DNA of 58,333 nucleotides from Bacteroidaceae bacterium. GTDB taxonomy: Bacteria; Bacteroidota; Bacteroidia; Bacteroidales; Bacteroidaceae. The stretch is taken from assembly GCA_017547585.1 (NCBI GenBank), contig JAFYPH010000059.1, positions 1 to 58,333 of the forward strand, given 5' to 3'. Below are positions 1 through 58,333 of the stretch, in pieces. Positions within the stretch are counted from its first letter, which is position 1. Every line of letters starts with the position of its first letter. Below the pieces are notes generated by a model. It had not been told where the DNA came from and did not search any database. It worked only from the letters and a program-made list of their open reading frames with translations. The position numbers and the translations under genes are program-made.

Positions 1-135
1 ACTGGAACTTAAGAAGTATATCCATTACTACAACAATGATAGAATAAAACTGAGACTAAAAGGAAAGAGTCCGGTACAATACCGAACTCTTTACCAATAA
101 ATTTATTTATTAATCCGTCCAACTTTTTGGGGTCA
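1..135 (+). mobile_element. Right end of an IS3-family insertion sequence (partial)
   Basis: The window opens inside an insertion sequence. It holds the last 32 codons of the transposase, a short AT-rich spacer and a terminal inverted repeat ending at GGGGTCA (129-135). The reverse complement of the last 19 bases matches the first 19 bases of the element at 58201 at 16 of 19 positions, so the two ends look like the right and left termini of one kind of element. A near-perfect stem-loop (64-76 with 80-92) spans the end of the transposase reading frame and may stop transcription leaving the element. The other end and any target duplication are outside the window. Confidence 0.85.
2..100 (+). 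CDS. IS3-family transposase (OrfB integrase), C-terminal fragment
   Basis: Only the last 32 residues and the stop codon are present; the frame is open to the window edge. The piece YIHYYNNDRI followed by GKSPVQYR is the characteristic C-terminus of IS3/IS150-type DDE integrases (rve family), which cut and join the element's ends with catalytic acidic residues lying upstream, outside the window. It reads in the same direction as the OrfA start at the right edge. Confidence 0.85.
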   Translation: MELKKYIHYYNNDRIKLRLKGKSPVQYRTLYQ

Positions 136-176
136 GATCATTTAGAATCTGCTCCTTCTTTTTATTGATAGCTTAA

Positions 177-1721
177 CTATTTCTTTCTTGAAATAAGGCT
201 GACTGCAATAATTACTATTGTCGAGATTGGCAATGCGTAAAGTATGGGGTCAATCACATAGTAGGGATAAACATCTATAAGCACCTCGCGTCCGAAGAGG
301 GCGTTGCAGATACCCAAAGGTGCAGCCTCGGCCTTGTGCATGAATCCCAGCACAAAGAGCGAAACGACCAATCCTGTCCACATGCTCGACACAGCTGCGA
401 GGCGAGTGGCTTTCTTCCAATAGAGAGCACAGAAATATGTGGGAAGGAAGGTTGATGCACATACTCCCATAAAGATTGATGTTCCGCGAGCAATGATATT
501 CATGGGCAGTGCGTAGCATACTATGTAGCTGATGATTATGGCAATGAATACGCACAATCTGATCACCTTGGTGTTGCTGCGTTTTTTGTTTTTAAGAGGC
601 GCATAAACATCGGCACCCATCGATGCACCCATTGTGTGGAACAGCGCACTCATCGTGGACATACTTGCCGAAAGTATGCACAGCATGAACAGTGCCGAGA
701 ACCACGAAGGCATAGACTTATCAATGAAATAGGGAATAATCTTGTCAATATCCTGAACAACTTCTGTTGCAACAACGCCCTCTGTCTGATAGAAGAAAAT
801 GTTTGAAAGGGCACCTGCATGATAGATGGCACCTACGGTTACAATGAGGAACAGACAGCCGATGAATACTCCGCGGTTAAGCTGACGTGTGCTCTCAACG
901 GTCATGAAACGAACGGCAAGCTGGGGCTGCGCCAAGCAACCGATACCCACTCCCAGAATGAGCGATGTTACAAGCGAGTACCACTGCGACGAGCCTGTAC
1001 GGGGCATCGAGGTCCAGCCTTCGTGGCCCATTTCTCTGAATCTTTCGGGAACAAGGTCACCCATTTTGCCCAGCGCAATGTTTGCCTCTGTGAATCCCAT
1101 GTCCAGCGTAGAATAGAGGCTGAGCAGCAGGAACAGCATACACAGAAACATTATCGAAGCCTGCATTGCGTCTGTGTACATCACTCCCTTCATTCCTCCG
1201 GCAATAACATATGCTGCAATCACAAGGGTAAAGACAAGCAGTGCCACGTTAAAATCAATGTTGAACATCTGCTCGATGAAGACTGCACCACCCTTCAGCA
1301 CTACTGCTGCATAGAGGGGCATACACAGGAATATTACGAGTCCCGCAAGCACCTGAATGCTTTTCGAGTGGAATCTTCTACCCAGCAACTGCGGGAAGGT
1401 AACGGCATTATACTGCACTCCCAGACGGCGCGTGGGGCGTCCGAAGATGATGAACGCCACAATCACTCCCATGAACATATTGAGCAGACACAGCCACTGC
1501 AGTCCCATTCCATAGGCTGCCGCCGCACCTCCAAAGCCCACAATAGCCGATGCCGAAATAAATGTGGCACCATAAGAGAGAGCCATTACTATGGGGTTCA
1601 TCTTTCTGCCGCCGACAAGATAGTCGTTGGCGCTTGTTGTCTTTTTGTATCCCAAATATCCAAAGAACGAGATTGACAACAGGTATAAAATTACAATTAA
1701 TCCTAAAGCGAATGTATCCAT
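177..1721 (-). CDS. Sodium:solute symporter (SSS family)
   Basis: A 514-residue polytopic inner-membrane protein with about 13 hydrophobic segments, the usual size and pattern of the SSS (sodium:solute symporter) family, which uses the sodium gradient to import small solutes. The family signature is visible as AGGMKGVMYTDAMQ near residues 174-187, and an N-terminal DYLVGGRKM motif follows the first helix. The substrate cannot be read; PutP-, PanF- and acetate-type carriers share these features. It lies 23 bases downstream of the small accessory protein gene and is probably co-transcribed from the promoter at 1943-1974. The stop codon is 41 bases from the IS end, so the insertion has not damaged the gene. 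Confidence 0.85.
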   Translation of the reverse strand: MDTFALGLIVILYLLSISFFGYLGYKKTTSANDYLVGGRKMNPIVMALSYGATFISASAIVGFGGAAAAYGMGLQWLCLLNMFMGVIVAFIIFGRPTRRLGVQYNAVTFPQLLGRRFHSKSIQVLAGLVIFLCMPLYAAVVLKGGAVFIEQMFNIDFNVALLVFTLVIAAYVIAGGMKGVMYTDAMQASIMFLCMLFLLLSLYSTLDMGFTEANIALGKMGDLVPERFREMGHEGWTSMPRTGSSQWYSLVTSLILGVGIGCLAQPQLAVRFMTVESTRQLNRGVFIGCLFLIVTVGAIYHAGALSNIFFYQTEGVVATEVVQDIDKIIPYFIDKSMPSWFSALFMLCILSASMSTMSALFHTMGASMGADVYAPLKNKKRSNTKVIRLCVFIAIIISYIVCYALPMNIIARGTSIFMGVCASTFLPTYFCALYWKKATRLAAVSSMWTGLVVSLFVLGFMHKAEAAPLGICNALFGREVLIDVYPYYVIDPILYALPISTIVIIAVSLISRKK

Positions 1722-1744
1722 TTTCTTAATCCTTCTCCTGCAAA

Positions 1745-1903
1745 TTATTCATTCTCATTCTCGAACTCTTTCTCTGTTTTTACGAATGCGTCGGACTTGT
1801 CGTCCTTGTTCCAACGCGAAAGGCCCCACCATGCTGAAAAAAGCAGGCAGATGAGTGCCAACAGATAGGGTAACCATATTCCCGGATCTTCAATTCCAAA
1901 CAT
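1745..1903 (-). CDS. Symporter small accessory protein
   Basis: A 52-residue protein with one membrane helix. It begins MFGIEDPGIWLPYLLALICL and ends in a charged tail rich in Lys, Asp and Glu. The (M)xGIxDPxIW start followed by a single helix is typical of the small proteins encoded immediately before SSS-type symporters in many bacteria. A longer reading frame starting at 1933 exists, but the promoter at 1943-1974 would put the transcript start near 1936, and conservation begins at the inner Met, so 1903 is chosen. Probable role: stabilising or modulating the symporter. The role is inferred from family and position. Confidence 0.75.
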   Translation of the reverse strand: MFGIEDPGIWLPYLLALICLLFSAWWGLSRWNKDDKSDAFVKTEKEFENENE

Positions 1904-1942
1904 ATTTCTCTTCTTAATATTTTTTAACGTCAATTTCGGCCG

Positions 1943-1974
1943 CGAAGTTAGCTATTTTCCACGATGCGGGCAAA
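1943..1974 (-). promoter_or_regulatory. Bacteroidales-type promoter for the symporter pair
   Basis: On the minus strand TTTG (1974-1971) is followed after 20 bases by TAACTTCG (1950-1943), one base from the TAnnTTTG consensus. The transcript would begin about 30 bases before the accessory-protein start codon. Confidence 0.65.
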
Positions 1975-1980
1975 GAAACT

Positions 1981-2026
1981 TCAAAGAAGATGCAACAAAA
2001 AGCAGCAGTTGTCGCATCTTCTTTGA
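1981..2026 (-). terminator. Stem-loop after the HExxH lipoprotein gene
   Basis: A 13-bp perfect inverted repeat (1981-1993 with 2014-2026) extends further after one mismatch. It stands 37 bases past the stop codon at 2063 and just upstream of the symporter promoter. There is no strong T-run after it on the minus strand, so it may mark the 3' end by processing rather than classical termination. Confidence 0.55.
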
Positions 2027-2062
2027 AAAAACAAACGATTCTTCACAAACTGTGTGTCGGCG

Positions 2063-3391
2063 CTATTGTTTCTCTTCTTTCTTTTTGGGCGTTGTTCCGT
2101 TTATTGTAACATTGTACTTCCACTGTGTCGCAACTTTTTCTGTGTCGTGGGCATTGGGGGTGGCGTTCACCACCAGCCACAAGTGTGACAATCCCTCCTC
2201 GGGAACAGTGTAACGTATCTCTTTTCCGTTGCCATCGACAGTCTGTGTGCGCAGTGCGGCGCTGTAGTCGGCAACAGTGTCGTTCTTCACGGGCAGAAGT
2301 GCGTAGTTCCACTCGCCTTTAATATCCTTGGGCATTTCTCCGTTGAGCGTAATCGTAACCTCGCTGCCTGCTGCGGGAACTTCGAGCTCCACTCCATTGT
2401 AGCCGTAGCATTGGGGAATCATATTCTCGGATACAGTATAGCAATTCTCTTTTCCCTCGATGGCTGTGAGCTTGCTTACGTGTCTGTTAATGTAGGGCCT
2501 TGCATAGGGGCGTATTCTGTCGAGGTCGTATGTGATAAAATGCAGGGCAGCGTCGAAGCACTCGGCGTTGAACTGCTGCTGGCTGATGTTAGTCTGGCTC
2601 TGATAAATGAGTATTGGGTCGTGAACATCGGTATTGTTGCGCCATATGCGGCTCATAATTTCCAACCCGTGCTTCGTCGACCAATATTCGGGAAGGTAGG
2701 GGTTGCAGTACATTGTCTCCTCGCTGAAAGGATAGATGTGGGTGTTTTTCATATAGTTCTTCCAATGGTAGTTCTCCTCGGTCATCCAATGGGGGTTCAC
2801 GTGGAAGAGCATCCATTGCGAGGTTACCTCCCACAGAGCTCCGCTTGCGCTTGTGAGTCCGTCGGCAGCAATCTGTGCTTGGAACGCGTGTCCTATTTCG
2901 TGGGCCACGCAGTTGAATCTCTCTTCTTTCAGACGCGAGGGTGTCACCCATATTGCGCCTATGGTGTTGTCGTATGCGCCGCCATAGGCTGTGCTCTCCT
3001 CGGAGTAGTCGATCATCACCATCATTCTGTATGTGTCGGCAAGCGAGCCGGGGGCGATGAATTTGAGTGTGTCGCGGTAGTAGACGTAGAAACGCTCGGC
3101 AGCAGCCTTCATTGCTTCAAAATCGAATGTCATTTCCGAGTCGTTAAGCTTGGGAGCTTTGGTAATATCCTTTCCGAAACCCTTCTCCCAGAAATATACA
3201 ATGTTGGGAGTGGTGTCCATGCGCTGGTAGCAATATCTGCTAAGGGTGTCGTTGAAGTCCATGTTCTCGAACTCTTTGGGAATGTAGATTTTCTTGCCGC
3301 TGTACTCTATTCTATTGTCTACTCCTGTGCAGGCTGCAAAGAATAGCAACGTCAATGCGGTGATTGCTGAAAGTTTAAATGATAGCTTCAT
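2063..3391 (-). CDS. Secreted HExxH metallopeptidase-like lipoprotein (probably DUF6055)
   Basis: A 442-residue protein with a lipoprotein signal peptide; the lipobox is FFAAC with Cys21 as the predicted lipidated residue. HEIGH at 164-168 is a zinc-metallopeptidase motif, and Glu188, twenty residues after the second His, sits where gluzincins place their third zinc ligand (LWEVTSQW). The C-terminal ~120 residues look like beta-sandwich repeats. The overall layout resembles the Bacteroidetes DUF6055 family, an assignment made from memory of the family. It is the last gene of a run with the AraC regulator 10 bases upstream. Substrate unknown; cell-surface or periplasmic location expected. Confidence 0.6.
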   Translation of the reverse strand: MKLSFKLSAITALTLLFFAACTGVDNRIEYSGKKIYIPKEFENMDFNDTLSRYCYQRMDTTPNIVYFWEKGFGKDITKAPKLNDSEMTFDFEAMKAAAERFYVYYRDTLKFIAPGSLADTYRMMVMIDYSEESTAYGGAYDNTIGAIWVTPSRLKEERFNCVAHEIGHAFQAQIAADGLTSASGALWEVTSQWMLFHVNPHWMTEENYHWKNYMKNTHIYPFSEETMYCNPYLPEYWSTKHGLEIMSRIWRNNTDVHDPILIYQSQTNISQQQFNAECFDAALHFITYDLDRIRPYARPYINRHVSKLTAIEGKENCYTVSENMIPQCYGYNGVELEVPAAGSEVTITLNGEMPKDIKGEWNYALLPVKNDTVADYSAALRTQTVDGNGKEIRYTVPEEGLSHLWLVVNATPNAHDTEKVATQWKYNVTINGTTPKKKEEKQ

Positions 3392-3401
3392 GTGTTTGTG
3401 T

Positions 3402-4262
3402 TTAAAATATTGTGAATGAATTTGATAATCTTTTCTTTCGTGTGTCGCTTGGCGACTCGCCCATTATGCGTCTGTAGTACCTGCTCAGGTACGATTGGTT
3501 GGGGAAATTGTACTCTTCGGTAAGTTCCTGCATGGACTTGTTGGTGTTGTTGAGCTCAAATTTCAGTTGCGAGGATATATAGTAGTCTATAATCTCTTTT
3601 GCCGAGTGTTCGCACACTGATTGGCTGACCTCGTTAAGATAGTTGCTGCTGATATTCAGGCTCTGAGCATAGAAATTTACCTCGCGTGACTGACGATGAT
3701 TATTGAAAAGCTCGCGTATGAATGAGTAAAAATACTCCTTTTTGCTCGAATTTATTTCGCTCTCATTTTCGTCTAACATATTGTTCTTGTGGAAATGATA
3801 TTTCAGAAGCTTCATATAGCATATATATTGGCTCAGTATGGTCGCTTTTGTAAGCTCCGGGTCATCGAGCTTTTCGCACAGTTCCACACTCTTGAAGAGA
3901 CTTTCAATATATGCAGCCTCGTGCTCGCTCCAGTTGATTACTGCGTTTCTTTTCAGCGCCGAAATAAAATTAAAATCAAGCTTATTGAATTCAGCCACAA
4001 GTAGTTTGGGGCTGAAGGCTATAAAATATCCTCTAAAATCGGTACTCACATATATGCGCATGAGAATATCCTGATACGTGAGATTGATTGTTGTGCGGGG
4101 AGTGATGTTGTATTTTTTATAGTTTATCTCTACAACCGCACTGCCCGAGTAACAATACATTAGTATATTGTATTCGCTTTTCACTACATTGCGCGCTGAT
4201 TCATTGTATTGCATGTGTGAGAAAAACGCCGTTTCGTCTATGTTTATATTGGCCATGCTCAT
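3402..4262 (-). CDS. AraC-family transcriptional regulator
   Basis: 286 residues. The N-terminal two thirds is a ligand-sensing region of cupin-like beta pattern; the C-terminal ~100 residues hold two helix-turn-helix units, the second containing the AraC signature YLSRYYRRIMGESPSDTRK. It is placed between the YeiH-type exporter (22 bases upstream) and the HExxH lipoprotein (10 bases downstream), which suggests it regulates this set or itself. The ligand cannot be deduced. Confidence 0.85.
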   Translation of the reverse strand: MSMANINIDETAFFSHMQYNESARNVVKSEYNILMYCYSGSAVVEINYKKYNITPRTTINLTYQDILMRIYVSTDFRGYFIAFSPKLLVAEFNKLDFNFISALKRNAVINWSEHEAAYIESLFKSVELCEKLDDPELTKATILSQYICYMKLLKYHFHKNNMLDENESEINSSKKEYFYSFIRELFNNHRQSREVNFYAQSLNISSNYLNEVSQSVCEHSAKEIIDYYISSQLKFELNNTNKSMQELTEEYNFPNQSYLSRYYRRIMGESPSDTRKKRLSNSFTIF

Positions 4263-4284
4263 TGTCTTTATATTGATTAACAGT

Positions 4285-5265
4285 TTAGAACAAGCAAATA
4301 TAGCATAGACTGATGCTGCTTATTGCAATCCATAGCAATATTCCCATTAATAGTGGCTTGAAACCTACACTTTTAAGAACATCTACCGAAAGTGATGCTC
4401 CAATAAAAAAGAGTGTTATTGTGAGCATTTTGCGTGCGATGAGGTTAATGCCTTTTCCAATAGTTATTCCCCATTCGTAATTCTCGAGCAAATATGTGTT
4501 TATGAGCATTGCTCCAACAAAGAGAATGATGAATGTCGGAACTGAAACTTTTTTATTTTTGCTATTGAAAATAAAGGATGTAATGAAAGCTATTGGAACA
4601 ATCCATAGGGCTCGTGTGAGTTTTATGGTCGTGGCAATTTGCAATGCCTCTTCGCCGTATGCAGCTCCGGCACCAACTACGGAGCTTGTGTCGTGTATAG
4701 CTATTGCTGCCCATGTTCCAAATTGTTGCTGAGTGAGCCCCAGCGAATTGCCTATTGAGGGAAAAATAAATAATGCAATGGCATTGAGAATAAATACAGT
4801 CCCTAATGCTATAGAAATTTCACTCTCTTTAGCTTTAACAATAGGTGCAACTGCTGCAATTGCACTTCCTCCACATATTGCTGTTCCCGAACTTATTAAA
4901 TAGGAAATGTTTTTTTCTATTTTCAAAAATCTGCGTCCAATCAACCATCCTAATACTAATGTTCCAAAGACTGATACAATGGTAAAAAACATACCTTTGC
5001 TGCCCGATGCAATTGACTCGTGGATGTTCATTCCAAAGCCCAGACCCACCACAGAATATTGTAGTAATGTTTTTGACATTTTCTTGTTGAATGTAGCAAA
5101 TGGCTTTCCACAGAACAGAGCAAATATCAAACCTGTGAATAGTGCAAATGGAGGCGTGAGCCATGTTCCACAATGCGAGATTGCAGGAATTGCGCTAAAT
5201 ATGATGGAAACAAAGAAAATGACCAGTATTCCTATGTAAATTACTTTATTGTATCTCTTCAGCAT
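4285..5265 (-). CDS. YeiH/UPF0324-family putative anion exporter
   Basis: 326 residues with about ten hydrophobic helices. Family features are the N-terminal GLIFALFCGKPF segment, the Gly-rich SSGTAICGGSAIAA loop near the middle and the HDTSSVVGAG motif near residue 190, typical of the putative sulfate exporter (PSE, Cons_hypoth698) family. Direction and substrate of transport are not firmly established for the family. It follows tex by 36 bases with no clear promoter of its own, so it may be read from the tex transcript. Confidence 0.8.
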   Translation of the reverse strand: MLKRYNKVIYIGILVIFFVSIIFSAIPAISHCGTWLTPPFALFTGLIFALFCGKPFATFNKKMSKTLLQYSVVGLGFGMNIHESIASGSKGMFFTIVSVFGTLVLGWLIGRRFLKIEKNISYLISSGTAICGGSAIAAVAPIVKAKESEISIALGTVFILNAIALFIFPSIGNSLGLTQQQFGTWAAIAIHDTSSVVGAGAAYGEEALQIATTIKLTRALWIVPIAFITSFIFNSKNKKVSVPTFIILFVGAMLINTYLLENYEWGITIGKGINLIARKMLTITLFFIGASLSVDVLKSVGFKPLLMGILLWIAISSISLCYICLF

Positions 5266-5301
5266 AATATTATCTGATTGACCTCTGAAATTAGCGATGC
5301 A

Positions 5302-7413
5302 TTATATGTCTTTCATCGTCAGGCTTATTCTCTTGCGGTTAAGGTCGACGTCGGTAACCTTTACCATCACTTGCTGTCCCAGCTTTACAACCTCCGAGGG
5401 CGACGACACGAATTTGTTTGTCAGCTGAGAAATGTGCACGAGTCCATCCTGATGCACTCCGATATTGACGAATGCTCCGAAGGCGGTGATGTTGCTGACA
5501 ATTCCCGGAAGCACCATTCCCGGCTTCAGGTCCTCAATTTCGTGTACTGAGGCATCGAAAGAGAATTCCGTCGCCTGTTCGCGCGGGTCGAGTCCGCGTT
5601 TTTTCAGTGCGTCCATAATGTCCGTCAGTGTGGGAAGACCAACAGTGTCGGTAATATAGTCTTTGAGGTTGACTTTTGTGCGAATGTCGCTGTTTGTTAC
5701 AAACTCATTTACGCTGACGCCGCAATCTTTTGCCATCTTTGCAACAATGGCGTACGACTCGGGGTGCACGGCTGTCGCGTCGAGTGGCTCGCTGCCGCCA
5801 ATCACGCGCAGGAATCCTGCCGACTGCTCGAAGGCCTTGCTGCCGAGGCGAGGAACTTTGAGCAGCTCTTTGCGTGTGCGGAAATCTCCGTTTGCTGCGC
5901 GATAGTTGACGATGTTTGCTGCAAGCGCGGGGCCAAGGCCCGAAATGTGCGTGAGTATCTGCTTGGTTGCAGTGTTTACGTTCACTCCCACAAGGTTCAC
6001 GCAGCTCTCGACTACAGTGTCGAGTCTATCTTTCAGCTTCGTCTGGTCCACACTATGCTGGTACTGCCCCACTCCTATCGAGCGCGGCTCAATCTTTACA
6101 AGCTCCGACAGAGGGTCAATCAATCGGCGGCCGATAGATACGGCTCCGCGCACGGTAACATCCTCGTTGGGGAACTCCTCGCGTGCTACTGCCGATGCTG
6201 AATATATTGAGGCTCCATCCTCGTTCACCACAAAAATCTGCGGCGCGAGTCCCAGGCGGCGCACAAACTGCTCAGTCTCGCGTCCCGCTGTTCCGTTGCC
6301 GATGGCAAAGGCCTGAATATTGTACTCCTTTACATATTTTTCTATTTTGTTAGCTGCCCCCTCGCGGTCATTCTGTGGCGGATGGGGGTAGATTACCGAA
6401 TGTGTCACAAGGTTGCCCTGCGAGTCGAGTACTACCACCTTGCATCCTGTGCGGAATCCGGGGTCGATGGCAAGCACGCGCTTCTGTCCCAATGGAGCTG
6501 ATAGCAGCAGCTGACGAAGATTCTCGGCAAAGACTGCGATAGCCTCGTCGTCGGCGCGCTCCTTTGCTACGTTTTTCGTTTCATTCTCGATGGATGGCTC
6601 GAGCAACCTTTTGTATCCGTCCTCGATGGCAGCGGTCATATATTTGCGCGTGGCCGAATTTCTCTTTATAAAGTGGCGAGACAACTGCTCCAAAATATAT
6701 TCTGGCTCCACAGAGACAGAGAGTCGCAGAATGCCCTCTTCTTCGCCGCGCATCATTGCAAGCACTCTGTGCGAGGATACGCGCGCAACCTGTGCCGATG
6801 CTTCGTAGTAGTCGGAGTATTTTATGCCCTCGGCCTCTTTTCCTTTGATTACTTTCGACTTTATTGCTCCGTAGCGGTTGAATGAACGGCGCACGACACT
6901 GCGTGCATACTCGTCTTCGGAGACGCGTTCGGCAATAATGTCGCATGCTCCCGCAAGAGCATCTTCGGCAGTTGCAACATCTTCGTTAATGTAGTTTTTT
7001 GCAAGAATGGCTGCGTCGCCTCTCTGCTGTGCAAAGATAATGTCGGCGAGAGGCTCAAGGCCGCGCTCGCGGGCAATCGTTGCGCGTGTGCGGCGTTTGG
7101 GACGGTAAGGCAGATAAATATCCTCCAGCTCCACAGAATCGAAGCACTCTGTGATGCGTTTTTTAAGCTCTTCTGTCAGTTTACCCTGCTCATCGATGGT
7201 GGCAATGACAGTCTCTTTGCGACGTTGCAGTTCGCTGTATTTTTCGTGCAGCTCTTTTATTTTGCCTATTGCAACCTCGTCGAGCGAGCCCGTTGCTTCC
7301 TTCCTGTATCGTGCAATGAAAGGGACGGTTGCCCCGTCCATCAACAATTCCACAGTACCACGCACCTGCTTAACGCCAATGCCCAATTCCTTTGCTATAA
7401 TATCTGCCAACAT
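5302..7413 (-). CDS. tex: Tex-family RNA-binding transcription accessory protein
   Basis: 703 residues from the chosen Met. Order of domains: N-terminal helical Tex domain, an RNase H-like YqgF fold with the VLAIDPGFRTGCK motif, a helix-hairpin-helix pair (HISGLGPALA), and a C-terminal S1 RNA-binding domain containing ITAFGAFVNIGVHQDGLVHIS. Tex binds nucleic acid and is linked to transcription in bacteria. Length is normal for the family (~700-780). An in-frame Met eleven residues upstream exists, but homologues begin near MLADIIAKELG and a -7 box lies immediately before it, so 7413 is used. Confidence 0.92.
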   Translation of the reverse strand: MLADIIAKELGIGVKQVRGTVELLMDGATVPFIARYRKEATGSLDEVAIGKIKELHEKYSELQRRKETVIATIDEQGKLTEELKKRITECFDSVELEDIYLPYRPKRRTRATIARERGLEPLADIIFAQQRGDAAILAKNYINEDVATAEDALAGACDIIAERVSEDEYARSVVRRSFNRYGAIKSKVIKGKEAEGIKYSDYYEASAQVARVSSHRVLAMMRGEEEGILRLSVSVEPEYILEQLSRHFIKRNSATRKYMTAAIEDGYKRLLEPSIENETKNVAKERADDEAIAVFAENLRQLLLSAPLGQKRVLAIDPGFRTGCKVVVLDSQGNLVTHSVIYPHPPQNDREGAANKIEKYVKEYNIQAFAIGNGTAGRETEQFVRRLGLAPQIFVVNEDGASIYSASAVAREEFPNEDVTVRGAVSIGRRLIDPLSELVKIEPRSIGVGQYQHSVDQTKLKDRLDTVVESCVNLVGVNVNTATKQILTHISGLGPALAANIVNYRAANGDFRTRKELLKVPRLGSKAFEQSAGFLRVIGGSEPLDATAVHPESYAIVAKMAKDCGVSVNEFVTNSDIRTKVNLKDYITDTVGLPTLTDIMDALKKRGLDPREQATEFSFDASVHEIEDLKPGMVLPGIVSNITAFGAFVNIGVHQDGLVHISQLTNKFVSSPSEVVKLGQQVMVKVTDVDLNRKRISLTMKDI

Positions 7414-7433
7414 ATGTTTCTGTAATTTATGGG

Positions 7434-7441
7434 CGAAGATA
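7434..7441 (-). promoter_or_regulatory. Candidate -7 box for tex
   Basis: TATCTTCG on the minus strand, one base from TAnnTTTG, lies about 20 bases before the tex start codon. No TTTG element is seen at the usual distance because that stretch is the terminator of the upstream gene. Confidence 0.4.
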
Positions 7442-7444
7442 CTC

Positions 7445-7485
7445 AAAAAAACTCAAACAGCGCTATCAGGCTCTTTGAGTTTTAT
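7445..7485 (-). terminator. Intrinsic terminator of the nitroreductase gene
   Basis: A 9-10 bp stem (7448-7457 with 7474-7483) is followed on the minus strand by a run of T. It lies about 40 bases past the nitroreductase stop codon and directly abuts the tex -7 box. Confidence 0.8.
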
Positions 7486-7521
7486 GAAAAAGGTGGGCGA
7501 TTGTGCCCTTTTGGACAACAA

Positions 7522-8124
7522 TTACTCAAAAACCAACACCCTCTCTTCGAGTGGCAGGAAACTTTTTTTCTCGGGAGTGTCCAGCGGTGCTCCGAAAGGC
7601 ATTTGTGCCACAAGCTGCCATGTGTCGGGCAATGAGAATATCTTTTTAACATCCTCCTCGACAAGCTCTCCATAGTGCTGCAACGATGCCCCCAAGTGAA
7701 GGTCGCTCAGCAGCAGCCACAATGCATATTGGTGCATGGCCGAAGTATGCTGCGAGTAGACGGGAAAGGCCTCCGAGTACAAAGGATAGTTCTTCTTCAG
7801 GACTTCTATTGTGTGGCTATCCTCGAAGAAGAGAATTGTTCCGTATCCGGCAGCAAAAGAGCTCTCAATTTTTTTTCGGCTCTTCTCAAAAGCATCGTGC
7901 GGCAGAATGCGCGAAATCTTTTCGCACACAAGATTCCAAAAACGGTCGTGCGACTCGTCAAATAGTACAATCATCCTCGACGATTGAGAATTGAAAGCCG
8001 ACGGGGTGTGCATGGCCGCGAAGCGAACCACTCTTTCAATCTCCTTTTTATCTACTCTCACCTCTCTGCTCAAACGATAGTGTGAGCGGCGTCTTTTAAA
8101 AAAATCTTCTATACAGGCACTCAT
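7522..8124 (-). CDS. Nitroreductase-family FMN oxidoreductase
   Basis: 200 residues from the chosen Met (an upstream in-frame Met eight codons earlier is less likely). It begins with a short helix and RRRSHYRLS, the position of the phosphate-binding Arg/Ser cluster in nitroreductases, and has HTPSAFNSQSSRM, the family's SAxNxQ flavin-contact motif. It looks like the short subgroup that includes yeast Frm2/Hbn1 and bacterial YfhC-like proteins: flavin-dependent, NAD(P)H-using reductases of nitro compounds or quinones. Transcribed alone, with its own terminator, divergently from ferritin, which suits an oxidative-stress theme but does not prove it. Confidence 0.8.
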   Translation of the reverse strand: MSACIEDFFKRRRSHYRLSREVRVDKKEIERVVRFAAMHTPSAFNSQSSRMIVLFDESHDRFWNLVCEKISRILPHDAFEKSRKKIESSFAAGYGTILFFEDSHTIEVLKKNYPLYSEAFPVYSQHTSAMHQYALWLLLSDLHLGASLQHYGELVEEDVKKIFSLPDTWQLVAQMPFGAPLDTPEKKSFLPLEERVLVFE

Positions 8125-8246
8125 AAATTCACTTTTTACTATAAACAAACGACGCGCCCCGAAAAGTGATAGAGAATTATAAAATGAATGCTGCCATTGT
8201 TAAAAAATGCAAAAACCGAAATGTAAACATCGGTGCTTTTCTTTTT

Positions 8247-8273
8247 TTTGCGGCAATCGCAATACTATATTTG
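8247..8273 (+). promoter_or_regulatory. Promoter of the ferritin gene
   Basis: A perfect -7 box TATATTTG (8266-8273) lies 44 bases before the start codon. The nearest TTTG (8247-8250) is only 15 bases upstream, shorter than the usual 19-21, so the -33 assignment is weak. No second regulatory site was recognised. Confidence 0.55.
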
Positions 8274-8317
8274 CATAATTCCTGCTTGTAGGAAGAAACC
8301 AACGTAAATAGATAATT

Positions 8318-8809
8318 ATGGAATTAAGCCTCAATGACACAATTAATGCCCAGATAAACACTGAACTGTGGTCGTCGTATCTTTTTTTGTCAATGTCGAT
8401 AAATGCCGAATCTAAAGGTTACAAAGGCATTGCCAACTGGTTCTTTGCACAGCATCAAAAGGAGTCGGCCGATGCAAAGAAATTGATCGATCATATGAAT
8501 GCTATTGACAGCAAAATCTATTTGTACCCAATTGAGGCTGTTCCCTGCGAATGGGATTCGCTTTTGGACATGTTTGCGCACAAACTCGACCACGACCAAA
8601 AAGTCTCGCGGTTGTTGCATGTGACAACATCTATGGCCGAGGATATTGATGACTCTGCTTCTATAGAATTTCTGACAAAGTTTGCCCGCGAACAGCTGCG
8701 GGTGGCAGCAACCTCAAGAGAACTCTACGAGGCCTTTGAGGCAGCCGGCTGCGACAGCGAGGCTATCAGTCTGTTGGATAAAAGATTAGGAGAGTGTAAC
8801 TTTTCTTAA
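8318..8809 (+). CDS. Ferritin-like protein with an altered ferroxidase centre
   Basis: 163 residues, normal ferritin length, predicted four-helix bundle that assembles into an iron-storing cage. The start NAQINTELWSSYL matches ferritin helix A with Glu16. Aligned by eye to E. coli FtnA, Glu16, Glu49, Glu125 and Gln126 are kept, but the His of the A site is Asp52, the Glu94 equivalent is Asp93, the Glu130 equivalent is Val129, and third-site residues are Lys48 and Arg128. The B and C iron sites therefore look damaged. It may be a storage-only or FtnB-like paralogue. Its TAA overlaps the convergent asparaginase stop codon. Confidence 0.85.
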   Translation: MELSLNDTINAQINTELWSSYLFLSMSINAESKGYKGIANWFFAQHQKESADAKKLIDHMNAIDSKIYLYPIEAVPCEWDSLLDMFAHKLDHDQKVSRLLHVTTSMAEDIDDSASIEFLTKFAREQLRVAATSRELYEAFEAAGCDSEAISLLDKRLGECNFS

Positions 8810-9855
8810 TTTTCCTCTTTTGTAAACTCACCGGCCATAGGTGTATTCATCAGTTCCTCAATCTCTTTTGGAGATTTCTCTTGCCCCAAAAGAAACATCA
8901 GTTTCGTCAGCAAGCATTCTACGGTGCTGTCGTAGCCGCTAATGACACCCGCATCGAGCAGTCTCAGTCCGGTCTTGTATAGTCGCATCTGCACGGTACC
9001 GGCAAGGCATTGCGAAACATTTACAATTACAATGCCTTTGTCGATGGCCTCTTTCAGCAGTTTGATGAATGATGCTTTTTGCGGTGCATTACCTGCTCCG
9101 TAGGTCTTAAGCACCACTGCGCGCAGCCCCGGTGTCGATAAAATGTTGCTGATAATATTCTCTTGTATTCCGGGGAAGAGTGTGAGGACAACCACGTTTG
9201 TGTCGTAAGCATAATGAGGCTTCAAAGGCTTCGAAAAATCAACGTGCGCAATCTTGTCACACTCATACTTTATGTTTATTCCTGCAGTTGCCAATGCCGG
9301 ATAGTTGTACGAGCGGAAAGCATTGAAATTCTCTGCGTTTATTTTTGTTGTGCGGTTGCCGCGTAAAAGGTTATTTTCGAAGAATATGCACACTTCGGGT
9401 ACCATCGGGTGTCCATTTTCGTTGCGGGCAGCAGCAATTTCTATGGCTGTGATAAGATTCTCTTTGCCGTCGGTGCGCAACATGCCTATGGGCAACTGAC
9501 TGCCTGTAAGAATCACGGGCTTACACAGGTCTTCGAGCATGAAACTGAGTGCCGATGCTGTGTAGGCCATCGTGTCTGTTCCGTGCAGAATGACAAAGCC
9601 ATCGTATCGGTCGTAATTCTCGTCGATAATGCGCACAAGCTTCGACCATGCGGCTGGCTCTATGTCCGAAGAGTCTATGGGCGAAGAGAAACAGTATGAG
9701 TCTATTTCGCAGTTGAAACGTCTGAGCTCGGGGACATTCTCGAGCAGGCGGTCGAACTTGAAACTTTCCAATGCTCCTGTTTCTCTGTTCTCTATCATTC
9801 CTATTGTTCCTCCTGTGTATATAAGCAGTATAGAGGGGTTGCTTTTATCTGTCAT
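8806..9855 (-). CDS. ansA: Type I L-asparaginase
   Basis: 349 residues. Hydrolyses asparagine to aspartate and ammonia; type I enzymes are cytoplasmic, and no signal peptide is seen here. The first catalytic threonine motif YTGGTIG is at 13-19 and the second, HGTDT, at 91-95. The C-terminal allosteric-type domain of type I enzymes appears present (length 330-350 is typical). The stop codon overlaps that of the convergent ferritin gene by complementary TAA/TTA, leaving no room for a terminator between them. Confidence 0.92.
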   Translation of the reverse strand: MTDKSNPSILLIYTGGTIGMIENRETGALESFKFDRLLENVPELRRFNCEIDSYCFSSPIDSSDIEPAAWSKLVRIIDENYDRYDGFVILHGTDTMAYTASALSFMLEDLCKPVILTGSQLPIGMLRTDGKENLITAIEIAAARNENGHPMVPEVCIFFENNLLRGNRTTKINAENFNAFRSYNYPALATAGINIKYECDKIAHVDFSKPLKPHYAYDTNVVVLTLFPGIQENIISNILSTPGLRAVVLKTYGAGNAPQKASFIKLLKEAIDKGIVIVNVSQCLAGTVQMRLYKTGLRLLDAGVISGYDSTVECLLTKLMFLLGQEKSPKEIEELMNTPMAGEFTKEEN

Positions 9856-9882
9856 TCTTTTTATTTTTCAATGGTTATAATT

Positions 9883-9929
9883 TTGTTGTAATTTTCTGCA
9901 AAGTGTGCTTCTGTAGAAAATTACAACAA
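9883..9929 (-). terminator. Long perfect stem-loop downstream of the first CotH protein gene
   Basis: A 15-bp perfect inverted repeat (9883-9897 with 9915-9929), extended inward by three more pairs including one G-U, lies 11 bases past the CotH-protein stop codon and 27 bases before ansA. No T-run follows on either strand, so it may protect or define a 3' end rather than terminate transcription alone. Confidence 0.5.
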
Positions 9930-9940
9930 TTGAAATGTGG

Positions 9941-12856
9941 TTATTCTACAAATATCTTCTCTACTTTCACATTTTTGTTGCTGAATGTAGTGTGGCGCAC
10001 GTAGATGCCTGTGGTAAGCTCCTCGAGGCTGTTGCCGACAAACAATCCCGCGAGACTGTAATATTTTACTTCAACAATCTCGGCACTGCCCTCCTCGATT
10101 CTCTTAATGCTTGTCTTTATTTCATCAATCTGATAGCCTGTGACCGTGTCGATTGTCTGGAAAATGTTGAAGCTGCTGTAGAGGTTGGTGGTGGCGGGCG
10201 AAGGACGATGCAGCAGATGCAGTCTGTCGCTGCCGTCGGGATGACGACCGAAAGTCTCGTCATCGGCGTGTGGGGTGTAGACAAGCTCGTCGCGCCACAG
10301 CAGTGTGCTATCCTGCTCGCTGTATGCGCTCAGGATTATCTTTCCACCCGATGATGGCAGTTTGAAAGGCAGGTGAAGCTGGCGCTTGTCGGGCTCTTCG
10401 TCTGCCCAAAGTATGCAGTAGCCGTGGGGCGCGATTGTGGTCTTTTCGGGTGCATTGTCAGGGAGTCTGTACAGACGCGGGTTCTCTTCGCTATTGCTTA
10501 TATAGAGCCCTGCAAGGTTAAATGCAGTGTCTGTGCGGTTGTAGAGCTCCACCCAATCGCTCTTGTCGTAATAGTCGTTGTATGTAATCTCCTTGTTTGC
10601 TCCAAGCTCGTTTATGCGCACGGCGGGAACAGGGTGACCATGCAACGAATCTATCTTTTCGAATCTGGGCACCAATTTGCACGATACATTTTCGGGTACA
10701 AACTTTATTGTAGCGTCATTGTAGTTGGGCTTGCGGTTGATGCTGCTTGCCTCGCTGCTGTAGTCGACGTTGCTTGTTGCAATAATCGTCCAATCCTTCA
10801 ATTTGTATCCGTAGGGAACATCCACCGAGAGTGTGTAGGTCTCTCCTTTGTGCATATAGCCCGAGAAGATTCCCGTGGGTACCTCTACTCCGTTTATGTA
10901 TATTGCAGTCTTTACGTTGGGCTCGATGCGCATTTTTATAGGCTCTCCGAGCGAGAAATAGGATGCAAGCTGCTCGGAATAGACTTTCTGTCTGCTCTTT
11001 GCAAAGGTCTTGTATGTTCTTGCATACGAGCCAATGTCGTAATTGCGTCCCCAGCGTTTACCATGGTAGGGAGCCTCGGTGGTGATGAGCGAGGCTATGC
11101 TGTCTATAATTGCATTGCATCGTTCGGGACGCATAATGCCACCGATGAGCGCTGTTGCATGGGCGAGGAATTTTTCGCGGAAATGGGGGTTGCCTTTAAA
11201 GCCTTGGAAGAGCTTGCCCGTGTATGCGTTCTTGTTGCTGAGTCCCGAACGATCGGTTGCCGTAAACTGGTTGTAATTGAGATTGGTGAATCCACCATCG
11301 AGGTCGAAAAGAATCCAGCGGAAACCTCCGTTGTTCCTGTTACGATAGAATTTTACATTGTTGCTCATCCAGTCGGTGTTTCCCGAAAAGCTCTGAATAA
11401 CAATGTAGTTTATATACTCGTCGAGGTCGATCAATTTTCTTATCTTTTCGAACTGTGTCTCCGTGTGATTGCCGTCGGTGACAAGCTTCACAAGCTCCTC
11501 GAGTGCAGCTTTTGTGCCGAGGACTTTATTGTCGGGAGTGTAGATGAAATCCAGCTCCTCCTTCTCGTAGCCCCAGTTGCTGTAAACATGGTGGTGATTC
11601 GAACGCTCGCGAATGTTTAGAATACCATAATACTCTCCGTTAATATAATGGATAGCAGGCTGGTAGGCAAGATAATCGACGTCCACATAGTTTGAATAGA
11701 GTGTCTGTTGCATTGCGTCGCGGAACATGGAATTGTAGTAGTCGTTTCCGCTGTTGCGCAGGTTCAGGCTCTTGAAGCGGTAATGGGGCTTCTGAGCAAA
11801 AAGCTGAACATCGAAGGAGTTCTTTCCTTCGTATTTCTTTTCGGCATTCAGCTCCAGTGATTTTTCAGGATAGGAGCGTGAGTAACCTCCGCCAATAGAG
11901 AGGTCGCACTGCTGTGTTATATATTCATCGTGGGGGTTATTGAATATTTCCACGTTGCAGGGGCGTCGCCAGTCGCGGTTCCAGTTTACTGCGTGTGAGA
12001 CTCCGTTGCCGCTGACTCCGTTCGTTCCTTCGCAATAGATGCCTATAGTGTCGTTCCACAGGTTTTTGGGATCGGTGACGATTGATACTACCGGAAGGTC
12101 GAATGAACGATCTTCAATTATATATGTGCAAGTTAATATTTCCGAGGGAATGCATCCATCCTTGAATACCCTCGCTCTTATTACTGTTGTCGTGTCGATG
12201 GTCTTGTTTCCTTTCCACACTTTGCTCTTGGCTGTCGGCTCGCTACCGTCGGTAGTATATTTAATGGTGCCATCGCCGGCCTCAATCTTTATTGTGAGAG
12301 CGTCCGAATATATGCCCGGCGCTACGTTTGCTTTCGGCTTTTTCGGGCGATTGATAGAGAAATTTCCATAGTTGTTGCTCTTTCCCGGAGAGGGGTTGAT
12401 GCATGTTGCCCACGTAGTGCCATTGTCGGATTTGCGTGCATATGAGGTCTCGGGATAGGCGTATCCGTACTCTACACTGTCGATACATTTCTTGTTGGCC
12501 GAAAATAGATAGAGTGTTGCTCCGTCGCAATCGAGCTTGAAGTTGGCATTGTTTGCGTCGAGGTCGTTGTTTCCGAAAAATATGATTTTGTATTCCCACG
12601 CCTTTATGCTGCCAATCTTTTTGGGGAGTACGAACTTCTGCGGCTGACTGTAGTCGTCGGTGAAGCTGTAGCCTGCAAGGTTAAATTCTTCACCCGTTGG
12701 ATTGTATAGCTCCACCCATCCATTGTAGTTGTATGTGGCGTCGAGCATATACGACACATTGGCTGGCATCACTTCGTTGATGATGATTCCTTGCTCTTCT
12801 GCGTGCAGTGAATGTGCAAAAATTGTCGCAAGCAGTAAAAAGTATATTTTTTTCAT
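9941..12856 (-). CDS. CotH kinase-like secreted protein with two lamin-tail domains (paralogue 1)
   Basis: 971 residues with a cleavable signal peptide ending near HAEEQ. Domains in order: lamin-tail domain (~20-145), chitobiase-C-like beta domain with YTTDGSEPT (~170-245), CotH kinase region (~250-620), a small beta repeat, a second lamin-tail domain (~745-880), and a C-terminal module ending GIYV...KIFVE that resembles a T9SS sorting domain. In the CotH region GNTDWMSNNVKFYR and WILFDLDGG fit the catalytic Asp and metal-binding DxD-type motifs of this atypical kinase fold. Expected to be exported, perhaps surface-anchored. Lies 5 bases after its paralogue; both are probably one transcript. 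Substrate unknown. Confidence 0.8.
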   Translation of the reverse strand: MKKIYFLLLATIFAHSLHAEEQGIIINEVMPANVSYMLDATYNYNGWVELYNPTGEEFNLAGYSFTDDYSQPQKFVLPKKIGSIKAWEYKIIFFGNNDLDANNANFKLDCDGATLYLFSANKKCIDSVEYGYAYPETSYARKSDNGTTWATCINPSPGKSNNYGNFSINRPKKPKANVAPGIYSDALTIKIEAGDGTIKYTTDGSEPTAKSKVWKGNKTIDTTTVIRARVFKDGCIPSEILTCTYIIEDRSFDLPVVSIVTDPKNLWNDTIGIYCEGTNGVSGNGVSHAVNWNRDWRRPCNVEIFNNPHDEYITQQCDLSIGGGYSRSYPEKSLELNAEKKYEGKNSFDVQLFAQKPHYRFKSLNLRNSGNDYYNSMFRDAMQQTLYSNYVDVDYLAYQPAIHYINGEYYGILNIRERSNHHHVYSNWGYEKEELDFIYTPDNKVLGTKAALEELVKLVTDGNHTETQFEKIRKLIDLDEYINYIVIQSFSGNTDWMSNNVKFYRNRNNGGFRWILFDLDGGFTNLNYNQFTATDRSGLSNKNAYTGKLFQGFKGNPHFREKFLAHATALIGGIMRPERCNAIIDSIASLITTEAPYHGKRWGRNYDIGSYARTYKTFAKSRQKVYSEQLASYFSLGEPIKMRIEPNVKTAIYINGVEVPTGIFSGYMHKGETYTLSVDVPYGYKLKDWTIIATSNVDYSSEASSINRKPNYNDATIKFVPENVSCKLVPRFEKIDSLHGHPVPAVRINELGANKEITYNDYYDKSDWVELYNRTDTAFNLAGLYISNSEENPRLYRLPDNAPEKTTIAPHGYCILWADEEPDKRQLHLPFKLPSSGGKIILSAYSEQDSTLLWRDELVYTPHADDETFGRHPDGSDRLHLLHRPSPATTNLYSSFNIFQTIDTVTGYQIDEIKTSIKRIEEGSAEIVEVKYYSLAGLFVGNSLEELTTGIYVRHTTFSNKNVKVEKIFVE

Positions 12857-12861
12857 AGTAA

Positions 12862-15783
12862 TTATTTTTTATTTATCTTTTCCGATTTTATGCTTCCGTC
12901 GGCGTAGGTTGTGCGACGTATGTATATGCCCTTTGTGAGCTCCTCGAAATTGTTCCCCGCTTCTATTCCTTTGAGGTTGTAATAGTTGGTGGAGATTACT
13001 TCTTTCGTTTCCTCTTCGGGCTTTTCTATTGAGGTTGTATTGTTGTCTGCCTGATAGCCTGTGATTGTGTCGGTGACGACAAATATATTGTTGCTGCTGT
13101 AGAGGTTGGTGCATCCGGGTGTTGGGGTGTGCATCACATACAGCTGATTGTTGCCGTCGGGGTAGCGTCCAAAGCTTTTCTCTTCGTTGTGCGGGGTGTA
13201 CTCTATTGCGTCGCGCCACAAGAGTATGCTGTCCGAGTCGTCGTATGCACTGAGAATCAGTCTGCAGCCTGCTGCGGGGAGCTTGAACGGCAGGTGAAGC
13301 TCACGGTTGTCGGCCTCTTCGTCTGCCCAGAGGATGCTGTAACCGTGCGGGGCGATGCGGGTCTTGCTCCTGTCGTTGTCGGGAATCCTGTACATACGCG
13401 GGTTCTCTTCGTTGTTGCTTATAAAGAGTCCTGCAATGTCGAAGATGGTGTCTGTGAGGTTGTGCAGTTCCACCCAATCACTTTTCTTGTAGTAGTCGTT
13501 GCGGTAGTTGTATTTGTTTGCTCCTACTTCGTTGATGCGAATGGCGGGTACAAGGTGTCCGTGGAGCGTGTCTATTTTCTCGAAGCACGGCTCCAGTGTG
13601 TATTTCCCGCTAACGGGCGTAAGTTCGTATGAGCTTCTGTAGACATTCGGCTTGCGTGCCCCACTCTTTTTGTTGCTTGTCTCTTTGCTGTCTTCTTCAA
13701 TTACGTTCCACTGTTTGAATTTATAGCCGTAAGGTGTCGTTACCGAAATTTTGTACTCGTCGCGGGCAAACAGATAACCATCGAACTTGCCGGTGGGAAT
13801 CTCTACTCCGTTTATATGGATGGGGGCTTTTATCTTTGACGCAATGCTCACCTCCAGCGGCTCGCCTTTCTTGAAAAGTTCGCCCAGGTAGCTAATATAT
13901 TTTTGCTGGCGTTCTTTGGCGAACTTCTTAAATTTGTTTGCGTGGCCGTCAATGTCGTAGGACTTGCTCCAGCGTTTTCTGTGGTAGGGAATTTCGTTGC
14001 TTATGAGTGCTTTTATGCTGTCGATGATGCTTGCGGCTCTCTCGTAGCGCATGGCTCCTCCTGTGATTGCCAATGCGTGATTGATGAACTTTTCCTTGAA
14101 TTCTTTCACCTCTTTAAGGTTGTTGAATATCTGTCCAACGTATGCGCTTTTGTTTGACATTGTGCCATTTAGGGCAAATGGATTGGACGATGCATCCTTG
14201 AAACCGTAATCTGTGTCGAAAAGTATCCAGCGGAAGCGGCCGTTGTCTCTGTGGCGATAGAATTTCACATTGTTGCCCATCCAGTCGCTATTTGCCGAAT
14301 ATGTTTCGATAATTACGTAGTTTATATATTCGTCGATGTCTATGTACTCAAGGGCCTTTTTGTAGTCTTTGCTCGAGCTTGCAGCATTTCTTGTGTAGGC
14401 GAGCATGGTGTTTAGCGCTACCATGTCTCCGTTGAATGCAATATTATCGTGCTGCTCTATAAGGTCGATGTTCTCTTTTTCGTATCCGCGGTTGCTGTAC
14501 ACATAGTGGTGGTTGGAGCGCTCGCGTATATTTATGATTCCGAAATATTCACCGTTAATATAATGCACAGCAGGCTGGTAGGCCTGATAGTCGATGTCTA
14601 TGATTCCTGCGTAGAAGCACTGCTGCATTGCGTCGGAGAACATTGACGAGTGAAAGTCGTTTCCGCTGTTGCGCAGGTTGATGCTTTTGAAACGGCAGTA
14701 TGGCTTCTGCACGAAAAAGCGGGTGAGGAAGGCATTCTTTCCTTCGTATTTTTTCTCGGCATTGAGCTCCAGTGATTTTTCGTCGTATGCGCGTGACCAT
14801 CCTCCGCCTATCGAGGCTTCGCACTGCTGCGAGAAATAGTCATCGTACTTTCCGTTGAATATTTCCACGTTTACAGGACGTTTCCAGGGCATATTCCAAT
14901 TGGCTGGATAGCTTACGCTGTTTCCGGGGATTCCGTTTGTTCCTGTGCAATAGATTCCTATCGTGTCGTTCCAGAAATTGTCGGGGTCGGTAACGATTGA
15001 TATCACCGGAAGGTCAAAGTCGCGCTCTTTCTCGATTATATATGTGCAGGTAACTATTTCCGAGGGGATGCAGCCGCTTTTATATGTACGCAATCTCAAG
15101 GTTGTCGTTTCGCTTATTCCCTTGTATCCGCTCCATATTGCGCTGCTCTCTGTCGGCTCGCTGCCATCGGTAGTGTATCTTATTGTTCCGTTCGCTGCGG
15201 TGATGTTAAGCACAAACGAGCGTTTGTAGATTCCGGGCTCGATGCTCACTTTGGGTGTTTCTGCTCTTTTAACAGAGTATTTGCCGTCGGCGTTGCTTCT
15301 TCCGGGTGTCGGTGTCAAGCATGTGGCCCAAGAGCCAATGCCGTCAGTCTGGCGGGCATAGGAGATATTCGGGTAGGCGTATCCATACTCTACACTGCTG
15401 ACTAGCGTCGCTGCGCGAGAGAATAGATAGAGTGTCGCTCCATCGCAGTCGAGCTTGAAGTTTGCGTGCCTGCCGTCGAGGTCGTTGTTGTCGAAAAATA
15501 TTATTTTATACTCGTGCGGAGCAATTTTCCCCATATTTTCGGGGAACACGAACTTGCGTGGTAATCCTGCTTCGTCTGTGAAACTGTAGCCGGCGAGGTC
15601 AATCGTCTCTTCCGAGGCATTGAACAGCTCTACCCATGCACCGTAATTGTAAGAGTGGTCGAAAATGTACGACACATTTGCGGGCATCACCTCATTGATG
15701 ACAATGTCTTTTTCTGCAGCAAATATGTTGTTGCTTAATATCGAAACTGCAAATGTCAGGAATATGTACAGGCATTGTCTCAT
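12862..15783 (-). CDS. CotH kinase-like secreted protein with two lamin-tail domains (paralogue 2)
   Basis: 973 residues from the chosen Met (MRQCLYIFL...), which gives a clean signal peptide; an in-frame Met 15 codons upstream falls inside an inverted repeat. The domain order is the same as in the downstream neighbour: lamin-tail, chitobiase-C-like, CotH kinase (SANSDWMGNNVKFYR and WILFDTDYGF retained), lamin-tail, and a T9SS-like C-terminus with GIYIRRTTY. The two proteins are similar along their whole length, so a tandem duplication is the simplest origin. Both keep the CotH motifs, so neither looks decayed. Confidence 0.8.
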   Translation of the reverse strand: MRQCLYIFLTFAVSILSNNIFAAEKDIVINEVMPANVSYIFDHSYNYGAWVELFNASEETIDLAGYSFTDEAGLPRKFVFPENMGKIAPHEYKIIFFDNNDLDGRHANFKLDCDGATLYLFSRAATLVSSVEYGYAYPNISYARQTDGIGSWATCLTPTPGRSNADGKYSVKRAETPKVSIEPGIYKRSFVLNITAANGTIRYTTDGSEPTESSAIWSGYKGISETTTLRLRTYKSGCIPSEIVTCTYIIEKERDFDLPVISIVTDPDNFWNDTIGIYCTGTNGIPGNSVSYPANWNMPWKRPVNVEIFNGKYDDYFSQQCEASIGGGWSRAYDEKSLELNAEKKYEGKNAFLTRFFVQKPYCRFKSINLRNSGNDFHSSMFSDAMQQCFYAGIIDIDYQAYQPAVHYINGEYFGIINIRERSNHHYVYSNRGYEKENIDLIEQHDNIAFNGDMVALNTMLAYTRNAASSSKDYKKALEYIDIDEYINYVIIETYSANSDWMGNNVKFYRHRDNGRFRWILFDTDYGFKDASSNPFALNGTMSNKSAYVGQIFNNLKEVKEFKEKFINHALAITGGAMRYERAASIIDSIKALISNEIPYHRKRWSKSYDIDGHANKFKKFAKERQQKYISYLGELFKKGEPLEVSIASKIKAPIHINGVEIPTGKFDGYLFARDEYKISVTTPYGYKFKQWNVIEEDSKETSNKKSGARKPNVYRSSYELTPVSGKYTLEPCFEKIDTLHGHLVPAIRINEVGANKYNYRNDYYKKSDWVELHNLTDTIFDIAGLFISNNEENPRMYRIPDNDRSKTRIAPHGYSILWADEEADNRELHLPFKLPAAGCRLILSAYDDSDSILLWRDAIEYTPHNEEKSFGRYPDGNNQLYVMHTPTPGCTNLYSSNNIFVVTDTITGYQADNNTTSIEKPEEETKEVISTNYYNLKGIEAGNNFEELTKGIYIRRTTYADGSIKSEKINKK

Positions 15784-15787
15784 GGGC

Positions 15788-15838
15788 AAATATATTTGTG
15801 CAATGCTTCTTTGGGGGTTGCAATGCACAAATATATTT
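15788..15838 (-). repeat. Perfect 15-bp inverted repeat with promoter-like boxes before the CotH operon
   Basis: Arms 15788-15802 and 15824-15838 are perfect inverted copies, separated by 21 bases, ending 4 bases before the CotH start codon. Each arm contains AAATATATTT, itself self-complementary, so TATATTTG -7 boxes can be read on the minus strand. The outer one (15837-15830) is the likely promoter; the repeat could be an operator or a leader hairpin covering the start. Confidence 0.6.
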
Positions 15839-15928
15839 ATTTTTTTATAAAAAATAAAGTTGTTTTACAATTTATACTCCAATATTTTAAAAATTTAAGA
15901 TTACTCTTTTTGTGGGTATTCTCTCCTG

Positions 15929-16345
15929 CTATTTGAAAAGTTTCTTCAGCTTGCTGAAAAATGATTCATTTTCTCTCTCTTCTTTTTCCTCAAAGTACTT
16001 GTTGAACTCCTTTGTTGCTCTTAAATAGAAGCCAAGCGTCGTGTAGTCTGTAAACTTTTTTACATACTCCTGAGGCATATTGCTTACATAGACTTTGTTC
16101 TCGGGAGTAATGTTTATTCGGCATTGCGAAATTTCGTAGCTTCTTTTCTCGGCAACCTTCTCCATCTCCACCGTGTCTATGTATAGCATGCAGAATCTGT
16201 CGAGTTCCTCGGTCATTACAAAACCCTTGTAATAGCCACCCATACAATTTAATTTCTGGGAAAAATCGTAGTAGTCTTTTATTCTGATACACTGGTGTCC
16301 GCTCTCTTGGATAACATCTTCCAATTTTTTCAATAGCTCTTTCAT
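15929..16345 (-). CDS. Hypothetical 138-residue protein
   Basis: Not recognised. 138 residues from MKELLKKLEDV; an upstream Met nine codons earlier would add a near-repeat of the same start. The protein is soluble, mixed alpha/beta, with an Arg/Asp/Tyr-rich patch (RIKDYYDF), a central strand-rich region and a Lys/Glu-rich C-terminal tail ending FSKLKKLFK, which could be an amphipathic helix. No signal peptide or membrane helix. It stands between the CotH genes and the divergent DUF554 operon with no obvious functional partner. Confidence 0.6.
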   Translation of the reverse strand: MKELLKKLEDVIQESGHQCIRIKDYYDFSQKLNCMGGYYKGFVMTEELDRFCMLYIDTVEMEKVAEKRSYEISQCRINITPENKVYVSNMPQEYVKKFTDYTTLGFYLRATKEFNKYFEEKEERENESFFSKLKKLFK

Positions 16346-16494
16346 AATCATTAATTTTAAAAGTTCTTTCACCTATTAGTGTCTTCCCCTGTTACGATTC
16401 TTACCAAATATTTGTAAAAAAAAGAGAGTCACTCTGTTTTTCTTTTCCGTATAACAAATGAGTTCTCTATTTTGTTCACGAGAAAGGCAATTAT

Positions 16495-16525
16495 TTTGAT
16501 ATTTTTCCATTATGGATTAAATTTG
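16495..16525 (+). promoter_or_regulatory. Promoter of the DUF554-lrgAB operon
   Basis: TTTG (16495-16498), 19 bases, TAAATTTG (16518-16525): a full match to the Bacteroidales promoter. The transcript would begin about 25 bases before the Met at 16556, which decides that start against an in-frame Met at 16472. Confidence 0.75.
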
Positions 16526-16555
16526 CACGAATTTTCAGAATTAATAAAAAAAGGA

Positions 16556-17239
16556 ATGACAGGTACGATTATAAATACGTGTACGATTATTGCCGGCAGC
16601 ATAATAGGCTCGGTGTTGCGACGCGGAATTAAAAAGGAGTATTCCTCGGCGCTTTTCAATGCTCTCGGCCTTGCGTGTCTGGCGTTGGGATTCAATGCCT
16701 GTGTCACCCGAATGAACGACAGCGAGTTTCCCGTACTCTTTATCATCAGCATTGCCGCAGGCTCGCTCTTTGGTACAATATGCAACCTCGATGAAAGATT
16801 GAAACGTGCGATGAACGGAAAGAATAATTCTTCGCTTGCCGAGGGGTTGTCGACAGCGTCGCTACTCTATTGCATCGGCACTCTCTCTATCGTAGGGCCC
16901 ATGATGAGTGCCCTCCATGGCGACAATACTTTCCTTATAACCAATGCCACGCTTGACTTTGTGACATCAATAGTTCTTGCCGCGTCATACGGAATAGGAG
17001 TCATCTGGGCGGCTGCGATACTCTTTGCATGGCAGGGAGGCATCTATCTTCTTACGCTGAATTTCGGCAACATTCTTTCCGACTCCCTTATACGCGAAGT
17101 CTCCATCGTGGGCGGAGTACTCATCGTCTGCACCGGTCTTTCCATCCTTAAAATAAAGGATTGCAAGACTGTGAATATGTTGCCTGCACTGCTTGTTCCT
17201 GCATTGTTTTTCCTCATCCGTTCACTCTTTGTACAATGA
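16556..17239 (+). CDS. DUF554-family membrane protein
   Basis: 227 residues with about seven hydrophobic segments. The opening TGTIINTCTIIAGSIIGS and the later SIVGPMMSALHGDN motif are typical of DUF554 (YdfK-type) integral membrane proteins, whose transport role is not settled. The stop codon overlaps the start of lrgA by ATGA, so the two are translationally coupled. The link with LrgAB suggests a shared role in export or uptake of a small carboxylate, an inference from context only. Confidence 0.82.
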   Translation: MTGTIINTCTIIAGSIIGSVLRRGIKKEYSSALFNALGLACLALGFNACVTRMNDSEFPVLFIISIAAGSLFGTICNLDERLKRAMNGKNNSSLAEGLSTASLLYCIGTLSIVGPMMSALHGDNTFLITNATLDFVTSIVLAASYGIGVIWAAAILFAWQGGIYLLTLNFGNILSDSLIREVSIVGGVLIVCTGLSILKIKDCKTVNMLPALLVPALFFLIRSLFVQ

Positions 17240-17589
17240 AATATCTGTCACAATTTGGAATTATCCTCGCAATATCTTTCGTGGGTGAAGTGCTGAATAG
17301 AATTATTCCTCTGCCCATTCCCGCAAGCATTTATGGAATGGTGCTGCTCTTTGTGGGGCTTCTATCCGGGGTTGTCAAGCTTTCTTCGGTGAAAGATACG
17401 GGTAAATTTCTCATAGAAATTATGCCTCTGCTCTTTATTCCCGCTACGGTGGGGCTTATAGAGTCGTGGGCGCTGATGCAGGATTTTCTTGTTGCGATAA
17501 TTGTAATCTCATTGGTGAGCACTGTCGTCGTTGCGGCTGCTGCGGGCAGAATAACGCAGTTTATTATTAACCGAAAAACAAAAAAATAG
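17236..17589 (+). CDS. lrgA: CidA/LrgA family holin-like protein
   Basis: 117 residues, four hydrophobic helices, with the LrgA signature IPLPIPASIYGMVLLF near residues 24-39. LrgA/CidA proteins form membrane complexes with LrgB/CidB and have been linked to murein hydrolase control and pyruvate movement. The start at 17236 gives a 4-base ATGA overlap with the DUF554 stop; a longer frame starting at 17161 would run inside that gene. lrgB follows 3 bases after the stop. Confidence 0.9.
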   Translation: MKYLSQFGIILAISFVGEVLNRIIPLPIPASIYGMVLLFVGLLSGVVKLSSVKDTGKFLIEIMPLLFIPATVGLIESWALMQDFLVAIIVISLVSTVVVAAAAGRITQFIINRKTKK

Positions 17590-17592
17590 AAG

Positions 17593-18285
17593 ATGAAAGA
17601 GTTTGTCAGCAATTCCATGTTTTTCGGCGTTACGCTGAGCCTTGCAGCCTACGCTGTCGGCATTCTTGCCAAAAGACGTTTGAAACTATTTATCTTCAAT
17701 CCCCTGCTTGTGGCTATTGCCTTGACGATTACTGCGCTACTCGTCTCGGGAATAGAATACGATGCCTATAATAGCAGTGCAAAATATTTAAGCTATCTTT
17801 TGACTCCTGCTACAATCTGTCTGGCGATTCCACTCTACGAGCAATATAAGCTTTTGAAGAAGAATTTCACGGCCATTATTGTGGGAATCGCTTCGGGAGT
17901 CCTTACCAGCCTGACAACAATATTTCTTATGGCTCTGCTGTTTAAATTGGGGCATTATGAATATATTACTCTGTTGCCAAAGTCAATAACCACAGCCATA
18001 GGCATCGGCCTCTCGCAAGAGCTCGAGGGTTACGTCTCAATAACAGTGGCGTCGATAATGATTACAGGGCTTTTCGGAAATATCGCCGGAGATATTATAT
18101 GCAAAGTGTGCGGCATCAAGCATCCTGTGGCGCGAGGCATTGCAATAGGAACCTCGGCTCATGTCATGGGTACGGCAAAAGCTTTGCAGATGGGGCAGAT
18201 TGAGGGTGCCATGAGCAGCCTCTCTATTGCTGTTGCCGGATGTATGACAGTCGCCGGGGCTATACTCTACTCTACGTTCATTTAG
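17593..18285 (+). CDS. lrgB: LrgB/CidB family membrane protein
   Basis: 230 residues, about six to seven hydrophobic segments. The LrgB motifs are visible: SAKYLSYLLTPATICLAIPL, LLPKSITTAIGIGLS and HVMGTAKALQMG near the C-terminus. It pairs with LrgA 3 bases upstream. Last gene of the operon; the convergent oxidase-fold gene ends 10 bases away, leaving no space for a separate terminator. Confidence 0.9.
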   Translation: MKEFVSNSMFFGVTLSLAAYAVGILAKRRLKLFIFNPLLVAIALTITALLVSGIEYDAYNSSAKYLSYLLTPATICLAIPLYEQYKLLKKNFTAIIVGIASGVLTSLTTIFLMALLFKLGHYEYITLLPKSITTAIGIGLSQELEGYVSITVASIMITGLFGNIAGDIICKVCGIKHPVARGIAIGTSAHVMGTAKALQMGQIEGAMSSLSIAVAGCMTVAGAILYSTFI

Positions 18286-18295
18286 TTGGATAGGG

Positions 18296-18724
18296 CTACT
18301 TTTTGAGCAGGACGATGGTTTTTATTTCGTATCTGTGAATCTCGTCCACAGTTACGGCGCGCAACATTTCCGGAACAAATTTCAGCAGGCAATAATCTTT
18401 CGACTCGGCGCCGTCGGGGAAATATATTCTCATGCCCTCGTTCCACATGCGCTTTTTCTGTTCGCGCTCTTCCACGATGGCTATCTTTCCTTGCAGCGAC
18501 ACAGACATCTCCTCGTTGCTGCAAGCGATTCCCGCGCGCGGATTCTCGGCAAACTCGGCCACCTTGTCGCTCTTGAGCGACGTTGCGAACCACACGTTGT
18601 TCTCTTCGTCAACAGAGATTACCTTCATGGGAATGGGGCGCGGATAGCCGTTTTTGGTTATCGAGGCCAATGAAACTGTCAAATTACGTTTGAGCAGCTC
18701 AAAAACTTTGCTTTTGGTATTCAT
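18296..18724 (-). CDS. Pyridoxamine 5'-phosphate oxidase-fold protein
   Basis: 142 residues, split-barrel flavin-binding fold. Visible features: NGYPRPIPM early in the protein, VWFATSLKSDKVAEFAENPRAG at 45-66, and repeated short strands; these match the general-stress/PNPOx-like family that binds FMN or heme. It is too short and divergent for a true PdxH. It follows the YihY gene by 49 bases on the same strand. Substrate unknown. Confidence 0.75.
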   Translation of the reverse strand: MNTKSKVFELLKRNLTVSLASITKNGYPRPIPMKVISVDEENNVWFATSLKSDKVAEFAENPRAGIACSNEEMSVSLQGKIAIVEEREQKKRMWNEGMRIYFPDGAESKDYCLLKFVPEMLRAVTVDEIHRYEIKTIVLLKK

Positions 18725-18773
18725 ATGCTCTCTTGTTTTTTTTATGTAACATACAAAAGAGCAATTTGTTCTT

Positions 18774-20075
18774 CTATCCGATGCCCAGAATTTTGCTTAC
18801 GGGGGTGTTCATAATCTCTTCGCGCTTCTCAATATCTGCTCCGTTGACAACCTCCCACAGACGGGCGAAGGATGCATCCTTGTGAACGTCGCGCAGTATG
18901 GCCATTGCGTCGCTGTTGCGTCCGGCATTGTCAAGGTCGTTGAGCATCTGTCCCACTGTGCGCTCGCTGTAGCGTTTGCTCAAGTGCAGAGTATCTTTTT
19001 TCCCTTTGAAGATTATCTTCTTTTCGCTCAGATACCTTAAAATGTCGAGTGTAAGATGAGTGGGCATTCCATACTCCTTCTCGGTGTTCGCTGCCAGCGC
19101 CTCGGCCTTGAAACGTCCCGAGAATGGATGCATCGACTCTATGCGTTCCAATATCAGCAGACACAGGAATTTATGGTAGTGGTGGTTGACGCTTCTATAG
19201 TCATCCTCGCGCTCCTGCTCCTCGGCCTTCTGCAGAAAGTAGTTCCACTTTGAGCCTGCAAGGCAGACTGTCCACGAGAAATATATGAGCAGCAGGAAAA
19301 TCATAAGGCTCGCAAGATCGCCGTAGATATTGCGGTAGTTGAACGACGAGATTATGTGGTAGCTGAAGTACTGCATCAGCGCAAATATCGATCCGCATAC
19401 TGCCGCCGACAAAGCTGCGTACTTGGCCTTAACCTTGGTCTTGGGAATATATTTATATGCTGCGAAGAGCAGAAGCACATACGTTGAGACGGTAACGATA
19501 AGCACGTTCAGCTCTCTGATGATGCTGTCGCTGAATATTGACGAAATACTCCACCAGAGTACAAGGGCAAGCACCACGATGAAGGGCAGCACCAGCACTA
19601 TGGCAAAGGTTTTTATAAGTTTCTGAAAACTGCGTCCCTTTTCGTTCCACAGCATATTGAAAGTGCCATCGATGGTGCTGAAAATAGAGAACACAGAATA
19701 GAGCAAAAGTATAAGTCCGATACCCACTCCCAACCACATTGTTACCTTGGTGTTGCTCAGGTAACTGTTAGCGTATAGCAACAGACTATTGGAGATAATC
19801 TCCTGCCCCTCGAACATCCTTTGTATCTGCATCACAAAAAGGTCGTCGTATCCGAGTCCTTTGGCAATGGCAATCATCAGCGACATTATGGGCACAATGG
19901 CAAAAATCGTGTGGTAGGTCAATGCCGCCGATGCCAACTGTAGTTTGCTGAAGCTCTCGACCAACTTTATAAGTGACCACGATATTCTGTGTTTGCTCAT
20001 CTGACGGTAGTATTTTACACTCCAACGTTTGATGAGTCTGCGCAAGTAATTGATAATTTTGAATAGCCAATACAT
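18774..20075 (-). CDS. YihY/BrkB-family inner-membrane protein
   Basis: 433 residues. The first ~280 residues hold six membrane helices with the family motifs SAALTYHTIFAIVPIM and YSVFSIFSTIDGTFN. The C-terminal ~150 residues are soluble and appear to form a winged-helix-like domain. The family was once called ribonuclease BN, but that activity is not supported; its role is unclear. The gene has its own promoter at 20108-20138, between the tRNA terminator and the start codon. Confidence 0.82.
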   Translation of the reverse strand: MYWLFKIINYLRRLIKRWSVKYYRQMSKHRISWSLIKLVESFSKLQLASAALTYHTIFAIVPIMSLMIAIAKGLGYDDLFVMQIQRMFEGQEIISNSLLLYANSYLSNTKVTMWLGVGIGLILLLYSVFSIFSTIDGTFNMLWNEKGRSFQKLIKTFAIVLVLPFIVVLALVLWWSISSIFSDSIIRELNVLIVTVSTYVLLLFAAYKYIPKTKVKAKYAALSAAVCGSIFALMQYFSYHIISSFNYRNIYGDLASLMIFLLLIYFSWTVCLAGSKWNYFLQKAEEQEREDDYRSVNHHYHKFLCLLILERIESMHPFSGRFKAEALAANTEKEYGMPTHLTLDILRYLSEKKIIFKGKKDTLHLSKRYSERTVGQMLNDLDNAGRNSDAMAILRDVHKDASFARLWEVVNGADIEKREEIMNTPVSKILGIG

Positions 20076-20107
20076 ATGTGCTCTTTATATAAATGTGCGA
20101 TTAATGG

Positions 20108-20138
20108 CAAAGATAGAGATAAAGTAAATAACGGCAAA
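20108..20138 (-). promoter_or_regulatory. Promoter of the YihY-family gene
   Basis: On the minus strand TTTG (20138-20135), 19 bases, TATCTTTG (20115-20108): a full match to the Bacteroidales consensus, about 33 bases before the start codon. Confidence 0.75.
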
Positions 20139-20147
20139 AAAAGATAG

Positions 20148-20179
20148 AAAAAAAAGAGAGTGACTATTAGTCACTCTCT
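20148..20179 (-). terminator. Intrinsic terminator of tRNA-Lys
   Basis: A perfect 11-bp stem (20155-20165 with 20169-20179) with a 3-base loop, followed on the minus strand by a T-run. It begins 4 bases after the tRNA 3' end. Confidence 0.92.
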
Positions 20180-20182
20180 CCG

Positions 20183-20255
20183 TACGCCGTCAGGGACTCG
20201 AACCCTGGACCCATTGATTAAGAGTCAATTGCTCTACCAACTGAGCTAACAGCGC
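20183..20255 (-). tRNA. tRNA-Lys (anticodon CUU)
   Basis: 73 nucleotides with a complete cloverleaf: acceptor GCGCTGT pairing with ACGGCGT using two G-U pairs (including 1-72), D-arm TAGCTCAGTTGGTAGAGC, anticodon loop CTCTTAA giving CUU, and T-arm CAGGG TTCGAGT CCCTG. The discriminator base is A and no CCA is encoded. It reads AAG codons. Transcribed alone from its own promoter with its own terminator. Confidence 0.95.
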
Positions 20256-20276
20256 GTGTCTTTTTCAAAACCGATG

Positions 20277-20307
20277 CAAAGGTACAACTTTATTTTTAAC
20301 TACCAAA
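20277..20307 (-). promoter_or_regulatory. Promoter of tRNA-Lys
   Basis: On the minus strand TTTG (20307-20304), 19 bases, TACCTTTG (20284-20277). Transcription would start roughly 15 bases before the mature tRNA 5' end. Confidence 0.8.
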
Positions 20308-20458
20308 ACTTTTTGAGAAAAATTCAATAAAAAAATGATATTTTTTTCTTTCTCAAAGGTGCCCTCGTTGCTTTCTTTTGTTTAATGTTTTTATTTACAT
20401 GCATTTATGCTTAAATACCCCTACGGCGTGAAATTTTGGTGATTTTTATTTTTATTGA

Positions 20459-20493
20459 GAAAAAATGTGGGTACGATAAAAATCGCACCCACA
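20459..20493 (-). terminator. Intrinsic terminator of tyrS
   Basis: Stem TGTGGGT/ACCCACA plus CGAT/ATCG with one internal mismatch (20466-20477 with 20482-20493), AAAA loop, then a T-run on the minus strand. It lies 25 bases past the tyrS stop. Confidence 0.85.
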
Positions 20494-20517
20494 CATTATA
20501 ATAAAGTATCGATTATT

Positions 20518-21813
20518 TTACTTTGCAATCAAAAGATAGTAGTTCTTTTTGCCCTTCTGAACGAGAATATATTTGTCGTTCAAAAGGTCGCCGGCTGTGA
20601 TAACCTGGTCGAAAGCGGCAAGCTTCTCTTTGTTGATTGAAACTCCACCACCCTGCACCAATTTACGCATTTCGCCTTTTGACGCGAAGATGGCAGCTGC
20701 CTCTGTTGTAAGGTCTACGGCCTTCACTCCCTCGTTCAACTGCTCGCGTGAAATCTCGAATGTGGGAACACCGTCGAACACTGCAAGCAATGTAGCCTCG
20801 TCGAGTGAACGCAGTGCCTCAGATGTTGCATTACCGAAAAGAATGCCCGATGCTGCCACTGCATTCTCATACTCCTCCTCGCCGTGAACAAGTATTGTAA
20901 GCTCTTTTGCGAGACGTTTCTGCAATGAACGAAGATGGGGAGCCTCTTTCTGCTCCTCGATAAGAGAATTAATCTCCTCCTGGGGAATAGAGGTAAATAT
21001 CTTTATGTAGCGGTCAGCGTCGTCGTCGCTCACGTTCAACCAGAACTGATAGAATGTGTAGGGCGATGTGTAGCGCTTGTCCAACCAGATGTTACCCTGC
21101 TCGGTCTTTCCGAATTTTTTACCGTCGGCCTTGGTGATAAGGGGGCAAGTGAGTGCAAAAACCTCGTTACCCGAAATCTTACGAATCATTTCTGTACCGG
21201 TGGTGATGTTACCCCACTGATCGGCACCGCCAAGCTGTAGTTTGCAGTCGTAGTTCTCGTTAAGGTAAACGTAGTCGTAGCCCTGCAACAGCTGGTAAGA
21301 GAACTCTGTGAATGACATTCCGTCGGCACCGCTCTCGCCTGTGATGCGACGCTTTACAGAGTCTTTAGACATCATGTAGTTCACGGTAATCAGTTTACCG
21401 ATGTTGCGGATAAAGTCGAGAAACGAGAAAGTCTTCATCCAGTCATAATTGTTTACCAAGATAGCAGCATTGGGTGCGTCGCTCTCGAAATCGAGGAAAC
21501 GTGCAAGCTGGTTCTTGATAGCCTCCTGATTGTGACGCAGTCTCTCCTCGTCAATGAGTACGCGCTCCTTTGATTTTCCCGAGGGGTCGCCAATCATTCC
21601 TGTAGCACCACCGATGAGTGCAATGGGTCTGTGACCCGAACGTTGAAAGTGGCGAAGCATCATCACTCCCACAAGGTGGCCAATGTGTAAAGAGTCGGCC
21701 GTAGGGTCGATACCTAGATAGGCGGTTGTCATCTCTTTCTGAAGCTGTTCCTCTGTTCCGGGAGTCATGTCCTGAATCATCCCGCGCCATTTCAATTCCT
21801 GTACAAAATTCAT
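20518..21813 (-). CDS. tyrS: Tyrosyl-tRNA synthetase
   Basis: 431 residues. Charges tRNA-Tyr. Class I motifs: HIGH at 43-46 and the KMSKS equivalent KFGKT at 233-237; the tyrosine-pocket segment [26 protein letters not shown] is in the expected place between them. A C-terminal S4-like RNA-binding domain covers about 360-431. Full length for the bacterial TyrRS type with S4 domain. Single gene with its own promoter, a structured leader and a terminator. Confidence 0.97.
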
Positions 21814-21848
21814 CGTATATAATTTATTTTGTTATTATCATTTTGAAA

Positions 21849-21892
21849 CGCGCAGCATATAAAATGCTACGCGGAAACGGATTTCCGTTTTC
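21849..21892 (-). other. Two stem-loops in the tyrS leader
   Basis: Between the tyrS promoter and start codon the transcript can form two adjacent hairpins. One (21874-21892) has an 8-bp stem built on GAAACGG/CCGTTTT. The other (21849-21873) pairs CGCG and AGCAT blocks around a 5-base loop with one mismatch. They occupy most of the ~78-base leader. Whether they regulate tyrS is unknown. Confidence 0.55.
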
Positions 21893-21897
21893 GGGTG

Positions 21898-21929
21898 CAA
21901 AGTTACTCTTTTTATCTGTTTTTATGAAA
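21898..21929 (-). promoter_or_regulatory. Promoter of tyrS
   Basis: On the minus strand TTTC (21929-21926; consensus TTTG), 20 bases, TAACTTTG (21905-21898). The -7 box is a full consensus match. Confidence 0.7.
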
Positions 21930-21970
21930 CTCTTTATCCTTTTTTTAATAACAATTACCCTGCTTGATTG

Positions 21971-22798
21971 TTAATATTCAATTTTCGCCCCGCAATCAAG
22001 ATGGTACATGGGCGAGGGTGTCGAGCGTTTGAGTACTCCCAGATGAACATCCTTTCCGGGAATAATTCCGTAGCTTCTCATCTGCATTTCCACTGCCTTG
22101 TATGCAAGCTCGGGATGGTTGTTCTCCTCGCTCAGATGGCACAGCCATATGTACTTAAGATGCTCGTTGAAATTCTCGGCAAGGAAGCGTGCGGTAGTCT
22201 GGTTGCTCAGGTGTCCGGTGCTGCTCGATACTCTGTCCTTCAGGAATTTCGGGTATTTGCCCATTGCGAGCATCTCCTCCTCGTAGTTTGCCTCTATAAC
22301 AAGGTAGTTGGCCTTGTTTATATACGATGCAGCTGTTTCGGTGATGCATCCGAGGTCGGTGAGGAAGCAGAATACCTTGTCGCCAATCTCAATGCAGTAG
22401 CCTACATTGTCGGTGCCATCGTGGGGCACTTCGAATGCTGTAATCTTCATATCCTTGAACTCAATGCTGTTCTCCTTTTCAATGAAGCGTGTGTACTGCG
22501 GGTCGATGGGGGTGGTAATGCAATAGTTGCGTGTGATTCCCTCGTGAATCTTTTTTGTGGCATAAATGGGTATCATGGCTTTCGAGGCAACCACTCCCAG
22601 CGACTTTATATGGTCGGCGTGGTCGTGGGTGACAAATACGGCGCAGATACTTTCAAAAGGAATATTCTCCTTTTTGAGAGCGAGGCGTATGGTCTTTACC
22701 GGAATTCCGGCATCGATGAGAATGCCGTATTTTTCGGTGCCCAAGTAGTAGCAGTTGCCACAGCTACCACTGCCGATGCTCATAAATCTAATCTCCAT
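21971..22798 (-). CDS. MBL-fold hydrolase, YycJ/WalJ type
   Basis: 275 residues, cytoplasmic metallo-beta-lactamase fold. The metal motif THDHADH occupies 57-63, with later ligands suggested by VPHDGTDNVGY, the Asp of FCFLTDLG and GHLSN. The opening MSIGSGSCGNCYYL is characteristic of the YycJ (WalJ) group, thought to be a DNA- or RNA-processing exonuclease linked to cell-wall stress signalling in Firmicutes. Here no WalRK genes are nearby. It follows the TamL gene by 38 bases, so the two may share a transcript. Confidence 0.85.
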   Translation of the reverse strand: MEIRFMSIGSGSCGNCYYLGTEKYGILIDAGIPVKTIRLALKKENIPFESICAVFVTHDHADHIKSLGVVASKAMIPIYATKKIHEGITRNYCITTPIDPQYTRFIEKENSIEFKDMKITAFEVPHDGTDNVGYCIEIGDKVFCFLTDLGCITETAASYINKANYLVIEANYEEEMLAMGKYPKFLKDRVSSSTGHLSNQTTARFLAENFNEHLKYIWLCHLSEENNHPELAYKAVEMQMRSYGIIPGKDVHLGVLKRSTPSPMYHLDCGAKIEY

Positions 22799-22836
22799 AT
22801 TATATTTTATTTTTCTTCATATTAATGTGCCGATCA

Positions 22837-25137
22837 TCAGAAAGGATATCCCACTGCGAAGTGCAGTGCGAAATCTCTGCCGAAATCGGGGTTAAGCAAC
22901 GGATATTTATCCTTTCCCGAATAGGCAGGGTTTACGGCTTTCATGCCGCAGTCGAGACGGAAGACAAAAAAGTCGAGCTCGAATCTGAGTCCCAGTCCGT
23001 ATGAGAATGCAATATCCTGATAAAATGTTCTTACATTAAACTGTCCGCCCGGTTGCTCCTTGTAATTGCGTATTGTCCATATGTTTCCTGCATCGACAAA
23101 GAGGGCCGAGTGTATTTTCCAAAAAAGGTGCGAACGGTACTCGAGGTTGAGGTCGAGTTTCATGTCTCCCGACTGGTTGATAAAGTCAATGTCGCGGTTC
23201 TTGTTCTTGAAAGAGCCGGGGCCAAGGCCGCGCACCGTCCATCCGCGCATGCTGTTGGCGCCACCAGAGAAGTATCTTTTCTCGAACGGGAGGATTGTTG
23301 AGTTTCCGTATGGGTAGGCTACTCCCACGCCCAGGTGCATGACAAGCGAGTTACGGCTGTCGATGTTCACGTGAGTGGTAAGGTCGAGGTCGCCTTTCAC
23401 GTATTGCGCGTAAGCAATATCCATGAAAGTATATTGTCCTTCGGAGTTCTTGGGTGTCGAGAATAGCGAGTTTACGGCTGTGAGGGCGTTACCCGAACTC
23501 TCTACGTTGGTGCGTATAGAGAATACCACAGGCTGGAACCCGTTCTTTCCGGTAGCAGAATTGTACGAGAATGAGTAACCTAATTTTGTGATTAACAGAT
23601 TCTCGTAGTTGTACTTAAGAATAGAGTTTCTGTTGGAAATACTATCAAGATACTCTTTCTTGAATGTGTCAGAAATCCAGGGTACATAAATGTAGCTGAC
23701 ATCGAGAATGTCGAGCTTGTGCTGTGTCGAGTGTTTCTTGCTCCACAGATAGCTCCACGAGGCCGAGAGAATCTGTCGCTCAAACTCGGGGCGCTCTTGC
23801 GAATTGAATTGCAGCGAGAATTGTGTGGCCGACTTCAGCAGTCGCTTTTCGGCGGGAATTATTCGCGAGGCGATACCTCCGGGGATGCGCAGTCCCAATT
23901 CTGCTCCATACTCGAAGTAGCTGTCCTTGATGTATCCGCTGAGTCCAGATATTGCTTCGTATGCACCGAACAGACGCAGTGAAAGAACTTCGGAGCCTTT
24001 GAAAAGGTTTCTGTTGGAGAAGGTCAATGAAGCTGCTGCTCCCAGGTCTCCGGCTGTGTTTGTTCCCTCAATTTCGAACGAGAGTGAACGCTGCTTGCGG
24101 CGTTCGAACATTATATAACAGTCGAGCAACGAGGGGTCGTCGTTGTTCTCTTTTATTCTCAATGTAGTGTGCTTCAGGGCATTCAACTGCGAGAATGAGT
24201 TGTATGTCCTGTCTACCCTGCTCTGCGAATATAGCTCTCCGGGCAGAATGTATGTCTGGTTCGAGAGCACTGTGGGGCGCATGAAGAGTTTGTTCTTGTA
24301 GAGGAGGCTGTAGTTGTCTATCTTCAGAGTATCGCACAGCGAAAGCTCATTATCGTCGAGTCGAAGGCCGGCATCCGATACGAAATAGATGTTGCCTAAA
24401 TGATATTGGCTATGTAGCGTAGGAATGTCCTGTACATTCTCTTTGAATGCTGCAATCTTCATCTTCAGATTGATGTCCGTCGATTGGTAGGCTGTGTCGG
24501 CAATAAAAGATATATACTCTTTCTGGAATTTGTAGAAACCTACGTTCTTGAGCATGCTTGTAAGGCGTTCGCGCTCTTTGTTGAGGGTGTTGATGCTGAA
24601 AGGCATTCCCTTTCTCAACAATGTGGCTGCGCTGTCGGCCACTACATATTTCTCTATCAGCGAATCCTCTATTTCGCGGGTGATGCTGATAATCTTATAT
24701 TGCTCACGTTCGTGAAGGTAGTATGTAGCGTTTATTCTGTTCTCTTTTACCACTTTAGGCTCAAAGTCGACGGTAGCGTGCAGATAGCCGTTGTTGCGCA
24801 ACATTGTCTCGATGTTTGCGCGGGTAAGTTCAGCCTGTCTGCTGTCGTAAATTACGGGTGCCTCGCCTATCTTCTGCAGCACCTTGTTTATCCATTTTGT
24901 ACTATCTTTTCCCGATGCCGAATAGATGTGCATGGGTACTTTGGCAATGCTGAACCACTTTGAGTTAGGATTCTGGCGCACATAGGAGCGTGCCTGAGAT
25001 GCGTAGTTCTCTTTGTTGTGCGAAATGATGTCTACCCTGTTGAGCATGTACTCTCCTTCGGGAATGAACTTGGAGACAGAGCACGATGCAAGCAACAGTG
25101 TCAGCAACAGATATATTTCTTTTCTTATAGACATCAT
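22837..25137 (-). CDS. TamL-type BamA/TamA family outer-membrane lipoprotein
   Basis: 766 residues with a lipoprotein signal; lipobox LLASC near residue 19. The periplasmic half contains POTRA-like repeats (for example PVIYDSRQAELTRANIETM, a typical first POTRA helix), and the C-terminal half, from about residue 400, alternates like a 16-strand barrel with RYFSGGANSMRGW, the conserved strand-loop-6 motif of the Omp85 family. This lipidated TamA-like form is common in Bacteroidetes, where it is thought to help insert outer-membrane proteins. The last residue is Phe, as in many barrels. Confidence 0.88.
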   Translation of the reverse strand: MMSIRKEIYLLLTLLLASCSVSKFIPEGEYMLNRVDIISHNKENYASQARSYVRQNPNSKWFSIAKVPMHIYSASGKDSTKWINKVLQKIGEAPVIYDSRQAELTRANIETMLRNNGYLHATVDFEPKVVKENRINATYYLHEREQYKIISITREIEDSLIEKYVVADSAATLLRKGMPFSINTLNKERERLTSMLKNVGFYKFQKEYISFIADTAYQSTDINLKMKIAAFKENVQDIPTLHSQYHLGNIYFVSDAGLRLDDNELSLCDTLKIDNYSLLYKNKLFMRPTVLSNQTYILPGELYSQSRVDRTYNSFSQLNALKHTTLRIKENNDDPSLLDCYIMFERRKQRSLSFEIEGTNTAGDLGAAASLTFSNRNLFKGSEVLSLRLFGAYEAISGLSGYIKDSYFEYGAELGLRIPGGIASRIIPAEKRLLKSATQFSLQFNSQERPEFERQILSASWSYLWSKKHSTQHKLDILDVSYIYVPWISDTFKKEYLDSISNRNSILKYNYENLLITKLGYSFSYNSATGKNGFQPVVFSIRTNVESSGNALTAVNSLFSTPKNSEGQYTFMDIAYAQYVKGDLDLTTHVNIDSRNSLVMHLGVGVAYPYGNSTILPFEKRYFSGGANSMRGWTVRGLGPGSFKNKNRDIDFINQSGDMKLDLNLEYRSHLFWKIHSALFVDAGNIWTIRNYKEQPGGQFNVRTFYQDIAFSYGLGLRFELDFFVFRLDCGMKAVNPAYSGKDKYPLLNPDFGRDFALHFAVGYPF

Positions 25138-25227
25138 TCAATATTGTTTATTCATTTGCCCCCCCCTGCTGTGACGATTGTTTTTATTGTCGTGCAGTGC
25201 GGTATTCAAACTATGTGAATAGAATTG

Positions 25228-25235
25228 CAAAGATA
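25228..25235 (-). promoter_or_regulatory. Candidate -7 box for the TamL gene
   Basis: TATCTTTG on the minus strand, a full consensus match, about 90 bases before the start codon; no TTTG at the standard distance. On the plus strand of the same gap TAGTTTTG (25291-25298) and TAATTTTG (25302-25309) are candidate -7 boxes for the divergent methyltransferase gene. Confidence 0.45.
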
Positions 25236-25344
25236 TAAAAATATTGCAGATTTTTACTATCGCAAATGCACTACTATTCGATTTTATTAGTAGTTTTGCA
25301 CTAATTTTGTTTATATAGTCAAATAAATCCGCAGAAACATCAGT

Positions 25345-26103
25345 ATGCTTAGCAAGAATCTTATAAAACTCGTGCGTTCGTTGGAGATGAAAAAGTTTCG
25401 TAAAGAGACGGGGCTTTTTGTTGCCGAAGGTGAAAAATTGGTTAATGACCTTATCTCTTCGGGTGTCGAGAGCTTTAAGATTATTGCAACCGAGAAGCAT
25501 GCTGCTGCGTTGAGAAACAATCGTGATATTGAACTTATAGTTGTCGATGATGAAGAGCTGAAAAAGGTTAGTTTCTTGAAATCTCCGCAGGGAATCGTGG
25601 GACTGTTCAAGCAGAAAAATTGTACTCCCAACATTGCTACTCCCCGCCGCGAACTTTGCCTTGCACTCGACGATGTTCAGGACCCGGGTAACCTGGGAAC
25701 AATCATCCGCATAGCCGATTGGTTCGGTATTGAGCACATTTATTGCTCCATAGGCACTGTTGATATTTATAATCCAAAGACCGTACAGGCTACAATGGGC
25801 GCAATCTCGCGTGTGAACATATACTATGTTGACCTCCCGCAATTCCTTTCGTCGCTCGAAAAATCGATTCCCGTGTACGGCACTTTCCTCGATGGAAAAA
25901 ATATTTACGAGCACAAGCTCTCTGCTAACGGAGTTATAGTGATGGGCAACGAAGGAAAAGGTATCGGTGCCGAGTGCGAGAAATTCATCGATGAGCGCAT
26001 CCTTATTCCCAACTACCCCGCCGGACGTGCAACGTCCGAGTCGCTGAATGTATCTACAGCCACAGCAATCGTCTGCGGTGAATTTCGTCGCCGTTGTCTA
26101 TAA
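25345..26103 (+). CDS. SpoU/TrmH-family RNA 2'-O-methyltransferase
   Basis: 252 residues. N-terminal substrate-binding domain (~1-90, LVRSLEMKKFRKETGLFVAEG is the usual start), then the knotted SPOUT catalytic domain. Motif 1 is DVQDPGNLGTIIRIADW, motif 2 VIVMGNEGKGI and motif 3 IPNYPAGRATSESLNVSTA, with the conserved Asn, Glu and Ser-Leu-Asn residues. It transfers a methyl group from S-adenosylmethionine to a ribose in rRNA or tRNA; the exact nucleotide cannot be told. Its stop codon is immediately followed by the stop codon of the convergent gene. Confidence 0.9.
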   Translation: MLSKNLIKLVRSLEMKKFRKETGLFVAEGEKLVNDLISSGVESFKIIATEKHAAALRNNRDIELIVVDDEELKKVSFLKSPQGIVGLFKQKNCTPNIATPRRELCLALDDVQDPGNLGTIIRIADWFGIEHIYCSIGTVDIYNPKTVQATMGAISRVNIYYVDLPQFLSSLEKSIPVYGTFLDGKNIYEHKLSANGVIVMGNEGKGIGAECEKFIDERILIPNYPAGRATSESLNVSTATAIVCGEFRRRCL

Positions 26104-26394
26104 CTATTTTAGTAGGGTGAGTATGCAACCATCCGTGTCGTATGTAACGCCGTAAGCGCGAAGCTCACGGCTATCGTCGTTGCATTCAAGATATTCAATA
26201 ACCTTGTCTAAGGTCTCGAAAAAACAATTTTTGCGGTTTTTTGTCGAGAGCACAATAGCATCGTACCACAGCATAGAGTGTTTCTCGCACTCGAAATTAT
26301 ATATTTTCGAGACAAGGCCATCTTCTGTCTCGACCACCCTGAAGGTTGTCATTTGATGGTCGCGGTCGTATAATTTATGAGTGGCGTATATCAT
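26104..26394 (-). CDS. Hypothetical 96-residue protein at the end of the ileS operon
   Basis: Not recognised. 96 residues, acidic, mixed alpha/beta, no signal or membrane helix. It overlaps the DUF4296 gene upstream by ATGA, which supports real translation, and its stop abuts that of the convergent methyltransferase gene. Residues such as HKLYDRDHQMTTFRVVE and LWYDAIVL suggest a small beta-sheet protein. Function unknown; it is probably co-transcribed with lspA and ileS. Confidence 0.7.
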   Translation of the reverse strand: MIYATHKLYDRDHQMTTFRVVETEDGLVSKIYNFECEKHSMLWYDAIVLSTKNRKNCFFETLDKVIEYLECNDDSRELRAYGVTYDTDGCILTLLK

Positions 26395-27188
26395 TCTTTG
26401 CTCTCTTCTTCGGCAAGGGGATGTATGCGCAACAGTGAAAGGCCGCTCAATGCCACTCCCGATTTTGCCGAGTCGTCATTGTCATTGTAGTAGATGAATC
26501 CCTTGAGCTCCTTTATTTTACGCTCGTAGTCGCGTGCAACCTGTAGCGTGTATGTGCCCGAAGCGTTTATGTTTGTTGCCGCGCTTGCTGTAGTGCCGTC
26601 GTTGTAGGTGACGAGAATAGCAGCATAAATATTTTGCATGCTCTTCTTTGTCGAGAAAAAGCGTGCGCCTATATTCATGGCAATGCTGTCTCCAATAACA
26701 AACGCCGAGTCCGACTCGAATGCTGTGAGCAGTTTGTTGTTGTAGGGCGCCGATGTAAGTTCGGTGACACTCTTGCCTTTCCACAGTTCCAAAGTATCGG
26801 CAGTGAGGTCTCTTTCGCCTTCATTTGCAATTTTTGCAACAGCCTTTTCATCCTGCATGATTGCAACCTCATAGTCGAGGCGCTCTTGTAGACGGCTATA
26901 CATCTGTGTAAGATGCGAGGGGTGTCGTGTGTACCACACCATTGAAGAGTCGAAAAGGGCTTTTGTTACTCCGTGCTTCTTGAATACATAGTCGTGGTAG
27001 AGCTTTACATGGTACTCTTGAGTATTGCCTCTTTCGTTACCCATTGCCTGAACAATATGATAATCGTACAGCAATGCCTCCATCTTGTCGGGCTGTATAA
27101 TATCCTTTGGGGTTTTTACCTGACACGATGCAAACAATATGATACACGAACATATTGCAAATAACAGATTTATGGGTAATCTCTTCAT
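26391..27188 (-). CDS. DUF4296-domain lipoprotein
   Basis: 265 residues. Lipobox LFASC with Cys22; the mature protein begins with the DUF4296 pattern PDKMEALLYDYHIVQAM and continues with conserved HGVTKALFDSSMVWYTRHP. The C-terminal half is beta-rich. DUF4296 proteins occur next to lspA and ileS across Bacteroidetes; their role is unknown, but a link to lipoprotein handling is suggested by that position. It lies 3 bases after lspA and overlaps the following gene by 4 bases. Confidence 0.85.
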   Translation of the reverse strand: MKRLPINLLFAICSCIILFASCQVKTPKDIIQPDKMEALLYDYHIVQAMGNERGNTQEYHVKLYHDYVFKKHGVTKALFDSSMVWYTRHPSHLTQMYSRLQERLDYEVAIMQDEKAVAKIANEGERDLTADTLELWKGKSVTELTSAPYNNKLLTAFESDSAFVIGDSIAMNIGARFFSTKKSMQNIYAAILVTYNDGTTASAATNINASGTYTLQVARDYERKIKELKGFIYYNDNDDSAKSGVALSGLSLLRIHPLAEEESKE

Positions 27189-27191
27189 AAA

Positions 27192-27812
27192 TTACTTTTT
27201 AAAACTCATATTCAGATATTTGCCATAGAAAATTAGTATGGCAATCATGCCGCAGCTAACGCAAGCATCGGCAAAATTGAATATAGGACTGAAAAATATA
27301 AAATGTTCACCGCCTACGATGGGCATCCATTGTGGCCAGTCGAACCCGAACAGCGGGAAATAGAACATGTCCACCACGTGGCCATGCAGGAACTCTCCAT
27401 AACCGCTGCCCCACTTCACAAGCTCGGCCACGCGCCCGTCGCTGTCGGTGAAAATCTCGCCGTAAAAGATTGAGTCGATGAGATTTCCAATTGCTCCGGA
27501 AAGCACAAGCGCAATGCATACAATGTAGCCTGTGGGGAACTTTGCATTGCTTATTATCTTGCTCAGATAGTATGCGATGAAGCCTACAGCCACCAGACGG
27601 AAGCTTGTAAGGAACAGCTTGTCGAAAAGCTCCATTCCGAAGGCCATTCCCCTGTTCTCGGTGAAGTATATATAAAACCAATCAAACACGCGGATGCTCT
27701 CGTGTTTGAACATCGAGAGCTTTACCGCGAATTTGATTATCTGGTCCGCTGCAATCGACAATATAAGGATTGCGAGCGATAGTGTTAAACGTTTTTTGTT
27801 TGTAAGCATCAT
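27192..27812 (-). CDS. lspA: Lipoprotein signal peptidase (signal peptidase II)
   Basis: 206 residues, four membrane helices. Cleaves the signal peptide of prolipoproteins after lipidation. The catalytic aspartates are visible as Asp113 in GNLID and Asp182 in FNFAD. The stretch between them is about 40 residues longer than in E. coli LspA (Asp114 and Asp141), which accounts for the extra length; such insertions are usual in this phylum. The start codon overlaps the dksA-like stop by ATGA. Its substrates include the several lipoproteins in this window. Confidence 0.95.
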   Translation of the reverse strand: MMLTNKKRLTLSLAILILSIAADQIIKFAVKLSMFKHESIRVFDWFYIYFTENRGMAFGMELFDKLFLTSFRLVAVGFIAYYLSKIISNAKFPTGYIVCIALVLSGAIGNLIDSIFYGEIFTDSDGRVAELVKWGSGYGEFLHGHVVDMFYFPLFGFDWPQWMPIVGGEHFIFFSPIFNFADACVSCGMIAILIFYGKYLNMSFKK

Positions 27813-28189
27813 TTTTTTCCGGCCATTTTAGCCTCAATACTCAATGTTGCATGGGGAACAGCCATCAAACGCTCTTTTGCGATGAGCTTTCCTGTCTCGC
27901 GACAAATACCGTAAGTCTTGTTCTCTATGCGGATAATTGCCGCCTGAAGTCCCTGAATGAACTTTGCCTGACGCTGTGCAAGCTGCATGAGCTCTTCTCT
28001 CGAAGATGTGTAGCTGCCGTCCTCGAGCCCTTTGTATGTGGGTGAAGTGTCTGCAACGTCGTTTCCATCCTCGTTGCGGAGACTTCTCATCATTTGGTCG
28101 TAGTCGCGTTTAGCAAGCTCGAGTTTTGCGTTTATCACCGCGCGAAACTCTTCAAGCTCTTCATCTGAATAACGAAGTTTTTCTGCCAT
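27809..28189 (-). CDS. DksA/TraR-family protein lacking most zinc-finger cysteines
   Basis: 126 residues. N-terminal coiled-coil hairpin (LEEFRAVINAKLELAKRDYD) and the C-terminal DksA globular region recognised by YGICRETGKLIAKERLMAVPHA. Canonical members have four zinc-binding Cys; here only the first remains and the others are Thr, Ser and non-ligands. DksA proteins enter the RNA polymerase secondary channel. Zinc-independent forms are known in other bacteria and are common in Bacteroidetes. Between ileS (28 bases upstream) and lspA (4-base overlap). Confidence 0.88.
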   Translation of the reverse strand: MAEKLRYSDEELEEFRAVINAKLELAKRDYDQMMRSLRNEDGNDVADTSPTYKGLEDGSYTSSREELMQLAQRQAKFIQGLQAAIIRIENKTYGICRETGKLIAKERLMAVPHATLSIEAKMAGKK

Positions 28190-28217
28190 AGTATATATAT
28201 ATTTATAGGGTTAGTTT

Positions 28218-31200
28218 CTAAGCTTTTGCAATGCTTACATAAATTGTCGTGTCGTCGAGCTCGATTGCTTCTCCACCGTCAACATTCTCTGCAAGCTGCA
28301 AAGAGTCGGCAAGCACCTGATTGCTGATGTAGTCGCCGAACTTGTTTACAGCATCGTCGCTTGCGCTGCTCTTCGAGAGGGTTACGTTGATGCGGTCGAC
28401 AATGTCGAGGCCACACTCTTTGCGCATTGTCTGAATCTTCTTGACAATCTCGCGTGCAACACCCTCCTGACGCAACTCCTCGGTAACCTCAACGTCGAGA
28501 GCAACAGTGAGAGCTCCCTCGTTGGCTACTGTCCAGCCGGGAACATCCTCGCTGTAGATTTCAACGTCTGCTGTCTCGATAACTGCATCCACGCCCTCTA
28601 CGTTAAGAGTGATGTTGCCGTTTGCTTCGAGTGCTGAAATCTGCTCCTGAGTCATTTCTGCAACTGCTGCATTGATGCTCTTCATCAGCTTGCCGAACTT
28701 TTTGCCGAGTGTGCGGAAGTTACATTTGATCTTCTTCACGAGAATGCCGTCACCCTCTACGAATACAAGCTCTTTTACATTGACCTCGCTGAGAATCAAT
28801 GCCTTCACAGCCTCTATTCTGTTCTTCATAACCTCGTCGGTTGTGGGAATTGCAATCTTCTGCAGGGGCTGACGCACGATAATGTGCTCCTTCTTGCGCA
28901 GTGCAAGCACCATTGAAGAAATCTGCTGTGCAAGCTCCATGCGGAACTCAAGCTCTTTGTCTACGCATGTTTCGTCGCACTCGGGGAACTGCGCAAGGTG
29001 AACAGATGAATATTTGCAGCCTGTCACGCTTGTCATGTCCTTGTAGAGACGCTCTGCGTAGAAGGGTGCGAAGGGTGCGATGAGGCGTGCAACAGTCTCA
29101 AGGCAAGTGTAGAGTGTCTGGTAAGCAGAGAGTTTGTCTTTGCTCATGTCCGAGCCCCAGAAACGTTTGCGGCTGAGGCGAACGAACCAGTTGCTGACAT
29201 TGTCTATTACAAAATCCTGAATCAAGCGGCCGGCCTTTGTGGGCTCGTAGTCGTTGAGACAGTCGTTTACATCTTTAATAAGTGAATTAAGCTCCGAGAT
29301 TATCCATCTGTCAAGCTCGGGACGCTCGGCAACGGGAATCATAGGCTCGGCAAATGTAAAGCCATCCACGTTTGCATACATTGTGAAGAAGCTGTATGTC
29401 TGGTACAGCTTGCCGAAGAACGAGCGTGTAACCTCTTTTACACCCTCCTCGTTGAAGCGGAGGTTGTCCCAAGGTGCCGAGTTTGTAATCATGTACCAAC
29501 GGAGCGCGTCGCTACCATACTGCTCGATTGTTCCGAAGGGGTCTACTGCATTGCCCAAACGTTTAGACATCTTGTCGCCGTTCTTGTCGAGCACAAGACC
29601 ATTAGAGATTACAGTCTTGTAAGCTACGCTGTCGAATACCATTGTACCGATTGCGTGCAGTGTGTAGAACCAACCACGAGTCTGGTCGACACCCTCGGCG
29701 ATGAAGTCTGCGGGGTAGATTGAGCCATTGTCGAATACCTCTTTATTCTCGAAAGGATAGTGTATCTGAGCATAAGGCATTGCACCCGAGTCGAACCATA
29801 CGTCGATAAGGTCGAGCTCGCGCTTCATTACCTCTCCTGTCGATGAAACAAGCTTAATATCATCAACATAGGGGCGGTGAAGGTCAATCTTGTTGTAGTT
29901 CTCCTTGCTGTAGTCGCCGGGAACGAAACCTTTATCCTTGTAGGGGTTGCTGGGCATGATGCCTGCTGCAACCGACTTTTCAATCTCATTGTAAAGCTCC
30001 TCGATTGAGCCGATGCAGATAGCCTCGCCACTCTCGCTTGTCCAGATGGGAAGGGGTGTTCCCCAGTAACGGCTACGGCTGAGGTTCCAGTCGTTGAGGT
30101 TCTCGAGCCATTTGCCGAAACGTCCCGTACCTGTCGATTCGGGCTTCCATGTGATATTTTTGTTCAACTGCGACATGCGCTCTTTCATTTCCGATGCCTT
30201 GATGAACCAGCTGTCGAGCGGATAGTAAAGGACGGGCTTGTCTGTGCGCCAGCAGTGGGGATAGTTGTGTACGTGTTTCTCAATCTTGAACACTTTGTTC
30301 AACTGTTTCATCCACATACAAAGCTGAATGTCAAGAGTCTCGGCTTTTGCAGCAGCCTTGTCGTCGAATTTACCATCAACAGTATACTGAGGATCGTATG
30401 CATTCTTTACGTATGCGCCTGCATACTCTGCATAGGCCTCTGTGTTTACGCAATTCTTTACAAACTCTTCGTCAAGCTCGTCGAGCACCCAGAAACGGCC
30501 CTGGAAGTCTACCATGGGACGTGTCTCGCCCTTCTTGTTCACCATGAAGAGTGAGGGGATGCCTGCTGCCTTTGCAACAGCGGCGTCATCGGCACCGAAT
30601 GTGGGTGCAATATGTACAATACCTGTACCATCCTCTGTTGTTACATAGTCGCCGGGGATTACGCGGAAAGCTGCATCCGAGGGGGTAATTTTGCCATTCT
30701 CGTCTTTAACGACGGGCTTCACCCAAGGGAACAACTGCTCGTAGTGCATGCCTACGAGGTCGGTGCCTTTATACTCGCCTACAATCTTGTAAGGAACGAC
30801 TTTGTCGCCCTGCTTGTAGCTGTCGAGAGGCAATTCTGCACCTGCGGGGTTGAAGTGTGCCGCGAGCAACGCCTTTGCAAGCACCACTGTTACAGGCTCG
30901 CCCGAGTATGAATTGTATGTCTGAACTGCAACGTAGTCGATTTTGGGGCCTACGCACAATGCAGTGTTCGAAGGCAATGTCCAGGGGGTTGTTGTCCAAG
31001 CTATAAAATAAGGAGTGCCCCACTCTGTCATTTCGGGCTTGGGGTCGAGCATGCGGAACTGTGCCACAGCTGTAGTATCCTTAACGTCGCGGTAGCAACC
31101 GGGCTGGTTGAGCTCGTGAGAGCTGAGACCTGTTCCTGCTGCGGGAGAATAGGGCTGGATAGTGTAGCCCTTATAGAGCAATCCTTTGTTGTAGAGCTGC

Positions 31201-31697
31201 TTGAGCAACCACCAAAGTGTCTCGATGTAGCTGTTCTCGTATGTAATATAGGGGTTTTCGAGGTCTACCCAATAGCCCATCTTGCGTGTGAGCTCCACCC
31301 ACTCGCGAGTATATTTCATAACCTCTTCGCGGCAGTTTCTATTGTAGTCGTCAACAGAAATTTTCTTGCCGATGTCCTCTTTGGTGATGTTGAGCTTCTT
31401 CTCAACGCCAAGCTCTACGGGCAGTCCGTGAGTGTCCCATCCGGCCTTGCGCTTCACCTGGAAACCCTTCATGGTCTTGAAACGGCAGAAAGTATCCTTG
31501 ATGGCACGTGCCATTACGTGGTGAATTCCCGGCATTCCGTTTGCCGAAGGAGGTCCTTCATAGAATACAAACGACGGAGCACCTTCGCGCTCTGTCATAC
31601 TTTTTGTAAATACATCATTCTCGTCCCACTCTTTCAGAATCTCTTTGTTAATCTGGGGCAGATTCAATTGGTTATATACCGGAAATTTTTTGTCCAT
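28218..31697 (-). CDS. ileS: Isoleucyl-tRNA synthetase, type 2
   Basis: 1159 residues, longer than the ~940 of type 1 enzymes. Class I signature HIGH is replaced by GIHH in PSANGMPGIHHVMAR; the second signature is KMSKR. The CP1 editing domain follows (TTTPWTLPSNTALCVGP is its Thr-rich motif). The long C-terminal region and the GIHH form indicate the type 2 IleRS group, shared with eukaryotes and known for insensitivity to mupirocin. First gene of a five-gene operon ending at 26104, with a -7 box 25 bases upstream. Confidence 0.96.
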   Translation of the reverse strand: MDKKFPVYNQLNLPQINKEILKEWDENDVFTKSMTEREGAPSFVFYEGPPSANGMPGIHHVMARAIKDTFCRFKTMKGFQVKRKAGWDTHGLPVELGVEKKLNITKEDIGKKISVDDYNRNCREEVMKYTREWVELTRKMGYWVDLENPYITYENSYIETLWWLLKQLYNKGLLYKGYTIQPYSPAAGTGLSSHELNQPGCYRDVKDTTAVAQFRMLDPKPEMTEWGTPYFIAWTTTPWTLPSNTALCVGPKIDYVAVQTYNSYSGEPVTVVLAKALLAAHFNPAGAELPLDSYKQGDKVVPYKIVGEYKGTDLVGMHYEQLFPWVKPVVKDENGKITPSDAAFRVIPGDYVTTEDGTGIVHIAPTFGADDAAVAKAAGIPSLFMVNKKGETRPMVDFQGRFWVLDELDEEFVKNCVNTEAYAEYAGAYVKNAYDPQYTVDGKFDDKAAAKAETLDIQLCMWMKQLNKVFKIEKHVHNYPHCWRTDKPVLYYPLDSWFIKASEMKERMSQLNKNITWKPESTGTGRFGKWLENLNDWNLSRSRYWGTPLPIWTSESGEAICIGSIEELYNEIEKSVAAGIMPSNPYKDKGFVPGDYSKENYNKIDLHRPYVDDIKLVSSTGEVMKRELDLIDVWFDSGAMPYAQIHYPFENKEVFDNGSIYPADFIAEGVDQTRGWFYTLHAIGTMVFDSVAYKTVISNGLVLDKNGDKMSKRLGNAVDPFGTIEQYGSDALRWYMITNSAPWDNLRFNEEGVKEVTRSFFGKLYQTYSFFTMYANVDGFTFAEPMIPVAERPELDRWIISELNSLIKDVNDCLNDYEPTKAGRLIQDFVIDNVSNWFVRLSRKRFWGSDMSKDKLSAYQTLYTCLETVARLIAPFAPFYAERLYKDMTSVTGCKYSSVHLAQFPECDETCVDKELEFRMELAQQISSMVLALRKKEHIIVRQPLQKIAIPTTDEVMKNRIEAVKALILSEVNVKELVFVEGDGILVKKIKCNFRTLGKKFGKLMKSINAAVAEMTQEQISALEANGNITLNVEGVDAVIETADVEIYSEDVPGWTVANEGALTVALDVEVTEELRQEGVAREIVKKIQTMRKECGLDIVDRINVTLSKSSASDDAVNKFGDYISNQVLADSLQLAENVDGGEAIELDDTTIYVSIAKA

Positions 31698-31722
31698 TTT
31701 CTATCATTTCTATTAAGATGCG

Positions 31723-31730
31723 CAAAGTTA
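31723..31730 (-). promoter_or_regulatory. -7 box of the ileS operon
   Basis: TAACTTTG on the minus strand, a full consensus match 25 bases before the ileS start codon; the -33 element is not clear. Confidence 0.6.
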
Positions 31731-31782
31731 TCATTTTTTTTTGAAAATATGAAATTAAAGATGCTTCTTTGAAAGAAATATC

Positions 31783-31790
31783 TATTTTTG
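31783..31790 (+). promoter_or_regulatory. Candidate -7 box for the 178-residue orphan gene
   Basis: TATTTTTG on the plus strand, full consensus, about 95 bases before the start codon at 31886. No TTTG is found at 19-21 bases. Confidence 0.35.
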
Positions 31791-31885
31791 CAAAATAAGT
31801 TTATAAAAACAGACTCTAAAAGCCTTACATCCGCAAAGTTAAGATACATTGCGTCTGTGATGCGTTTTTTGCATATGATGAGCAA

Positions 31886-32422
31886 ATGGTACAAGAAGTA
31901 GAGAAAATGCGCGATTCTTTGACGCGGAGAATGTCCAAAGAGGCGATTCTCGCATTTGCAGAAACTGTAAATGGCTGTGATTGCGACAAAATACTCCCCC
32001 TGATAGCCGAGGATGATAAAGAGCTTTCGGGCAATGCTGCCTATGTGCTTTTGTGTGCGCAGAAAAGTTTGCAAAATTGTCTCTCCGGGCATACGGGATT
32101 CATAATGGAGGTTGTTCAGTCGACCCCCTTTGAGAAGAGTCGCCGCCTGCTTCTCTCACTGCTCGAGAAACTTCCATCGGACACTACAAATATAAATGTG
32201 AAATTCCTTGATTATTGTATAGATAGTATTTTGTCGGCAAAGACACCCTGTGCAATAAAAGTATCGTGCATGAAGCTTGCATTCAGGCAATGCGCAACAT
32301 ATAAAGAACTTCTTGCGGAACTGAAAATGGTGCTCGACACGATGGACGTTTCTATGCTTGCGCCCTCAGTCGCGTGTGCACGAAGAAACATCATGAAGAA
32401 ACTGCTTGCTACCCTGCAGTAA
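31886..32422 (+). CDS. Hypothetical alpha-helical protein
   Basis: Not recognised as a named family. 178 residues, almost entirely helical by composition, with alternating helices of about 15-20 residues (for example LSGNAAYVLLCAQKSL and PCAIKVSCMKLAFRQC), the look of a HEAT- or ARM-type repeat protein. No signal or membrane helix. Stands alone between divergent ileS and the convergent esterase gene, 6 bases from the latter's stop. A role in protein-protein contact would be a guess. Confidence 0.6.
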   Translation: MVQEVEKMRDSLTRRMSKEAILAFAETVNGCDCDKILPLIAEDDKELSGNAAYVLLCAQKSLQNCLSGHTGFIMEVVQSTPFEKSRRLLLSLLEKLPSDTTNINVKFLDYCIDSILSAKTPCAIKVSCMKLAFRQCATYKELLAELKMVLDTMDVSMLAPSVACARRNIMKKLLATLQ

Positions 32423-32428
32423 AAGATT

Positions 32429-33313
32429 CTATTTGATGAAATTGCTGAAGAATTTCCAAATTTCTTCGGCAGTGTCAATGTCTTTGTTGCCCCAAGTGTG
32501 TCTGCCGCCTATAATTTCGTAAAGCCACACATCTTTTCCACCTTTTGCGTCAATGTATTTATGGGTAACTACCCTATTCGAGCCGGCACTCTTTAACGGC
32601 AGAGTATCAACCGTCTCGCGCTTGCAACCGTTGCGCTCCACCCAATAATTTACAGCGTCGGGAACAGCAATATATGCTCCCCAACCGCCTTTGTTTGCAA
32701 GGTCGCCCGTCCACTCCGAAGTCCTGTCCTCGGTGCCGTGAATCTCGAAAAGAGGAATGGGGCGCGTGCGTGTGTAGGCCTTTGTCATCCATTCCATTGT
32801 GAGTCCGGCGATTGGTGCCACCGCCTTGAATGTATTCTGTCGTTCGTAAGCAAGAAGATAGGACATCTCTCCGCCGTTGGACATTCCTGTGCAGAATGTG
32901 TTTCTGCGACTCAGATTGTGCTCTTTCTGCAATTTCCTTGCCAGCTTGCACAGGAACGAAACATCGTCCACGCTCATGTCCGCTTGAAAAGGATAGCCTA
33001 CGTTCCAGCAATTTTTCCCGCGGCCGTCCTTTGAGCCTTGTGGGTAGCACACGGCAAATCCGTGGCGGTCGGCAGCCTCGTTGAATCCTTTGTCGTCGAG
33101 GTTAAACGACCCTCCGTAGCCGTGAAGGACAAAGACCAGCGGCGCCTTGCGCTTGATGTTTGCCGGAAGGTAGAGCTTGTATGTTCTTTCCACTCCATCG
33201 ATGACACAGTCGTGAGCTACGCTTTTTCTATTGTTGTCCGCCGAGGCTGTAAAGATTGTACACGCAGCAATTATTGCAACGAGCGTTATTTTAAGGAATA
33301 TATTTACTTTCAT
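32429..33313 (-). CDS. Secreted PHB-depolymerase-like esterase (LpqC type)
   Basis: 294 residues with a signal peptide cut near TASAD. Alpha/beta hydrolase of the polyhydroxybutyrate depolymerase/feruloyl esterase group: oxyanion motif HGYGG (64-68), nucleophile Ser145 in GMSNGG, acid Asp196 in HGTED and catalytic His272 in GGRHTW. Opening DGVERTYKLYLP is typical. In gut Bacteroidales such enzymes often de-esterify plant polysaccharides, but no polysaccharide locus is nearby, so the substrate is open. Likely periplasmic. Confidence 0.85.
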   Translation of the reverse strand: MKVNIFLKITLVAIIAACTIFTASADNNRKSVAHDCVIDGVERTYKLYLPANIKRKAPLVFVLHGYGGSFNLDDKGFNEAADRHGFAVCYPQGSKDGRGKNCWNVGYPFQADMSVDDVSFLCKLARKLQKEHNLSRRNTFCTGMSNGGEMSYLLAYERQNTFKAVAPIAGLTMEWMTKAYTRTRPIPLFEIHGTEDRTSEWTGDLANKGGWGAYIAVPDAVNYWVERNGCKRETVDTLPLKSAGSNRVVTHKYIDAKGGKDVWLYEIIGGRHTWGNKDIDTAEEIWKFFSNFIK

Positions 33314-33337
33314 AATTTGCAGAGTCTCTTCTCACTG

Positions 33338-33345
33338 CAAAAGTA
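33338..33345 (-). promoter_or_regulatory. -7 box of the esterase gene
   Basis: TACTTTTG on the minus strand, full consensus, 25 bases before the start codon; no matching -33 element. Confidence 0.45.
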
Positions 33346-33376
33346 GTAAAATATCCGTTTGTTAGCAACAGTCACT

Positions 33377-34567
33377 TTACCCTTTTCTCTTTCGCGCGAG
33401 AAGATAAATAATAGCTGCGATAAAGGCTATAATCATATTGAAAATGAAAGGAAACTGTTGCGACTTTGCGTGGAATATATTTTGTACAAAATCTATTATG
33501 AATGGTGCCGTAAGTATTGCAACGTAGTTCATCACCATCACCCATGCGAGTGCGTACGATGCTCGCGAGGGGCTCGCCGCTACCACAGTGCTGTCGTATA
33601 TCAGCGGTTGCGCAATTCCGTATCCGAAGCCTGCAACAAGGCAGCCTATGGCCTTTGTAGGCAGTGTGTGGAAGGCAAGCAGCATTGCAATTCCTGCGCC
33701 CATAATCACAAGCGCCCAGAAGTGCATTCCCTGTCCAAAGTATTTCTTGAAAAAGTCGATAGCAAGGCCAGGCAACATTATTGCGAGGAAAAAGAGAGAA
33801 ATGAGCACTCCCGCTGCATCGCTGCGGTAACCGTAACTTTCGAACAGGAAAGGCAGGTTAAGGCTGATAATAAGCACAATATATGTTATCAGAAAATAGT
33901 ACCACATATTCGATAATAGCGCCTTTGTATTTATCTCTCCACCACTGCTGGCACTGCTGTCGCTGCTCTTGTGACTGTCAACCTGTGTGTCGTTACTCTC
34001 GGTGTGCGATATTTGTGGCAGAAGAATAATCGACACGATGGGGAGAAGATAGACTACAAAAGGCAACCTCCAGCTGATATCGGCAAGATACCCCGTGAGT
34101 GCGGTGGCAACAACGAGTGTAAGATTCGAGATTGCCGATACGTAACCAAACTGCCTTGTGCGGTAATTCCCGCTGAAAAAGCGCGAGACTAATGCCGTGG
34201 AAAGGGGTATTATCATTCCCGCGCCCACGCCCAACAATGCACTTATCAGTATGAGCCCGTTTATGGTGTTAGAGAAAAAATAGAGCACTCCGCTCACAAA
34301 AAATAGTGTCAGTCCCACGAGAAGCACTTTTGTGTAGCCCACCTTTTCGGCAACCTTTCCGGCGAACAATATGCTGGGGATTATCAGCAGCGACGGCAGC
34401 GAGGTCAGCATCTGAATTTCAAGTTCCGACACCTTGGGAAAGATTTTTGAAAGGTCGCCCATGATGGGTGACACTGCCAGCCCCGGCAGCGATGTTAATG
34501 CGGCGATTGACCATATTCCCATCATCGCTGCCAAAGAGATTTCTCCTTTTCCTGTTTTTATTTTCAT
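33377..34567 (-). CDS. Major facilitator superfamily transporter
   Basis: 396 residues, twelve predicted membrane helices. The loop after helix 2 carries GKVAEKVGYTKVLL, the MFS motif A position, and helix 5 contains the Gly-rich region of drug-type carriers. A hydrophilic stretch rich in Ser/Asp (SHKSSDSSASSGG) forms the central loop between helices 6 and 7. Divergent from the glutamate decarboxylase operon, sharing a ~160-base upstream gap. Substrate unknown; a link with GABA or glutamate export is possible but unsupported, because it is not a GadC-type amino acid antiporter. Confidence 0.85.
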   Translation of the reverse strand: MKIKTGKGEISLAAMMGIWSIAALTSLPGLAVSPIMGDLSKIFPKVSELEIQMLTSLPSLLIIPSILFAGKVAEKVGYTKVLLVGLTLFFVSGVLYFFSNTINGLILISALLGVGAGMIIPLSTALVSRFFSGNYRTRQFGYVSAISNLTLVVATALTGYLADISWRLPFVVYLLPIVSIILLPQISHTESNDTQVDSHKSSDSSASSGGEINTKALLSNMWYYFLITYIVLIISLNLPFLFESYGYRSDAAGVLISLFFLAIMLPGLAIDFFKKYFGQGMHFWALVIMGAGIAMLLAFHTLPTKAIGCLVAGFGYGIAQPLIYDSTVVAASPSRASYALAWVMVMNYVAILTAPFIIDFVQNIFHAKSQQFPFIFNMIIAFIAAIIYLLARKRKG

Positions 34568-34728
34568 AAAGTTTCTTTTTTCTCAATAAACAATAGTGGC
34601 GCACAAAAGTTTATACTGCAAATAAATGCTAAACTGCGAACCAATGAAAAGAGAGAATGTTCTTAATGAAAAACGTTCATCCGCATGGCGGTAATGGACA
34701 ACATATTAATATTTTACAAATTATCATT

Positions 34729-36174
34729 ATGAACATCAATCCTTTTGAGACAAACACCGATGCTGCGACAACCGCAGTATTCGGCTCGCGAGAAATGTTG
34801 GAGCCTGCTCCTGTAGATAAGATTCCCGAGCATTCTACCACTCCCGAAATTGCTTACAGCATGGTTAAAGACGAAACGTATGCCCAGACACAGCCTCGCC
34901 TGAACCTTGCAACGTTCGTAACCACCTATATGGATCCTTATGCAACGAAATTGATGAACGAAGCTATCGCCATCAATTACATTGACGAGACAGAGTATCC
35001 GCGCATTGCTGTGATGTGTGCAAAGTGCATAAACATCATCGCCAATCTTTGGAACACTCCCGAAACAAGCAAATGGAAGACCGGAGCCCTGGGCATCGGC
35101 TCCAGCGAGGCTTGTATGATTGGTGGCGTTGCAGCTTGGATGCGCTGGAAGAAGAAAAGAGCCGACGCAGGCAAGCCCGTCACCAATCCCAACATTGTAA
35201 TTTCATCAGCCTATCAGGTTGTGTGGGAGAAATTCTCACAATTGTGGCAGATAGAGATGCGCACCGTGCCTCTCACAGCCGAAAAGCCCACTCTCGACCC
35301 CGAAGAGGCTATCAAGCTCTGCGACGAGAATACCATTTGCGTAGTACCCATTATGGGTGTCACATGGACGGGCCTTAACGACGACGTCGAAGAGCTCGAC
35401 AAGCATCTTGACAAATTCAATAAAGAGACGGGCTACGATATTCCCATCCACGTGGACGCCGCTTCGGGAGGCTTTATACAGCCTTTCCTCGACCCGCACA
35501 AAAAGTGGGACTTCCGTCTCAAATGGGTCTACTCCATCAGCACCAGCGGACACAAGTACGGATTAGTCTACCCCGGCCTTGGATGGGTAATATGGAAGGA
35601 TAAAAAATATTTGCCCGAGACAATGTCGTTCAGCGTCAACTATCTTGGTGCCGAGGTTACACAGGTGGGTCTTAACTTCTCGCGTCCCGCTGCGCAGATT
35701 CTCGGTCAATATTATCAGTTTATCCGTTTGGGCTTCGAGGGCTACAAGAGCATTCAGAGCAATACCATGAAGGTTGCCGAATATCTGCACGAGCAGATAG
35801 GCAAGATGAAACCCTTCTGCAACTATTCAAAGAAAATATGCAATCCTCTCTTCATCTGGTACATGGAGCCCGAATATGCGAAGAGTGCAAAATGGACACT
35901 TTACGACCTTCAGGATAAATTGCGTCAGAGTGGATGGATGGTTCCCGCCTATACACTCCCCGCGCATCTTGAAAAGACTATAGTGATGCGTGTGGTTGTG
36001 CGTCAGGGATTCAGCCGAGACATGGCCGACCAGTTGCTTACCGACATTGCCAATGCTGTGAACGAATTGCAGAAATTGGAGTATCCTACAACTTCGCGTC
36101 TCGCCACCGACAACAATCTTAAGGTGCACGGAAGCGTCTACACCCATACAGGAACAGCCAAGCAAAAGAAATAG
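34729..36174 (+). CDS. gadB: Glutamate decarboxylase
   Basis: 481 residues from the chosen Met (MNINPFETNTDAATTAVFG), which aligns with other GadB proteins; an in-frame start 24 codons upstream reads as leader. PLP-dependent: converts glutamate to GABA and CO2, using a proton. Asp243 (HVDAASGG) binds the PLP ring nitrogen and Lys276 (STSGHKYG) forms the internal aldimine, the same numbers as in E. coli GadB. The C-terminus ends with a His-Thr (THTG) that recalls the pH-gating His of E. coli GadB. The glutaminase gene follows 9 bases later. Confidence 0.95.
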   Translation: MNINPFETNTDAATTAVFGSREMLEPAPVDKIPEHSTTPEIAYSMVKDETYAQTQPRLNLATFVTTYMDPYATKLMNEAIAINYIDETEYPRIAVMCAKCINIIANLWNTPETSKWKTGALGIGSSEACMIGGVAAWMRWKKKRADAGKPVTNPNIVISSAYQVVWEKFSQLWQIEMRTVPLTAEKPTLDPEEAIKLCDENTICVVPIMGVTWTGLNDDVEELDKHLDKFNKETGYDIPIHVDAASGGFIQPFLDPHKKWDFRLKWVYSISTSGHKYGLVYPGLGWVIWKDKKYLPETMSFSVNYLGAEVTQVGLNFSRPAAQILGQYYQFIRLGFEGYKSIQSNTMKVAEYLHEQIGKMKPFCNYSKKICNPLFIWYMEPEYAKSAKWTLYDLQDKLRQSGWMVPAYTLPAHLEKTIVMRVVVRQGFSRDMADQLLTDIANAVNELQKLEYPTTSRLATDNNLKVHGSVYTHTGTAKQKK

Positions 36175-36183
36175 AGAAATCTC

Positions 36184-37149
36184 ATGGAGAAAAGAATAAC
36201 CAAAAAGGAACTCTCGGCGATTGTTAACGATGCCTACGAGCATTGCAGAAAAATCAAAGAGGGCAACAATGCAAGCTATATTCCCTATCTTGCCAAAGAG
36301 AACAGCGACCTTTTCGCAATTTCCTTGTGCTTCGTCGATGGCGACACAATAAACGTGGGAGATTACAACTACATTTTTGGAATGGAGTCCATTTCTAAAG
36401 TAGCAACAGCCTTGTTGATTCTCAAAGAATATGGTTGCGAAACGATACTTAATATGATCGGTGCCGATGCAACGGGGTTGCCATTCAATTCCATAATGGC
36501 AATACTTTTGGAAAATAACCACCCCTCTACCCCTTTGGTCAATGCCGGAGCAATAGCTGCCGTGAGCATGGTCTCTCCTGTGGGTAACAAAGAGCAAAAG
36601 TGGAAAGCCATCTATGAGAATATCAATGCCTTGTGCGGCGGTCATACGGAACTTATCGATGAGCTCTATCATTCTGAGGCTCTTTCCAATTTCAATAACC
36701 GTTCGATTGCGTGGCTGCTCAAAAATTACAACCGCGTATACGACGACCCCGAACTCTCACTCGACCTCTACACCAAGCAGTGTTCGTTGGGAGTGACAAA
36801 CGAGCAGTTGTCCACATTTGCAGCTACCATTGCCAACGGAGGCGTGAATCCCAGGAACGGGACGAGGATTTTCGAGAGCAGGCTCAGTGCGAAAATAATA
36901 TCGATGATGGCGAGTGTGGGCTTTTACGAGCACAGCGGTAATTGGTTATTCTCTTCTGGAATTCCTGCGAAATCAGGCGTAAGCGGCGGAGTGATGGGAG
37001 TTCTTCCCGGGCTCTTCGGAATCTCCGCCTTCGCGCCGCCAATCGACAATGCCGGAAATTCAGTCCGTGCGCAGGCTGCAATAAAATATATTATGGAGAA
37101 GAGCGGCCTCAATATCTTTGATGGTTGCAGCGTCCGCATCGACGATTGA
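36184..37149 (+). CDS. glsA: Glutaminase (serine-dependent, GlsA type)
   Basis: 321 residues. Hydrolyses glutamine to glutamate and ammonia; fold of the serine beta-lactamase/PBP type. Catalytic Ser69 and Lys72 lie in MESISK; further conserved pieces are LVNAGAIA, NGGVNP and the SGVSGGVMGV lid segment. Directly downstream of gadB and closed by a strong terminator, so the two form one operon: ammonia release plus proton-consuming decarboxylation, the known glutamine-dependent acid-resistance chemistry. No gadC antiporter gene is seen. Confidence 0.95.
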   Translation: MEKRITKKELSAIVNDAYEHCRKIKEGNNASYIPYLAKENSDLFAISLCFVDGDTINVGDYNYIFGMESISKVATALLILKEYGCETILNMIGADATGLPFNSIMAILLENNHPSTPLVNAGAIAAVSMVSPVGNKEQKWKAIYENINALCGGHTELIDELYHSEALSNFNNRSIAWLLKNYNRVYDDPELSLDLYTKQCSLGVTNEQLSTFAATIANGGVNPRNGTRIFESRLSAKIISMMASVGFYEHSGNWLFSSGIPAKSGVSGGVMGVLPGLFGISAFAPPIDNAGNSVRAQAAIKYIMEKSGLNIFDGCSVRIDD

Positions 37150-37154
37150 TTCTC

Positions 37155-37190
37155 ACTAGGTTGCACGAAAGTGCAACCTAGTCTCTTTTA
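37155..37190 (+). terminator. Intrinsic terminator of the gadB-glsA operon
   Basis: Perfect 12-bp stem (37155-37166 with 37171-37182), GAAA tetraloop and a following T-rich run, starting 6 bases after the glsA stop. Confidence 0.92.
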
Positions 37191-37221
37191 TCTTCTCTCT
37201 TATTTGAATGATAATGGCATT

Positions 37222-37256
37222 TTTGCATAAAAAGTTGCGATTATTTTGTATCTTCG
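37222..37256 (+). promoter_or_regulatory. Candidate promoter of the TlpA-like gene
   Basis: TTTG (37222-37225) and TATCTTCG (37249-37256) with a 23-base spacer, slightly long; the -7 box has one mismatch. About 48 bases before the start codon. Confidence 0.45.
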
Positions 37257-37304
37257 CACGCAGAAATTCAGTAACAATTATTAATCTACAGAATAATATT
37301 CACT

Positions 37305-37895
37305 ATGAAAAAGCTATTTTCAATCCTCTCTGTTGCCCTGATTCTTGCATCGTGCGGGAAGAAGGCCTCACAGACAACCGAACAATCGGCCGAGAATGCT
37401 GCTCCTGCACAGAGTGAGCAGGCTGCTCCCGTAGTATACGAGAATAACTATCTTGTGAAGGTTGGCGACGTTGCTCCCGACTTTATATTGTCGTTGACTG
37501 ACGGCACAGAATTTACCCTCTCGAAGAATCGCGGAAAGGTGGTAATGTTGCAGTTCACTGCAAGCTGGTGCGGAGTGTGCCGCAAGGAGATGCCTTTCAT
37601 CGAGCGCGACATCTGGTTGCCCAATAAAGATAATAAAGATTTTGTACTCTTGGGCATCGACCGCGAGGAGCCTCTCGAGGATGTTAAGAAATTTGCCGAG
37701 AGCACAGGAATCACCTACCCTATGGCTCTTGACAGCAAGGCCGATGTTTTTGCGTCGTACGCCGAGAGAAAGTCGGGAATCACTCGCAATATTCTCATCG
37801 ACCGCGACGGACGCATCGTGAAGCTTACACGCCTCTACAACGAAAAGGAGTTCGGCGAACTTGTACAGGCTATCGATAGTCTGCTGGGCAAGTAA
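37305..37895 (+). CDS. TlpA/ResA-like thioredoxin-fold lipoprotein
   Basis: 196 residues. Lipoprotein signal with lipobox ILASC, Cys17. A low-complexity Ala/Gln/Glu/Ser linker (18-45) tethers a thioredoxin domain of the AhpC-TSA/Redoxin type: VGDVAPDFILSLTDG and the active-site motif WCGVC at 88-92. Expected to act in the periplasm as a disulfide reductase or in stress protection. Transcribed alone; the frame ends before a perfect 19-bp terminator shared with sbcC. Confidence 0.88.
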   Translation: MKKLFSILSVALILASCGKKASQTTEQSAENAAPAQSEQAAPVVYENNYLVKVGDVAPDFILSLTDGTEFTLSKNRGKVVMLQFTASWCGVCRKEMPFIERDIWLPNKDNKDFVLLGIDREEPLEDVKKFAESTGITYPMALDSKADVFASYAERKSGITRNILIDRDGRIVKLTRLYNEKEFGELVQAIDSLLGK

Positions 37896-37978
37896 TTATA
37901 ATGAAAAAATTGCAACGCCAATTGCTTGTGAAGGATTGTGAGACATTCTCCCTTATTCAACTTCAAGCATTTCGCAAT

Positions 37979-38019
37979 AAAAAGAGCAACCTTCGAAGTC
38001 TTCGAAGGTTGCTCTTTTT
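37979..38019. terminator. Bidirectional terminator between tlpA-like gene and sbcC
   Basis: A perfect 19-bp inverted repeat (37979-37997 with 38001-38019) with a 3-base loop; flanking A and T runs make it work in both directions. It lies 3 bases from the sbcC stop. Confidence 0.92.
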
Positions 38020-38022
38020 GTG

Positions 38023-41000
38023 TCATCTTGCAATCTTTATTTCGCTGATACCCGCTCGTTTTTTAACATCTATGCGAGTGGCTATCCTTTCGTAAAGTTC
38101 GTTCACGTGACTGATGATGCCCACGCGTCTATTACCTATGCTGTGCAGCACTTCGAGTGTCTCGATGACCGTGTTCAGACAGTCGCTGCTGAGCGTTCCG
38201 AAGCCCTCGTCGATGAATAGCGTGTCGGGGGTGAAGTTGTTGCGGTTGAGCGATGAGAGTCCCAACGCCAATGCCAAAGAGACCATAAAACTTTCGCCAC
38301 CCGAGAGTGTGTTCGACGGACGCGAAACATCGTTGCTCTCTCTGTCGGTAATGAGTATCACAAGGCTTCCGGGCTGTGTGGCAAGCTCGTATCGCGTGGT
38401 AAATTGACGCAGGTAATAATTGGCATTTTCGAGCAACTGCATCAGTATGTAACTTTGCGTTATTTGCTTGAATTTCTTTCCGTCGGAGCTGCCGAAAATA
38501 TCATTGAGGCGTTTCCACTTATCAACCTCTCTCTCGAGCATTTTCTCTTCTTCGCGCTCTTTTTCCATCATTTTGATTTTATTGTCATCATCCTCTAGAA
38601 TTGCAGTGTAGCCTCCTATGTTCTTCTCTGCTTCGGAGCGCATATTTTCTATGCTCTTTTTCTGCTCGGTAAGATATTCAATACTCTCTTCCTCTTTTAA
38701 TTCCGGGCTGCGGAGCATTAATGCGTCGAACTTATTCTTCCACTCTATGGCGAGAGATTTTGCATTTTCAAGTTCCTGTTTCAGAGTGGAGATTCTTTTT
38801 TCAATCTCTGCAATAGTGCCACTATCGTATTTTCTTAGGAGTGCGACTCTTTCGCGCGTAATAGAGGTGTTCTCTCCGTAGAATGTGTCAATGAGACTCT
38901 CGTATTGCTTTTTTTCCTCGCTTGTGCGTTCAATCTCTTGTTTCAAAAGTATACAGGCTTTTGCAATTAGCGTCCACTCTTCCTCGAGCTTTTCGATGGG
39001 AATCACCTTTGTGACATTCTCTGTGCCTTCGGACGATGACAATAGCGAAGATGCATCCTTGCGCATATTCTCTATACGTTGCTCAAGATCCTTGAACTTG
39101 GTGATGAATTGCTTCGTCTGCTCGTTTTTCTCTTTTACACTATTGTACGATGCTGCACGTTGTTCGAGTGTCTCTATTGATTTTTCAATATTCTCCTCCC
39201 AGTCCTCTAATGTAATTGATGAAGCAAGCTCGTCACGCGTCAATGCAATCTCCTCCAAGCATTGATTCAGTTGCATCTTATCGCTCTCGATAAAATTCTT
39301 TGTCTGGTTAATATCTGCTTCTTTACGGCCGTATATCTTCATGAATGAATTCAAACTGCCGACTAATATGTCCTTTTCCTTAGAGAGTGTAGACACATTA
39401 TTTGATAGTGTTATGAGTCTCTTTTGAAGGTCGGCTATTATGCTGCGCTCCTCCTCAATAGCACTGTATACATTCTTTCTCTCCTGTGACGCGATTCCAC
39501 ATTTTGTGCATAATTCCTCGAACAGTCTAACGAGTCTCTTGTGTGTCTCGTTCTCGGACTCAATCAGCTTGGCAGCCTCTTCGCAGATAGTCTTGCGCGA
39601 ACTTATTGATATTGTAATATTCTTGTAGGCTGTTTCGGCTTTTTCCTGACGCTTGAGGGCTTTCTCTTTTGCCTCTTCAATGGGGCTCAAAAGTTCCTTA
39701 ATCTCATTGTCGTGGAGAATGCTGCGTACAATTTCTCCACATACGGGACACTCGTCACCTATCTTCAGCCTTGCGCGAAGAGCCTTTGCATGGTCGTCTA
39801 TGCGCAGATGCATTGCTGCATACAGCTCTTCCTGACGCTTGCACTCGGCAGCAGCCTCTTTTCTCTCCTCATCTATCTTCTTCTCTTCGCTATATGCTTT
39901 TGTGAGTTCCGATTCTGTGTTTTTTATTCTTTCCTGTTGTACACGGGTGCGGTCTTCGCATTGCTCAATCTCTTTCAGGGTGTTTGCGAGTTTTTCGACG
40001 CGCTCTTTGCGTTGCGCAGTTTCTAATAGAGAGGGCTGTTTCTGCAACTCTTCTACTGCCTTTTCGTGCTCCTCTCCTTTCTTCTTAAACTCTGCCTCTC
40101 TTGCCTGACGTTCGGCAAAGAGTGCTTCAAATTCATCGCTTAACTTCTTAAGAGTTATTTCTTTTTCATCAATGTCGTTGCGTATTCTTTTCTCTTCGGC
40201 ATTCTTTTTGATGAGTGCCTTCATTCGTACTACAAGTGCACCGGCATTTTCGTACATAGGGATATCCTTTTGAGCATTATCCAGACGCAGTTGTAACTGC
40301 TGTTGCTCCTCCTTTTTTTCTTGGATTGTTTCTCCTATTGCGCGGGAATTGTAGAGAAGAATAGTATGCTCTTTCTGCAGTTCCTCCCTTCTGATATTTT
40401 GCTTTTCGCTGTCGGCGACTGCTTTTTCGAGTATAGAATGGTTGCGGCGCACCTCGTCGGTCGCCTTCCAGTCCTTCAGAAGTTCCTTCTCTTCGTTTCT
40501 TTCATCCGCCTCCCATTTCTCTACAATTGCCGCCAAACGCTCTTCGGCTTTTTTTACCTCTGCGCTGTTGTTTGCATAATCATTGAGCCATGTGAGTTTC
40601 TTTTCGGCCTCGACAATATCGTTTTTGAATTTCTCAACCCTCTTCTCTTCCTCTTTAAGTTGCGTGCAGATGTTCTCACGTACCTCTGCTTTGAGAGGCT
40701 CATTGGCCTTTATATTCAGCTTTTTCGTTTCGTGAATTTCCTTTTTATTGCGGTACGTATTGTGTATGTAAATACTTATTTTTGAGTATATTTCTGTTCC
40801 CGTAAGTTTTTCGAGAATGTCACTCTTTTCGCAGGCCTTGCTATTAAGGAATCTTGTGAAGGCTCCCTGGGCAAGCATTGTCGTACGGCAGAATTCATCG
40901 AATTTCAGTCCGACAACCTCGGGATTTGCAATCTGTGCATCGAATGCTATTCGTGCATCTATAGTAATCTCTGTCTCTTGGCAATAGAGTATGCTGGTGG

Positions 41001-41382
41001 CTTTGAGCTTGTCGTTTCGAACACCGCGTCGCGCGTGCCACGTGGCAAGATAGTGTTTTTCATTGTTACCGATAAAAGTCAGTCGTGCGAAGGCTTCCTT
41101 TGCGTTGCGACGGACAAGCTGGAGAGGGTTAGCGATTTTCACCTTTTCTCCCGAATCTAAATTCAATTCCGTATCCTCATAATCTTCGTTTCCGTACCCT
41201 TCGAGACGTGGAGCTGTATTGTAGAGTGCCAGACAGATGGCGTCGAGAATGGTGCTCTTGCCCGAGCCTGTGTCACCGCTTATAAGGAACAATGGCTCGC
41301 CTGCAAGCGGTGCTGTAGAAAAATCTATCGTTGCCTCTCCTATGGAAGCAATGTTTTTTATTTCGAGTTTTATGAATTTCAT
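38023..41382 (-). CDS. sbcC: SbcC subunit of the SbcCD nuclease
   Basis: 1119 residues, SMC-like ATPase. Walker A GDTGSGKST at 36-44, ABC signature LSGGES and Walker B TLFIDEGFGTLSSD near the C-terminus. Two long coiled coils flank a zinc-hook CPVC near the middle, where two subunits meet. With SbcD it opens hairpins and processes DNA ends, limiting palindromes. The start is 1 base after sbcD's stop, so translation is coupled. Length is normal. Confidence 0.95.
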   Translation of the reverse strand: MKFIKLEIKNIASIGEATIDFSTAPLAGEPLFLISGDTGSGKSTILDAICLALYNTAPRLEGYGNEDYEDTELNLDSGEKVKIANPLQLVRRNAKEAFARLTFIGNNEKHYLATWHARRGVRNDKLKATSILYCQETEITIDARIAFDAQIANPEVVGLKFDEFCRTTMLAQGAFTRFLNSKACEKSDILEKLTGTEIYSKISIYIHNTYRNKKEIHETKKLNIKANEPLKAEVRENICTQLKEEEKRVEKFKNDIVEAEKKLTWLNDYANNSAEVKKAEERLAAIVEKWEADERNEEKELLKDWKATDEVRRNHSILEKAVADSEKQNIRREELQKEHTILLYNSRAIGETIQEKKEEQQQLQLRLDNAQKDIPMYENAGALVVRMKALIKKNAEEKRIRNDIDEKEITLKKLSDEFEALFAERQAREAEFKKKGEEHEKAVEELQKQPSLLETAQRKERVEKLANTLKEIEQCEDRTRVQQERIKNTESELTKAYSEEKKIDEERKEAAAECKRQEELYAAMHLRIDDHAKALRARLKIGDECPVCGEIVRSILHDNEIKELLSPIEEAKEKALKRQEKAETAYKNITISISSRKTICEEAAKLIESENETHKRLVRLFEELCTKCGIASQERKNVYSAIEEERSIIADLQKRLITLSNNVSTLSKEKDILVGSLNSFMKIYGRKEADINQTKNFIESDKMQLNQCLEEIALTRDELASSITLEDWEENIEKSIETLEQRAASYNSVKEKNEQTKQFITKFKDLEQRIENMRKDASSLLSSSEGTENVTKVIPIEKLEEEWTLIAKACILLKQEIERTSEEKKQYESLIDTFYGENTSITRERVALLRKYDSGTIAEIEKRISTLKQELENAKSLAIEWKNKFDALMLRSPELKEEESIEYLTEQKKSIENMRSEAEKNIGGYTAILEDDDNKIKMMEKEREEEKMLEREVDKWKRLNDIFGSSDGKKFKQITQSYILMQLLENANYYLRQFTTRYELATQPGSLVILITDRESNDVSRPSNTLSGGESFMVSLALALGLSSLNRNNFTPDTLFIDEGFGTLSSDCLNTVIETLEVLHSIGNRRVGIISHVNELYERIATRIDVKKRAGISEIKIAR

Positions 41383-41383
41383 T

Positions 41384-42592
41384 TTATTCAGTTTTTGGCG
41401 CGTTATTTACTTCCTCTATGCACTCTGTGAGCATGTTGTATAGCTCTTCGTCCATTTCGCGGCTGAAACGCCTGCGGTAGTAGTCTTTGGCAATCTCCAT
41501 GGGTGTCAGTTGTTTGAACTCATCGGTAGCAAGGGCAAGCTGCTCTTTTGCTTCTGTTGTCGCCTCGCGTACGGGCTGCAATTCGCATAGTATGGCTTCG
41601 AGGCCGGTGAAGCGGCTCTCAATCTCTGTCCTTTCGCTCATGGGAACAACGTCCTTCACTTTCAGCTTTACACGCACGTACGACTTTCCTTTGGGCAGAG
41701 ATTCTATCTCCTCGAGAATCTTCTCAATGCCCTCTCCGTTTTTGGGAATGGTGAAAATGGGCACGAGAGGCTTAATCTCTCTTTCGCGTATTTCGGGCGT
41801 TGAGCCGTGGCTCTCAATTTCGACAATGGTGACACTATGAGGATAGCTCTCGTCGAAGCTCATGGGAATGGGACTTCCCGAATATCTTGCTCTTGCGTTG
41901 CCTTTCACTGCTTGCGGATGATGAATGTGTCCAAGCGCAAGGTAATCGTATCCGCTGCCTAAGTCCTCTATTTTTTCGTATACAAGGTGAGTGCTTTTCG
42001 TCTCGTGTCCGGTGATTTTTGCACCATTCACAGCAAGATGTCCCGTGAGAATAACCGGCAGATTGCCTGAATTTCTCTCGGCTACACGGTTGAGCAACTG
42101 CTGATGAAAATATTGCATACGATTCACATTCTCATCCTCTGTCGCAGGGTAATTTGCATAGTAAATGTAAGGAACGGCTACAATGTAACCGATGCCTTCG
42201 TTGCTCTCGTTCTTAATTTCAATAATATGCTTTTCGTAATTTACCCCATCCTCGTTTCGCTCGACGTATCCCACAATCTTCACGTCAAAAACATCCCACA
42301 GTTCTCCGTTGAGCTCGAGACGCGAACTGCTGTCGTGGTTGCCGGCGGTGACGACGATTTTCATCTTTGGAGCCGTCGCACGCAGTTCGAGTATCATTCT
42401 GTTGTAGAGTTTCTGCGCGGCAATGCTCGGTGCCACACTGTCGTAAATGTCGCCGCTGATGACAAGTGCATCAGGCTCTTCTTCGCCTACAATTGCGCAT
42501 AGCTGTTTCAAGAAAAAAAGGTGCTCCTCGTTGCGATCGTGTCCGTAGAAATTCTGCCCTAGATGCCAATCGCTTGTGTGTATTATTTTCAT
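41384..42592 (-). CDS. sbcD: SbcD exonuclease subunit
   Basis: 402 residues, Mre11-type phosphodiesterase. Metal-binding motifs in order: SDWHLGQ (7-13), GDIYD (47-51), GNHD (84-87), then GHL and LGHIHHPQ. Manganese-dependent nuclease partner of SbcC. Sits 1 base after the acyltransferase-like gene and 1 base before sbcC in a tight three-gene operon. Confidence 0.95.
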   Translation of the reverse strand: MKIIHTSDWHLGQNFYGHDRNEEHLFFLKQLCAIVGEEEPDALVISGDIYDSVAPSIAAQKLYNRMILELRATAPKMKIVVTAGNHDSSSRLELNGELWDVFDVKIVGYVERNEDGVNYEKHIIEIKNESNEGIGYIVAVPYIYYANYPATEDENVNRMQYFHQQLLNRVAERNSGNLPVILTGHLAVNGAKITGHETKSTHLVYEKIEDLGSGYDYLALGHIHHPQAVKGNARARYSGSPIPMSFDESYPHSVTIVEIESHGSTPEIREREIKPLVPIFTIPKNGEGIEKILEEIESLPKGKSYVRVKLKVKDVVPMSERTEIESRFTGLEAILCELQPVREATTEAKEQLALATDEFKQLTPMEIAKDYYRRRFSREMDEELYNMLTECIEEVNNAPKTE

Positions 42593-42593
42593 A

Positions 42594-43709
42594 CTATACT
42601 TTTAGGAAAATTTTTGCTTTGTACATTATTCTTAATATAAAGAAGAGGATTAGATAGTTGGCAAATGTGAGCCAAACATCGTAATAGTCTCCCATAAACT
42701 GCTGCAGTCCGTGTGTTACGGAGTCGGCCACGCAACGGAAATTTACCACCTGTCCCATAATATATGCAGCAATGGAATTCATTCCGTATATCTTGAGCCA
42801 CTCGAGGCCACTCTTCCATCCTTTATAGTCGACAATGTAGTAGAAAAATGCCATCAGCAGTACACAGATTCCTTCCGAGAAGAGAGTCATGCTGCTGCTC
42901 CATATTTTCTTTATTATAGGCATCTGAAAGGATAGAAGCACTCCCGCAAGAATCAAGAGAGCGCCGGCTGCAGCGAGGGTTTTTACTACTCTCTTTCCGT
43001 CTGACGAATATTTCTGCATCGTGTGACCGGTGATGAAGCCAAGCATCACTGTGACTGCAAAGTTAAGCGAACTCCACACCCAAGTGTAGCGGTAGTGTGG
43101 CGAGAAGCTCCACGAGCCGTCGCCCTGCACTGCGACTCCGTCGCGGAAGCGGCCGAGGACTATGCGATCCACCCGCTCGGCGAAATTTCCGTCGGGGGTA
43201 AAATCGCCCACAATGCTCATCGGCAGCCAATATATGATGAACAGCGCCACAAGGCCTATGACCACTCCTCTTGCGCCGCCCCACAGATAAATGAGTGCCG
43301 TGATTATATAGCCCGAAGCAATTGCCTGCAGTGTGTTACTATATAGATAGATTCTGTCGGGGTCGAGAGAGAGAATATTACCCTGCACCACCATTCCAAG
43401 CAAAAAGAGCAGGACGAAGCGCTTGAATATGCGCAGGTACACTTTGCCTTTAGGTTGCGCCGGGGCTGTGTATTTTTTCAGTGAGAAAGGCATCGAGACT
43501 CCTGCCATGAACATAAACAGCGGCATTATAATATCCCATGTGGCGAACCCTTCCCAATGTACATGGCTGAACTGCTCGACAACCGGGTCGAGTATCGGTA
43601 GCTTCAACTCGCGTGCGAGGCCCTTGAATACAGGCTGAAAAAAGACCAATAAAAAAAGGTCGAGTCCGCGAAGAATGTCGAGTGACTCCAGACGTTTCTG
43701 TTCCCCCAT
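42594..43709 (-). CDS. Multi-pass acyltransferase-like protein (NagX/DUF5009 type)
   Basis: 371 residues, about ten membrane helices. The N-terminal RLESLDILRGLDLFLLVF with the Arg-Gly-Asp-like RGLD and the following MPLFMFMAGVSMPFSL motif are typical of the heparan-alpha-glucosaminide N-acetyltransferase-like (NagX, YeiB, DUF5009) family. A membrane-bound acyl transfer to a sugar is the family expectation; substrate not known. Why it shares an operon with sbcDC is unclear, and the 1-base gap suggests coupling of expression only. Its promoter is at 43754-43785. Confidence 0.82.
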   Translation of the reverse strand: MGEQKRLESLDILRGLDLFLLVFFQPVFKGLARELKLPILDPVVEQFSHVHWEGFATWDIIMPLFMFMAGVSMPFSLKKYTAPAQPKGKVYLRIFKRFVLLFLLGMVVQGNILSLDPDRIYLYSNTLQAIASGYIITALIYLWGGARGVVIGLVALFIIYWLPMSIVGDFTPDGNFAERVDRIVLGRFRDGVAVQGDGSWSFSPHYRYTWVWSSLNFAVTVMLGFITGHTMQKYSSDGKRVVKTLAAAGALLILAGVLLSFQMPIIKKIWSSSMTLFSEGICVLLMAFFYYIVDYKGWKSGLEWLKIYGMNSIAAYIMGQVVNFRCVADSVTHGLQQFMGDYYDVWLTFANYLILFFILRIMYKAKIFLKV

Positions 43710-43753
43710 ATTTTATTTTGTTTTTTAGTTTGCGTGTGAAAAACTTTTATCCC

Positions 43754-43785
43754 CAAAAATAATTTTTATTTGTCGTTCGGGCAAA
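43754..43785 (-). promoter_or_regulatory. Promoter of the acyltransferase-sbcDC operon
   Basis: On the minus strand TTTG (43785-43782), 20 bases, TATTTTTG (43761-43754): full consensus match, 45 bases before the first start codon. Confidence 0.75.
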
Positions 43786-43888
43786 TGTTTGGCCGAAAAA
43801 TATGGGTAGCAATATCTACTTTTCGAATGATTGTTCGCAAAGGATAAAATATTTCTATTTTAGCAATCCTCTTTCTTTTTTAAATTAT

Positions 43889-43896
43889 TAATTTTG
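43889..43896 (+). promoter_or_regulatory. -7 box of the TSUP gene
   Basis: TAATTTTG on the plus strand, full consensus, 65 bases before the start codon; -33 element not clear. Confidence 0.45.
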
Positions 43897-43961
43897 CAAT
43901 TCAATAGTGCATACGGTGACTCGAGAATGTCCTGTCTCTGAATATATTTTTATTACTAAAG

Positions 43962-44687
43962 ATGGATACTACCCTACTGCTTATATTGGTGCTTACCATT
44001 GCTGCGAGTTTCATACAGCGTGTCAGTGGCTTCGGATTCGGGATTTTCGTAATGATGTTCTTCCCATTCTTCCTTCCGTCGTACGGCGAGTCGATTACCC
44101 TTTCGGGGCTTCTGGCGGGAACAACGGCGCTGCTTATCGCCATCAGAAATTTCAAGCATATACGTTGGGGCATTATGTGGACGATAGTGCTTTTCAATGT
44201 ACTCGCGTCGTATATTGCCATTGAGTATATGGCCTCTGTGAGTAACGAGGCGCTTAAACGCTGGTTGGGAGTGATGCTCGTTGTAATAGCGCTCTACTTT
44301 ATGTTCTTCGATGGCAAGGTGAAGATGATTTTTCGCTCCCGATTGTCCCAGGCTATTGTTGGCGCCGTAAGCGGCTGTATGGGAGGAATGTTTGCGATGC
44401 CCGGCCCGCCTGTTGTTCTCTACAGTATTACTGTCATCAATGACAAACGCGAATATATAGCAACATTGCAGGCTTTCTCGGTTATTTTCAATCTTTTCTA
44501 TACAATCTTCAGAGCCAATGTGGGATTTTTCAGTGAGAGCACCCCTCTCTATTGGGCGGTGGGACTGATAGGTCTCGTTGTCGGCGCGTGGCTCGGCTCA
44601 CGCTGTTTCGAATATATAAGCAGTTCTTTGCTTAAAAAGATTGTCTATATAATGATGATGATAAGCGGCATTGCTGCAATATTCTGA
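43962..44687 (+). CDS. TSUP (TauE/SafE) family membrane exporter
   Basis: 241 residues, seven to eight membrane helices in two similar halves. The GFGFGIFVMMFFPFF and VGAVSGCMGGMFAMPGPPVVLY segments are the two Gly/Pro-rich repeats of TauE/SafE proteins, which move sulfite, sulfoacetate or other sulfonates across the inner membrane. Substrate not determined. Stands alone, convergent with the uracil permease gene and closed by a shared terminator. Confidence 0.88.
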   Translation: MDTTLLLILVLTIAASFIQRVSGFGFGIFVMMFFPFFLPSYGESITLSGLLAGTTALLIAIRNFKHIRWGIMWTIVLFNVLASYIAIEYMASVSNEALKRWLGVMLVVIALYFMFFDGKVKMIFRSRLSQAIVGAVSGCMGGMFAMPGPPVVLYSITVINDKREYIATLQAFSVIFNLFYTIFRANVGFFSESTPLYWAVGLIGLVVGAWLGSRCFEYISSSLLKKIVYIMMMISGIAAIF

Positions 44688-44696
44688 TAGGTTATA

Positions 44697-44735
44697 AACA
44701 AGAAAGGGACTGCACTTTGCAGTCCCTTTCTTGTT
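44697..44735. terminator. Bidirectional terminator between TSUP and uracil permease genes
   Basis: A perfect 18-bp inverted repeat (44697-44714 with 44718-44735) with a 3-base loop between two convergent genes. Confidence 0.9.
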
Positions 44736-44748
44736 CTTCATTTGATGC

Positions 44749-45954
44749 TTAATTTTTCTTTTGCTCCGATTTTTCCTGGGGAAGGATAAGATTCAGTATC
44801 ACTCCCACAAGTGCAGCGAGTCCGATGCCACCGATGGTGATTGTGCCGCATGTCATTTCTGCTCCACCGATGCCCAGGGTGAGTATGAGCGATGCAATTA
44901 TAAGATTGCGAGTATTGCCCAAGTCTACTTTGTTCTTAACCAAAGTGTTTACGCCCACTGCCGCTATTGTACCGAAAAGCAACAGCATGATTCCCCCTAG
45001 CACTGCGTTGGGAATAGTCTTCAGCAATGCGCTCACCTTACCCAATACCGAGAAAAGTATTCCTATGATTGCAGAGATGCGTATAACCGCCGGGTCGGCA
45101 ATCTTCGTAAGCGAAATTGCGCCGGTAACTTCTGAATATGTGGTCACGGGAGGGCCGCCGATGAACGATGCTGCCACGCATGCAAGTCCGTCGCCCAGCA
45201 TTGTGCGGTGCAGTCCCGGGTCTTTAACAAAATCCTTTCCTGTTACTTCGTTTATTGCATACACGTCGCCAATATGCTCGATGACAGGAGCGATGGCAAC
45301 AGGAATCATGAATATGATAGCCTCCCAGCAGAATTCGGGCTTCACGAATGCAGGCAGTGCCAACCACGGAGCATCGATGATAGGCTGAAAATCGATTAAT
45401 CCGAAGATTGAGGCTGCAATATAGCCTACGATGATGCCTGCGAAGATGGGAATGAGACGCAACAGGCCTTTGCCAAACAACGAAACGATAATTGTCGTCA
45501 GCAGTGCTGTGATTGCGAGCGGCCAATTGCTTTTTGCCATATCCACGCCTGTGCTTGCAAGCGAAAGACCGATGAGCATAATCACCGGGCCGACAACGAT
45601 AGAGGGAAAGAGTTTGGTGATGAACCCTACTCCACGCAGACGTATCAGTGCACTCATCAATCCGTAGACGGCACCAACAGCAACAAGTCCGCACAATGTT
45701 CCCGGGAGTCCGTAAAGCTCGGTTGCCTTGATGATAGGTGCAATGAATGCGAAACTGCTGCCGAGGAAGATGGGTACTTTGCCCTTCGTGATTAAATGAA
45801 AGATGAGTGTGCCTACTCCGGCTGTGAAGAGCGCTACCGAGGGGTCGAGCCCAACAAGCAGAGGCACAAGTACCGTTGACCCGAAGGCAACGAATAGAAA
45901 TTGGGCACCTACGACGGTCTTTTGTACAGGGCCCAGCTGTGTGCTGTTTTTCAT
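44749..45954 (-). CDS. uraA: Uracil permease (NCS2 family)
   Basis: 401 residues, 12-14 membrane helices of the nucleobase:cation symporter-2 family. Motifs: PIFLGSSFAFIAPI early, VAIAPVIEHIGDVYAINEVTGKDF in the middle (Glu and His of the substrate site), PVTTYSEVTGAISLT and a C-terminal LPNAVLGG-like NAVLGGIMLL. Imports uracil with protons. Divergent from the uracil phosphoribosyltransferase gene, the enzyme that uses its cargo, which strengthens the substrate call. Confidence 0.92.
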   Translation of the reverse strand: MKNSTQLGPVQKTVVGAQFLFVAFGSTVLVPLLVGLDPSVALFTAGVGTLIFHLITKGKVPIFLGSSFAFIAPIIKATELYGLPGTLCGLVAVGAVYGLMSALIRLRGVGFITKLFPSIVVGPVIMLIGLSLASTGVDMAKSNWPLAITALLTTIIVSLFGKGLLRLIPIFAGIIVGYIAASIFGLIDFQPIIDAPWLALPAFVKPEFCWEAIIFMIPVAIAPVIEHIGDVYAINEVTGKDFVKDPGLHRTMLGDGLACVAASFIGGPPVTTYSEVTGAISLTKIADPAVIRISAIIGILFSVLGKVSALLKTIPNAVLGGIMLLLFGTIAAVGVNTLVKNKVDLGNTRNLIIASLILTLGIGGAEMTCGTITIGGIGLAALVGVILNLILPQEKSEQKKN

Positions 45955-45982
45955 AATGCTGTGTTTGATTATTAAGTTTTTG

Positions 45983-45990
45983 CAAAAATA
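45983..45990 (-). promoter_or_regulatory. -7 box of the uracil permease gene
   Basis: TATTTTTG on the minus strand, full consensus, 28 bases before the start codon. A TTTG stands only 4 bases upstream of it, too close to be a -33 element; the upp box has a similar layout. Confidence 0.55.
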
Positions 45991-46064
45991 AGAACAAACA
46001 GCAGAAAATTAAGCTATAGTTTCAATATTTTCTGCCGATGGAGAAAAATTACCATTCTTTGCGT

Positions 46065-46072
46065 TATATTTG
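46065..46072 (+). promoter_or_regulatory. -7 box of upp
   Basis: TATATTTG on the plus strand, full consensus, 26 bases before the upp start codon; a TTTG is found 4 bases upstream, as at the permease promoter. Confidence 0.55.
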
Positions 46073-46098
46073 CATTCAGAAACATAAAACAAAATATT

Positions 46099-46722
46099 AT
46101 GGCTTTACATATTATCGACCACCCGCTGGTGTTGCATAAACTCAGCCTTATGCGCGACAAAGAGACTTCTACAATGAAATTCAGAGAATTGCTTCAGGAG
46201 ATTTCCATGTTGATGGGCTACGAAATTACCCGAGACATGCCCTTGACCTATGAGCCGATTGAAACTCCGTTGATGCCTATGAATGCCCCCAAGATTGCGG
46301 GTAAGAAGGTGGTTGTTGTCCCCATCCTCAGAGCCGGACTCGGAATGATTGATGGATTGACGCGTCTCATCCCTTCGGCACGCATCGGCCACATTGGACT
46401 CTATCGCGACGAAGAGACCTGTCTGCCGGTATTCTATTACTATAAGATGCCTGCAAATAAAGACCGCATGGTTATTCTCACCGACCCGATGCTTGCAACC
46501 GGTGGCAGTGCCTGCGACGCTATTTCGCGTTTAAAGAAGGATGGCTTCAAGCATATTAAAATGATGTGTCTTGTAGCATCGCCGCAAGGTGTGAAAGCTG
46601 TAAGCGAGCAGCATCCTGATGTTGACATCTATCTTGCGGCACTCGATGAGGGACTGAATGATAAGAATTATATTCTTCCGGGCCTTGGTGACGCCGGCGA
46701 TAGAATTTTCGGAACAAAGTAA
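46099..46722 (+). CDS. upp: Uracil phosphoribosyltransferase
   Basis: 207 residues. Converts uracil and PRPP to UMP in pyrimidine salvage; cytoplasmic. The PRPP-binding loop is [15 protein letters not shown], the uracil-binding segment [13 protein letters not shown] is at the C-terminus, and the N-terminal [17 protein letters not shown] is conserved. Full length, start supported by the -7 box 26 bases upstream. Forms a divergent pair with the uracil permease gene. Confidence 0.96.
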
Positions 46723-46735
46723 TCGTTTGATAATA

Positions 46736-46782
46736 AAATGCAAGATGGAGAGTAATCGAATATTGCTCTCCATCTTGCATTT
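46736..46782 (+). terminator. Stem-loop downstream of upp
   Basis: A perfect 17-bp inverted repeat (46736-46752 with 46766-46782), with additional inner pairs, 13 bases after the upp stop codon. The T-run after it is weak. Confidence 0.75.
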
Positions 46783-46792
46783 CATATTCTCG

Positions 46793-46828
46793 AAAAAAAT
46801 CGCCCAAAAGTCAGGCTTTTGGGCGATT
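46793..46828 (-). terminator. Intrinsic terminator of the gyrA-TPR operon
   Basis: A perfect 13-bp stem (46798-46810 with 46816-46828) with 5-base loop, followed on the minus strand by a T-run, 20 bases past the TPR-protein stop. Confidence 0.9.
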
Positions 46829-46847
46829 CGTGTTTTATTGTATTAGA

Positions 46848-48119
46848 TTACTCCTTGGGAAGAAGTTTCTCAATCTCCTCGAACTTGTCAGTCATGTTGA
46901 GGTTGTAGTAGCAGTTAGAGAGACCTGTCACCCAAAGCTCGGGCTTGTTAGGCTGCAACTGGCGGAGCTTTTCGTAGAGGGGAAGAGCCTCCTGGAAGTA
47001 ACCGTTGAGAACCTCTTTGTCCTTTTTCAGCTTAGCCTTGTCCTTGATGTTTGTGCTTGCATTCTCCTGGCTGTATTTCTGTGCAAGGAGTGTGTAGCAA
47101 AGACCGAGGTTGGCAAGAGCGCCTTCGTAGTTGGGGTCTTTCTCCAAAGTCTTTTTGTACCACTCAACAGCCTCGGCGGGTTTTCCGCTCTCCTGCAACA
47201 CCATACCCTTAACGAAGAAGAACAAGGGGTTGTCGGGGTTAGAAGCAATCATTTCGTCGGCGAACTTTGTCATCTCCTCGGGCTGATTTTTTGTCTGGTA
47301 GTAAGCGATGAGGCTCTGGTAGAAGTAGGGGTTAGCGGGGAATGCCTTTGCACCACCCTTCAGAGTCTGCACCCAAGCAACTGTGTCGCCTGTCTGTACC
47401 TGTGCCATTGCCTTGTACTTTGTTGCGTTCTCTTTGAAGCTGGGCTCCTCGATTGCAAGGTCAATGTGTTTCAATACATTCTTGTAGTTCTCTGTCTGCA
47501 TTCCGCAAAGTGTTGCATAATAAGCTGCGTTTGCGTTGAGCTCTTTGTCTTTTACAGCAGGAAGTGTGTCAAGGGGCTCCAATGTAGAGGTCTTGATGAA
47601 CATGTCAAACTGCTTGAAAGCTGCATCGTAGTTCTCGGCATTGTAGAAGTATGCACCACCATTGAAAAGCTGGTTGCGGTTCTCGTACATCATCTGTACA
47701 ATCTCCATAGAGTATTTGGGTGCTACCTTGCCTTTTGCGTTGGGAGCCTTGTCGAGCTCGTCACATTTAATAAGGTAGTCGAAGATGTCGTAGCTTGAAT
47801 TGTAGAGAAGGTCGGCGTTGAATGCCTGGCCCTGTGAACGTTTGAAGTTCTCGCCATCGATTACACCCTTCTTGGCCTTGCATGCTACGTACCATACAAA
47901 AGCATCTTTGTTTGTCAGAGGGCTCTTCAATGCATCCTGAATGGTGTTGAGCGCGCTTGCGGGGTCACCTGCTGTGATTGCCTTGTCAGCCTCTTTTGCC
48001 TTGACAATGAGGGCTTTCTGCTCCTTCTTCTGTGCTTTTATCTGTTCTTTTGTAAGCTGCTGTGCAGGCACGGCGCTTGCAGCAAGAACTACAGCTAAAG
48101 ATAAAATTAATTTTTTCAT
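46848..48119 (-). CDS. Secreted tetratricopeptide-repeat protein
   Basis: 423 residues with a cleavable signal peptide (AASAVPAQQ). Several TPR units of 34 residues are visible, the clearest near the middle (PLFFFVKGMVLQESGKPAEAVEWYKKTLEKDPN followed by another), plus a Lys-rich helical N-terminus. A periplasmic scaffold is expected. It follows gyrA by 24 bases on the same strand, an arrangement seen in other Bacteroidales, and ends at the terminator above. Function not known. Confidence 0.85.
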   Translation of the reverse strand: MKKLILSLAVVLAASAVPAQQLTKEQIKAQKKEQKALIVKAKEADKAITAGDPASALNTIQDALKSPLTNKDAFVWYVACKAKKGVIDGENFKRSQGQAFNADLLYNSSYDIFDYLIKCDELDKAPNAKGKVAPKYSMEIVQMMYENRNQLFNGGAYFYNAENYDAAFKQFDMFIKTSTLEPLDTLPAVKDKELNANAAYYATLCGMQTENYKNVLKHIDLAIEEPSFKENATKYKAMAQVQTGDTVAWVQTLKGGAKAFPANPYFYQSLIAYYQTKNQPEEMTKFADEMIASNPDNPLFFFVKGMVLQESGKPAEAVEWYKKTLEKDPNYEGALANLGLCYTLLAQKYSQENASTNIKDKAKLKKDKEVLNGYFQEALPLYEKLRQLQPNKPELWVTGLSNCYYNLNMTDKFEEIEKLLPKE

Positions 48120-48143
48120 GTTCTTAAAAGTTTAAAGAATGAA

Positions 48144-50657
48144 TTATTCGTTAATGTTCTCGTTTGTTGTTGTTTCGTTGGGTGCTGTTTCGCCGCCATC
48201 TTCTTCAATTTCAGCCTCGTGGCTAACCTTGCAGACTGAACTGATTGTGTCGTTCTTCTTCTTGAGGTCGATGATGCGCACTCCCTGTGTTGCACGGCCG
48301 ATGACAGGAATCTGCTCTACGGCTGTTCTTATTGCAATGCCGGACTTGTTGATTACCATCAGGTCGTTGTCGTTTGTAACGCCCATGATAGCAATAAGGG
48401 CACCGGTCTTCTCAGTGACGTTGATTGTCTTCACACCTTTACATCCGCGGTTCACTGTGGGGTACTCTTCGCTCTCCGAACGCTTGCCGTAGCCCTGCTC
48501 CGAGAGTACAAGGATGCTCTTGGGAGTCTCCTTGTTCAGTACTACCATGCCTACAACCTCGTCGCCTTCGTCGAGTGCCATTCCTCGTACTCCGGTAGCT
48601 GTGCGGCCCATTGTACGTACTGTGTTCTCGTTGAAGCGTACGGCGCGTCCCTTGCGGTTAGCGAGTACAATGTCGCTGTCGCCGTCGGTGAGTGCTACAG
48701 AGATTACTCTGTCGTCCTCGCGGATGGTGATTGCGTTGATACCGTTTGCGCGGGGACGTGAATACTGCTCGAGGCTGGTCTTCTTTATCACACCCTGCTT
48801 TGTACAGAAGATAAGGTTGTGGCTGTTGATGAAGTTGCTGTCGGCAAGAGTCTTCACGCGCACAATTGCGTTGAGTGAATCCTCGGGCGCAATGTTGAGC
48901 AGGTTCTGAATAGCACGACCCTTTGAGTTTTTGCCACCCTCGGGAAGTTCGTATACTTTGAGCCAGTAGCAACGTCCACGCTGAGTGAAGAACATCATTG
49001 TGTTGTGCATGGTGGCTGTGTAGATGTGCTCTATGAAGTCCGAGTCGCGTGTGTCGCTTCCGCGTGAGCCAACGCCGCCTCTGTGCTGCGCTCTGTACTC
49101 GGCAAGCGGTGTACGCTTGATGTAGCCCAAGTGAGAGATTGTGATTACCATTTCGTCGTCAGCGTAGAAGTCCTCGGGGTTGAAATCCTCCGAAGCGCTG
49201 TACTCGATGCGGCAACGACGCTCGTCACCATGCTTCTCCTTAACCTCGATAAGCTCGTCCTTGATGATCTTCTTGCAGAGCTCGTCGTTAGAGAGAATCT
49301 CCTTATAATATTCGATTTTCTTTGTAACCTCGTCAAACTCCTCGTGCAGCTGCTCCTGAAGAAGGCCTGTGAGCTGACGCAGACGCATCTCTACGATTGC
49401 ATTAGCCTGTATTTCGCTCAGTGAGAAGCGGTCCATAAGTCCCTGCTTCGCCTCGGAGGGAGATTTTGCTGCACGAATGATGCGTACAACCTCGTCGATG
49501 TTGTCCGATGCAATGATGAGACCTTCGAGAATGTGTGCGCGCTCCTCGGCCTTGCGTAGGTCGAACTTTGTGCGGCGGATGACAACCTCGTGACGGTGCT
49601 CAACGAAATTGCTGATGCAATCTTTCAATGTGAGCAGACGGGGACGTCCGTGTACAAGTGCGATGCAGTTCACGCTGAATGATGTCTGCAATGCGCTCAT
49701 CTTGTAGAGCTTGTTAAGAATTACATTTGCGTTTGCGTCGCGCTTAACGTCAATCACAATGCGCATACCCGACTGGTCAGACTCGTCGTTGATGTTGGAA
49801 ATGCCCTCGATCTTCTTTTCGTTGACCATTGCGGCAATGTCCTTAATAAGCTCCTCCTTATTTACATTGTAAGGGATTGCTGTTACAACAATTTTATCGT
49901 GGTTGTCGTCTGTCTCAATTTCGCATACTGCGCGCATCACTACCCTTCCGCGTCCTGTCTCGTAAGCGTCACGAACGCCTGCAAGGCCGTAGATGTCGCA
50001 ACCTGTGGGGAAATCAGGTGCCTTAACATGCTGCATAAGGCCGTCAGTGTCGATGTCGGGGTTGTCGATGAATGCCACACATGCATCAATAACCTCGGTA
50101 AGGTTGTGCGGGGGAATGTTTGTGGCCATACCCACGGCGATACCCGAAGAACCGTTGATGAGCAGGTTGGGGATACGTGTAGGCATCAGCACAGGTTCGT
50201 CGGTCTCGTTAGAGTAGTTGGGAACAAAGTCCACAGTCTCTTTGTAGAGGTCCTCGGCCATGTCCTCGCCTATCTTGCGCAGACGTGCCTCTGTGTAACG
50301 CATAGCAGCGGGAGAGTCACCGTCGATTGAACCGAAGTTACCCTGTCCGTCAATCAGCGGGTAACGCATCACCCAGCTCTGTGCCATACGTACGAGTGCC
50401 ATATATACTGATGAGTCACCATGAGGGTGATACTTACCGAGTACGTCTCCGACTGTACGTGCCGATTTCAGATATTTTTTGTCGGATGTGTTTCCAAGTT
50501 CCATCATTCCGTAGAGGATACGGCGATGTACGGGCTTAAGTCCGTCACGAACGTCGGGGAGCGCACGCGCTACAATCACCGACATTGAGTAGTCAATATA
50601 TGAAGAACGCATCTGCTCCTCAATATTGATTTTTATAATTCTGTCGTTGTCAAGCAT
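48144..50657 (-). CDS. gyrA: DNA gyrase subunit A
   Basis: 837 residues. Breaks and rejoins DNA in gyrase with GyrB; catalytic Tyr121 lies in AAMRYTEAR. The quinolone region reads HPHGDSSVY with Ser82 intact, so the commonest resistance change is absent; residue 86 is Met, a position that varies in this phylum. The C-terminal half has six beta-pinwheel repeats with the GyrA box QRGRCYWLK-like start (QRGRCYW). An acidic tail ends the protein. Same operon as the TPR gene. Confidence 0.97.
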
Positions 50658-51095
50658 TTATAGTAATTTATTATTATAATCTGTTAGTGTAATATTCTAA
50701 AAAAGTATGCAATGCTGCATAAAAACGTGCTAAATTACATAAAAATCGCGAAACAGGCAAAAAAAATCTTATTTTTGTGCACTTGGGGTACTGCTCTTTG
50801 CAATATCTTATTGATTGTCCAATAAGTGATTATGTTGCATAGTTAAAAAAGGTTATATATTGCCGTTTGTTTTAGTGTATATCTTGTCGGTTTGCAGACG
50901 AGAGAGGATTTTTTGAGAAAATAACATAGATTGCAAAATTTCACTTTTAAAAATAATATTTTTTCTTGAATCACGTTGTAAAATTATGTATGGCTTACAT
51001 TATTTCTAGATAAAAGCATTTTAAATTATAACTAATAATAAAAATTATATTCGATATTGATGCAATTTTGCTTGATAAAGAAACAGCAATATAAT
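50658..51095. other. 438-base AT-rich gap between gyrA and the NUDIX gene
   Basis: Divergent upstream region with no reading frame that looks real. It is notably AT-rich toward the NUDIX side. A 7-bp dyad CTTATTG/CAATAAG (50807-50813 with 50820-50826) and a plus-strand TATTTTTG (50770-50777) are the only marks noticed. No convincing gyrA promoter with both elements was found. No small RNA or repeat was recognised. Confidence 0.5.
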
Positions 51096-51653
51096 ATGGA
51101 AAATGAATTTACCAAATGGAAAGTCCTTGACAGAGAATATATTATTCAAAGACCGTGGCTTACGGCAAGACGGGACAAAGTAGAGTTGCCCGACGGACGC
51201 ATCATAGAGGAGTACTATGTCCTTGAATACCCAGATTGGGTGAATGTAATCGCAATAACTAAGGACGGTCAGTTTATAATGGAGAAACAATACCGTCACG
51301 GTTTAGGTGTGAATAGCATCGAACTTCCTTGTGGAGTGATGGAGAAGGGCGAGCAGCCACTTGAAGCGGCTCAACGCGAACTGCTTGAAGAAACAGGTTA
51401 CGGAAATGGCGAATGGAGCAAGTTAATGACCATTGCCCCCAATCCTGGTTCAATGAGTAATTTGACACATTGCTTCCTTGCAGTGGGTGTAGAGAAAATA
51501 TCCAATCCGTCGTTAGATGAAACTGAAGAATTAACTGTACATTTGATGAGTGAAACAAAGGTGAAATCTTTGTTAGATAACAACCAAATATATCAGTCAC
51601 TGATGGTTGCTCCACTTTATAAATACTTTTCTTTTAAATTAATGTACGATTAA
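51096..51653 (+). CDS. NUDIX hydrolase (ADP-sugar pyrophosphatase-like)
   Basis: 185 residues from MENEFTKWKVLDREY; an in-frame Met 13 codons upstream is less likely. The Nudix box GX5EX7REUXEEXGU is complete at 80-102 (G-E-RE-EE-G), with the preceding strand SIELPCGVME and the downstream PNPGSMSN loop typical of the ADP-ribose/ADP-glucose pyrophosphatase group. It cleaves a nucleoside diphosphate linked to another moiety. Codon use is more AT-rich than the neighbours and it is flanked by two AT-rich gaps, so it may be a later arrival. Confidence 0.85.
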   Translation: MENEFTKWKVLDREYIIQRPWLTARRDKVELPDGRIIEEYYVLEYPDWVNVIAITKDGQFIMEKQYRHGLGVNSIELPCGVMEKGEQPLEAAQRELLEETGYGNGEWSKLMTIAPNPGSMSNLTHCFLAVGVEKISNPSLDETEELTVHLMSETKVKSLLDNNQIYQSLMVAPLYKYFSFKLMYD

Positions 51654-51959
51654 AGAGTTTGTAAAAATATACATTCAGCAGAAATTTATTACTGCGAATG
51701 TATATTTTGCATTATTTAGTATGAATATTTCCTGTTTGTCTTTTTTCCATAAATTTGTCTGCCAATTAGTGTTTTTTAATATGTTGGCACGGTTTTTGTA
51801 AGGATTGTTATGTAAAAATAGTTGTGTAGTGACATGCGCGGTATTAATTTCGCACCCAAAATTGCATGATTTTCATGACAAAAGTTTTTGCTTCTGACTT
51901 TTTGTCAGTATAAATAGTGTTCACAAACAGTTTGAATATTGAATGAGGAGGAATGAACT
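51654..51959 (+). promoter_or_regulatory. 306-base upstream region of clpC with a strong Shine-Dalgarno
   Basis: No gene seen. It ends with GAGGAGGA (51945-51952), 7 bases before the clpC start, a near-perfect match to the 16S anti-SD, uncommon in a group that mostly starts translation without one. Upstream, TGACAAAAG (51876-51884) and CTTTTTGTCA (51898-51907) form an imperfect dyad, and CTGAC/GTCAG (51894-51908) a smaller one inside it; these could be a stress-regulator site. No CIRCE element and no full TAnnTTTG box was found. Confidence 0.5.
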
Positions 51960-54488
51960 ATGAACAACCAATTTTCTGAAAATATGTCCCGGATAATGAA
52001 CTTCTGCAAGGAAGAGGCTTGCCGCTTGCGTTGCAAAAGTATCAGGTCCGAGCATCTATTGTTGGGCCTGTTGCGCGACACTGACGGCCGTGCCGCAGGC
52101 ATACTGAACAGCATGTCTGTCGACCTTGCCAAGCTGAGAGAGGAGATTGAAAGTTGCTTCCCTCTTTCGGGTGACGATGATGCACAGAATGTTTCTGATG
52201 TCATTCTTGACGAGGATGCATCAAAAGTTTTACGTTTTTGTATACTCGAAGCGCGTATGTTGAAAAGTAATTTAGTTGATACTGAGCATCTTTTGCTCGC
52301 TATTTTGAAAGAGAAGAACAATAATGCAGCGTCGATTCTTGAAAAGAACGATGTTCGCTATTCCGATGTCCGCGAGGCGTTGCAGATTAAGCCCGATGTT
52401 CGCGACGGATTCGGATTCACCGAAGAGGACGATGAAGAGGATGATAACCTCCACTCTAACGGACGCGGCTTTTCGGGCTCGCGTCAGGCATCTTCGGAGA
52501 CTACACAGCAGAAACGCTCGTCGAACGACACTCCTGTGCTCGACAATTTCGGCTTTGACATGACACAGGCTGCTAAAGATGGAACGCTCGACCCTGTTGT
52601 CGGTCGCGAGAATGAGATTGAGCGCATTTCTCAGATTCTGAGCCGCAGAAAGAAGAACAACCCTGTACTCATTGGTGAGCCGGGCGTTGGAAAGTCGGCA
52701 ATCGTCGAGGGCCTTGCCCAGCGCATCGTGCAGCGTAAGGTGTCGCGTGTGCTTTTCGACAAACGTGTAGTGTCGCTGGACATGACCGCAGTGGTTGCCG
52801 GCACAAAATATCGCGGACAGTTCGAGGAGCGTCTGCGTGCCATAATCAATGAACTTGAGAAGAATCCCAATATTATACTTTTCATTGACGAAATGCACAC
52901 TATTGTAGGTGCAGGCTCGTCGCCCGGCTCTATGGATGCTGCAAACATCCTGAAGCCCGCTCTTGCACGCGGACAGGTGCAGTGCATCGGTGCAACCACT
53001 CTCGACGAGTACCGCAAGAGCATCGAAAAGGATGGCGCGCTCGAGCGTCGTTTCCAGAAGGTTATCGTCGAGCCTACTTCGTCCGAGGATACTCTTCACA
53101 TTCTCATGAATATAAAGGAACGTTACGAGAATCACCACAATGTAACATACACCGAAGAGGCTCTCAAGGCTTGCGTGACATTGACCGAGCGTTACATTAC
53201 CGACAGATGTTTCCCCGACAAGGCCATCGACGCGATGGACGAGGTTGGCGCGCGCATGCATATGACAAATATTTCCGTTCCCCGCGAGATTGAGGAGCAG
53301 GAGAAGCTTGTCGAGGTTGCTCGCAGCGAGAAACACGAGGCTGTAAAGTGTCAGGATTTTGAGCGTGCAGCCAACTACCGCGATTACGAGAAAAAGATGG
53401 AAGAGCGCCTCGCCGAAATGAAAAGCGAGTGGGAGAAGAGCCTTCGCAGCGAACGTCAGACTGTTGACGAAGAGAAGGTTGCCGAGGTTGTTTCAATGAT
53501 TTCGGGCGTTCCCATGCAGCGCATGCAACAGGATGAGTGGGCACGTCTCAGGACAATGAAGGCCGAGCTTACAAGCAAGGTTGTTGCCCAGGATGCAGCA
53601 ATAGACAAACTCACAAAGGCAATTCTGCGCAGTCGCGTGGGCCTGCAGAATCCCAACAAGCCCATCGGTACATTCATGTTCCTGGGCCCCACAGGAGTCG
53701 GAAAAACCCTGCTCGCAAAAGAGCTTGCGCGCTTCATGTTCGGCACTACCGATGCTCTTGTGCGCATAGACATGAGCGAATATATGGAGAAATTCACAGT
53801 GTCGCGTCTCGTAGGCGCGCCTCCGGGATACGTAGGCTACGAAGAGGGTGGACAGCTTACCGAGCGTGTGCGCCGTCGTCCCTACTCTATTGTTCTTCTC
53901 GACGAGATTGAAAAGGCCCACACTGACGTCTTCAACCTTCTGTTGCAGGTGATGGATGAGGGTCGACTCACCGACAGCTATGGACGCACTATAGACTTCC
54001 GCAACACTGTGATTATTATGACCTCCAACATCGGTACACGTGAGCTTAAAGATTTTGGCGCGGGCATCGGCTTTGCAAAAATCGAGAATGCCGGCAACAA
54101 AGAGCATTCGCGTGCGGTGATACAGAAGGCGTTGAACAAACGCTTCGCGCCCGAATTCATCAACCGTGTGGACGAGATTATAAACTTCGACCAGCTTGAC
54201 CTTAACGCTATTGTCAACATTGTTGATCTTGAGCTTGCACAGGTGCTCAAGCGCACAAAAGAGATGGGTTACACTCTGTCGCTCGATGCTTCGGCAAAAG
54301 AGTTCCTTGCAAAGAAGGGCTACGATGTTCAGTTTGGTGCCCGTCCCCTGAAGCGCGCCATCCAGAATTTCATAGAGGACGAGCTCTCCGAGCTTATCCT
54401 TTCTCAGAGCATCAGCGAGGGCAATAATATTAGTGTCACAGTCGACACCGAGAATGACAAACTGCGTTTCACGGTTGTCAGTGAATGA
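51960..54488 (+). CDS. clpC: ClpC-type AAA+ unfoldase
   Basis: 842 residues, full length. Two N-terminal Clp repeats (~1-150), an acidic linker, first AAA domain with Walker [10 protein letters not shown], a short middle domain with a UVR-like coiled coil (residues near [19 protein letters not shown]), second AAA domain with GPTGVGKT, and a C-terminal D2-small domain. The GIGF loop near [10 protein letters not shown] is the ClpP-docking position, so it should feed substrates to ClpP, which is not in the window. Start fixed by the Shine-Dalgarno sequence 7 bases upstream. htpG follows after a terminator. Confidence 0.95.
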
Positions 54489-54519
54489 AAAAACTGCATA
54501 AATAACATATAAGCAGACA

Positions 54520-54554
54520 AAATGTCAGATGACGACCCATCTGGCATTTTTTTT
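54520..54554 (+). terminator. Intrinsic terminator of clpC
   Basis: A 12-bp stem with one G-U pair (54520-54531 with 54538-54549) followed by eight T, 31 bases after the clpC stop. Confidence 0.9.
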
Positions 54555-54598
54555 GTTTATATATCTATAGAATCGAATAATCATAAAAAAATAATAAT

Positions 54599-56647
54599 AT
54601 GCAGAAAGGTAACATTGGGGTAACAACTGAAAATATATTCCCCGTAATCAAAAAATTTCTTTACAGCGACCACGAGATTTTCCTGCGTGAGATTGTTTCA
54701 AATGCTATTGACGCCACACAGAAATTGAAGACTCTTTACGAAAAGGGAGAGTTCAAAGGCGAGCTTGGCGACCTTAAAGTGACAGTAACATTGAAGGACG
54801 ACACAATCGTAGTAAGTGACAATGGTATCGGCCTCACCACCGAGGAGATTGACAAGTACATTAATCAGATTGCACTTTCGGGCGCAACAGACTTCCTCGA
54901 GAAATACAAGGACACAGCAAACTCCATCATTGGCCACTTTGGTCTCGGATTCTATTCGGCATTCATGGTGTCGAAGCGTGTCGAGATTGTGACAAAATCT
55001 TACAAAGATGGTGCGCAGGCTGTAAAATGGAGCTGCGACGGAAGCCCCGAGTATGAAATTACAGAGGCCGAGAGAGAGTCGCGCGGTACAGATATTATAA
55101 TGTACATCGACGACGAGAGCAAAGAGTTCCTCGAAGAGTCGCGCATTTCGGCCATTCTGAACAAATATTGCAAGTTCCTTCCCGTGGCAATCGCATTCGG
55201 CAAGAAGAAAGAGTGGAAAGATGGCAAGCAGGTAGAGACAGCCGAGGATAATATCATCAACGACACTACCCCCCTGTGGACACGCAAGCCTTCGGAACTC
55301 AAGGACGAGGACTACAAGAATTTCTACCGCACCCTCTACCCCATGAGCGACGAGCCCCTCTTCTGGATTCATCTGAATGTGGACTTCCCCTTCCATCTTA
55401 CTGGAGTGCTCTATTTCCCCAAAATAAAGAGCAACATTGACATGCAGAGAAACAAGATTCAGCTCTACTGCAATCAAGTGTACGTTACCGACGAGGTCGA
55501 GGGAATCGTTCCCGATTTTCTCACTCTTATGCATGGAGTAATCGACTCTCCCGACATTCCCTTGAACGTGTCGCGCTCTTATCTGCAGAGCGATGCAAAC
55601 GTAAAGAAAATCTCGGGCTATATCTCTAAGAAGGTATCCGACCGTCTGCAGTCAATCTTCAAGAACGACCGCGCAGAGTTCGAGGAGAAATGGAACGACC
55701 TGAAGATTTTCATCGGCTACGGAATGCTCACCGAGGAGGACTTCTATGACAAGGCAAGCAAATATGCTCTCTTGCAGGACACCGATGGCAAAAAGTATAC
55801 ATACGAGGAGTACAAGACTCTCGTCGAGGCTCAGCAGACTGATAAAGAGGGAAATATCATCTATCTTTACACAAACAACAAGGACAAGGAGTATGGATTC
55901 ATTGAGGCTGCTACTGCCAAAGGATACAATGTCCTTTTGATGGACGGTCAGCTTGACGTTGCTCTCATCAGCTTGCTCGAGCGCAAGTTCGAAAAGACAC
56001 GTTTCACACGCGTCGACAGCGACACTGTAGAGCGCCTCATCGTAAAAGAGGAGCAGAAGGAATCATCGCTCAAGAACAGCGAACGCGACATTCTCACAGG
56101 AATGTTCCAGAGCCAGATGCCCAAGATGGAGAAGAAAGAGTTCTACGTACAGGTGCAGGCAATGGGCGAGAATGGTGCTCCCATGATGATTACCCAGTCG
56201 GAGTATATGCGTCGTATGAAGGAGATGGCTGCCATCCAGCCGGGAATGAGCTTCTACGGAGACATGGCAGATATGTACACAGTTGTCCTGAACGAGGAGC
56301 ATCCTCTCATCAAGCGCGTGCTTACAGATGCCGAGGCCGGTTGCGCCGAGAAACTGCTGCCCATCGACAGTGAGAATGAGACTCTCGAAGGTCGTCGCAA
56401 AGAGCTCTACGATGCCCGCAAGGATAAGAAGGATGATGAGATTCCCCAGGCCGAGAAAGACGAGCTTTCAGATGTTGAGCAGAAGATCACCAAGCTCAAG
56501 AGCGACAAAGAGGCTGTTCTTGCCGAGTATGCAGTGGGCGACAAATATGTTCGTCAGCTGATAGATATTACTCTGTTGCAGAATAATATGCTCACAGGCG
56601 AGGCGTTGAACAATTTCGTTAAACGCAGCATCGAACTTATGAAGTAA
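54599..56647 (+). CDS. htpG: Chaperone HtpG (Hsp90)
   Basis: 682 residues, full length. The N-terminal GHKL ATPase has LREIVSNAIDATQKL (Glu and Asn of the ATP site), DNGIGL and the lid-flanking GHFGLGFYSAFMV; the middle domain contains NVSRSYLQSD with the catalytic Arg. A charged linker (DARKDKKDDE) stands near residue 600 and the dimerisation domain ends the protein. Cytoplasmic ATP-dependent chaperone. Separate transcript from clpC, but both are proteostasis genes. Confidence 0.96.
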   Translation: MQKGNIGVTTENIFPVIKKFLYSDHEIFLREIVSNAIDATQKLKTLYEKGEFKGELGDLKVTVTLKDDTIVVSDNGIGLTTEEIDKYINQIALSGATDFLEKYKDTANSIIGHFGLGFYSAFMVSKRVEIVTKSYKDGAQAVKWSCDGSPEYEITEAERESRGTDIIMYIDDESKEFLEESRISAILNKYCKFLPVAIAFGKKKEWKDGKQVETAEDNIINDTTPLWTRKPSELKDEDYKNFYRTLYPMSDEPLFWIHLNVDFPFHLTGVLYFPKIKSNIDMQRNKIQLYCNQVYVTDEVEGIVPDFLTLMHGVIDSPDIPLNVSRSYLQSDANVKKISGYISKKVSDRLQSIFKNDRAEFEEKWNDLKIFIGYGMLTEEDFYDKASKYALLQDTDGKKYTYEEYKTLVEAQQTDKEGNIIYLYTNNKDKEYGFIEAATAKGYNVLLMDGQLDVALISLLERKFEKTRFTRVDSDTVERLIVKEEQKESSLKNSERDILTGMFQSQMPKMEKKEFYVQVQAMGENGAPMMITQSEYMRRMKEMAAIQPGMSFYGDMADMYTVVLNEEHPLIKRVLTDAEAGCAEKLLPIDSENETLEGRRKELYDARKDKKDDEIPQAEKDELSDVEQKITKLKSDKEAVLAEYAVGDKYVRQLIDITLLQNNMLTGEALNNFVKRSIELMK

Positions 56648-56669
56648 GATTCTATCGAAAATATTTGTG

Positions 56670-56704
56670 GCGCGGATTGCAATGTGCAGTCCGCGCTTTT
56701 TTTT
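56670..56704 (+). terminator. Intrinsic terminator of htpG
   Basis: A 12-bp GC-rich stem with one G-U pair (56670-56681 with 56685-56696), 3-base loop and an eight-T run, 22 bases after the htpG stop. It separates htpG from the lysis-like cassette. Confidence 0.92.
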
Positions 56705-56740
56705 GTGGGTTATTGCAGTAGTTTTTGTACTCTATTATGT

Positions 56741-56757
56741 GCATTTAATATAAATGC
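56741..56757 (+). promoter_or_regulatory. Dyad upstream of the lysis-like cassette, possible operator
   Basis: GCATTTA, three bases, TAAATGC: a perfect 7-bp dyad about 83 bases before the holin-like gene in an otherwise plain 135-base gap. Its place fits a repressor site, but no promoter box was recognised beside it. Confidence 0.35.
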
Positions 56758-56839
56758 CATTACCGCAAAATGTGAAAGTGTAAATTCTGCAAACTGCTTC
56801 GTTGGTAGTCAGCCTTTCTTTGCAGTAAAATATATTATC

Positions 56840-57325
56840 ATGAACGATTTTGTAACTTTTACAAAGGCTGCTATCATAGGGCTGTTGTCGGAAATGCTTG
56901 CCTTTTTTGCTCCCATAGAGAATAATTTCATTGCTTTAGTGTGGCTCTTTGCGATGAATTTTTTCTTTGGACTTTTGAGTGACATTTTGCGAGGCAACGA
57001 TTTTTCCATGCGCAAGGCTATTGCCTGTCTCACCCATGCGACAATGTTCTTTGCACTCTGCGCTTCGCTCTATGGAATCGGCCATTTTCAGAATGTGTGC
57101 GAGGAGATGCTCAACCAATGTGTATCCTCCTTCTGCTGGATTCTTGTCTATTGCTACTCTACTAACATTGTGCGCAACATACGCTGTGTGCTGCGCACCG
57201 AGACTCCTGCTTACAGGACTTTGGATCTTCTCTACAATGGACTTACGCTCGCATTTGTAAAGGCACTGCCTTTTGTCTCGGAAATACTTAAGCAAAGAAA
57301 GGAGGACTATCATGCGAACAAGTGA
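56840..57325 (+). CDS. Holin-like membrane protein
   Basis: 161 residues from MNDFVTFTKAA, chosen because upstream in-frame Met codons give an unlikely Cys-rich leader. Three to four hydrophobic segments (about 8-26, 28-50, 60-80 and 90-110) and a basic C-terminal tail. Size and pattern recall the phage holin 4 family, which makes membrane lesions that let endolysin escape. It overlaps the lysozyme gene by 14 bases. The holin call rests on topology and this neighbourhood, not a strict motif. Confidence 0.65.
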   Translation: MNDFVTFTKAAIIGLLSEMLAFFAPIENNFIALVWLFAMNFFFGLLSDILRGNDFSMRKAIACLTHATMFFALCASLYGIGHFQNVCEEMLNQCVSSFCWILVYCYSTNIVRNIRCVLRTETPAYRTLDLLYNGLTLAFVKALPFVSEILKQRKEDYHANK

Positions 57326-57773
57326 AAAGGGACTGCAGAGTATCATTGCTTTCGAGGGTATTGAACTTAATGCCTACCGCTGCCCTGCGGGCATTTGGAC
57401 AATAGGTGTCGGGCACACAGGCGACGTCGATGGTGTTCCCGTTGTGCGGGGAATGAAAATCACAGAAGGCGAGGCAATGGCTCTTCTAAGAGAGGATGTC
57501 AAGCGTTTCGAGAAATACCTGAACAAGCAGCCTTTCATCGGTAGCCTGACTCAAGGAATGTTCGACGCGCTCGTGAGTTTCATCTTCAATGTAGGAATTG
57601 CAGCATTTGCAGCATCTACAATGCGTCGGAAACTATGCTCCAATGCAGCGCGCGAAGATGTCGCAAAGGAATTCCCCAAATGGGTGTTCGGCACAGTCAA
57701 TGGCAAGAAGGAGCGGCTCGCGGGCCTAGTGAAGCGGCGCGAGGCCGAACGACAAATGTTCCTTTCCGTTTAA
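57312..57773 (+). CDS. GH24 phage-type lysozyme (endolysin)
   Basis: 153 residues, cleaves glycan strands of peptidoglycan. Catalytic pattern E-8-C-5-T: Glu15 (FEG), Cys24 (YRCPAG) and Thr30 (WTIGVGHT). T4 lysozyme has Asp where Cys24 stands; E-C-T triads occur naturally and can be active. The C-terminal lobe has LTQGMFDALVSFIFNVG and RREAERQMFL, typical of the family. No signal peptide, so it needs the holin to reach the wall. A strong Shine-Dalgarno AAAGGAGGA (57298-57306) precedes the start inside the holin gene. Confidence 0.92.
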   Translation: MRTSEKGLQSIIAFEGIELNAYRCPAGIWTIGVGHTGDVDGVPVVRGMKITEGEAMALLREDVKRFEKYLNKQPFIGSLTQGMFDALVSFIFNVGIAAFAASTMRRKLCSNAAREDVAKEFPKWVFGTVNGKKERLAGLVKRREAERQMFLSV

Positions 57774-57790
57774 TCTTTAGTAGCAGCAGT

Positions 57791-58159
57791 ATGAAAATAT
57801 TTCTTTTACTTTCGGCGTTTATTTTCGCCGCCTGCACCACTACAAAATATGTACCTGTAGAGAGTGTAAAGGTGGATAGTGTCTACGTGGCGAAAGCGCA
57901 GCGCGACAGCATATTCGAGCGCGACAGTGTCTTTGTTGCCGTTAAGGCCGATACAGTCTTTTTCTCCCGTGTGCAGTACCGCTACCGCGACAGGATTGTG
58001 CGCGACACTGTAAATGTTCTCAGCGTCGATACTATCACCAAGATTGTAGAAGTAGAAAAGAGGCTCACTTTCTGGCAGCAGAAAAAGCTGCAATTGGGAA
58101 CGATTGCTATGTGGCTCCTTCCGCTGCTCGCCGGAGTTTTTCTCTTTAGAAAATTATAA
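57791..58159 (+). CDS. Lipoprotein with C-terminal membrane anchor, u-spanin-like
   Basis: 122 residues. The start at 57791 gives a lipoprotein signal (LLLSAFIFAAC, Cys15). The mature part has about 85 residues of alternating polar and beta-branched residues with repeated R/K-D-S/T-V units (QRDSIFERDSVF, VRDTVNV), then a membrane helix at ~103-119 and the basic tail FRKL. An outer-membrane lipid anchor plus an inner-membrane helix in one chain is the defining layout of unimolecular spanins, which fuse the two membranes in the last step of phage lysis. Starts 17 bases after the lysozyme stop. Confidence 0.65.
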   Translation: MKIFLLLSAFIFAACTTTKYVPVESVKVDSVYVAKAQRDSIFERDSVFVAVKADTVFFSRVQYRYRDRIVRDTVNVLSVDTITKIVEVEKRLTFWQQKKLQLGTIAMWLLPLLAGVFLFRKL

Positions 58160-58202
58160 TCTCGTAGAATACAAAAAAGGCTGCTAATCTTTTAATGAAG
58201 TG

Positions 58203-58236
58203 AACCCCAAAAGTTAGACAAAAAACTTTTGGGGTT
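58203..58236 (+). other. Stem-loop at the tip of the insertion sequence
   Basis: Arms AACCCCAAAAGTT and AACTTTTGGGGTT pair perfectly over 13 bp around an 8-base loop, ending 6 bases before the orfA start codon. Transcripts entering from outside would fold here; this could stop read-through or mask the start, as described for some insertion sequences. Confidence 0.7.
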
Positions 58237-58242
58237 TATTTT

Positions 58243-58333
58243 ATGCGTAAGAAACACGATTATTCAGCATTGCTAAAATATATGCATATGCTTGAAGAAG
58301 GTTATTCCATCAATTACATTCATACTAGGTATG
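58243..58333 (+). CDS. IS3-family OrfA, N-terminal fragment
   Basis: Thirty codons from MRKKHDYSALLKYMHMLEEG to the window edge. The start of a helix-turn-helix (GYSINYIHTRYG-type) fits the OrfA of IS3/IS150 elements, the DNA-binding part that joins OrfB by programmed frameshifting. The rest is outside the window. Confidence 0.8.
   Translation, partial: MRKKHDYSALLKYMHMLEEGYSINYIHTRY

What the first reader, a model, noticed from the sequence alone, without database searches (positions are those of the whole stretch)
56840..58159. Compact lysis cassette (holin-like, GH24 lysozyme, spanin-like lipoprotein) without visible phage genes
Seen: three genes with a 14-base overlap and a 17-base gap, encoding a multi-helix membrane protein, a signal-less GH24 lysozyme and a lipoprotein with a C-terminal helix. 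Known: holin, endolysin and spanin are the three parts of phage lysis in Gram-negative hosts. The left neighbour is htpG with its own terminator and the right neighbour is an IS element; no structural, replication or integrase gene is in view. Inference: either a prophage edge or an orphan module that could release proteins, vesicles or a bacteriocin.
Basis: partly seen in the sequence, partly recalled or inferred. Interest (0 to 1): 0.78.

Follow-up and report, generated by a model that had tools for sequence, protein, structure and literature searches.

The report
Lysis genes of a domesticated phage
Three genes that look like a cell-bursting cassette stand alone on the chromosome but carry the same unusual promoter as scattered phage-derived capsid, portal and tail-type genes kept across this genus of Bacteroidales, so they are probably the exit door of an undescribed gene-transfer-agent-like particle.

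Summary
The trio is real: holin-like protein (56840-57325), GH24 lysozyme (57312-57773) and a lipoprotein laid out like a unimolecular spanin (57791-58159), behind the htpG terminator. A second species has it at the same place with host genes around it. The window's genome also holds phage-derived TerL, capsid, portal and a ~1050-aa putative tail gene on three other contigs. Searches of 44 genus genomes found capsid in 43, TerL 43, tail gene 42, portal 41; one genome's capsid and TerL are prophage-type. Capsid distances track HtpG (r=0.93, 28 genomes). A promoter element, AWTTCnGCAACCT-N19-TTnCTTTGC, precedes these loci. A matrix trained on other genomes' capsid loci puts the trio's site (56783-56823) first in the window: 29.3 bits, next 14.9, 0 of 200 shuffles reach it. 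Three related phage contigs carry similar sites, so the promoter is probably phage-inherited. Best reading: the trio is the lysis locus of a multi-locus, domesticated, podovirus-like, gene-transfer-agent-like system. Particle formation, host-DNA packaging and lysis are inferred, untested. The paper searches made showed no GTA described in Bacteroidota.

The parts
56669..56697 (+). terminator-like hairpin between htpG and the cassette
   Evidence: 13-pair stem with T run, (consensus scan only)
56783..56823 (+). promoter-like element AATTCTGCAAACT-N19-TTTCTTTGC shared with the capsid, portal and tail-type loci; ends 16 bases before the holin ATG
   Evidence: best matrix match in the window (29.26 bits; next 14.87; 0 of 200 dinucleotide shuffles reach it, highest 22.47); background 1 site >=16 bits in 339,805 bases of the same genome
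56840..57325 (+). holin-like membrane protein, 161 aa, 3-4 helices
   Evidence: phrog_15037 (function unknown) E 1.3e-10; Phage_holin_4_1 16.3 bits, below its 22.2 cut-off, matched at E<=0.1 by 9 of 9 aligned members, best 2e-4; dN/dS 0.106 against the syntenic copy in G153
57312..57773 (+). GH24 endolysin (lysozyme), 153 aa, no signal sequence seen, E15-8aa-C24-5aa-T30
   Evidence: PF00959 133.6 bits (cut-off 22.3); phrog_7 endolysin 1.3e-57
57791..58159 (+). unimolecular-spanin-like lipoprotein, 122 aa: lipobox-type Cys15, periplasmic domain, C-terminal transmembrane helix
   Evidence: layout as described for T1 gp11 in PMC6139136 (passages); no convincing family hit (phrog_6073 Rz-like spanin E 0.12)
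58196..58333 (+). end of a multi-copy IS (IS3-type by eye) cut by the contig end; not part of the system
   Evidence: the same end, 127-128 of 134 bases identical, begins four other contigs among those fetched from this genome

Best explanation
The trio is the lysis locus of a domesticated, multi-locus, podovirus-derived gene-transfer-agent-like system that the genus inherits vertically. Mechanism proposed: a regulator fires the shared promoter (AWTTCnGCAACCT-N19-TTnCTTTGC) at the loci together. The head locus makes a putative scaffold, capsid, adaptor and TerL; the portal locus makes portal and a giant protein (internal-protein role guessed); a third locus makes a ~1050-aa putative tail protein (role guessed); TerL fills heads with DNA. 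The htpG-linked operon is expressed: the holin opens the inner membrane, the signal-less lysozyme cuts peptidoglycan, the spanin-like lipoprotein joins the membranes, and the cell bursts and frees the particles. Shown here: gene content, dispersion, genus-wide presence, congruence of capsid with a housekeeping gene, purifying selection, the shared promoter sequence. Inferred: that the promoter is used and coordinates the loci, that particles form, that they carry host DNA, and that the trio lyses cells. My own odds: lysis cassette 0.9; coregulated with the capsid loci 0.83; particle-forming and packaging mostly host DNA about 0.6.
For: Same cassette at htpG in G153 (L016) among host genes; htpG-holin-spanin in G177. 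Genus searches of 44 genomes: capsid 43, TerL 43, ~960-aa gene 42, portal 41; in G181 capsid and TerL are prophage-type, so 42 each for the fixed type; one match per genome in all but a few. In G000 they lie on C46, C59 and C51. In a 201-genome family sample 13 genus members and 7 of the other 188 had a capsid match, the 7 at 369 bits or less. Capsid vs HtpG distances r=0.933 over 28 genomes, p=1e-4. dN/dS G000-G153: capsid 0.032, portal 0.033 (dS 2.6), HtpG 0.022, holin 0.106 with a dS (1.01) like HtpG's (0.94), spanin 0.187. Head loci of all six subclade genomes lack holin, spanin and the ~960-aa gene, whereas 25 of 28 other ~960-aa loci have the holin beside it. In G151 the trio stands next to the ~960-aa homologue. 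Promoter: sites >=22 bits in 36 of 36 head loci (24 of them the training set; the 6 others outside the subclade score 28-37) and >=23 in 9 of 9 portal-locus starts; trio 29.3 in G000, 28.1 in G153, 24.9 in G151. The prophage copy of the trio (L015) has none above 14.7. P22_portal 3e-37, above cut-off.
Against: No particle, transcript or lysis has been observed. G177, 98% complete, has holin and spanin at htpG but no lysozyme, and its site scores only 10.6 bits. The trio is not genus-wide: lysozyme relatives in 7 of 44 genomes, four of them only in prophage surroundings. Lysozyme and spanin of G153 are closer to its prophage copy than to the window, so the cassette exchanges with phages. Three related phage contigs carry sites of the same promoter type (L367 27.0, L371 23.5, L369 20.0 bits): the promoter is probably inherited from the ancestral phage, which weakens the argument that its presence proves present-day use. 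The motif was first noticed by eye in a set that included the trio's region. Holin and spanin assignments rest on architecture and sub-threshold hits.
Confidence: 0.73

Rival explanations
1. The trio is a remnant of an ordinary prophage that once sat behind htpG (lysis end as in L015, or a phage with the shared promoter type); the rest was deleted and the trio is drifting or kept by chance.
For: The closest relative outside the htpG loci is a prophage-type end: LRR-repeat and PLC-like genes (named by eye), holin, lysozyme, spanin, tyrosine integrase; that integrase is 79-80% identical to those of G167 and G163 prophages. Related phage contigs carry the same promoter type; I raised this rival from 0.13 to 0.15 for that.
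Against: Intact frames, dN/dS 0.106 for the holin over a synonymous distance of about 1, the same locus in two more species, and promoter sites of 29.3 and 28.1 bits kept in G000 and G153, while the prophage trio has none.
Confidence: 0.15
2. The dispersed loci form a defence or killing device (capsid-based bacteriocin, altruistic lysis against phages), not a gene carrier; the trio kills the producer to release it.
For: Lysis and capsid genes alone cannot tell DNA transfer from killing; some domesticated phages are bacteriocins (recalled).
Against: TerL and portal, the DNA-packaging pair, are well kept and the TerL of G000 reads as one intact frame (its motifs recalled); tailocins dispense with both (recalled).
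Confidence: 0.12
3. The trio serves membrane-vesicle or protein release by explosive lysis, independent of any particle.
For: Explosive lysis as a source of vesicles is described in other bacteria (a reference title seen).
Against: No secretion cargo recognised nearby; the promoter type is found at capsid, portal and tail-type loci.
Confidence: 0.05
4. The shared promoter is a general stress promoter of this genus and the link between the trio and the capsid loci is incidental.
For: The right half resembles the Bacteroidales -7 element (recalled); one site of 22.7 bits stands before a 219-aa gene of unknown function.
Against: That is the only site >=16 bits in 339,805 sampled bases of G000, and of 86 sites >=18 bits in 1.98 Mb of loci held from the genus and family (loci overlap, so sites repeat) it is the only one not at the phage-derived loci, their neighbouring regulator gene or the trio (sorted by eye). 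The loci were chosen for phage genes, so the sample is biased.
Confidence: 0.08

Closest known systems
FpGTA of Faecalibacterium (PMC12946183; outline with abstract, passages and section 9 read)
   Same: Podovirus-like; locus I (TerL, portal, scaffold, capsid) in all twelve Faecalibacterium genomes they examined; a second locus with tail genes plus holin and endolysin, about 125 kb away in one strain; no integrase mentioned in that section.
   Different: Gram-positive host, no spanin mentioned; particles and packaged DNA were shown by experiment. Here a Bacteroidales host, at least four loci in the window's genome, a spanin-like protein and a common promoter motif. Homology between the two was not tested.
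RcGTA and CcGTA of Alphaproteobacteria (PMC7296036, one passage; PMC13236601, passages)
   Same: Phage-derived particles whose producer lyses; lysis functions can lie far from the structural cluster (LypABC about 2.4 Mb away in Caulobacter).
   Different: RcGTA is siphovirus-like; Caulobacter uses a CARD-NLR-like lysis system, while here the set looks like a classical holin/endolysin/spanin trio.
Prophage lysis modules of the same genus (L015, L234-L236)
   Same: Holin-type protein, GH24 lysozyme and lipoprotein near each other; in L015 clear homologues in the same order.
   Different: Those sit beside tail-type genes and a tyrosine integrase; L015 and L234 have no promoter site of this type (best 14.7 and 9.4 bits).
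Unimolecular spanins such as T1 gp11 (PMC6139136, passages)
   Same: N-terminal lipobox and C-terminal transmembrane helix; in the window protein the only cysteine is that of the lipobox.
   Different: No significant family match, and not compared directly with gp11; relatives in G153, G151, G177 and L015 carry a further cysteine, which the 58 surveyed u-spanins lack.

Membership tests
Gene transfer agents | phage-derived packaging and head genes (TerL, portal, capsid) in the host genome | tested here: met
   phrog_2 TerL 1e-21; P22_portal 3e-37 in G000; capsid only weakly SU10_MCP (5e-4, below cut-off)
Gene transfer agents | vertical inheritance at fixed chromosomal sites | tested here: met
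   fixed-type capsid in 42 of 44 genomes; capsid vs HtpG r=0.933, portal vs HtpG r=0.693, 28 genomes each. Sites differ between subgroups (beside ATP synthase genes or others)
Gene transfer agents | no integrase or replication module with the structural genes | tested here: met
   none recognised by eye in the ORF lists of the head, portal and tail-type loci read; families scanned for one head locus, one portal locus and a few single proteins
Gene transfer agents | particles carry mostly random host DNA and deliver it | not testable with these tools
   needs culture or virome reads
Gene transfer agents | host-controlled lysis genes, possibly at another locus | tested here: inconclusive
   trio with the shared promoter type; lysis untested; G177 lacks the lysozyme
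GH24 endolysin | Phage_lysozyme domain above the curated cut-off | tested here: met
   133.6 bits vs 22.3
GH24 endolysin | catalytic E-8aa-D/C-5aa-T spacing (recalled) | tested here: met
   E15, C24, T30 read from P0001
Phage_holin_4_1 holin | Pfam gathering score | tested here: not met
   16.3 bits vs 22.2, though 9 of 9 aligned members match weakly; so not filed as a member, only holin-like
Unimolecular spanin | lipobox and C-terminal transmembrane helix in one protein | tested here: met
   (hydropathy and eye)
Unimolecular spanin | no periplasmic cysteine (58 of 58 in PMC6139136) | tested here: inconclusive
   true of the window protein, not of four relatives
Unimolecular spanin | disrupts the outer membrane in place of Rz/Rz1 | not tested
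   experiment
Ordinary prophage | structural, replication or integrase genes next to the lysis genes | tested here: not met
   none recognised by eye in the window or in L016; the right side of the window beyond the IS only by colinearity

The most novel reading that the evidence does not exclude
A first gene transfer agent of the phylum Bacteroidota: a P22/podovirus-like particle whose genes are scattered over at least four chromosomal loci yet held together as a regulon by one promoter type inherited from the ancestral phage, with a swappable lysis module. Most of the genus keeps holin and spanin in the head locus (holin beside the ~960-aa gene in 25 of 28 loci looked at) and 14 of 44 genomes keep a stand-alone endolysin between gyrA and trmD, while the window's clade uses a htpG-linked cassette that exchanges parts with prophages.
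Probability: 0.6. Interest if true: 0.92.

Novelty: new variant of a known kind. Interest (0 to 1): 0.83.

Why it matters
Horizontal transfer among gut and rumen Bacteroidales is usually credited to conjugation and ordinary phages (recalled). A genus-wide, host-controlled particle would add another route. The shared promoter gives a direct way to list its parts, find its regulator and test induction. It also shows how a phage may be taken apart over the chromosome yet kept as one regulon, and why lone lysis cassettes should not be dismissed as prophage debris.

Tried and rejected
Prophage-edge reading: set aside after the syntenic copy in L016. Relatives of the holin and the lipoprotein in IMG/VR with single proteins: none; the holin profile found 4 contigs, one of which (L364) carries lipoprotein, holin and a GH24-like lysozyme in a row (by eye). 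Capsid profile in IMG/VR: 83 pattern matches, none confirmed (only two short patterns, a weak test); phage records: 3 matches at 24-25% identity. The ~960-aa profile found 12 viral contigs. Stand-alone endolysin (phrog_873 type) between gyrA and trmD in 14 of 44 genomes: by eye its upstream regions recall the motif, but the matrix gives a site there in only 3 of 14 (11.8-15.5 bits) and none of 8 bits or more in the other 11, so a link is only suggestive. It is absent from five of the six subclade genomes (G177 has a distant one elsewhere), but also from many others, so it does not cleanly complement the lysozyme. Holin tree: window-type and cluster-type holins form two well-supported groups with long branches between; moved or replaced is open. 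Synonymous sites are saturated for the G000-G153 lysozyme pair, so no dN/dS for it. Rows dropped: the G161 HtpG fragment and the G130 prophage copy, and only genomes with both sequences fetched were compared (28 of 44), 2 of 30 head loci without an anchoring ORF and 4 of 28 with poor first-pass sites were left out of the matrix (all six later scored 28-37 bits). Near-identical genomes (G183/G167, G116/G164) were not thinned. Control matches of 18.7 and 20.2 bits turned up in unrelated cyanobacterial loci L020 and L052 (2.14 Mb of other loci scanned), so about one chance site per Mb at 18 bits. The rumen paper search was uninformative: none of the 10 listed of 74 held 'gene transfer agent'.

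Full report
WHAT IS THERE. The window is the whole contig C57 of a 2.26 Mb, 65-contig genome, 85% complete. At its right end three + strand genes follow htpG: a 161-aa membrane protein (56840-57325), a 153-aa GH24 lysozyme (57312-57773) and a 122-aa lipoprotein with a C-terminal transmembrane helix (57791-58159); overlap 14, gap 17 bases. A terminator-like hairpin lies between htpG and the cassette (56669-56697). The lysozyme is certain (PF00959 133.6 bits, phrog_7 1e-57), shows no signal sequence and has the E-8-C-5-T spacing of GH24 endolysins (spacing recalled). The first protein is holin-like by weak family evidence only: phrog_15037 (function unknown) 1e-10, Phage_holin_4_1 below cut-off, matched weakly by 9 of 9 aligned members. 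The third has the layout of unimolecular spanins (PMC6139136, passages) but no convincing family match.

THE LOCUS IS CONSERVED WITHOUT A PHAGE. In the MAG SIG128 (L016, genome G153) the order gyrA-clpC-htpG-holin-lysozyme-spanin recurs with what look like host genes on both sides (genes named by eye). In G177 htpG is followed by a 165-aa gene, holin and spanin, without lysozyme. In G161 the contig ends 200 bases after htpG, so it cannot be judged. In G151 (L017) the trio follows a 504-aa gene with no family match (a tail fibre is my guess) and stands next to a divergent homologue of the ~960-aa gene described below. G153 has a second trio (L015) beside a tyrosine integrase. Holin G000-G153: dN/dS 0.106 at dS 1.01, close to HtpG (0.94) and capsid (0.92); spanin 0.187; the lysozyme pair is saturated. 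Lysozyme and spanin of G153 are closer to the prophage copy, so parts of the cassette have been exchanged with phages.

THE REST OF THE MACHINE. Looking for holin relatives in 151 genomes of the family (12 with a match) led to a roughly 12-kb cluster in other species of the genus: TerL, small proteins, a putative scaffold, capsid, adaptor, 93-aa protein, holin, spanin, ~960-aa protein, ~140-aa protein. TerL is phrog_2; capsid and adaptor match SU10_MCP and SU10_adaptor weakly, below cut-off; the ~960-aa protein is phrog_32516, function unknown, and my 'tail hub' reading of it is a guess. The portal was found through a related prophage in G130 and is a P22_portal member (3e-37); it lies at a separate locus with a giant protein of 1454-1887 aa in the loci read. 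Presence in the 44 genus genomes: capsid 43, TerL 43, ~960-aa 42, portal 41, holin 38. In G181 the capsid (325 bits) and TerL (572 bits) matches sit in a prophage-type region, so the fixed type is seen in 42 for each. In a family sample of 201 genomes the capsid matched in 13 genus members and in 7 of the other 188, the latter at 369 bits or less. Capsid distances follow HtpG distances (r=0.933); portal less tightly (r=0.693), 28 genomes each, p=0.0001, the smallest value the permutation could give. dN/dS of capsid and portal between G000 and G153 is about 0.03, the portal at a near-saturated dS.

THE PIECES ARE SCATTERED IN THE WINDOW'S CLADE. In G000, G153, G177, G161, G151 and G175 the head locus goes from the 93-aa gene to the ~140-aa gene with no room for holin, spanin or the ~960-aa gene. 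In 25 of 28 ~960-aa loci of other genomes the holin stands beside it (G157, G181 and G184 lack it). In G000 the head locus is on C46, the ~1050-aa homologue on C59, the portal on C51 and the trio on C57. C46 is colinear with G153 from the head locus to a thioesterase-like gene and then ends in IS-like sequence; in G153 the trio follows a few kilobases further on, about 25 kb from the capsid gene. So the DNA beyond the window's IS is probably ordinary host sequence; this join is inferred.

A SHARED PROMOTER TYPE TIES THEM TOGETHER. Upstream regions of the loci, read side by side, showed a common element. In head loci of other species a search with a free spacer of 18-27 gave exactly 19 in 24 of 28. 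A matrix from those 24 sites, all outside the window's clade and from a different locus, was run over the window. Best site on either strand: 56783-56823, AATTCTGCAAACT-N19-TTTCTTTGC, 29.26 bits; next best 14.87; highest in 200 dinucleotide shuffles 22.47. The same matrix finds the head (31.4), portal (30.8) and ~1050-aa (18.9) loci of G000, the corresponding loci and the trio (28.1) of G153, and the trio operon of G151 (24.9); the best in prophage lysis regions L015, L234 and L233 are 14.7, 9.4 and 11.2. Over the held loci it finds a site of 22 bits or more in 36 of 36 head loci (24 are the training set; six others outside the clade score 28-37) and of 23 or more in 9 of 9 portal-locus starts. 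In 339,805 further bases of G000 (20 kb or less from each of 20 contigs) one site reached 16 bits: 22.7, ending 23 bases before a 219-aa gene of unknown function. Results that cut the other way: three viral contigs with a relative of the ~960-aa gene carry sites too (27.0, 23.5, 20.0 bits), so the promoter is probably that of the ancestral phage; the G177 trio and ~960-aa sites are poor (10.6 and 9.7); two unrelated loci give 18.7 and 20.2 by chance. The motif was first seen by eye in a set that included the trio's region, and no whole-genome scan was possible.

A LIKELY CONTROL POINT. Beside the head locus lies a 209-aa helix-turn-helix protein with an S24 (LexA/CI-type) domain above cut-off, with relatives near the head or ~960-aa loci of 14 other genomes among the loci held, and divergently a 144-aa gene with its own copy of the promoter (26.6 bits). 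This suggests damage-responsive or phage-like control (inference).

COMPARISON. It works, if read rightly, like a gene transfer agent with classical lysis. The nearest described case is FpGTA of Faecalibacterium: podovirus-like, with a second locus holding tail and lysis genes (PMC12946183, outline with abstract, passages and section 9). In Caulobacter the lysis genes lie 2.4 Mb from the cluster (PMC13236601, passages); RcGTA uses phage-derived holins and endolysins (PMC7296036, one passage). Listings for 'gene transfer agent' with Bacteroidetes (30 of 74 papers listed), Bacteroidales (13 of 13), Bacteroidota (15 of 15) and Prevotella plus prophage (8 of 8) showed no GTA described in this phylum by title or opening of abstract; two of these papers were opened (PMC12946183, PMC11476376, passages). 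Preprints and most subscription papers are not held. The abstract of PMC12946183 reports lateral transduction in Bacteroides, and its section 9 assigns 23 of 25 GTA events to Gram-positive families.

VERDICT. Observation confirmed; interpretation partly supported. The cassette is best read as the lysis locus of a dispersed, vertically inherited, GTA-like regulon. Particle formation, packaging of host DNA and actual lysis remain to be shown.

Noticed in passing
L346-L359 (14 genomes of the genus), between gyrA and trmD: A lone phage-type endolysin gene (phrog_873-like, about 133 aa) sits between gyrA and trmD in 14 of 44 genomes, with no phage gene seen in the roughly 3-kb loci fetched.
   Followed up: partly
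L378:13401-13441 and 13465-14124 (contig C1 of the window's genome): A 22.7-bit copy of the shared promoter ends 23 bases before a 219-aa protein of unknown function: a candidate further member of the regulon.
   Followed up: partly
L222:12806-13240 and 13456-14085: Divergent pair beside the head locus: a 144-aa gene with its own copy of the promoter and an HTH-S24 regulator, candidates for control of the system.
   Followed up: partly
L367:12480-12520, L371:6452-6492, L369:12080-12120 (viral contigs): Phage contigs with a relative of the ~960-aa gene carry the same promoter type (27.0, 23.5 and 20.0 bits); a possible view of the ancestral phage's late promoters.
   Followed up: partly
L016:11440-11934; L017:10921-11220 and 11753-12301: Sigma-factor-like genes (by eye) follow the trio in G153 and G151; one could be the factor that reads the unusual promoter.
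   Followed up: no
G130:C6, about 34000-68000 (L233, L237, L262): A related prophage with capsid, TerL, portal, GH24 lysozyme and a ~960-aa-type gene split into two frames, living beside the fixed loci of the same genome.
   Followed up: partly
window 58196-58333; starts of contigs C7, C13, C14, C51: The same IS end (127-128 of 134 bases identical) begins four other contigs: a multi-copy IS that breaks the assembly.
   Followed up: yes
L364:9568-10963 (viral contig): A viral contig carries lipoprotein, holin and GH24-like lysozyme side by side, in a different order from the window.
   Followed up: no
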